Source: a virus. Taken from it: DNA of 26,077 nt. Each line of letters begins with the position of its first letter. Within the stretch, counting starts at the first letter, position 1. Where the stretch lies: the IMG/VR virus record IMGVR_UViG_3300044641_002623, positions 1 through 26,077 of that record; one strand, written 5' to 3'. The notes beneath the pieces were generated by a model that was not told the origin of the DNA, ran no database searches, and worked only from the letters and a program-made list of their open reading frames with translations. Below, in pieces: positions 1 through 26,077 of this stretch. The position numbers and the translations under genes are program-made.

Positions 1-356
1 ATACGAATTGCGTTTTGCAATTCCTCTTTCATTTCTGAATAAGAGTGTCGGTGTAGAACTTCGTAGTCCTTCTCAGGCTCTTTAGGCAAATCCTTATCTG
101 AAACTGTTAGGTCAAAGTCAATGTTTAGTTGATTATTCCATGTACGATAGTTAGTTCGTAGGTTTTCTGCCTTCTTGATGTTTGCTACTGCATACTCAAA
201 AAGTTCCTTTTTCCACTTTTCGTATTGCTTCTGATACTTTGCTTCGTTTGCTTCTTGGTTAGTCCAATCAAGTTCTAACTTTGCTAGACGAGTTTCTAGT
301 GCCTTGATTACCTTTGGTGTTGCGATTTTAACGCTAATTGCTTTCTGTCGTGCCAT
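1..356 (-). CDS. Hypothetical coiled-coil-like protein, 3' end cut by window
   Basis: An ATG at 356-354 opens a frame that stays open to base 1, giving at least 118 residues. The start MARQKAISVKIATPKVIKAL is followed by a Lys/Glu/Gln/Tyr-rich stretch (residues about 25-70) that reads as amphipathic helix or coiled coil, then an acidic, proline-containing segment. The leader has AAGGAAAC six bases before the ATG, and a strong promoter (396-418) lies 40 bases upstream, so the start is well supported. The family is not recognised. It is the last gene seen of the leftward array of small genes. Confidence 0.8.
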   Translation of the reverse strand, partial: MARQKAISVKIATPKVIKALETRLAKLELDWTNQEANEAKYQKQYEKWKKELFEYAVANIKKAENLRTNYRTWNNQLNIDFDLTVSDKDLPKEPEKDYEVLHRHSYSEMKEELQNAIR

Positions 357-395
357 TTGTTTCCTTCTTTCGTTGTGGGTTGGGTTGATGAAGTA

Positions 396-418
396 ATTAT
401 AGCAGGGGGGTCTGACAT
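396..418 (-). promoter_or_regulatory. RecA-NDp/PafBC-like promoter
   Basis: On the minus strand ATGTCAGAC, an 8-base C-rich spacer and a perfect TATAAT. This fits the actinobacterial DNA-damage promoter consensus tTGTCRgtg-N8-TAnnnT. It serves the gene starting at 356. Unlike most of its sisters it has no CRP-type palindrome upstream, because that space is taken by the next coding sequence. Confidence 0.7.
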
Positions 419-442
419 TTCTGCGACCCCCCTCCCATTAGA

Positions 443-625
443 TTAAACGCCTAGTAGTGTTTGAGCAGATACGGAAGTCCAACGAGTTTCCTTGTTGGGC
501 ATTTCCAATAGCACACGCACCGAGCCAGATGTTTGTGGGTGGATTTCTTTAATCACACCTGTTTTCTTTGACTTAAGGGTAGTGAATAAATCGCCTACCT
601 GATACAACTTGTCGTTGATTGTCAT
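443..625 (-). CDS. Small hypothetical protein, 60 aa
   Basis: MTINDKLYQVGDLFTTLKSK opens a compact beta-rich protein with a GD..TT.KS..TG.I..I motif, reminiscent of the small SH3-like or DUF-type proteins common in actinophage early regions; this likeness is only by eye. AGAGG lies ten bases before the ATG and a promoter (655-677) sits 30 bases upstream, so it is probably transcribed alone. No catalytic residues or membrane segment are visible. Confidence 0.75.
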   Translation of the reverse strand: MTINDKLYQVGDLFTTLKSKKTGVIKEIHPQTSGSVRVLLEMPNKETRWTSVSAQTLLGV

Positions 626-654
626 TTATTGCCTCTTTTCTTTGTTAGGGTTGT

Positions 655-677
655 AGTATAGCATTGGGGTCTGACAT
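655..677 (-). promoter_or_regulatory. RecA-NDp/PafBC-like promoter
   Basis: ATGTCAGAC-N8-TATACT on the minus strand, driving the gene at 443-625. A CRP-type palindrome (715-730) is centred 67.5 bp upstream of the downstream edge of the -10 hexamer. Confidence 0.7.
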
Positions 678-714
678 TAGTCTAGCCCTGTCTCAGTATT
701 TGAGAAAGTTATTG

Positions 715-730
715 TGTGACCTTAGTCACT
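715..730. promoter_or_regulatory. CRP/GlxR-type operator
   Basis: TGTGA-CCTTAG-TCACT matches the TGTGA-N6-TCACA palindrome of CRP-family activators at nine of ten conserved positions. It lies upstream of the 655-677 promoter and overlaps the last codons of the gene ending at 726. Its six-base core is the same as in the site at 5953-5968. Confidence 0.65.
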
Positions 731-986
731 CAGGTAGCCAAGCGTGTAAGTGGTGAGCCTCGATGATCGCCCACACTGGCGCACATGTCTGCCCCTTGTA
801 AGTAATACCATCAGGCATTTCTATGGTTTCGTCCCACATGTCATCATGAGCAAAGTCTATTGCTTCGATACATACTGGCACCATAGAAAGTGGGACGGGT
901 GGGTAATGATTACCCTGTAAGTGATAGCCTATTGCTACTTCTAAGTCTAATTCCTCAGATAAATCTAATGCTGTATTGTATCCCAT
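726..986 (-). CDS. Hypothetical protein, 86 aa
   Basis: Begins MGYNTALDLSEELDLEVAIG and ends HHLHAWLPE. It is acidic, has two Met-rich patches and a C-terminal His/Trp cluster, and no obvious signal or membrane segment. The ATG overlaps the stop of the gene upstream (TAATG at 986), so translation is probably coupled. Family not recognised. Confidence 0.75.
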   Translation of the reverse strand: MGYNTALDLSEELDLEVAIGYHLQGNHYPPVPLSMVPVCIEAIDFAHDDMWDETIEMPDGITYKGQTCAPVWAIIEAHHLHAWLPE

Positions 987-1189
987 TATTCTGCCACCTT
1001 AAGAATTGCATAGGACCCACCTGCATTTAATTCATCAAGGATAGGTTGTAGTCGGCTACCGACTAATTCTTTTAGCATTGACTCAAGCATAAAGATACGG
1101 GTATTCTCATCAAGCATTTGCACTTGTTGAGTTACTGGGTGGCCTTCCTTAAACTCTGTAACAAACTTTAGATTATGTTCTACTATCAT
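986..1189 (-). CDS. Hypothetical protein, 67 aa
   Basis: First gene of a two-gene operon. It has an N-terminal beta-like half (MIVEHNLKFVTEFKEG) and a helical C-terminal half. AAAGG lies 10 bases before the ATG and the 1221-1243 promoter 32 bases upstream. Its stop overlaps the next start. Family not recognised. Confidence 0.75.
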   Translation of the reverse strand: MIVEHNLKFVTEFKEGHPVTQQVQMLDENTRIFMLESMLKELVGSRLQPILDELNAGGSYAILKVAE

Positions 1190-1220
1190 TTTTATTGCCT
1201 TTCGTTGTTGGTATAAGAGT

Positions 1221-1243
1221 ATTGTACACTATGGCACTGACAT
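1221..1243 (-). promoter_or_regulatory. RecA-NDp/PafBC-like promoter
   Basis: ATGTCAGTG-N8-TACAAT on the minus strand, matching eight of nine positions of the upstream element. Drives the 1189-726 operon. A perfect CRP-type palindrome (1276-1291) is centred 62.5 bp from the -10, and a DnaA-box pair lies just beyond it. Confidence 0.75.
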
Positions 1244-1275
1244 TACCTAATCCATTTACGGCGTGTCGCAGCTTT

Positions 1276-1291
1276 TGTGAGATTAATCACA
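1276..1291. promoter_or_regulatory. CRP/GlxR-type operator, perfect
   Basis: TGTGA-GATTAA-TCACA is a perfect match to the CRP-family consensus, upstream of the 1221-1243 promoter. Confidence 0.7.
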
Positions 1292-1304
1292 AATTCCAGG
1301 GGGT

Positions 1305-1334
1305 TGTGGATAACGCCCGTAAACCTGTGGATAA
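1305..1334. promoter_or_regulatory. Pair of perfect DnaA boxes
   Basis: TGTGGATAA at 1305-1313 and again at 1326-1334 are exact reverse complements of the DnaA box TTATCCACA, in the same orientation and 21 bp apart (two helical turns). They sit in a 41-bp segment (1300-1340) repeated exactly at 3928-3968. Confidence 0.7.
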
Positions 1335-1335
1335 C

Positions 1336-1371
1336 CCCGCAATATTGCGGGCCAGCTTGACAATGTCAAGC
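1336..1371 (-). terminator. Tandem palindromic hairpins, likely terminator
   Basis: CCCGCAATATTGCGGG (1336-1351) and GCTTGACAATGTCAAGC (1355-1371) are perfect palindromes just beyond the stop of the gene ending at 1386. Neither is followed by a U-tract, as is common for actinobacterial terminators. Termination is inferred. Confidence 0.55.
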
Positions 1372-1385
1372 CGACACGCTGCAAT

Positions 1386-2108
1386 TTATTTTTTAGTTGC
1401 AGAAAATCTAATATCCGCTTTACCATAAACGCATAGTCCGCATGAAACGCATGCAGATCCCGCATTGCTAATTAGCGGAATTGATTTCATATTCTCAGGA
1501 CACTTAGCGCCAGGCTTACCAGTCAATTCTTTCATTGTGCTTTCAGTTACGGCGAATGTCTTCCCAAGATATGCAAGGCGAATACCTTCATTTACTTTTA
1601 ACTCATGGCCAATTTCTTTATTGTCATCATCGGTAGAATAATAAAGAGATAGATTAGAAACATCCTTAAGAATAAGCGCTGCAGACTTTACACGTGTATA
1701 TACCCAAAATTGAATATCAGGATGATTAGTGATAATTACTTTCCATGCATATGCATAAGTATCGTTAAAGAAGTCGCCGTCCCAATGGATACGGAATAAC
1801 TTAGGGGCGTCTTTCTTTTCACAATCTGCAATAAATTCTACAATCATCTCATCTAATAGAATAAGCATTGTATCCATATCGGCATTGCGTAGCAATTCCC
1901 AATTGTGTAATAGATTAACTTTTACTGTTGGGAATACTTTTTCAAGTTTCCCAGCATAACAAACACTTTCGCATATGCTAGTCGCTCCAGGACATGAATA
2001 TGCTTTCCCTGCGGGTAGTCCAAAAGTATTGGCAATTGCCGCTTGCTTTCCGTTTTTTGTGACAAGGTTAGCCACCTTTCTATCGTTAGATCTTTTTAGT
2101 TTAGTCAT
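1386..2108 (-). CDS. GP88-family phage protein, 240 aa
   Basis: The N-terminal region has a cysteine signature SCPGATSICESVCYAGK (Cys spacing X7 and X3), and the C-terminus has a second cluster ACVSCGLCVYGK (CxxCxxC). Between them are conserved-looking IHWDGDFF and FWVYTR motifs. This arrangement resembles the mycobacteriophage gene-product-88 family, whose biochemical role is unknown to me; metal or Fe-S binding is inferred from the cysteines. The ATG at 2108 is preferred over 2126 because it follows GGAGAG at good spacing and forms a TAATG overlap with the stop of the preceding gene. Last gene of the 2310-1386 operon. Confidence 0.75.
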   Translation of the reverse strand: MTKLKRSNDRKVANLVTKNGKQAAIANTFGLPAGKAYSCPGATSICESVCYAGKLEKVFPTVKVNLLHNWELLRNADMDTMLILLDEMIVEFIADCEKKDAPKLFRIHWDGDFFNDTYAYAWKVIITNHPDIQFWVYTRVKSAALILKDVSNLSLYYSTDDDNKEIGHELKVNEGIRLAYLGKTFAVTESTMKELTGKPGAKCPENMKSIPLISNAGSACVSCGLCVYGKADIRFSATKK

Positions 2109-2200
2109 TAGTAGCACTCTCCGCATACTGGGTAATAAAATTCACCGTCATCAGTTACAAATTGAGTAGTTTCTTGGTCGCATGAAATACAAGTATCCAT
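2108..2200 (-). CDS. 30-aa zinc-ribbon-like micro-protein
   Basis: MDTCISCDQETTQFV opens the frame and VCGECY closes it, giving two CxxC knuckles about 20 residues apart, the classic minimal zinc ribbon. It overlaps both neighbours by TAATG, which strongly supports translation. Function unknown. Confidence 0.7.
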   Translation of the reverse strand: MDTCISCDQETTQFVTDDGEFYYPVCGECY

Positions 2201-2310
2201 TAGTTATACCCCTTAGTACAATTAGTGCAAATAGAATGGTTAGTGCAATAGCATGACTTAGCGTCAGGGCGTATCATATCTGTTTCATAGTAGTCATCAT
2301 AAAAATCCAT
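2200..2310 (-). CDS. 36-aa Cys-rich micro-protein
   Basis: First gene of the operon. An acidic start (MDFYDDYYETDM) is followed by CYCTNHSICTNC, which could bind one metal ion. AAAGG is nine bases before the ATG and the promoter (2340-2362) is 30 bases upstream. Its stop overlaps the next start. Function unknown. Confidence 0.7.
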   Translation of the reverse strand: MDFYDDYYETDMIRPDAKSCYCTNHSICTNCTKGYN

Positions 2311-2339
2311 GAGATGAGCCTTTCGTTGGTTGAATGGCA

Positions 2340-2362
2340 AGTATAGCAGAATGGTCTGACAT
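2340..2362 (-). promoter_or_regulatory. RecA-NDp/PafBC-like promoter
   Basis: ATGTCAGAC-N8-TATACT on the minus strand; drives the 2310-1386 operon. CRP-type site 2400-2415 is centred 67.5 bp from the -10. Confidence 0.7.
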
Positions 2363-2368
2363 TATCCA

Positions 2369-2431
2369 AGACACGCCGAGAGCTTTACCAAAAATCCAGG
2401 GTGATTAATATCACACTCGTAACGACACGCC
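2369..2431. repeat. Direct copies of the CGACACGCC motif
   Basis: AGACACGCC (2369-2377) and CGACACGCC (2423-2431) flank the CRP-type palindrome at 2400-2415 in the same orientation. Confidence 0.6.
2400..2415. promoter_or_regulatory. CRP/GlxR-type operator
   Basis: GGTGA-TTAATA-TCACA, nine of ten conserved positions, upstream of the 2340-2362 promoter. Confidence 0.65.
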
Positions 2432-2435
2432 CGAC

Positions 2436-2467
2436 CCCGCAGTATTGCGGGCCTGCATAGCTATGCA
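2436..2467 (-). terminator. Tandem palindromic hairpins
   Basis: CCCGCA/TGCGGG (2436-2451) followed by the perfect palindrome TGCATAGCTATGCA (2454-2467). Same arrangement as 1336-1371, but the second palindrome has a different sequence. The region from 2468 to 2530 is AT-rich with no gene visible. Confidence 0.5.
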
Positions 2468-2530
2468 TCACTCTGCATATTTATTTTTATGTTTTATTTT
2501 TCGTGTGTATTTTTTTTTATTACGAACAGG

Positions 2531-2554
2531 TTGCGCCGCATTACTGCGGCGCAA
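2531..2554 (-). terminator. Strong hairpin after the 2574 gene
   Basis: Ten-base-pair perfect stem TTGCGCCGCA/TGCGGCGCAA with a four-base loop, 20 bases past the stop of the gene ending at 2574. Likely terminator of the 3090-2574 operon; no U-tract on the minus strand. Confidence 0.6.
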
Positions 2555-2573
2555 TTCCTGAATTCGTTTTACT

Positions 2574-2765
2574 TTATCTCGAAGTGAATTTTGGAACATT
2601 GTATCCACTCGCTTCGTGAAATCGTTTTACATCAAATCGCTCATTATCTTTAGCAAACATTTCTGCGAAATCATTTACCATTTTAGAAAATAAAGCGGGG
2701 TGAGTTTTATCGCTAGCATACTTTAGAATTTCTGCGGTAGCGACATAGTCTTTTCGTGTCATCAT
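2574..2765 (-). CDS. Hypothetical protein, 63 aa
   Basis: MMTRKDYVATAEILKYASDK reads as a helical, basic-start protein with motifs (DYVATAEIL, FAEMFAKDNERFD) that resemble the small helical proteins common in actinophage early regions. The start overlaps the preceding stop as ATGATGA. Last gene of its operon, followed by a strong hairpin. Confidence 0.75.
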   Translation of the reverse strand: MMTRKDYVATAEILKYASDKTHPALFSKMVNDFAEMFAKDNERFDVKRFHEASGYNVPKFTSR

Positions 2766-2965
2766 TTAACTGATACCATTCCTGTTCTGTAGAAAACTTT
2801 TGTATAGCATTTGCCTGTTGGCGTGTAAATATTTACAGTTGAGTATTCGTTAGCAAATCCCCAATCGGTGAATAAGAAAAAGTTTTCCCATGCACCAAAT
2901 TCGTTTTCGTATTCTGCTGACCAATGAGGAGCGTGTCCGTCATAAGCACAAGTTAATTTATACAT
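2762..2965 (-). CDS. Hypothetical protein, 67 aa
   Basis: Starts MYKLTCAYDGHAPHWSAEYE, rich in aromatic residues (FFLFTDWGF) and predicted mostly beta. The ATG at 2965 is chosen because it overlaps the stop of the upstream gene (TAATG) and follows GGAG at suitable distance. Family not recognised. Confidence 0.7.
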   Translation of the reverse strand: MYKLTCAYDGHAPHWSAEYENEFGAWENFFLFTDWGFANEYSTVNIYTPTGKCYTKVFYRTGMVSVK

Positions 2966-3090
2966 TAGTTGTTCTCCAATTCTTCCACGCAATCGCATGG
3001 CTCGCAATCATAGTCGTTATCATTACCAAAAAAGATTATGCCGTATCCGTGGCAATCTTTACAATCTATCGTCATTACTGAGTTAATCAT
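2965..3090 (-). CDS. 41-aa zinc-finger-like micro-protein
   Basis: Contains DCKDCHGYGI and later DCEPCDC, that is CxxC-HGYG and CxxCxC, similar in pattern to half of a DnaJ-type CxxCxGxG zinc repeat. AAAGG lies eight bases before the ATG, behind the promoter at 3119-3141. First gene of its operon; stop overlaps next start. Confidence 0.7.
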   Translation of the reverse strand: MINSVMTIDCKDCHGYGIIFFGNDNDYDCEPCDCVEELENN

Positions 3091-3118
3091 AGTTTTCCTT
3101 TCGTTGTTGTTATTGCTT

Positions 3119-3141
3119 ATTATAGCCTAGCCCACTGACAT
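3119..3141 (-). promoter_or_regulatory. RecA-NDp/PafBC-like promoter
   Basis: ATGTCAGTG-N8-TATAAT on the minus strand; drives the 3090-2574 operon. No CRP-type palindrome upstream; the preceding gene ends inside the promoter. Confidence 0.75.
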
Positions 3142-3285
3142 TTAGTCGGCTTCGGGGCTAGTGAATAAGGCTCCCTCATTAAGTAGCCCTACCTCAATGT
3201 TAAATAATTCATCGGGGGTGGCTTCGGATAAATCTACCCAACCCGCCCCGTCTTGATCAATTCTAAAAATCTCAATGTATCCCAT
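3142..3285 (-). CDS. Hypothetical acidic protein, 47 aa
   Basis: MGYIEIFRIDQDGAGWVDLS opens an acidic protein without cysteines. Start overlaps the stop of the upstream gene (TAATG at 3285). Its stop abuts the next promoter. Family not recognised. Confidence 0.65.
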   Translation of the reverse strand: MGYIEIFRIDQDGAGWVDLSEATPDELFNIEVGLLNEGALFTSPEAD

Positions 3286-3449
3286 TAGTGTTGTTCCTCG
3301 CAATCTTTGTCATAGTCAAATCCGCAAAAGTAGCAACCCATAAATTCTAGGTGTTCGATACAGTAATACTTAAATTGACTTTCATCACAACAAAAATGTT
3401 GCTCGTCTGCGATTTCATAGAAATCGGTTTTGTCGATTATGTTTAACAT
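3285..3449 (-). CDS. 54-aa Cys-rich small protein
   Basis: MLNIIDKTDFYEIADEQHFC begins the protein; it has Cys-Cys, a single Cys and a CYFC pair, all compatible with one zinc site. The leader (AACGAAAGGAAAACT before the ATG) is the same as that of the gene starting at 3090, and promoter 3478-3500 lies just upstream. First gene of its operon. Confidence 0.65.
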   Translation of the reverse strand: MLNIIDKTDFYEIADEQHFCCDESQFKYYCIEHLEFMGCYFCGFDYDKDCEEQH

Positions 3450-3477
3450 AGTTTTCCTTTCGTTTGTTTATTTAGTT

Positions 3478-3500
3478 ATTGTATCAGTTAGCACTGACAA
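3478..3500 (-). promoter_or_regulatory. RecA-NDp/PafBC-like promoter, perfect element
   Basis: TTGTCAGTG-N8-TACAAT on the minus strand, an exact match to tTGTCRgtg-N8-TAnnnT. Drives the 3449-3142 operon. Only a half site (TGTGA at about 3504) of the CRP type is visible. Confidence 0.8.
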
Positions 3501-3570
3501 ATTTTGTGAGGGTTCTTACTTACGACATTGGGCGAGGACTCCCTCTAAACTGCCCCTGTTTCGATTTTAT

Positions 3571-3783
3571 TTAATCGGAAGTTTTTACGGCTAAATAGCG
3601 GTAAGTATCTTTTAGATTTAGTGGTGCAGAATAAATTGGGCGTACCTGCACTTTGTAAGTATCTGCATTTGCATACCAGACACTATCATTTTTTTCTGCT
3701 GAGATAATTTCTCCAGTAAGAGAATTTGAGCGATACATTTTCCCTACAAGTAGGCTTTCGATTGTGTAGACATTTGCTGACAT
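3571..3783 (-). CDS. Hypothetical protein, 70 aa
   Basis: MSANVYTIESLLVGKMYRSN opens a beta-rich protein (VYTIESLLVGKMYRS, VWYANADTYKVQVRPI) that may be a small SH3-like barrel; likeness by eye only. The start at 3783 rather than an upstream frame opening is fixed by AAAGG eight bases before it and by the promoter (3815-3837) lying within the longer reading. Single-gene operon. Confidence 0.75.
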   Translation of the reverse strand: MSANVYTIESLLVGKMYRSNSLTGEIISAEKNDSVWYANADTYKVQVRPIYSAPLNLKDTYRYLAVKTSD

Positions 3784-3814
3784 GGAGTCCGCCTTTCGTT
3801 TGTTGATAGTAGCA

Positions 3815-3837
3815 ATTATAGCGGATAGCACTGACAA
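3815..3837 (-). promoter_or_regulatory. RecA-NDp/PafBC-like promoter, perfect element
   Basis: TTGTCAGTG-N8-TATAAT on the minus strand: perfect upstream element and perfect -10. Drives the 3783-3571 gene. CRP-type palindrome 3885-3900 is centred 77.5 bp from the -10, exactly one helical turn further than at four sister promoters. Confidence 0.8.
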
Positions 3838-3884
3838 AAGATAATTACTAGCCAGTAATTCCATATTTTGAGACGCTCAAGCCG

Positions 3885-3900
3885 TGTGATAAAAATCACA
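3885..3900. promoter_or_regulatory. CRP/GlxR-type operator, perfect
   Basis: TGTGA-TAAAAA-TCACA, perfect half-sites, upstream of the 3815-3837 promoter. Confidence 0.65.
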
Positions 3901-3932
3901 AAATCTCGGGCGTGTCGGAAAATTCCAGGGGT

Positions 3933-3962
3933 TGTGGATAACGCCCGTAAACCTGTGGATAA
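3933..3962. promoter_or_regulatory. Second pair of perfect DnaA boxes
   Basis: TGTGGATAA at 3933-3941 and 3954-3962, 21 bp apart, within a 41-bp stretch (3928-3968) identical to 1300-1340. Confidence 0.7.
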
Positions 3963-3963
3963 C

Positions 3964-3979
3964 CCCGCTCTTTTGCGGG
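3964..3979 (-). terminator. GC hairpin downstream of 4013 gene
   Basis: CCCGC/GCGGG stem with a six-base loop, the counterpart of the hairpins at 1336, 2436 and 4823, placed after the stop of the operon ending at 4013. Confidence 0.45.
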
Positions 3980-4012
3980 CGCATCAACTTTGTCAAGTCG
4001 ACACGCCGCTGT

Positions 4013-4108
4013 TTATTCGAAATCTTTAAAAATTTCTTCAAGCTTTAAGATTTGCTCATCGGTAAGATGATCAATTTCAATTGCTTTTTCAAATCCAAAA
4101 AAATCCAT
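4013..4108 (-). CDS. 31-aa acidic micro-protein
   Basis: MDFFGFEKAIEIDHLTDEQI and an amphipathic helical end. Overlaps the stop of the upstream gene by TAATG. Last gene of the 4646-4013 operon. Function unknown. Confidence 0.6.
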   Translation of the reverse strand: MDFFGFEKAIEIDHLTDEQILKLEEIFKDFE

Positions 4109-4305
4109 TATTCATTTTCCATTTCTGCTAAATAATCTTCATGCTCTACTAAACCAATCGCAAATGCTACTGGGTCGCAACATTCTAGAATTTCGGCTGG
4201 GGTAAAGGTAGAGTAACCAATTTTTACAGTAGGGTAAACATCATTTAGTAAATCAATAAAACTTTCCTTGATTTCTAAATCTTTTTCAAATTGTGTTTTC
4301 TCCAT
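4108..4305 (-). CDS. Hypothetical acidic protein, 65 aa
   Basis: MEKTQFEKDLEIKESFIDLL, then IGYSTFTPAEILECCDPVAF, mostly helical. The central part (VYPTVKIGYSTFTPAEIL...DPVAF) resembles a short family seen in actinophage early regions; no function is known to me. Start directly follows the preceding stop (TAAATG). Confidence 0.75.
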   Translation of the reverse strand: MEKTQFEKDLEIKESFIDLLNDVYPTVKIGYSTFTPAEILECCDPVAFAIGLVEHEDYLAEMENE

Positions 4306-4467
4306 TTAGTTATTTTCCTTTTCTTTTAGTATCCCTAGAATTAACTCTAATTGTTTAGCGGTTAGTAGTGCTTGTGCACAACCCCACGCAAATGCAAGGT
4401 CACTATCTCCATAGTGCTTTTTTGCAAGAGTGTTTATCTCTTGCGCTAATTCAAAATTAGTTTTCAT
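4306..4467 (-). CDS. Hypothetical protein, 53 aa
   Basis: MKTNFELAQEINTLAKKHYG, all-helical. TAATG overlap with the upstream stop at 4467 supports the start. Family not recognised. Confidence 0.7.
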   Translation of the reverse strand: MKTNFELAQEINTLAKKHYGDSDLAFAWGCAQALLTAKQLELILGILKEKENN

Positions 4468-4646
4468 TAGTTAGACACTTTCCAATCTGTCCACATAGGC
4501 AGACGCTCTGGGTCGGTATCGTCATACCAACGCTCAATGTTATTTTCACAATCTACGCAGAAAGTAAACTGTGTATCGTTTACCTCAGAGATAGCGGACT
4601 TATTAGGTGTGTGCTCTGCACACTTAGTTATTGTTAGTGTAGTCAT
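4467..4646 (-). CDS. 59-aa Cys-containing small protein
   Basis: Starts MTTLTITKCAEHTPNKSA; Cys-x2-His near the N-terminus and CVDC further on could form one zinc site. ATG 4646 is preferred over a GTG nine bases upstream because AAAGG is then eight bases away. First gene of its operon, behind promoter 4680-4702. Confidence 0.7.
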   Translation of the reverse strand: MTTLTITKCAEHTPNKSAISEVNDTQFTFCVDCENNIERWYDDTDPERLPMWTDWKVSN

Positions 4647-4679
4647 ATTGACCACCTTTCTTTTTGTTTGTATGTCGCT

Positions 4680-4702
4680 AGTATAGCAGGGGGGTCTGAC
4701 AT
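4680..4702 (-). promoter_or_regulatory. RecA-NDp/PafBC-like promoter
   Basis: ATGTCAGAC-N8 (C-rich)-TATACT on the minus strand; drives the 4646-4013 operon. Two CRP-type palindromes follow upstream. Confidence 0.7.
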
Positions 4703-4734
4703 ATTGAGGGGTATAAATCGGACATTAGGGACAT

Positions 4735-4766
4735 TGTGTTGTAGGTCACATGTGAGGTACATCACA
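4735..4766. promoter_or_regulatory. Double CRP/GlxR-type operator
   Basis: Two abutting palindromes: TGTGT-TGTAGG-TCACA (4735-4750, nine of ten) and TGTGA-GGTACA-TCACA (4751-4766, perfect), centred 62.5 and 78.5 bp from the -10 of the 4680 promoter. The only double site in the window. Confidence 0.65.
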
Positions 4767-4795
4767 CTGACTAGTCAAACTTTCGGGGAATTTTG

Positions 4796-4869
4796 CGACA
4801 CGCCGTAATCAAACTTGACAAGCCCGCAAGTACTTGCGGGCCAGCTTGACTTTGTCAAGCCGACACGCC
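4796..4869. repeat. Direct CGACACGCC repeats flanking hairpins
   Basis: Perfect CGACACGCC copies at 4796-4804 and 4861-4869, same orientation, either side of the hairpins at 4823-4860. Confidence 0.65.
4823..4860 (-). terminator. Tandem palindromic hairpins, likely terminator
   Basis: CCCGCAAGTACTTGCGGG (4823-4840) and GCTTGAC/GTCAAGC with a TTT loop (4844-4860), just after the stop of the operon ending at 4876. Closely matches 1336-1371. Confidence 0.55.
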
Positions 4870-4875
4870 GTTAGA

Positions 4876-4998
4876 CTAGTGTGATTCTTGCCACATCTCA
4901 CGCATCTCCGCTACGAAGTCATGATAGACAATCCTCGCCATGTATAGGGCGGGAATAGCAAGGGATAACTGTACTAGTGTTGTTATTAGTCTATTCAT
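4876..4998 (-). CDS. 40-aa small protein with a hydrophobic N-terminus
   Basis: MNRLITTLVQLSLAIPALYM gives one likely membrane helix (residues about 4-20), followed by a charged tail ending REMWQESH. TAATG overlap with the gene upstream. Last gene of the long 5860-4876 operon. Confidence 0.65.
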   Translation of the reverse strand: MNRLITTLVQLSLAIPALYMARIVYHDFVAEMREMWQESH

Positions 4999-5168
4999 TA
5001 CGCATTAACCTTATCTCTTAGTAATTGCATAGCGCTATCTATTTGGTTATACGCATTAGCGCATGAGTAGCAATAGGTTTCGGTTATGATCCCACCTAAT
5101 AGCATGGCATCTATTCCACTATAAACCAAATCGGTATTAGTGCAGTTGATTACTTTACACTCTTTCAT
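4998..5168 (-). CDS. 56-aa Cys-containing small protein
   Basis: Begins MKECKVINCTNTD and later carries CYSC, so four cysteines (spacing X4 then CxxC) suggest a zinc site. ATG 5168 is chosen because it overlaps the stop of the upstream gene (TAATG). Confidence 0.7.
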   Translation of the reverse strand: MKECKVINCTNTDLVYSGIDAMLLGGIITETYCYSCANAYNQIDSAMQLLRDKVNA

Positions 5169-5386
5169 TATAGACCCCATTCGTCATTATCCATAGGTAA
5201 GCAAGGGCTACCTGTTTCGTCTTGTTGTACCTTGCGTGTTCGCTTATAAGCCTTATAAACTTTATAGGCGATAGTTAGTAAAGAAAGCGTGATTATTAGT
5301 TGCCACGATAGCGCTATGTAGCACCAATTAGTGTCAAGCATAAAACCATAACTACCTATCTCGATTGTAAAAATACCTTCATTCAT
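5168..5386 (-). CDS. 72-aa single-pass membrane protein
   Basis: One clear membrane helix at about residues 22-41 (CYIALSWQLIITLSLLTIAY) followed by a basic stretch (YKAYKRTRK) and an acidic tail, which by the positive-inside rule puts the C-terminus in the cytoplasm. TAATG overlaps on both sides. Function unknown. Confidence 0.75.
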   Translation of the reverse strand: MNEGIFTIEIGSYGFMLDTNWCYIALSWQLIITLSLLTIAYKVYKAYKRTRKVQQDETGSPCLPMDNDEWGL

Positions 5387-5556
5387 TAGTTAGCCCCTAT
5401 CTTGATGTCCATTACATTAGCGGTAAATTTCTTAACCTTGCCTAATTCGCTATCGTTGAGCGATTGTATTACATGGTCAATAGCCTTAGCCTCATGCGCT
5501 ACATTGTCAATAGAGATTAGTTTAGAGCCTTGCCAAATTGAGTAAGTGATAGTCAT
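5386..5556 (-). CDS. Hypothetical protein, 56 aa
   Basis: MTITYSIWQGSKLISIDNVA begins the protein; the middle is helical and the end beta-like. The ATG at 5556 lies nine bases after GGAG and follows the preceding stop by two bases. Family not recognised. Confidence 0.7.
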   Translation of the reverse strand: MTITYSIWQGSKLISIDNVAHEAKAIDHVIQSLNDSELGKVKKFTANVMDIKIGAN

Positions 5557-5558
5557 TA

Positions 5559-5747
5559 TTAGTTCTCCCATGTTAGTGCGTATAGTTTTGCTAGTGCCTC
5601 ATCATCTGAGTCATCAAGGTCATCAAAGTCATCAACAGGCGGTTGCTCATCTGACTCATCTAGGTATGCGTATGCATCTGCGACATCTGATTGGATAGTG
5701 TCCCACTTAGACACGGAATTATTTTCGTATGAGTATGCGTATGACAT
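5559..5747 (-). CDS. Acidic hypothetical protein, 62 aa
   Basis: MSYAYSYENNSVSKWDTIQS and a strongly acidic centre (DDFDDLDDSDDEA). Such acidic small phage proteins are sometimes DNA mimics, but nothing here proves that. TAATG overlap with the upstream gene. Confidence 0.7.
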   Translation of the reverse strand: MSYAYSYENNSVSKWDTIQSDVADAYAYLDESDEQPPVDDFDDLDDSDDEALAKLYALTWEN

Positions 5748-5860
5748 TATTTATTCATCTCCTTAGCGATAGACTCTGACTTAGTTAGTGCCTCTAGGGC
5801 GATTGCGAGGGAGGCAAGGCGTTGAGCCTCTACCATTTGCTTGTATTCATCTAGTGTCAT
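5747..5860 (-). CDS. 37-aa helical micro-protein
   Basis: MTLDEYKQMVEAQRLASLAI is a single predicted amphipathic helix. AAAGG ten bases before the ATG; first gene of the longest operon on this arm, behind promoter 5893-5915. Confidence 0.65.
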   Translation of the reverse strand: MTLDEYKQMVEAQRLASLAIALEALTKSESIAKEMNK

Positions 5861-5892
5861 TTATTCTGACCTTTCGTTGTTGTTATGTTGTA

Positions 5893-5915
5893 AGTGTAGC
5901 ATGGGGGTCTGACAT
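5893..5915 (-). promoter_or_regulatory. RecA-NDp/PafBC-like promoter
   Basis: ATGTCAGAC-N8-TACACT on the minus strand; drives the seven-gene 5860-4876 operon. CRP-type site 5953-5968 centred 67.5 bp away. A lone GGCGTGTCG copy lies at 5932-5940 between them. Confidence 0.7.
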
Positions 5916-5952
5916 TTTGGGGACATTCTCGGGCGTGTCGAGAAAGTATTTT

Positions 5953-5968
5953 TGTGACCTTAGTCACA
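5953..5968. promoter_or_regulatory. CRP/GlxR-type operator, perfect
   Basis: TGTGA-CCTTAG-TCACA, perfect half-sites; overlaps the end of the gene at 5960-6175. Confidence 0.7.
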
Positions 5969-6175
5969 CTCCTCGCAAGGGCAATGAGGAAACTCTCGCT
6001 CTTGCTTGATACGATTAGCGAGAGCCATAACCTTTTTATAGGTATCGGCACTAGCGCCACGGAAAGAAACTAGTTCGCCATTAGCGACCATTTCCGCACC
6101 TAGTCGGATACGCTGTTCGAGGTCAAGGTGACCAAACTTTGAGTGTTTAATTGTATTTTTATCTAGTGTAGTCAT
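5960..6175 (-). CDS. Hypothetical protein, 71 aa
   Basis: MTTLDKNTIKHSKFGHLDLE opens a basic, helical protein with GELVSFRGASADTYKKVMAL, ending CPCEEC. It may be a small nucleic-acid-binding protein, but no family is recognised. First gene of the leftward arm, preceded by GAAAGG and promoter 6218-6240. Confidence 0.75.
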   Translation of the reverse strand: MTTLDKNTIKHSKFGHLDLEQRIRLGAEMVANGELVSFRGASADTYKKVMALANRIKQEREFPHCPCEECD

Positions 6176-6217
6176 TTAGCGACCACCTTTCTTTTGTTTA
6201 TTTAACCTTATGTCTTA

Positions 6218-6240
6218 AGACTATCATAGGGGTCTGACAA
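6218..6240 (-). promoter_or_regulatory. RecA-NDp/PafBC-like promoter, weaker -10
   Basis: TTGTCAGAC-N8-TAGTCT on the minus strand; fits TAnnnT but is further from TATAAT than its sisters. The register is supported by a CRP-type site centred exactly 67.5 bp away. Confidence 0.55.
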
Positions 6241-6438
6241 ATTCAAGTCCAAAATCGGTCAATTCGGACATTTTAATTATGAGTTACATCACATTTGCAA
6301 AAATAAAGGTGCAATTCGGACATTATGGGCGCACTATCGGAAAATTTCATTCGATTTTTTTTCTGTATCATACATGTAAAAAATATATTAACATTTTCTT
6401 AAATCCTAAAAAGCAGTCAACTAGAATATAGGGAGGTG
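6241..6438. other. Divergent intergenic region with repeated CGGACATT
   Basis: AT-rich gap between the leftward arm and the rightward genes. It holds the CRP-type site TATGA-GTTACA-TCACA (6278-6293) and two copies of CAATTCGGACATT (about 6260 and 6311). No open frame is credible here. Confidence 0.5.
6278..6293. promoter_or_regulatory. CRP/GlxR-type operator
   Basis: TATGA-GTTACA-TCACA, nine of ten conserved positions, at the standard 67.5-bp distance from the -10 at 6218. Confidence 0.55.
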
Positions 6439-6444
6439 TATAAT
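6439..6444 (+). promoter_or_regulatory. TATAAT placed for a leaderless transcript
   Basis: Perfect -10 hexamer six bases before the ATG at 6451, so transcription would start on the A of the ATG. No good -35 is visible. A GGGAGG lies at 6430-6435, so a GTG start at 6436 with no spacing is a less likely alternative. Confidence 0.5.
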
Positions 6445-6450
6445 AAGAAA

Positions 6451-7179
6451 ATGGAACCATATGCATCTATAGTTAAAAAACAGCTTGATCAAATAGTAGC
6501 CAAAGAACCAAATGCAATACTAATTGAGAAGAATATTGTTGTATTAAAAAACTGGCTATCAGATGATCTTTGCGACAGGCTAGTAAGCCACGTAGAATCA
6601 TTTGGAGAAGATATTTGGTGGGAAAAGAATAAAAGAGAATGGTGGCATGGCAAATTCTTTTTTGTTGAAGATCCAGAACTTGATGCAGAGCTAAAACATG
6701 TGCGTATAAGGCTACAGGAGCTCTTTAACCAGGAGCTTTGGGTAGAGAGCATGAACTCTGTTCACAGAATGACTAAAGGGCAGTCTATGTTCTTACATGC
6801 TGATAATTTGGCGGAATCCCTTGGATTAGATAACAAATGCGTATTTGGTGTTACACACTATATCAGCAATTTTGACGGGGGAGAAATAACATACCCTAAT
6901 ATTAAGTTTATGTATAAACCAGAAAAGGGAGATTTACTATTACATCCTGGATGGGAAGAATATGCACACTATACAGAAGAAGTAAAAGGTGATAGAGTTA
7001 GATATATAGTAGCTGGATTTGCTTCACTTCCAGAAGCGGAAGAATTAAGAAAAAATGACCAGCTGTATGAAGGTATAGATGCAGTCAAAATGTCTAGTGC
7101 TGTAACTGGCATATTTGGAGAAAATGACCTTCCTGATGGATTCTACACAACTCCATACGATTATTTAGAAAAAAAATAA
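6451..7179 (+). CDS. 2-oxoglutarate/Fe(II)-dependent oxygenase, 242 aa
   Basis: Shows the double-stranded beta-helix core of the prolyl-4-hydroxylase type: HAD iron ligands at residues 116-118, then NFDGGEITYP, then the distal ligand His173 in YAHYTEEV and the 2-oxoglutarate-binding Arg (182 or 184) in GDRVRYIVAGF. Such enzymes hydroxylate their substrate while turning 2-oxoglutarate and O2 into succinate and CO2. The N-terminal 100 residues and the C-terminal 50 lie outside the core. The ATG at 6451 is preferred because of TATAAT six bases upstream. The substrate cannot be read from sequence. One of six such genes in this window. Confidence 0.85.
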   Translation: MEPYASIVKKQLDQIVAKEPNAILIEKNIVVLKNWLSDDLCDRLVSHVESFGEDIWWEKNKREWWHGKFFFVEDPELDAELKHVRIRLQELFNQELWVESMNSVHRMTKGQSMFLHADNLAESLGLDNKCVFGVTHYISNFDGGEITYPNIKFMYKPEKGDLLLHPGWEEYAHYTEEVKGDRVRYIVAGFASLPEAEELRKNDQLYEGIDAVKMSSAVTGIFGENDLPDGFYTTPYDYLEKK

Positions 7180-7185
7180 AAGGTA

Positions 7186-7215
7186 TTGACTTCATTAAAA
7201 GTTAAATGCTACACT
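7186..7215 (+). promoter_or_regulatory. Sigma-70-type promoter with extended -10
   Basis: TTGACT, 18-base spacer, TACACT preceded by TGC. Predicted start near 7222, about 180 bases before the next coding start. Confidence 0.6.
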
Positions 7216-7221
7216 TAGTTT

Positions 7222-7403
7222 GCTTTGTGGGGGCTTACCCTGAAACTCAATATGTACCAGATGTAATCTGTGGGTATTTCAGGAACGCTTCTCTATCTTT
7301 CCAAAAAGTTAAAATTTGGGGGGTAGGGGGGCTTTCCTAAAATCTAATATCCCCAGATAAAACTATAAAAACATAAAGAATATAAAACAAATAGGAGACA
7401 GAT
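7222..7403 (+). ncRNA. Structured untranslated leader or small RNA
   Basis: Between promoter and first gene there is no frame, but there is nested pairing: CCTGAAA (7239-7245) with TTTCAGG (7277-7283), enclosing CAGAT (7258-7262) with ATCTG (7266-7270). Two runs of six G (7318-7323, 7326-7331) follow. It may be a riboswitch-like leader, a stable small RNA, or simply a structured 5' UTR; no known class was recognised. Confidence 0.4.
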
Positions 7404-7517
7404 ATGTGCTCAAAAGAAACTTGTACCAAGTGTAATAAAGCAACATGGTCAGGATGTGGTGGACATATTGAAGAAGCTCTATCTGGAGTTTCTGAAGCAG
7501 ATCGTTGTAACTGCTAA
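7404..7517 (+). CDS. 37-aa Cys-rich zinc-binding-like peptide
   Basis: MCSKETCTKCNKATWSGCGG is followed by H at residue 21 and ends RCNC. The pattern CxKC-x-K-x-TWxGCGxHIE...RC matches a small protein family found in many actinobacteria and eukaryotes, of unknown function and probably zinc-binding. AGGAGA lies eight bases before the ATG. It is too short for usual gene finders but the motif is distinctive. Confidence 0.75.
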   Translation: MCSKETCTKCNKATWSGCGGHIEEALSGVSEADRCNC

Positions 7518-7546
7518 TTTATTTTTTAAAAAAACGGGGTAGAACA

Positions 7547-7624
7547 GTGAAACTTCTTTGCCAAATAGCCATAGTAGCTGTCATTACATTTATCCTTGGT
7601 ATATTCATACAGATAATAGGCTAA
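7547..7624 (+). CDS. 25-aa single-helix membrane peptide
   Basis: GTG start with GGGG eight bases upstream; VKLLCQIAIVAVITFILGIF and a short end, almost entirely one membrane helix. Very short, so support rests on the ribosome site and clean hydrophobic profile. Confidence 0.45.
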   Translation: MKLLCQIAIVAVITFILGIFIQIIG

Positions 7625-7629
7625 TATAA

Positions 7630-7704
7630 GGGCCTATAGCTTAATCTGGTTAAAGCAATTGTCTTATATGCAATCGACTTTGGGTTCAAATCCCAATAGG
7701 CCTA
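7630..7704 (+). tRNA. tRNA-Ile (anticodon UAU)
   Basis: A full cloverleaf of 75 bases: acceptor GGGCCTA/TAGGCCT with one G-U pair, D stem GCTT/AAGC, anticodon stem ATTGT/GCAAT with loop CTTATAT (anticodon TAT at 7665-7667), five-base variable loop, T stem TTGGG/CCCAA with loop TTCAAAT, discriminator A. No CCA is encoded. It would read AUA, a codon used often in this phage. Confidence 0.85.
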
Positions 7705-7705
7705 C

Positions 7706-7734
7706 TTGGTTTCACGTGAAACATGGAGTATAAT
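7706..7734 (+). promoter_or_regulatory. Promoter with palindrome in its spacer
   Basis: TTGGTT, 17 bases, TATAAT (7729-7734), then six bases to the ATG at 7741, so the transcript would be leaderless. The spacer is mostly filled by the parS-like palindrome at 7708-7723. Confidence 0.55.
7708..7723. promoter_or_regulatory. parS-like ParB-binding site
   Basis: GGTTTCACGTGAAACA matches the bacterial chromosomal parS consensus TGTTTCACGTGAAACA at 15 of 16 positions, with the 14-bp palindromic core exact. No parA or parB gene is visible in this window. Confidence 0.65.
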
Positions 7735-7740
7735 ACTAAT

Positions 7741-7890
7741 ATGATAGCTTATGATGTTCCTCTTTCGACCCTCCTTTTTATTATGTGGGCAGGTATTATA
7801 GTAGAGCATAAAATAGGGTCTGAGGAACAACATCTAGCTCATATGGAGTATTTGAGAAGTCTATACGAAGATGAAAATGATGGTCTCTAA
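7741..7890 (+). CDS. 49-aa small membrane-anchored protein, leaderless
   Basis: MIAYDVPLSTLLFIMWAGII gives one hydrophobic segment, followed by an acidic helical tail (EEQHLAHMEYLRS, ending LYEDENDGL). There is no ribosome site; the start lies six bases after a perfect TATAAT, as for leaderless actinobacterial genes. Function unknown. Confidence 0.6.
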   Translation: MIAYDVPLSTLLFIMWAGIIVEHKIGSEEQHLAHMEYLRSLYEDENDGL

Positions 7891-7942
7891 TTTTCGGCTC
7901 ACTTTTCGCCGCACTTTTTAGCAATCAATAAGGAGATATATT

Positions 7943-8695
7943 GTGTCTATAGAAGTTGAAATCTACAATAATAAAGTTTTTTATTTTAAGAATGCAATAC
8001 CTAATTCTGATGAAATTATAAAATATATAGAATCTGTTTCAAGCGATCTTATAACTGATTGGCTTCCGTGGGGAAATCAATATGCGTTTTCATTAGAACA
8101 AAAAAGAGACTGGGAAGCAGCAGGAATTACACCAGAAGATTTTGGTTTATCTAAATGCATATATGACCCATCTATCTTTGACCCAGATAAAAAAAATATT
8201 GAAAGTCATTGGGTTTTTGAATCTATTAACAATGCTGTTGTAGAATGCTCAAATCAATATTCAAAGCTTTTAGGCATAGATACTAATTTAAACCCTAGAA
8301 TCCCATCTTCTGGATATGTTATTGGTAAATACAACTCCATGCAATCTAGAGGATTGCACACAGACTGCCCTTATGATGACCTAGAGCACTCATTTGTCAT
8401 ATACTATAATGATGATTATTTTGATGGATATTTAAATTTTCCAAATTATAATTTACAAATAAAGCCAGAGCCTGGAAGTATAGTTATGTTTAAATCCTGC
8501 GACCTAGATAATGAACACGAAGCAGTTCCTAATATAGGTATTAAATACATAACTCCACATTTTTGGAGAATGGGTCCATCTCAAGGGTTTGTACCTTATG
8601 GATCACAAAAAGTTGAGGTTCCAGAAGATGTTATTAATGATTTTTATAATTTAGAATCGGTAGAAAAAAAGAAAAAGGAGATCTTTGGTGAATAA
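7943..8695 (+). CDS. 2-oxoglutarate/Fe(II)-dependent oxygenase, 250 aa
   Basis: GTG start with AAGGAGA six bases upstream. Core motifs: HTD at residues 139-141, YFDGYLNFPN, IKPEPGSIVMF, distal His192 in NEHEAV and Lys201 in KYITPHFW where many relatives have Arg. Belongs to the same superfamily as the gene at 6451 but is clearly diverged. Its stop overlaps the start of the next oxygenase, so the two are made together. Substrate unknown. Confidence 0.85.
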   Translation: MSIEVEIYNNKVFYFKNAIPNSDEIIKYIESVSSDLITDWLPWGNQYAFSLEQKRDWEAAGITPEDFGLSKCIYDPSIFDPDKKNIESHWVFESINNAVVECSNQYSKLLGIDTNLNPRIPSSGYVIGKYNSMQSRGLHTDCPYDDLEHSFVIYYNDDYFDGYLNFPNYNLQIKPEPGSIVMFKSCDLDNEHEAVPNIGIKYITPHFWRMGPSQGFVPYGSQKVEVPEDVINDFYNLESVEKKKKEIFGE

Positions 8696-9269
8696 GATTG
8701 ACATTGATGAAAATATTATATATATAGAAGACTTTATATCTAAAGAAGATTTAGTGCTATTTATGAATGAAATAAACAATAATTCATATATTGAAGACAA
8801 CGAGCATCCAGTTCATCTTACGCTTAAAGTGGGTAGTAACAAAGATGTTGTAAATCTTTGGTTTGAATATATTGAAAAGTTAAAAGTAATGCTGGAGTCT
8901 ACGGATAGAAAAATTAGAATACCTTCTACTGGCCAAATAGATTTTACAAAATATAGACACAGTCCCTTACCCCTTGCTGACAACCCCAATAATAAATATT
9001 TAATGGCACCTCATCAGGATGATGCTTCGTATGACTGGGAAGAAGATCAAAAGGGACCAACGTTTGTATCTCATGGAATTGTTATTTTTATTACTGACAA
9101 TTTTGATGGTGGAGAAATAGTATATGTTAATAAAGATATATCCATTAAGCCAAAAGCTGGTTCTTTACTTGTTCATCCTGGAAATCTTGATTATGCTCAT
9201 GCTGTAAATAAATTTTACAATGGAGAAAGAATAGTTTATGCAGCTTTTGTCCATGAAGATAGAAAGTAA
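8688..9269 (+). CDS. 2-oxoglutarate/Fe(II)-dependent oxygenase, 193 aa
   Basis: HQD at residues 109-111, NFDGGEIVYVN, KPKAGSLLVHPG, distal His171 in YAHAV and Arg181 in GERIVYAAF: the complete iron and 2-oxoglutarate set. GTG 8688 is preferred over TTG 8685 because the AAGGAG is then seven bases away. It overlaps the preceding gene by eight bases and is followed by a terminator. Confidence 0.85.
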   Translation: MNKIDIDENIIYIEDFISKEDLVLFMNEINNNSYIEDNEHPVHLTLKVGSNKDVVNLWFEYIEKLKVMLESTDRKIRIPSTGQIDFTKYRHSPLPLADNPNNKYLMAPHQDDASYDWEEDQKGPTFVSHGIVIFITDNFDGGEIVYVNKDISIKPKAGSLLVHPGNLDYAHAVNKFYNGERIVYAAFVHEDRK

Positions 9270-9270
9270 A

Positions 9271-9300
9271 ACCCCAATCAGAGGCGGATCCGATTGGGGT
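9271..9300 (+). terminator. Terminator hairpin
   Basis: Nine-base perfect stem ACCCCAATC/GATTGGGGT straight after the stop at 9269. Confidence 0.7.
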
Positions 9301-9306
9301 TAAGCA

Positions 9307-9324
9307 CTTACGTGCATACGTAAG
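9307..9324. terminator. Second hairpin between convergent genes
   Basis: CTTACGT-GCAT-ACGTAAG, a perfect seven-base stem. It lies just past the stop (9330) of the leftward gene and probably ends that operon. CTTACGTAA recurs at 9340. Confidence 0.5.
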
Positions 9325-9329
9325 GAGTT

Positions 9330-9491
9330 TTATCTCGACTTACGTAATTTTATTTTTATTTTTTTCATATTAAAAAATCTAATAAAAAGATTTTCTATCC
9401 TGCACTCAAAACATTTACAAAGTGACAAAACTTGTTGATCCATTCTAAAGTATGGAGTTTTCATTACTTTGCCAAAATGTTTAGGTGACAT
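9330..9491 (-). CDS. 53-aa basic small protein, possibly leaderless
   Basis: MSPKHFGKVMKTPYFRMDQQ, then CKCFEC and a very basic tail (KKIKIKLRKSR). No ribosome site, but TGATATAAT lies six bases before the ATG, the same geometry as at 6451 and 7741. Possibly nucleic-acid-binding, inferred from charge only. Confidence 0.55.
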   Translation of the reverse strand: MSPKHFGKVMKTPYFRMDQQVLSLCKCFECRIENLFIRFFNMKKIKIKLRKSR

Positions 9492-9497
9492 AATCTA

Positions 9498-9506
9498 ATT
9501 ATATCA
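9498..9506 (-). promoter_or_regulatory. Extended -10 for leaderless gene
   Basis: TGA-TATAAT on the minus strand, placing the transcript start at the A of the ATG at 9491. Confidence 0.5.
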
Positions 9507-9516
9507 CTTATTTTAT

Positions 9517-9714
9517 TTATTGTAGAGCTAGTATATCATTTTCATCAAGCTTGTTGTATATTTCAGACATAAAATAAACCATGGCTGGACGTGCCTCATT
9601 TGTTTTTGATTCCACTTCTTCTTCAGTCATGCCAGACATTAACGCCATCTTTGTGTTTACTGATTCATATACTGCAACCATAAGTTCTACTACTGAGTCT
9701 TTATCTTTATTCAT
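9517..9714 (-). CDS. Hypothetical protein, 65 aa
   Basis: MNKDKDSVVELMVAVYESVN opens an acidic, helical protein. ATG 9714 lies within the end of the preceding gene (8-base overlap), favoured over upstream in-frame starts that would overlap it much more. Family not recognised. Confidence 0.65.
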   Translation of the reverse strand: MNKDKDSVVELMVAVYESVNTKMALMSGMTEEEVESKTNEARPAMVYFMSEIYNKLDENDILALQ

Positions 9715-9910
9715 TCTTTTCATCTTCCGCTCTGAATGCTGGGGAAGGTCCCAGCAAAAATCCATCTTCATGATATTTTACCATTTTTTCAATTTCATTG
9801 CTACCCACTGTTCCTTTAGCTATTAAGCATAATACATCGTATATTCTATGAAGCATTATGTAATTTACCATTGGAAGGTTGTCCTCTAAATTATTACTCG
9901 GATTGTCCAT
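9707..9910 (-). CDS. Hypothetical protein, 67 aa
   Basis: MDNPSNNLEDNLPMVNYIML followed by a hydrophobic-helical segment HRIYDVLCLIAKG and an acidic C-terminus. Overlaps its upstream neighbour by 17 bases. The pattern (short acidic start, then ML.RIYDVL) resembles small proteins found next to lysis genes in actinophages; similarity by eye. Confidence 0.65.
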   Translation of the reverse strand: MDNPSNNLEDNLPMVNYIMLHRIYDVLCLIAKGTVGSNEIEKMVKYHEDGFLLGPSPAFRAEDEKNE

Positions 9911-10097
9911 TTTTTACTTTCATATCTTCAAGTAATTCATCAATAGTTGTTAATCCTCTAGACCTAGCCTCTTCGACATATTCTTTAACTACAATAAGAG
10001 CTTTTTCTGCAAGAAGTAAACCAGGCATGTGCATGCATGGAATGTTTCTGGCTACTTTAGCCCTTAAAGCCTCATCAAATTCATTTTTTAGCGGCAT
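9894..10097 (-). CDS. Hypothetical protein, 67 aa
   Basis: MPLKNEFDEALRAKVARNIP, then CMHMPG and a helical end. Overlaps the genes on both sides by 17 bases. Family not recognised. Confidence 0.65.
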   Translation of the reverse strand: MPLKNEFDEALRAKVARNIPCMHMPGLLLAEKALIVVKEYVEEARSRGLTTIDELLEDMKVKNGQSE

Positions 10098-10281
10098 TCT
10101 TTATACCCTCCAGCATTTTTGAATAAACAGCACTACCAATATAGTTTTTATACTGGCAAGAAAGACAATAAACAAATATTTTTTCTTCTCCGTCTTGATT
10201 TGAAAAGAGAAGACCTTGGTCTAATGGACAAACCATCTCTGACACAAGGCCTTCTCTGGACAGAGCTAAATATTCAGACAC
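10081..10281 (-). CDS. 66-aa zinc-ribbon-like protein
   Basis: MSEYLALSREGLVSEMVCPL; one lone Cys (CPLDQG) and a later CLSC. The GTG at 10281 has no nearby ribosome site, whereas AAGGAG lies about five bases before an in-frame ATT at 10296, which would add MKIQL; a rare ATT start is possible. Confidence 0.6.
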   Translation of the reverse strand: MSEYLALSREGLVSEMVCPLDQGLLFSNQDGEEKIFVYCLSCQYKNYIGSAVYSKMLEGIKNAAKK

Positions 10282-10308
10282 TAATTGTATCTTAATATTA
10301 ACTCCTTT

Positions 10309-10869
10309 CTAACTTTTAGATGGAAACTTGTTTAGCCACTCTTTTGTTCGAGGAGTTAAACCTTTCCATGACGACCAATCTTGACCGCCATTGGTCATAT
10401 AATACGTTATCTCTGCGTTGATTGCTGGATCAAATAACGAGTAGTTACTGTCCAGTTTGAATTTATCTTTACGATCATCACCCAAGTTTCCTAGCATGTT
10501 GATCTGAAAAATTCCATAGGAACTGTCTCCAGTTTTCCTGTTGCCGTTATAAGCCATTGGGCGTCCATTAGACTCCTTTTTAGCTACAGCCCACGCCATT
10601 TTAAGGGCGCTACCCTCAAAGCCTACAGCTTTGAGTAGTTTAACCAATTCTAAATCTGTTAAAGACTCAGAAGGTTTCCACACAGTATTGCTGAATTGCT
10701 CCAGCGTTTCCTTGTCAAGTTGTGCTTCGGTTTTTACCTCTGGCTTTACAACCAGAGCAGATGCTGATTGAATTACTTCTGGTTGACCAGTAAATAAAAA
10801 CAATACAGCTACTGATATTGCAACATAGTGATGTAAAACATCGCTAAGTTTTTCTTTTATATTCTCCAT
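10309..10869 (-). CDS. Membrane-anchored lysozyme-like transglycosylase
   Basis: A short basic start is followed by a hydrophobic helix at about residues 15-29 (signal or anchor), a linker rich in Glu/Thr/Ser, and a C-terminal lysozyme-fold domain from about residue 65. The domain has AWAVAKKESNGRP, with likely catalytic Glu99, and DSSYGIFQINM at 115-125, the typical substrate-binding motif of SLT-type goose-lysozyme-like enzymes. It would cut peptidoglycan glycan strands, either in host lysis or in entry. The third possible Met (10869) is preferred because GGAGG is eight bases upstream. First gene of a leftward operon with the promoter 10903-10932. Confidence 0.8.
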   Translation of the reverse strand: MENIKEKLSDVLHHYVAISVAVLFLFTGQPEVIQSASALVVKPEVKTEAQLDKETLEQFSNTVWKPSESLTDLELVKLLKAVGFEGSALKMAWAVAKKESNGRPMAYNGNRKTGDSSYGIFQINMLGNLGDDRKDKFKLDSNYSLFDPAINAEITYYMTNGGQDWSSWKGLTPRTKEWLNKFPSKS

Positions 10870-10902
10870 AGGCATTTCCTCCAATAGAGATAACGAACTC
10901 TA

Positions 10903-10932
10903 AGAATACCATTAATCTTTGCAATATGTCAA
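10903..10932 (-). promoter_or_regulatory. Sigma-70-type promoter
   Basis: Perfect TTGACA, 18-base spacer, TATTCT preceded by TGG, on the minus strand; drives the lysozyme-like operon. Confidence 0.65.
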
Positions 10933-11017
10933 CTTAAAAACAATTGTTTATTAATTCTAGTTAACTGTAAAGCAGCTGTTAAATATTTTTTTCACCCTTC
11001 CTTTCTATAAAAAAGTT

Positions 11018-11026
11018 TGGTAGAAT
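11018..11026 (+). promoter_or_regulatory. Possible extended -10 for the RNR gene
   Basis: TGG-TAGAAT, 47 bases before the ATG at 11074, with no convincing -35. Nothing resembling a cobalamin riboswitch fits in the leader. Confidence 0.35.
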
Positions 11027-11073
11027 AAGACTCTTACTAAATTTTATGTGCCGTTGGGCGGAAAAGAGACAAA

Positions 11074-13164
11074 ATGACAAAAATTCAAAACTTTAAACAA
11101 TCCTCAGATTACTTTGATGAGAAGCCAATGGTATTACTTGAGCCAAATGCAAACAGTGCTTTGATAGAAAACCCATACGAAAATTTTATAGCTATTTCTA
11201 GATATGCCAGATGGATACCCGATTTAAATAGAAGAGAAACATGGAAAGAAACCGTAGATAGATACTTTGACTTTATGCTTAATAATTTAAAAGAAAACTT
11301 TAACTATACTCCAGATGAAGTACTTCTTTCAAATCTTAAAGATGCTGTGTATAAAAGAAATGTAATGCCTTCTATGAGAGCTGTGATGACTTCTGGTCCC
11401 GCCCTAGAAAGAGATAATGTTGCTGGATACAATTGTTCGTATTTGCCAGTTGATCACCCAAGAGCATTTGACGAAACTATGTATATATTGATGTGTGGCT
11501 CTGGAGTTGGTTTCTCAGTAGAATATAAGTACATTAATAAGCTTCCTTCAATCCCTCAAACTTTGGAAAAAGTTTCTGATGTTATTGTTGTAGAAGATTC
11601 TAAAACTGGGTGGGCAACAGCTTACAAAATGCTTTTAAAAAATCTTTGGGATGGCAAGATTCCATCTTTTGATGTTACAAAAGTTAGACCAGCAGGAGCA
11701 AGGCTTAAAACTATGGGCGGTAGATCATCTGGTCCTCAGCCACTAGTTAACCTATTCGATTTTACAATTGCAAAATTTAAAACTTCGGCTGGAAGACAGC
11801 TCAAGCCGATTGAAGCTCATGACATAATGTGCAAGATAGGTGAGGTTGTTGTTGTTGGAGGAGTACGCAGATCAGCTATGATTTCTCTATCAAACATTAA
11901 TGATATAGAGATGGCACAAGCAAAATCTGGAAATTGGTGGGAAAATAATCCTCAACGTGCTCTTTCAAATAACTCAGTGGCATATTCTAGAAAACCAGAT
12001 ATGGAGCAGTTTATATCTGAGTGGAAGTCTTTGTATGATTCAAAGTCTGGAGAAAGAGGAATCTACAATGTTGCTGCAGCACAAAAGCAAGCTGCATTAA
12101 GCGGAAGAGATCCAGAAATCCACTATGGCACCAACCCATGCTCAGAAATCATATTGAGACCTAATCAGTTCTGCAACTTGTCAGAAGTTGTTATTCGTGA
12201 AGATGATAATGAAGAGTCTGTTTCCAAAAAGGTTGAGCTTGCTTCAGTTCTTGGAACATGGCAATCAACATTGACAAACTTTAAGTACATCAGAGAAGTT
12301 TGGAAAAAGAATACAGAAGAAGAAAGACTGCTTGGTGTATCGCTAACTGGACAGTTTGGAAATTCTTATTTTTCTGGTAAGTATCAGGCACATAAGCCAG
12401 AAGGCTACACATGCAGATATAGCTGTGAAGGAAATTGCAAAAATAAAGATCATATTAAAGAAGATGATCACCTACGTCTTGAGCATGCTCTACAAAGACT
12501 TAAGGTCAGAGCCAAAGAAGCAAATGTTAAGGAAGCGTCAAATATAGGAATTAACCCATCAGCTTCAGTTACATGTGTAAAGCCTTCTGGAACAGTTTCT
12601 CAACTTACTGGAGTTTCTTCTGGCATGCACCCCTGGCATTCTGAGTATTACATTAGAACTGTTCGTGGGTCTAAGGGAGATCCCATTTCAATTTTTCTTA
12701 AAGAGATTGGAATTCCAGTAGAAGACGATGTCATGAAGCCTAATGAAACTTATGTTTTTTCTTTCCCAGTAAAAGCACCATCTGGAGCAACATTGAGAAA
12801 AGATCTTACTGCTATAGAGCACCTAGAGCTTTGGATGATATACCAGAAGGCTTGGTGTGACCATAAGCCATCTATTACAGTTTCCGTTAAAGATGATGAA
12901 TGGATGGAAGTTGGCTCTTGGGTTTACAAAAACTTTGATGATCTTTCTGGAATTTCTTTTCTTCCATACTCTGATCATTCTTATAAGCAGGCCCCATACC
13001 AAGAAGTTAACAAGGAAGAATACGATCAGTTGGTGGAAAAAATGCCTAAGAGCATTAGATGGGAAGATTTATCTTTTTATGAAACAGAGGATGGTACTTC
13101 TATAAACGCCACACTTGCATGCAGTTCTGATGGCAACTGTGAATTAGTAGATATTAGCGCATAA
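11074..13164 (+). CDS. nrdJ: Adenosylcobalamin-dependent (class II) ribonucleotide reductase
   Basis: 696 residues, the single-subunit type (RTPR-like). It reduces ribonucleoside triphosphates to deoxyribonucleotides using a radical made by coenzyme B12. Key cysteines are visible: Cys121 in YNCSYLP, Cys356 in NPCSEI (likely thiyl radical) and Cys367 in QFCNLSEV, the last two 11 apart as in the Lactobacillus enzyme, plus the shuttle pair Cys683 and Cys689 near the C-terminus (ACSSDGNCELV). GVRRSAMISL and KPSGTVSQLTG are further family motifs. A Cys-rich insert near residue 445 (YTCRYSCEGNCKN) is unusual and could bind metal. It serves phage DNA synthesis and implies that the host has or takes up B12. 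Confidence 0.93.
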   Translation: MTKIQNFKQSSDYFDEKPMVLLEPNANSALIENPYENFIAISRYARWIPDLNRRETWKETVDRYFDFMLNNLKENFNYTPDEVLLSNLKDAVYKRNVMPSMRAVMTSGPALERDNVAGYNCSYLPVDHPRAFDETMYILMCGSGVGFSVEYKYINKLPSIPQTLEKVSDVIVVEDSKTGWATAYKMLLKNLWDGKIPSFDVTKVRPAGARLKTMGGRSSGPQPLVNLFDFTIAKFKTSAGRQLKPIEAHDIMCKIGEVVVVGGVRRSAMISLSNINDIEMAQAKSGNWWENNPQRALSNNSVAYSRKPDMEQFISEWKSLYDSKSGERGIYNVAAAQKQAALSGRDPEIHYGTNPCSEIILRPNQFCNLSEVVIREDDNEESVSKKVELASVLGTWQSTLTNFKYIREVWKKNTEEERLLGVSLTGQFGNSYFSGKYQAHKPEGYTCRYSCEGNCKNKDHIKEDDHLRLEHALQRLKVRAKEANVKEASNIGINPSASVTCVKPSGTVSQLTGVSSGMHPWHSEYYIRTVRGSKGDPISIFLKEIGIPVEDDVMKPNETYVFSFPVKAPSGATLRKDLTAIEHLELWMIYQKAWCDHKPSITVSVKDDEWMEVGSWVYKNFDDLSGISFLPYSDHSYKQAPYQEVNKEEYDQLVEKMPKSIRWEDLSFYETEDGTSINATLACSSDGNCELVDISA

Positions 13165-13165
13165 G

Positions 13166-13197
13166 TGGTACAATAATATAATTGGGCTAAAGCCCAA
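13166..13197 (+). promoter_or_regulatory. Extended -10 and hairpin before the holin gene
   Basis: TGG-TACAAT (13166-13174) followed by the palindrome TTGGGCT-AA-AGCCCAA (13182-13197). Either a promoter with a structured 5' end or the RNR terminator followed by read-through. Confidence 0.4.
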
Positions 13198-13237
13198 AAT
13201 TCCTGGGCAACCCGCCTAGAAATAAGGAGGATCAAAA

Positions 13238-13471
13238 ATGGCAAAAGCTAAAGAAGATCTTAATGGAGATGGAAAGGTTACAATGCAAGAGAAGATTCTA
13301 GCAGCACTAGCAAGTTATGGACGTCATTTTCTAGGAGCAGCGATTGCTCTATATATGACTGGCAACACTAGTCCAAGAGACCTACTAATGGGCGGATTTG
13401 CTGCCACAGCACCCGTAATTTTGAAAGCACTTAATCCAAACGAGACATCGTTCGGATTCACTAAAAAGTAA
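13238..13471 (+). CDS. Holin-like membrane protein with EF-hand loop
   Basis: 77 residues with two hydrophobic segments (about 31-41 and 50-65) separated by a short turn, fitting a small holin. The N-terminus carries a textbook calcium-binding EF-hand loop at residues 7-18, DLNGDGKVTMQE, with all coordinating positions filled. Strong AAGGAGG six bases before the ATG. Holin is inferred from size, topology and position next to tail genes; a membrane-anchored structural protein is an alternative. Confidence 0.6.
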   Translation: MAKAKEDLNGDGKVTMQEKILAALASYGRHFLGAAIALYMTGNTSPRDLLMGGFAATAPVILKALNPNETSFGFTKK

Positions 13472-13486
13472 AAACAGTCAATTAGA

Positions 13487-13520
13487 AATACTCCTGTGCT
13501 AAAATTAGTACAGGAGTATT
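13487..13520 (+). terminator. Strong hairpin before the tail gene series
   Basis: Eleven-base perfect stem AATACTCCTGT/ACAGGAGTATT with a 12-base loop. The loop contains TGC-TAAAAT, a possible extended -10 for the gene at 13543, so terminator and promoter may be combined. Confidence 0.6.
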
Positions 13521-13542
13521 CCTATTTAGGAGACTATGGCAA

Positions 13543-13890
13543 ATGGCAGGACAAAAGAATTTCGAAGTAGATCAAAATGCGACATTCAGCTTTGTAGTAG
13601 AATATAAAGATGAAAATGGAAATGCGATTGATCTGACTGGCGCATCTGCAAAAATGCAGGTACGTGATGTAAAAGGTGGTCAAAAGTTAGCAGTAACTTT
13701 AACATCTCCAAGTGGCGGCATTGTAATAGCTGGCTCACTTGGTAAACTAACTGTAACACTTACACCAACTCAAACAAATAAACTCTTTTATCCAAAATCA
13801 GTATATGACATTATGGTCGTAGATTCTAATGCGAATAAGATAAAGCTCCTTGAAGGGTTTATGACCCTAAATAGATCGGTAACTATATAA
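13543..13890 (+). CDS. Baseplate/tail-associated Ig-like protein, 115 aa
   Basis: The layout DQNATFSFVVEYKDENG, DLTGASAKMQVRD, GKLTVTLTPTQT and SVYDIMVVD matches the small beta-sandwich family found in many phage tail operons, similar to the N-terminal domain of BppU-type baseplate proteins. It probably connects or decorates the tail tip. AGGAGA nine bases before the ATG; its stop overlaps the next start. Confidence 0.7.
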   Translation: MAGQKNFEVDQNATFSFVVEYKDENGNAIDLTGASAKMQVRDVKGGQKLAVTLTSPSGGIVIAGSLGKLTVTLTPTQTNKLFYPKSVYDIMVVDSNANKIKLLEGFMTLNRSVTI

Positions 13891-14330
13891 TGGTTGAATC
13901 TGTAGTTGTTACAGAACAAATAAACAAAGTCATAGTTAATTCTCCTGGACCACAAGGCCCAAGAGGAAGAACAATTCTAAATGGATCAGGTGAGCCATCA
14001 GAAAACCTAGGACTTGCTGGAGATTTTTATTTTGACACAACATCTGCAACCTTTCATGGTCCAAAAACTTCTGATTTAACATGGTCAGGATCAAGTAGAA
14101 TATTTTTAACAAATAATACTTTGGCCTATAATTGGGAGCTTGTTCAGGTTACTGGACCAGTAAATGGAATCTACTCTGTAGTAATTAATCACTTCCTTGG
14201 ATTTAGTCCAAACGTGACAGTAAAATCAAGCGCAGGAGATATTCTAGAAACTGGAATAGATTATAATAGTTTAAATCAAATAACACTGACTATGGCTCAA
14301 CCATTTTCAGGGACAGCATACCTGTCATAA
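13890..14330 (+). CDS. Tail fibre protein with short collagen-like motif, 146 aa
   Basis: After a beta start (MVESVVVTEQINKVIV) there is a short collagen-like GPQGPRG, then a turn-rich module GEPSENLGLAGDFYFDTTS typical of phage fibre stalks, and a C-terminal beta domain ending GTAYLS. Trimeric fibre component is inferred from these motifs. Start overlaps the previous stop. Confidence 0.7.
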   Translation: MVESVVVTEQINKVIVNSPGPQGPRGRTILNGSGEPSENLGLAGDFYFDTTSATFHGPKTSDLTWSGSSRIFLTNNTLAYNWELVQVTGPVNGIYSVVINHFLGFSPNVTVKSSAGDILETGIDYNSLNQITLTMAQPFSGTAYLS

Positions 14331-14341
14331 GGAGATAGCAA

Positions 14342-15622
14342 ATGGCAAGAAAATTTTTAGTTAGCGTTGATCTCAACAAGAATGAGTTGCTCAATGCTAG
14401 AATCCAAAACTTAGGCGCAGCGCCTTCAAATCCAGTATCTGGTCAAATTTACTACAATACTGGCACAAATGTTCTTTATTTCTACAATGGTACAGAGTGG
14501 ACACCAGCATCTGGATCTACAGAGGTTATTCAAGATGTAATCGGTTCTTCCGTTATTGCTGGCACAGCACTTACAGCAACATATAATGATGCAGCAGGAA
14601 CTACAACATTAAAATTAAATGACACAGCTGTAACAGCAGGCTCATACGGATCAACTACAGCAATACCTACATTTACGGTTGACCAGCAAGGTCGCTTGAC
14701 TGAAGCAGGTACAGTAAACGTAGCAACTAATCTTTCAGTTGCTGGAGATACTGGAACAGATACAGTTGACCTTCTCACAGACACACTTACAGTTGCTGGT
14801 GGAGAAGGAATTGATGTAGCAGTAACAAATAATACAATTACCGTATCTGCAGAAGATGCAACATATACAAATAAAGGCGTTGCTTCATTTAGCTCAACAG
14901 ACTTTACAGTAACTGCAGGAGCGGTATCTCTAAATAAAGATCCAGTAATCACACTCTCAGGAGATGTAACTGGTTCTGCAACAATGACGAACCTGGGCGA
15001 TGTTACAATAACAACAACAGTAGAGCCAAACTCCGTAGCACTTGGAACAGACACTACTGGAAGCTATATATCAACAATTACTGGCACAACTGGAGAAATT
15101 ACAGTATCGGGATCTGGATCAGAATCTGCAGCAGTAACTATTGGATTGCCAGATGATGTAACAGTTGCTGGAACCCTTACAGTTAACGGCAACCTTGACG
15201 TACAAGGATCAATTAACTCAATAAGCACAACAGAAGTCAATATTGTTGACAATAAAGTTGTATTGAACACAAATGTAACTGATGCTCCATCGGCTGACGC
15301 TGGACTCAAGGTAAACCGTGGAACATCTGCAGATGTGGAAGTTTTATGGAATGAAGCGGCAGACCAGTGGACATTAACTAATGACGGTACAAATTATCAT
15401 GAGATTACAAGAAAGTACAAGACTACACTAAGTACATCAGAAACATCTTATACCGTAACTCATAATTTGGGTACAAAAGACATAGTTGCTTCTATTTATG
15501 AAGTTGCTTCACCATATGCAGAAATAGTAGCAGATGTTGAGCACACCTCAGATTCATCTATAACTATTAAATTTGCAGTTGCACCAGCATCTGGAGAATA
15601 TAGAGTAGTTGTAATAGGATAA
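14342..15622 (+). CDS. Tail fibre protein, 426 aa
   Basis: N-terminal fibre module GQIYYNTGTNVLYFYNGTEW, a long beta-repeat central part rich in Thr, Val and Gly (LSGDVTGSATMTNLG-type repeats), a segment IVDNKVVLNTN and VNRGTSADVEVLWNEA common to phage fibres, and a small C-terminal beta domain (TVTHNLGTKDIVASIYE) that may be the receptor-contacting tip. GGAGA is six bases before the ATG. Confidence 0.75.
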   Translation: MARKFLVSVDLNKNELLNARIQNLGAAPSNPVSGQIYYNTGTNVLYFYNGTEWTPASGSTEVIQDVIGSSVIAGTALTATYNDAAGTTTLKLNDTAVTAGSYGSTTAIPTFTVDQQGRLTEAGTVNVATNLSVAGDTGTDTVDLLTDTLTVAGGEGIDVAVTNNTITVSAEDATYTNKGVASFSSTDFTVTAGAVSLNKDPVITLSGDVTGSATMTNLGDVTITTTVEPNSVALGTDTTGSYISTITGTTGEITVSGSGSESAAVTIGLPDDVTVAGTLTVNGNLDVQGSINSISTTEVNIVDNKVVLNTNVTDAPSADAGLKVNRGTSADVEVLWNEAADQWTLTNDGTNYHEITRKYKTTLSTSETSYTVTHNLGTKDIVASIYEVASPYAEIVADVEHTSDSSITIKFAVAPASGEYRVVVIG

Positions 15623-15631
15623 GGATTTCAA

Positions 15632-16009
15632 ATGGCTAAAAAGTTTAAGTCGTTATTAAATCTGCTTACGCTTGCGGAAGATCCTGTAATTGGATCAACT
15701 GGAGATGTATACTTTAATGTAACAAGTAAAAACATTAAGATATACAATGGTGCAGTTTGGGTTGACTTGACTCCAGGCTCTACTGATCCCGCTCCATTTT
15801 ATATGCATACGCATTCTTATGATGGCAATGTACATACAGTTAACCTTCAGCAAACAATAAAATTTTCTGAAGATATTAACAATAATCCAAGCGTATTAGA
15901 AACTAATCCTGCTATAATTGGTCTAGACGGTGGTACTCCAACATCATCGTATGAAAACGCAAATTACACAGAATTAACACTGTTGGACGGAGGACAAATT
16001 GGCAACTAG
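15632..16009 (+). CDS. Tail fibre-associated protein, 125 aa
   Basis: Contains the STGDVYFNVTSKNIKIYNGA module seen also in the preceding fibre and a C-terminal GLDGGTPTSSYENANYTELT motif shared, in diverged form, with the end of the 18243 protein. Overlaps the next gene by 11 bases. Confidence 0.7.
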   Translation: MAKKFKSLLNLLTLAEDPVIGSTGDVYFNVTSKNIKIYNGAVWVDLTPGSTDPAPFYMHTHSYDGNVHTVNLQQTIKFSEDINNNPSVLETNPAIIGLDGGTPTSSYENANYTELTLLDGGQIGN

Positions 16010-16550
16010 CTACCCAACATCAAAAGATAACCTTGCAAATCCTGCCGCTACTGAATCAATGGAAGGCCACGCAGCTCTGCATGGTAACGTCAATGATGCA
16101 ATTGAGGCAATTGAAAACAAGCTTGGCGTAAACGGATCAACAGATGTAAACTCAATAGACTATAAAGTAAGTCAGCTTGAAGCAAATCTATCCACTTTAG
16201 ATGCAGAAAATGCCTCAGAGCTTTTAGGTTTAGATGGAAACAATGATCTTACTATAGACGGTATAGAAAATAAAACAGCTATAGACTCATTTTCAAAAAC
16301 TGTATATAAGACAGTTAGATACGCCCTGCAGATTGATAAGTCTGTTGGAAACCTAACACACACTTCAACTATTACTCTACTTAATGATGGAACTGATGTT
16401 CACATCTCAGAATCAGACATAGTCTCAAACACAGATTTATCATTGGCTACAGTTACTTTTGAAGAAAATAGCGGTATAATAAGTTTATGTGTAACCCCTG
16501 TTTCAGGATCAATAAAAGTAAGATATTTTAGAACGGCACTAAAAGCATAA
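15999..16550 (+). CDS. Tail-associated protein, 183 aa, TTG start
   Basis: TTG start overlapping the preceding stop, with GGAGG seven bases upstream. ENLANPAAT-like start (NLANPAATESMEGHAALHG), then GNVNDAIEAIENKLGVNGS, a helical trimerisation-like segment frequent in phage tail proteins, and a C-terminal beta domain (PVSGSIKVRYFRTAL). Confidence 0.7.
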   Translation: MATSYPTSKDNLANPAATESMEGHAALHGNVNDAIEAIENKLGVNGSTDVNSIDYKVSQLEANLSTLDAENASELLGLDGNNDLTIDGIENKTAIDSFSKTVYKTVRYALQIDKSVGNLTHTSTITLLNDGTDVHISESDIVSNTDLSLATVTFEENSGIISLCVTPVSGSIKVRYFRTALKA

Positions 16551-16577
16551 AAAAAGCAGTAAAAGGGAGTCATATCA

Positions 16578-18173
16578 ATGGCAACAGTAAATAAAAACTT
16601 TAGAATTAAAAATGGTCTTATCGTTGAGGGTGCTACCGCTACCGTTAACGGTTTTGGTGTATTAACCAAGGCCCAGGCAGATCAAGACTACATTGTTGGT
16701 CTTATTGGTGGCACAGCAACTTCAGCCAATACAGCAAATACCGTAGTAAAACGCGATGCCAACGGCAATTTTGCCGCAGGAACAATTACTGCTACATTTG
16801 TTGGTAACCTTACTGGTGATGTAACAGGTACAGTTTCAAGTCTTTCAAATCATGACACGGCAGACCTTGCTGAAGGAACAAATCTTTACTTTACAAATGC
16901 TCGTGCACTTTCAGCAACAGCCGCAGCATACGACGCAGCAGGCTCAGCAGCAGCAGCACAATCAGCAGCAATCACAGCAGCAGGAACAGATGCTACTACA
17001 AAGGTAGCAGCAGAAGCAGCACTTAGAGTATCAGGAGACGCAGCTTCAGTATCAACTGCAGCAGCAGATGCTACTACAAAAGCTAACGCAGCTCAAGCAG
17101 CAGCAGAAGCAACAGCAGCATCAGATGCTACAACCAAGGCTAACGCAGCTCAAGCAGCAGCCATCTCAGCAGCAGCAGCAGATGCTACCACAAAAGCCAA
17201 CGCAGCACAGTCTGCAGCAGCAACAGATGCTACTACAAAAGCTAACGCCGCTCAAGCAGCAGCCGAAGCTACAGCAGCAGCAGCTCTTTCATCTGCAATC
17301 TCAACAGAGGTTTCAAACCGTAACACAGCAATTTCAACTGCAGTAGATTCATTAGTGGATGGCGCACCATCACTTCTTAACACATTAAATGAATTAGCAG
17401 CAGCAATCAATGATGATGCTAATTACACAACAACTATAACAACAGCCCTTGGAACAAAGGCTAACTCAGCTCAAGTAACAACAGATATCGCGGCAGCAGT
17501 TTCAACAGCTGCATCAGATGCTACTACAAAAGCCAACGCAGCTCAAGCAGCAGCTATTTCAACAGCCGCATCAGATGCTACTACAAAAGCTAACGCAGCT
17601 CAAGCAGCAGCCGAAGCTACAGCAGCAGCAGCGCTTTCAACACACAGCTCAGATACAACAAACATTCACGGAATTGCAGATACTTCACTTCTAGCAACTA
17701 CAGCAAATGTAGCAACAGCAGTTTCAACAGCCGCATCAGATGCTACTACAAAAGCTAACGCAGCTCAAGCAGCAGCAGAAGCAACCGCAGCAGCAGCTAA
17801 TGCAGCTCAGCAAAATGGAACTACATCATTTACAGCAATTAATTACAATGATGTTGCTAAGCAGGTTGCAGCAACAACTGGAAATATTGCGGTGGCAGCA
17901 GAAACAACAGCTATCTCATGGGTAGCAGCAGACTACAGAAGCGCTAAGTTTATAGTTAAAGTAAAGAATGGCGTACACACTCAGGTATCAGACCTAGTAG
18001 TCACTCTTGATACAGCTAATAACGTAGCAGTTTCTGAATATGGAATTACATACTCAAACGGAACAGAATTAGCTGCAGTAACAGCAGATTACTCTGGATC
18101 AGATGTAAGAGTTAGAGTAACTCCAGCAAATGCCAACACAGAAGTTGTCGTTGTTGGAACACTAATCAAATAA
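16578..18173 (+). CDS. Alanine-rich tail fibre with coiled-coil repeats, 531 aa
   Basis: The N-terminal MATVNKNFRIKNGLIVEGA is shared with the gene at 18243. The centre holds seven copies of a DATTKANAAQ repeat with alanine-rich linkers, likely a trimeric coiled coil. NIHGIADTSLLATTANVATA and LLNTLNELAAAINDDANYTT modules recur in the gene at 18662. The C-terminal 100 residues are a beta domain. Typical of long side fibres. Confidence 0.8.
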   Translation: MATVNKNFRIKNGLIVEGATATVNGFGVLTKAQADQDYIVGLIGGTATSANTANTVVKRDANGNFAAGTITATFVGNLTGDVTGTVSSLSNHDTADLAEGTNLYFTNARALSATAAAYDAAGSAAAAQSAAITAAGTDATTKVAAEAALRVSGDAASVSTAAADATTKANAAQAAAEATAASDATTKANAAQAAAISAAAADATTKANAAQSAAATDATTKANAAQAAAEATAAAALSSAISTEVSNRNTAISTAVDSLVDGAPSLLNTLNELAAAINDDANYTTTITTALGTKANSAQVTTDIAAAVSTAASDATTKANAAQAAAISTAASDATTKANAAQAAAEATAAAALSTHSSDTTNIHGIADTSLLATTANVATAVSTAASDATTKANAAQAAAEATAAAANAAQQNGTTSFTAINYNDVAKQVAATTGNIAVAAETTAISWVAADYRSAKFIVKVKNGVHTQVSDLVVTLDTANNVAVSEYGITYSNGTELAAVTADYSGSDVRVRVTPANANTEVVVVGTLIK

Positions 18174-18182
18174 TTAAATAAA

Positions 18183-18219
18183 GGTTTTGGGGGATTCCTT
18201 AAAAATCCCCCACCAAAAC
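18183..18219 (+). terminator. Terminator-like hairpin
   Basis: TGGGGGATT/AATCCCCCA stem flanked by TTTT and AAAA that extend the pairing; follows the stop at 18173. No U-tract. Confidence 0.6.
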
Positions 18220-18242
18220 AATTAGGGGATACGTGAACTTAA

Positions 18243-18608
18243 ATGGCAACAGTAGATAAGAATTTTAAAGTAAAAAATGGACTCAATGTAGCAGGTACTG
18301 CCACATTTGGGTCTAACGTCGTTTTAGGCGAAACACCCCTTAGATTTGATACAGCAACAAACAAGCTACAACTTCAGATAAATGGAACTTGGGTGCCAAT
18401 TGCACTAAGCTCAGAGATCCCAGATACAACTTCAACAATTAGTTTTATGGATATTGGCCTGGCTATTGACTATAACGGTCAGCCAATATATACAGTACAA
18501 GGAAACGGGGTTACTCCTGAAGCAACCAGCAAGTTTGTAGATGGCGGATCGCCATCCACTACAGATGCCGATGTTTCAATGGTTTTTGACTCTGGCTCTA
18601 TAGCTTAA
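18243..18608 (+). CDS. Small fibre protein, 121 aa
   Basis: MATVDKNFKVKNGLNVAGTA is a paralogue of the start of the 16578 gene, then a short beta segment TATNKLQLQINGTWVPIALS and a C-terminal VDGGSPSTTDADVSMVFDSG motif like that of the 15632 protein. Probably a short fibre or cap made from the same parts. Confidence 0.7.
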   Translation: MATVDKNFKVKNGLNVAGTATFGSNVVLGETPLRFDTATNKLQLQINGTWVPIALSSEIPDTTSTISFMDIGLAIDYNGQPIYTVQGNGVTPEATSKFVDGGSPSTTDADVSMVFDSGSIA

Positions 18609-18617
18609 AGCAATAAA

Positions 18618-18626
18618 TGATACAAT
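18618..18626 (+). promoter_or_regulatory. Extended -10
   Basis: TGA-TACAAT, 35 bases before the ATG at 18662; no clear -35. Confidence 0.4.
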
Positions 18627-18661
18627 AAGCAGTATAAATAAAATATATAAGGGGTAATAAA

Positions 18662-20821
18662 ATGGCAACAGTAAGATTGCAGTTAAGAAGAGGAACAGAA
18701 GAACAGTGGTATGACGCTAATCCAACGTTAGCGCAAGGTGAAATTGGTATTGAGACAGATACCAACACATTTAAATTTGGAGATGGATCAACTCCATGGA
18801 GAACATTAGCTTATGCTCTTTCTGGTACAGTTGATGACTATATCCCGTTAAACACAAAAGCTGTAGCAAACGGTGTTGCTTCACTAGACTCATCAGGATT
18901 TGTTCCAGCATCTCAGCTACCCCCACTTGCTAAAGTAACAGTAAGTGCTGTTGCAAACCAGGCAGCAAGATTAGCATTAACAGCAGAATCTGGAGACATT
19001 GCAATTCAGTCAGATACTGGAACAACATATGTTCTAGCATCATCACCTGCAAGCACTGATGGCAACTGGCGGGTTATTTCAGCAACAGCTGCAATATCAG
19101 CCGCAATTGCAGCTCACGAAGCAGATACAACATCTGTACATGGTATTGCTGACACTTCACTTCTAGCAACTACAGCAAACGTAGCAACTGCTAAGTCAGA
19201 AGCTCAGGGATATACAGATAGTCAAATTAATTTAGTACTTGGTGCAGCACCAGCAGCACTTAATACACTAGTAGAGCTAGCAGCAGCTCTTGGAAACGAT
19301 GCAAACTTCGCAGCAAGCGTTACATCATCGTTAGGAAACAAGCTAGACTCTGCAACTGCAGCATCGACTTATGCACCACTAGCATCACCAACACTTACTG
19401 GCACAGTGACTCTTCCATCATCAACTTCAATCGGTGACGTTAGTAACCAAGAGATTAGTTACTTAAACGGAGTAACTTCTTCAGTACAAAGTCAGATTGA
19501 TACTAAGCTAGACTCTGCAACTGCAGCATCGACTTATGCACCACTAGCATCACCAACACTTACTGGCACAGTGACTCTTCCATCATCAACTTCAATCGGT
19601 GACGTTAGCAACCTAGAAATTGGATATCTAAACGGAGTAACTTCTTCAGTACAAAGTCAGATTGATACTAAGCTAGACTCTGCAACTGCAGCATCGACTT
19701 ATGCACCACTAGCATCACCAACACTTACTGGCACAGTGACTCTTCCAGGATCAACTTCAATCGGTGACGTTAGCAACCTAGAAATTGGATATCTAAACGG
19801 AGTCACATCCGCTATACAGGATCAAATTAATGCAAAAGCACCTCTAGAATCACCAACATTTACAGGAACAGTAACACTTCCTGCAAATACAATTTCACAA
19901 TCAATGATGGGCGATGATTCAGTAGGAACTGCAGAAATTATTGCATCTTCAGTAACTAGCTCAGAACTTGCAGTTGATGCAGTAACTGAAGCAAAAATTG
20001 CAGATGGCGCAGTAACATCAGCTAAAATTGCAACTGGAACAATTGTAAATGAAGATATTAATGCTTCTGCAGCAATTGCAACATCTAAGATATCAGGACT
20101 TGACACAGCTCTTGGCCTAAAAGCACCACTTGACTCTCCAACATTTACTGGTACAGTATCAGGAATTACAAAGACTATGGTTGGGCTTGGATCTGTTGAT
20201 GACACAGCAGACTTAGCAAAGCCAGTATCTACAGCACAGGCTTCAGCAATTGCAACTGCAAAGTCAGAAGCAATTGCAGATGCAACAGCACAAGTAAATG
20301 CAGTAATTGCATCTGCCCCAGCAGCACTCAACACACTTGATGAACTTGCTGCAGCACTTGGAGATGACGCAAACTTTGCTACATCTGTAACAACAAGCCT
20401 TGGTCTAAAAGCCCCACTTGCCTCACCAACATTTACTGGCACAGTAACAGTTGCCGAAGCAGGAGTAGCATTTACAGATGGCACTCAAACAAAAGCTGGT
20501 GTCCCATCACTTACAACAATTGGAACTGAAATCTCAGCAGCATATAACCTATCAACAGGTGGACTTGCCCTAAGAGATCAGTTAATTCCAGTTGCAGGAG
20601 CACGGGCAATTACAGTTCCAGCAAATGCAACAACAGCCTTCCCAATTGGTACATCAATTGATTTCTATCAATCATCAGGAACTGGTGCAAACTTTGTAGC
20701 GGCAGCAGATGTTACAATTCTTCGCACACCAGGACTAACACTAAGAACAACACACTCATCAGCAACACTGACCAAAGTTGCAACAAACACTTGGTTACTA
20801 GCTGGAGATCTTACAGCATAA
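18662..20821 (+). CDS. Large tail fibre with Mtd-like N-terminus, 719 aa
   Basis: The N-terminal 45 residues (LQLRRGTEEQWYDANPTLAQ, GEIGIETDTNTFKFGDGST) match the small domain found at the start of the Bordetella phage major tropism determinant and many other fibres. Then come VASLDSSGFVPASQLP, helical modules shared with 16578, three tandem 55-residue repeats (about residues 227-391), further SPTFTGTV modules, and a C-terminal beta domain (VPANATTAFPIGTSIDFYQS) often found at fibre tips. GGGG sits eight bases before the ATG. Confidence 0.85.
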   Translation: MATVRLQLRRGTEEQWYDANPTLAQGEIGIETDTNTFKFGDGSTPWRTLAYALSGTVDDYIPLNTKAVANGVASLDSSGFVPASQLPPLAKVTVSAVANQAARLALTAESGDIAIQSDTGTTYVLASSPASTDGNWRVISATAAISAAIAAHEADTTSVHGIADTSLLATTANVATAKSEAQGYTDSQINLVLGAAPAALNTLVELAAALGNDANFAASVTSSLGNKLDSATAASTYAPLASPTLTGTVTLPSSTSIGDVSNQEISYLNGVTSSVQSQIDTKLDSATAASTYAPLASPTLTGTVTLPSSTSIGDVSNLEIGYLNGVTSSVQSQIDTKLDSATAASTYAPLASPTLTGTVTLPGSTSIGDVSNLEIGYLNGVTSAIQDQINAKAPLESPTFTGTVTLPANTISQSMMGDDSVGTAEIIASSVTSSELAVDAVTEAKIADGAVTSAKIATGTIVNEDINASAAIATSKISGLDTALGLKAPLDSPTFTGTVSGITKTMVGLGSVDDTADLAKPVSTAQASAIATAKSEAIADATAQVNAVIASAPAALNTLDELAAALGDDANFATSVTTSLGLKAPLASPTFTGTVTVAEAGVAFTDGTQTKAGVPSLTTIGTEISAAYNLSTGGLALRDQLIPVAGARAITVPANATTAFPIGTSIDFYQSSGTGANFVAAADVTILRTPGLTLRTTHSSATLTKVATNTWLLAGDLTA
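19340..19834 (+). repeat. Three tandem 165-bp repeats in the fibre gene
   Basis: Units begin at 19340, 19505 and 19670, each coding 55 residues starting KLDSATAASTYAPLASPTLT. They are nearly identical in DNA, with the third diverging at its end, which points to recent duplication or gene conversion. Confidence 0.9.
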
Positions 20822-20850
20822 TGAAAAAATTAAAGACAGGGGCTAAATAA

Positions 20851-21822
20851 ATGGCAAATAAAAGAATAGGTAGAAAATCCTCAGCGCAGGATAACTTCTT
20901 AGAGCCAAGTGCAGTAACAAGTTTAACAGCAACAAACGTTGGAACATCACGTCCATATTTGCTAAATGCTGCTACATCAATATCAACATCTGGAGGAGCA
21001 GCTAACCTGTCTTGGACATTGCCAGCAGCCTCTCCACCAGCAACATCTTATACAATTACAACAACCCCTGCAACCTATACAGTAGTTACTGGAAACGCTA
21101 ATACCTCTTATACATTCCAGGGATTAGCTTCAGCAACAGCTTACACATTTACTGTTAGAGCGACCAATGCTGCTGGAACATCTGCTGCAACAACATCAAC
21201 TTCAGTAACTATAACAACAGTTCCACAAGCACCAAATGCGACAGTTACATCAAGTGCTGCAGGCCCAAACCCAACTCCACCTTCTGGACAAGACAGAATT
21301 ACTTTTTCTGCAAATGCAACTGGTGGATCTGCAATTCTTACTTATCAAATAACTTCAAGCGTACGTGGAAGCTTGTCAGCAAACGCAGCCTCACCATTTG
21401 ATACTACTTCTCCAAATGATGAAGTTTATTCAGTATTTGCATCAAATGCAAACGGACAATCTCTTGGGGCAACGACTGGCCCTATCGCAACATTTACACC
21501 CCCACACTTCCCACCGTTCTTCCCACCACACTTCCCACCGTTCTTCCCACCGTTCTTCCCACCATACTTCCCACCATTCTTCCCACCACACTTCCCACCG
21601 TTCTTCCCACCATTCTTCCCACCGTTCTTCCCACCGTTCTTCCCACCATACTTCCCACCGTTCTTCCCACCACACTTCCCACCGTTCTTCCCACCGTTCT
21701 TCCCACCGTTCTTCCCACCGTTCTTCCCACCACACTTCCCACCGTTCTTCCCACCACACTTTGTTGGCGGCGGCGGATTCTGTCCTTGCTGTTGCTGTGG
21801 AGGTAGTGGCTGGTTCTGCTAA
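20851..21822 (+). CDS. Fibronectin III-like protein with FFPP repeats and Cys tail, 323 aa
   Basis: Residues about 15-125 look like a fibronectin type III domain ([50 protein letters not shown]); a second, shorter beta domain follows to about 215. Residues 219-302 are 21 perfect copies of [H/F/Y]FPP. The end, residues 303-323, is glycine- and cysteine-rich with Cys 311, 313-316 and 323. No signal peptide is seen. Position after the fibre genes suggests a virion surface or tail protein. The repeat could form an extended polyproline-like rod and the cysteines a disulphide or metal-bound cap; both are inferred. Confidence 0.8.
21505..21756 (+). repeat. 21 x 12-bp minisatellite coding [H/F/Y]FPP
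   Basis: Every 12 bases read TTC/CAC/TAC, then TTC CCA CCR. The first residue runs H F H F F Y F, H F F F F Y F, H F F F F H F, so the array is also three copies of a 7-unit (84-bp) block. Confidence 0.95.
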
Positions 21823-21832
21823 TTAATACTAA

Positions 21833-21858
21833 CTGGGGCAATAGAAATATTGCCCCAG
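21833..21858 (+). terminator. Strong terminator hairpin
   Basis: Eleven-base perfect stem CTGGGGCAATA/TATTGCCCCAG closed by a GAAA tetraloop, after the stop at 21822. Confidence 0.75.
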
Positions 21859-21862
21859 GGTA

Positions 21863-21891
21863 TTGATAAAAAATAAAAAATATTGTACAAT
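21863..21891 (+). promoter_or_regulatory. Sigma-70-type promoter
   Basis: TTGATA, 17-base spacer, TACAAT; drives the operon beginning at 21909. Confidence 0.65.
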
Positions 21892-21908
21892 TATTAAAAG
21901 GAGATATA

Positions 21909-22355
21909 ATGCCATACTTTGGATATGTAAGAAATGGAACAGTTAAATATGTTCAGCTTGTCACTAGCTCTACTCCAGCACAGATAAAATGGACAGCGCT
22001 AAATAGATCAGGAGTGCTCCTAAAGGAGTCAACTCATTATGATGTGATGCCAGGAGACGTATTGATAGATGGCAAATTCTATAAAAAAGATGCAGAGACT
22101 GGAGAGACTACCTTGCTAGAAGATGGAGCGTGGAGTCATCCAAAGGCAGTAAGAATTGCTGGGATTATGGATGGCGAAATCGTTGGTCAGTGGGGACTAG
22201 GAAAAGAGACGTTCACAGATCAAGCAGAGATTGATCAATTTGTAGATGATATCGTTAATTCAGAAATAGTTGAAATAGGACAAGAGCAGCAATTTGTAGT
22301 TGAAAAAGGTTGGCTTTATGATGGAGTCAATTTTACTAATCCAGACAATGCTTAA
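21909..22355 (+). CDS. Hypothetical tail-region protein, 148 aa
   Basis: MPYFGYVRNGTVKYVQLVTS begins a beta-rich protein that includes MPGDVLIDGKFYKKD, resembling small phage tail proteins or fibre chaperones, and an acidic helical C-terminus. GGAGA is six bases upstream; TAATG joins it to the next gene. Function unknown. Confidence 0.65.
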   Translation: MPYFGYVRNGTVKYVQLVTSSTPAQIKWTALNRSGVLLKESTHYDVMPGDVLIDGKFYKKDAETGETTLLEDGAWSHPKAVRIAGIMDGEIVGQWGLGKETFTDQAEIDQFVDDIVNSEIVEIGQEQQFVVEKGWLYDGVNFTNPDNA

Positions 22356-22621
22356 TGAGCGAAAAAGAAAATACTAAAAGCGCTTGGGAAAAGTATAAAG
22401 AAAATCTAGGCAGCACTAGGCCTTGGGATTTAATCAATCCAGCTACAGAATATGTAGAAAAATCGGTGTCTGAAGAAAGATACAGCATATGCGTATCATG
22501 CCCAGAATTTATGAAATCAACAAAGCAATGTAAAAAGTGCGGTTGTTTTATGGTATTAAAAACTAAGCTCAAAGATGCTGAGTGTCCAATAGGAAAATGG
22601 GGAATAACTAGTAATGTATGA
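22355..22621 (+). CDS. Zinc-binding protein, 88 aa (DUF6171-like)
   Basis: The second half carries CVSCPEFMKSTKQCKKCGCF, then MVLKTKL and CPIGKW: CxxC, CxxCxC and a final Cys around one probable zinc ion. This C..CP..CK.CGC.M..KT.L...CP.GKW pattern is a known small family in phages and bacteria with no established role. In this window it lies directly before an oxygenase gene and overlaps it by eight bases. Confidence 0.75.
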   Translation: MSEKENTKSAWEKYKENLGSTRPWDLINPATEYVEKSVSEERYSICVSCPEFMKSTKQCKKCGCFMVLKTKLKDAECPIGKWGITSNV

Positions 22622-23276
22622 AAAAGAAGAGCTGTTTCCAGGGCTTTGGGTATATAGAAATGTAATTACTCCAGAAATGGATATAATAAATAGGCTAGAA
22701 AATGCTATATCTAATTCCAAAGGCATGCATACTTGGAAAGAAGCAACAGTAGGATATAGAGAAAAAATGCCTGACTATAGAGACTGTGTAGATTTTAAAT
22801 GGAAAAAGTTTGAAGAAAGCAATCCTCTAGATAAGTACAATAAAGACGTAGATGAAATTTGGCAAGACGTGCATGACGTACAACTTGTTGCACTAGATGA
22901 TTATTCTTCTTTTTACAATATTGAATTAAAGTATTGGGAAGCCATGAATTTTATTAAATATGGCGAAGGCCAACATTTCTCTTATCACTCAGACCATGGT
23001 TGGTCTTATATATCAACAGTATCAATGGTTGCTTATATTAATGATGATTATGAAGAGGGCGGACTAAGATTTGATAAGTTAGACTTAACAGTAAAGCCAA
23101 AAGCTGGAGATCTGTATATATTCCCCTCAACATATTTATTCTCACATGCTGCCCTTCCAGTAAAGTCTGGATTAAAATATTCAATAGTTACAATGACAGA
23201 CTATAATGATGCAACTCATACAGAATCATTTTACAGGCAATTTATGTCTGAAAAATCAATGAAAGATGGGTACTGA
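22614..23276 (+). CDS. 2-oxoglutarate/Fe(II)-dependent oxygenase, 220 aa
   Basis: HSD at residues 125-127, YINDDYEEGGLRF, KPKAGDLYIFPS, distal His178 in SHAALPV and Lys188 in KYSIVTMTD. Complete core of the prolyl-4-hydroxylase type, with a Lys in place of the usual Arg for 2-oxoglutarate. Overlaps both neighbours, so made with them. The genes of this operon follow the fibre genes directly. Confidence 0.85.
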   Translation: MYEKEELFPGLWVYRNVITPEMDIINRLENAISNSKGMHTWKEATVGYREKMPDYRDCVDFKWKKFEESNPLDKYNKDVDEIWQDVHDVQLVALDDYSSFYNIELKYWEAMNFIKYGEGQHFSYHSDHGWSYISTVSMVAYINDDYEEGGLRFDKLDLTVKPKAGDLYIFPSTYLFSHAALPVKSGLKYSIVTMTDYNDATHTESFYRQFMSEKSMKDGY

Positions 23277-24010
23277 TGAACTTTGATGTCTATAAAGTTT
23301 ATCCAAATCAATCAGCAAATATTCAACCTCTAGGTGTTAAAAGAGAGTGGATGGATGAAACTTTTGACAAGCATGCATACCACTGCTTCCCAGTAAGCTT
23401 ATCAAATACTTTGGGGTGGGGAGTTTCATTTCCAGTAGATATATCATTTATTTGGGATGGGATATCAGACTCAACAGATACACACGTTAAAGTTTTAAAA
23501 GGGCATGAATATGTATCAACTTCAAGAGCTAACGCAACAATTAGTTTTAATACAAACCTGGTTATAAGAACTGAAGAAGATGTTACCATGTTGGCAATGC
23601 CAACACCAAATTGGCCTATAGAAGGTGTTTGGCCATTTACTACACTAATAAGCACTTCATTTTTTAAGGGGGCATTCCCAATTGCCTGGAGAATAACTAA
23701 GGCAAATGAAATTATTACAATTCCAGCAAACACACCAGTTGCAGCAATAATGCCAATCTCCTTGGCAAATTTAAATAATTCGGTGGCGGTAATAAAAGGA
23801 TACAAGGATTTACCAGTAGACTTTTTCCCAAAAGAGGACTATGGACAAATTGTTAGCGATATCAATAAGTCTGGCAAATGGAGTGATTTTTATAGAAATG
23901 CTGTAGATCATAAAAATAATAAAATTGGATCCCATGAAGTAAAATCTTTAAGGTTAAAGAATGATGAAACTTTGATTAATGGTCCAGAAGGTTGCGGTAT
24001 ACCACAATGA
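23276..24010 (+). CDS. Unrecognised protein, 244 aa, DUF6065-like
   Basis: AYHCFPVSLSNTLGWGVSFP, then ISFIWDGISD, TEEDVTMLAMPTPNWP, GAFPIAWRITKANEIITIPA and VAAIMPISLANL. The motifs CxP...N..GW..FP and W.G resemble the phage/bacterial family DUF6065, of unknown function; this match is from memory and is low confidence. Probably a beta-barrel fold. Overlaps neighbours on both sides. Confidence 0.6.
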   Translation: MNFDVYKVYPNQSANIQPLGVKREWMDETFDKHAYHCFPVSLSNTLGWGVSFPVDISFIWDGISDSTDTHVKVLKGHEYVSTSRANATISFNTNLVIRTEEDVTMLAMPTPNWPIEGVWPFTTLISTSFFKGAFPIAWRITKANEIITIPANTPVAAIMPISLANLNNSVAVIKGYKDLPVDFFPKEDYGQIVSDINKSGKWSDFYRNAVDHKNNKIGSHEVKSLRLKNDETLINGPEGCGIPQ

Positions 24011-24726
24011 ACAAGATAACATTCCACTCCAATAAACATTATAATGATGAAGAAACAGCACCCTGCCCAACCGCAAAGGTTATACCAAAATGGTGGCACG
24101 ATGCTGATATTTATATAAAAGATTTTTATGGTAATCCAGTTTCTAATGCAACAAATGACGGCGGAAAAATGCTTAACTTCAAAGCCTGTCCAGCAATGCT
24201 AGATACATTTACAACAGGCTACACTCTTGTCACTCCATGCGATATAGAGTTTTATGAAAAAAATAATAGAATTAAAGCAAAGGTACCACTAAAATTTGAT
24301 GATTTTGTTGGTGAAAGACCAGCATCTGATGGGTTCCAGGTTCCTTTCGGTTATGATAAAAATCATTTTCATTGGTATGCTAACTGGGCCCCACAGCTAC
24401 CAGAAGGTTACAGCTCTCTATATGTTCAGCCAATAAATCATTTTGATTTACCATGGCTTACTGTCGGTGGTATAATAGATAGTGACAAAGTTACAACATC
24501 TGGCTTAATACCGTTTTTTATACAAAATGGATTTACTGGGGTTGTTCCAGCAGGAACTCCTTATCTACAGATAATACCATTCAAAAGAGAAGACTGGGAG
24601 TCGGAATTTATTTTTCATAAACCGATTGATATAATGCAAAAGGCTATGAAAACATCAGATATGTTTAGAACACCAGAAGGTGGAGTCTATAAAAAGAAGT
24701 TTTGGACTAGAAGGAGATACAAATAA
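24007..24726 (+). CDS. Unrecognised protein, 239 aa, related in layout to its neighbour
   Basis: Motifs APCPTAKVIPKWWHDADIYI, FKACPAMLDTFTTGYTLVTP, CDIEFYEKNNRIKAKVPL, PFGYDKNHFHWYANWAPQLP and GVVPAGTPYLQIIPF. The last, the CD/VDI.F element and the order of segments echo the preceding gene, so the two may be distant paralogues or form one complex. ATG 24007 overlaps the previous stop (ATGA); an upstream in-frame TTG is less likely. Confidence 0.6.
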   Translation: MNKITFHSNKHYNDEETAPCPTAKVIPKWWHDADIYIKDFYGNPVSNATNDGGKMLNFKACPAMLDTFTTGYTLVTPCDIEFYEKNNRIKAKVPLKFDDFVGERPASDGFQVPFGYDKNHFHWYANWAPQLPEGYSSLYVQPINHFDLPWLTVGGIIDSDKVTTSGLIPFFIQNGFTGVVPAGTPYLQIIPFKREDWESEFIFHKPIDIMQKAMKTSDMFRTPEGGVYKKKFWTRRRYK

Positions 24727-25416
24727 ATGGAACAAAGATTGAACACTAATAATACTCATGACTACAGATCTTTAGGTTCTATAACGCCTTCTGGATTCTT
24801 TGGGTCAGGTCCAGAAAACATTGTAGAGCTAAAAAACTTTTTAACTGATGAAGAAAGAGTAAGGCTCACCGACTTTGCAAAAAATAATACAACCTGGGAT
24901 ATCACTGATTCTCACGTAAATGAGAATGGTACCGTAATCTATGATGCAAACGCATGGTTTGATAGAGTTTGTACACGCAGATCTATGGAGATTTCTGCGG
25001 ACCCAACTATAGTTGATGTTGTCGATAATCTTATATCAAGGCTACAGGTAGAGGTAGAAAAGTTTTTTAATGTACATGTTCAAGCAACTGGACCAGCTAT
25101 TGTTAGGTGGCCAGTCGGATCAAGACAAGACCCACATGCAGATAAAGAGCTTCATGAAGGCCCAGACGCAGGAACACCTAACGATTTCCCACATTACGAT
25201 ATAGCTTCCCTATTTTATTTTAACGACGACTATGAAGGTGGAGAACTATTTTTCCCAATACAGGGAATAGAGTTTAAGCCAGTTGGTGGATCAGCATACT
25301 TTTTCCCAGGAGATAAAAACTATATTCATGGCGTTAGGCCAATAATTTCTGGAGGAAGATATACGTCACCATTCTTCTGGCAAATACTAGAGCATACTGG
25401 AGAAAGACAGCCATGA
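24727..25416 (+). CDS. 2-oxoglutarate/Fe(II)-dependent oxygenase, 229 aa
   Basis: HAD at residues 137-139, FYFNDDYEGGELFFP, FKPVGGSAYFFPG, distal His201 in YIHGVRP and Arg211 in GGRYTSPFFW. All catalytic residues are present. AAGGAGA 11 bases before the ATG, which comes straight after the previous stop. Substrate unknown. Confidence 0.85.
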   Translation: MEQRLNTNNTHDYRSLGSITPSGFFGSGPENIVELKNFLTDEERVRLTDFAKNNTTWDITDSHVNENGTVIYDANAWFDRVCTRRSMEISADPTIVDVVDNLISRLQVEVEKFFNVHVQATGPAIVRWPVGSRQDPHADKELHEGPDAGTPNDFPHYDIASLFYFNDDYEGGELFFPIQGIEFKPVGGSAYFFPGDKNYIHGVRPIISGGRYTSPFFWQILEHTGERQP

Positions 25417-26077
25417 GTTTTATTTACAAAGAGATATATCCAAAGATATGGGTCTTTAAAAATCCATGGAAAGACATCGACCTATTAACAAAAACAATAA
25501 TTGATTCGGAACAAAACCCAGAAGGCTCTGCTTTAAATTGGCATGGCTGGTACACCTTTGGAAAAGAAGCTGATCAGTTTAACCATTCAATTGAATCATC
25601 TGAAAGAACTGAATTGGAAAAACGTTTCTGGGATGAAATAATTGAGGTTTTTAATAAAACAACAAGTCAGTATGCGGATACGTTTGGCGTACCAATTGAT
25701 AGAGACGCAATAGTTTTTGATGAAGGCTCTGGAACTGATGAGCTTATGTGGAAAAGAATGGGACCTTCAATATGTAAGTATGAAGTCGATGGAGGAATTG
25801 AAGAGTCCGACCTTGCAATGCACGTACATACAGACTACCAAAGAGACTATCATGATTTTAGAGGATATAAGTTTACGTTTACCTGTACTATGTATTTAAA
25901 TGGAGACTATGAGGGCGGAGGACTTACTTTTTTGGTAGACAATAAAACTGTTTATTACAAACCAGAAAAGGGCGACATTTTGTTATTCCCAGCAGGAGAC
26001 CCAGATTTTCTTTCCGATGCTGGACAATTTTATATGCATGGAGTTGAAAAAGTTAAGGGCACCCCTAAGTATTTTGT
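25413..26077 (+). CDS. 2-oxoglutarate/Fe(II)-dependent oxygenase, 3' end cut by window
   Basis: ATG overlaps the previous stop (ATGA). Begins MSFIYKEIYPKIWVFKNPWK; HTD at residues 139-141, YLNGDYEGGGLTF, KPEKGDILLFPAG, distal His209 in MHGVEKV and Lys219 in PKYFV. No stop is reached by base 26077, so at least 221 residues. Sixth oxygenase of the window. Confidence 0.85.
   Translation, partial: MSFIYKEIYPKIWVFKNPWKDIDLLTKTIIDSEQNPEGSALNWHGWYTFGKEADQFNHSIESSERTELEKRFWDEIIEVFNKTTSQYADTFGVPIDRDAIVFDEGSGTDELMWKRMGPSICKYEVDGGIEESDLAMHVHTDYQRDYHDFRGYKFTFTCTMYLNGDYEGGGLTFLVDNKTVYYKPEKGDILLFPAGDPDFLSDAGQFYMHGVEKVKGTPKYF

Follow-up and report, generated by a model that had tools for sequence, protein, structure and literature searches.

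Virus-encoded 2OG hydroxylases with virus-encoded collagen-like repeat substrates are described in PMC9546862 for mimivirus L230 and related enzymes, and a prolyl 4-hydroxylase of Chlorella virus PBCV-1 is cited in PMC9301287. In the Skp1 pathway of protists, as outlined in PMC6939170, a prolyl hydroxylase acts first and a GlcNAc transferase then modifies the hydroxyproline. A likeness of the PHROG 61 family to the prolyl hydroxylase EGLN3 is reported in the Phold paper (PMC12774648), whose passage on this family proposes neither a substrate nor a neighbourhood; both are proposed here.

In this work we analyzed a stretch of viral DNA of 26,077 nucleotides (IMG/VR record IMGVR_UViG_3300044641_002623; below, the window), which ends in an operon encoding a putative zinc protein (Zn), the oxygenases OxA, OxB and OxC and two proteins designated D1 and D2. 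On balance we favor the view that it is a cassette for the post-translational hydroxylation of a fibre with proline/aromatic repeats, in which D1 and D2 are accessory proteins of dUTPase fold.

Organization of the operon and its oxygenases

The operon is real, and its open reading frames and overlapping or abutting junctions (TAATG, TGATG, ATGA) are as the initial annotation gave them. Between 21909 and the end of the window there are six junctions, each of them overlapping or abutting: T0/Zn -1 (TAATG), Zn/OxA -8, OxA/D1 -1 (TGATG), D1/D2 -4 (ATGA), D2/OxB 0 (TAAATG) and OxB/OxC -4 (ATGA), the distance being the next start minus the previous end minus 1. The zinc gene had been thought to lead the set; it is not the first gene, because T0 (21909–22355, plus strand; 148 aa) overlaps it from upstream. 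T0 had no significant family match in profile searches and may play an accessory role. The operon is also longer than the three-oxygenase unit at 22355–26077 described initially: it runs from at least 21909, and in relatives three to four further oxygenase-type genes lie beyond the window. For example, in one relative (L010) three further oxygenases confirmed by Pfam come after OxC, as does a weak relative of 181 aa that has no Pfam match, with a Laminin_G fibre downstream of the array. Among the 38 D1-scan loci whose sequence is long enough, 34 have six oxygenase-type genes within 6.5 kb after D1.

The gene order is found again in related viruses. Among relatives from the D1 scan, adjacent genes overlap or are no more than 10 bp apart in 49/49 OxA–D1, 50/50 D1–D2, 48/50 D2–OxB, 49/50 OxB–OxC and 35/39 Zn–OxA pairs. 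The dN/dS values of 0.02–0.11 for OxA, D1, D2 and OxB, obtained against five relatives (one D2 value was saturated), indicate purifying selection, and these are therefore genuine genes.

OxA (22614–23276), OxB (24727–25416) and OxC (25413–26077, running off the window end), all on the plus strand, pass the 2OG-FeII_Oxy_3 (PF13640) cut-off of 27 with scores of 46.8, 29.3 and 32.5, respectively, keep their iron ligands and match phrog_61; the three annotated oxygenases are 2OG-Fe(II) oxygenases. Residues H125/D127/H178/K188 of OxA are invariant in 37/37 alignment rows with letters; likewise, the HxD...H iron ligands and a basic residue are invariant in OxB (37/37) and OxC (35/35). The invariant K188, R211 and K219/R223 are probably the 2OG anchors. 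The closest solved relatives of OxA are prolyl 4-hydroxylases (3itq/5hv0, E 1.3e-4) and lysyl hydroxylase LH3, and those of OxB a PiuC-type hydroxylase and prolyl 4-hydroxylase (E 5.5e-3). The oxygenase of locus L306 also matches solved prolyl 4-hydroxylases.

A D1/D2-type gene is located just upstream of OxB in all 79 evaluable OxB loci (one of 80, which begins inside OxB, was left out), related viruses in this and the other co-occurrence counts not being independent events; duplicate contigs were removed by hand, by contig name. A second D-type gene directly follows D1, and OxB lies downstream of it, in 51 of 52 D1 loci, the exception (L053) having D1 alone, within a replication region. An oxygenase-type gene is found just upstream of D1 in 48/48 evaluable loci.

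D1 and D2 and their predicted fold

D1 (23276–24010, plus strand) is a member of DUF6065 (PF19541), as the initial annotation had suggested, with 111.4 bits against a cut-off of 26.6. D2 (24007–24726, plus strand; phrog_7084) matched no Pfam family even at E 1 and falls below the DUF6065 cut-off, its link to this family being seen by profile–profile comparison only. By such comparison D2 is a distant paralogue of D1, as had been suspected: hhalign aligns the two with E 3.4e-5, and an alignment of bacterial and phage DUF6065 matches the wide D2 clan with E 6.9e-12.

Both proteins had been called barrel-like, a description that can now be replaced by a predicted dUTPase fold. In Foldseek searches with the predicted models, all 50 matches listed for each protein were dUTPases or dCTP deaminases; the D1 model fits this fold with Z 11.2 (2.6 A over 124 residues) and the D2 model with Z 9.9 (2.8 A over 120 residues). 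The possibility that D1 and D2 are additional jelly-roll oxygenases was rejected, since the models match dUTPases and no oxygenase was among the matches listed. In the register given by hhalign, where the match is weak (probability 24 percent, E 8e-4), D2 has a putative motif 3, GxxD (G and D in 31/31), and a putative motif 4, G....Q (Q in 31/31), and D1 appears to have lost the motif 3 acid and the motif 4 Gln, with Ser at the place of the motif 3 Asp in 26/26 sequences.

The PF00692 dUTPase profile matched neither D1 nor D2 up to E 1, no Gly-rich C-terminal motif 5 was recognized in D2 by eye, NCBIfam gave no match for either protein, and a sequence search of solved structures returned nothing under E 1. 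D1 had no match among phage isolates, and a profile search of genome contigs with the phage D1 alignment revealed no relative. We found no literature on DUF6065 (PF19541) or DUF6171 (PF19668), nor any linking DUF6065, SapC and halogenase; of the families searched for, only PHROG 61 yielded any.

In bacteria, a Cupin_8/JmjC 2OG hydroxylase domain is fused to DUF6065 in 5 of 80 pattern-found loci and in 4 of 32 sampled alphaproteobacterial loci, and SapC is fused to it once. Three apparent N-terminal fusions (L484, L493, L494) had no Pfam match and were set aside as artefacts of out-of-frame extension in GC-rich sequence. Among the 63 pattern-found loci in which an ORF on the same strand directly precedes DUF6065, 14 have a Pro-rich neighbour, and polyproline autotransporters were seen in 15 of 80, but an even sample of Alphaproteobacteria contained no Pro-rich neighbour (0/32); therefore, the bacterial link to Pro-rich proteins is lineage-restricted, and a general link to polyproline autotransporters was dropped. 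With the profiles used, no separate oxygenase gene was detected near bacterial DUF6065 in either set (0/80 and 0/32).

The repeat protein and the zinc protein loci

The proposed substrate is the FPP protein (20851–21822, plus strand; 323 aa), in which a fibronectin type III domain (fn3 match, E 1.1e-10) precedes tetrapeptide repeats of the [F/H/Y]FPP type and a Gly/Cys tail. The modification pathway of undescribed chemistry suggested initially is supported in outline, but this probable substrate, just outside the span then considered, had been missed. The FPP repeats in the window are free of Lys, Asp and Asn. At least 10 Pro per 40-residue window occur in 82 of 83 distinct FPP homologues of at least 240 aa, in which Pro is kept and the other repeat residues vary. 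Downstream of the FPP homologue, a D1/D2-type gene was present in 68/68 evaluable loci (D1 in 66, only D2 in 2), loci with less than 4 kb downstream (12/80) being left out.

Zn (22355–22621, plus strand) is a small six-cysteine protein of phrog_13558 that passes the DUF6171 (PF19668) cut-off of 27 with 28.4; its annotation as a zinc protein remains putative, from the Cys pattern. A Pro-repeat protein (12 Pro or more within 40 residues) is encoded directly upstream of the zinc gene in 49 of 56 evaluable loci, compared with 4 of the 541 other genes of these loci. Here one upstream gene was considered at 51 loci and two at 5, and loci with less than 1.2 kb upstream (24/80) were left out; the nearest upstream gene alone gave 48/56. 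After removal of near-identical zinc proteins the count was 33/40, against a mean of 0.48 and a maximum of 3 for random genes of the zinc loci in 2000 draws. The repeats are of the PTPTPT, APTPAP, VTPVTP, FFPP and similar types, and at least two upstream proteins (L328, L343) are Thr-rich and not Pro-rich. No Pro-rich neighbour was found in the five regions of cyanophage isolates with Zn relatives that were examined by sequence, and the annotations of the Stenotrophomonas phage Moby region contain no such context.

The zinc gene occurs without any D1/D2 in 63 of 80 zinc-scan loci, and we rejected it as part of a D1/D2 unit. An oxygenase-type gene follows it within 700 bp in 55 of the 80 loci, 44 of which have no D gene. 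Of the 65 zinc loci with 4 kb or more, 37 encode glycosyltransferases or an epimerase downstream, and 35 of these 37 are without D genes; among these sugar genes is a PF11397 GlcNAc transferase (E 4e-52), a family that we take to be GT60. In the 52 D1-scan loci, the four sugar-gene queries found nothing. The initial suggestion that the products are probably needed together is supported for the core (D gene with OxB, D1 with D2 and with an oxygenase-type gene upstream) and not for the zinc gene. Independent occurrence, named initially as evidence against a joint role, was seen in part, for single members: Zn, the lone D1, a lone D2 in a replication region (L102), a D2 homologue in haloarchaeal tailed viruses, and seven relatives from which D2 is absent. 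The haloarchaeal D2 homologue has no Pro-rich neighbour, and no PF13640 oxygenase was found in the two haloarchaeal viruses searched.

Possible functions and comparison with known systems

In our opinion, D1 and D2 are quite unlikely to be nucleotide hydrolases, genuine or diverged, resembling dUTPase or dCTP deaminase, in an operon modifying nucleotides or DNA bases through its oxygenases. This reading would agree with the predicted fold, the GxxD and Gln motifs kept in D2, the lone D1 and D2 in replication regions, the haloarchaeal homologues located near thymidylate synthase or ribonucleotide reductase, and a search of four relatives of 106–115 kb that detected no PF00692 dUTPase. However, D1 has Ser at the putative place of the catalytic acid in all 26 sequences, neither PF00692 nor motif 5 was recognized, HRTV-5 has a separate dUTPase of its own, OxA and OxB look like protein hydroxylases, and the cassette sits in the tail-fibre region, adjoining a repeat protein.

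There are two further alternatives. The targets of the oxygenases may be other tail-fibre proteins encoded nearby, with Asp/Asn or Lys as possible sites, instead of proline repeats; several long fibre genes precede FPP, OxA also matches LH3, and the L010 array is followed by the Laminin_G fibre. We regard this as improbable, given the strong enrichment of Pro-rich proteins, the sole neighbour type tested, and the composition of the FPP repeats. The specificity of the Pro-rich neighbour at zinc loci, the constant association of FPP with D-type genes and the retention of Pro while repeat types vary also make it unlikely that the cassette produces a small molecule or modifies the host surface, with the repeat fibre a neighbour by position only, in an adhesin module that evolves rapidly. 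In favor of the latter, repeats are common in adhesin modules, bacterial D2-like genes often adjoin an ABC transporter operon, and six or more oxygenases seem many for a single repeat substrate.

Under the favored hydroxylation of the repeat fibre, OxA, OxB, OxC and the oxygenases beyond the window would hydroxylate the proline/aromatic repeats of FPP, most likely at proline, possibly at aromatic residues, with Zn as a small metal-binding partner of the repeat-modifying enzymes. From gene order, families, conservation, predicted folds and co-occurrence we infer FPP as the substrate, proline as the residue and an interaction of the proteins. In favor of this reading are the D-type genes that follow FPP, the Pro-rich proteins and oxygenase-type genes flanking the zinc gene, the Pro kept in variable repeats, the likeness of OxA, OxB and the L306 oxygenase to prolyl 4-hydroxylases, the conserved iron ligands, the sugar genes of the zinc loci and the bacterial fusions of DUF6065 with a 2OG hydroxylase domain. 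Counting against it are the lineage-restricted Pro-rich link in bacteria and the missing separate oxygenase genes there, the cyanophage and Moby regions, the haloarchaeal D2 homologue with its different surroundings, the ABC transporter operons adjoining bacterial D2-like genes, and the Thr-rich upstream proteins. D1 and D2 would probably form a hetero-oligomer, in which D2 carries the ligand-binding motifs and D1 is the degenerate partner, and may offer the repeat to the oxygenases or act on the residue once it is hydroxylated; this role of D1 and D2 is put forward tentatively.

More speculatively still, freshwater phages may build hydroxyproline-rich, extensin-like fibres, in which dedicated 2OG oxygenases hydroxylate Pro/aromatic, Pro-Thr or Pro-Ala repeats, followed by glycosylation (in the GlcNAc-transferase loci) or by the action of a dUTPase-fold pair, of which one member is degenerate and the other bears the motifs. 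In that case DUF6065 and related proteins would derive from dUTPases and would have been recruited for the modification of peptides, in phages and, as fusions with JmjC hydroxylases, in bacteria. The analysis offers a candidate substrate for the 2OG oxygenases of PHROG 61, among the commonest unexplained phage gene families, supplies a predicted fold for the unexplained DUF6065 and phrog_7084, and suggests that bacteriophages make fibres that are rich in hydroxyproline and possibly glycosylated. If this is true, abundant freshwater phages would require oxygen, iron and 2-oxoglutarate for receptor binding.

The system resembles viral collagen hydroxylation, as far as described, in combining virus-encoded 2OG hydroxylases with virus-encoded repeat proteins, here as proposed substrates. 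It differs in that the viruses are phages, the repeats are [FHY]FPP, PTPT or similar and not Gly-X-Y, and each locus has many oxygenases; we know of no counterpart to the two dUTPase-fold proteins in the viral collagen systems. The D-free zinc loci in which an oxygenase of the P4H type occurs with a GlcNAc transferase of PF11397 are similar to the outlined Skp1 pathway, unlike the D1/D2 loci, where the four queried sugar genes were not found. Compared with bacterial DUF6065 proteins, some of which are fused to a 2OG hydroxylase, D1 is a stand-alone phage gene product accompanied by P4H-type oxygenases and a D2 partner. Finally, D1 and D2 share with dUTPases and dCTP deaminases the predicted fold and, in D2, putative motifs 3 and 4 in the register of the weak hhalign match, but differ from dUTPases in the missing PF00692 match, the degenerate D1, their greater length and their peptide-oxygenase context.

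Layout and recurrence of the gene run

In the 26-kb virus record, the gene of a protein with an FN3 domain and [F/H/Y]FPP repeats (FPP, 20851..21822, + strand) is followed, after an 86-bp gap, by seven genes on the same strand: T0 (21909..22355), Zn (22355..22621), OxA (22614..23276), D1 (23276..24010), D2 (24007..24726), OxB (24727..25416) and OxC (25413..26077), the last truncated by the window end. Every junction in this run overlaps or abuts. By Pfam cut-offs, the six-cysteine Zn protein belongs to DUF6171, D1 to DUF6065 and all three Ox proteins to the 2OG-Fe(II) oxygenases; the sole family match of D2 was phrog_7084. Judged from their sequences, D1 and D2 are one superfamily.

Viral relatives were sought among IMG/VR contigs of up to 120 kb. 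The D1 and D2 scans gave 52 and 58 contigs, respectively, and for OxB and FPP the best 80 matches each were analyzed. An oxygenase-type gene lay immediately upstream of D1 in all 48 evaluable loci, and a second D-type gene came next in 51 of 52. OxB (51/52) and OxC (49/50) were found downstream, Zn (39/46) and FPP (24/25) upstream. The cases without the second D gene, OxB, OxC and FPP are explained by a lone D1 located in a replication region (locus L053). Among the best 80 OxB matches a D-type gene was upstream in 79 of 79 evaluable loci, and among the best 80 FPP matches D1 was downstream in 66 of 68 evaluable loci and D2 in the remaining two. At one viral locus (L044) the gene in the D2 position was more similar to D1, and three others (L082, L083, L090) contained an additional D2 copy each.

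Comparison of the window with five relatives gave dN/dS of 0.02–0.11 for OxA, D1, D2 and OxB. Separately, OxC (25413-26075) showed unusually low pS against relatives L013 and L020 (0.10 and 0.22, with about 0.5 in neighbour genes), which suggests recent recombination at the OxB/OxC border.

Oxygenases and their candidate substrate

The HxD motif and distal His of the oxygenases were invariant in all alignment rows with letters. By sequence, the closest solved structures were prolyl 4-hydroxylase (E 1.3e-4) and lysyl hydroxylase LH3 for OxA, and PiuC and prolyl 4-hydroxylase for OxB. Four relatives of 106-115 kb contained 7-10 PF13640 matches apiece. Three more 2OG oxygenases, two of them below the Pfam cut-off, are located at 6436-9269 of the window and adjoin a tRNA-Ile gene. 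PHROGs named DNA endonuclease (V) match the window's 2OG oxygenases; this label may therefore be wrong for the whole group. A gene labelled 'DNA endonuclease V' comes after the zinc-protein homologue in Synechococcus phage S-IOM18 (L462, 4748-5353).

The FPP repeats vary among viruses (FFPP, FAPPG, YNPPV, FCPFFPN, PYSFT) and retain their proline/aromatic character: of 83 distinct proteins, 82 contain a stretch of 40 residues with 10 or more Pro. Three homologues (L252, L264, L411) had a Hint or intein-splicing-like domain behind the repeats (E ~1e-3, below Pfam cut-offs).

The zinc gene served as a second bait for the substrate test. Its best 80 loci included 63 with no D genes, and an oxygenase-type gene followed Zn in 55. 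At 49 of 56 evaluable loci a protein with 12 or more Pro in 40 residues was encoded directly upstream; of the other genes at these loci, 4 of 541 coded for such a protein (Fisher 3e-59, relatedness ignored). After removal of near-identical zinc proteins this held for 33 of 40 loci, and none of 2000 random draws gave more than 3. In Synechococcus phage S-SRM01 (L466, 1890-3347) the zinc-protein homologue adjoins a tryptophan halogenase gene (PF04820, E 8e-84) placed between tail fiber and adhesin tip genes.

Similarity to four query genes of zinc loci L280, L304 and L306 revealed at least one sugar-related gene in 37 of the 65 zinc loci whose downstream sequence spans 4 kb or more. The set includes a PF11397 GlcNAc transferase (E 4e-52), GT61 and an epimerase; one of the four queries, labelled FucT-like, had no Pfam match. 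None of the four was found in D1-scan loci (0/52) or in the best 80 FPP-scan loci (0/80). Part of one report describes protist Gnt1 as attaching GlcNAc to hydroxyproline produced by prolyl hydroxylase (PMC6939170). Zinc loci L328 and L343 have Thr-rich repeats upstream (TTTTT, TTTTTQAP); there a GlcNAc-transferase relative directly follows the zinc gene, and no oxygenase was found adjoining it.

Predicted fold and bacterial relatives of D1 and D2

AlphaFold models of D1 (mean pLDDT 77, pTM 0.76) and D2 (87, 0.81) were compared with solved structures by Foldseek. For D1, all 50 rows listed were dUTPases (best E 7.4e-5); for D2, all 50 were dUTPases or dCTP deaminases (best E 8.7e-4). VIA-align superpositions, which re-examine Foldseek's own list and are not independent of it, gave a Z of 11.2 for D1 (124 residues at 2.6 A) and of 9.9 for D2 (120 residues at 2.8 A). 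Profile alignment of the D2 clan (phage, haloarchaeal-virus and bacterial sequences) with six dUTPases reached E 8e-4 at a probability of only 24 percent; this weak alignment places GxxD on GxxD and GTPxxQ on GDRIAQ. The E value was 5e-3 for a phage-weighted D2 alignment and 0.07 for DUF6065. The motif G, D and Q were kept in 31 of 31 D2 rows; in D1 the Asp is replaced by Ser in 26 of 26 rows, and Ser, Ala or Cys stands where D2 has the Gln.

Of the 289 Alphaproteobacteria sampled, 37 had DUF6065 (34 above the cut-off). Fusion to a Cupin_8/JmjC hydroxylase domain was seen in 5 of the 80 loci found by pattern and in 4 of the 32 sampled ones; in one locus the fusion partner was SapC. Iyer and colleagues (2010) reportedly discussed gene neighbourhoods for peptide modification that comprise SapC, JmjC-like hydroxylases and halogenases. 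In Rhizobiales and a few further taxa DUF6065 comes after an autotransporter gene, which in many cases encodes a polyproline stretch (15/80 pattern-found loci); the even alphaproteobacterial sample gave no such neighbour (0/32). Autotransporter and fusion occur together at the Sphingomonas locus L187, and on an Ochrobactrum plasmid a collagen-like repeat protein is encoded directly upstream. Bacterial D2-like genes (L451-L457) often stood behind an ABC transporter operon, beside a convergent repeat (TPR-like) gene, as labelled by eye; a Sinorhizobium one (L460, 5728-7274) is convergent with an ORF bearing long SSSN repeats.

Proposed role and known systems

We slightly favour the reading that the operon hydroxylates the FPP repeats. 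That D1 and D2 form a dUTPase-fold accessory pair within such an operon is more tentative and, in our estimate, somewhat less likely than not. Action of D1/D2 and the operon on nucleotides keeps some weight, because D2 retains dUTPase-like motifs and because nucleotide or replication genes are close to the haloarchaeal and the lone D homologues.

A literature search covering open-licence papers found no publication on DUF6065, nor any linking phage prolyl hydroxylases to proline-repeat fibres. Phage 2OG oxygenases are already known, without substrate, according to passages of PMC12774648, and a repair role is proposed for those of cyanophages in a part of PMC2984593. Hydroxylation of fibre-like proteins by virus-encoded enzymes, as we suggest for FPP, is known in large eukaryotic viruses, as sections of two papers describe (PMC9546862, PMC9301287).
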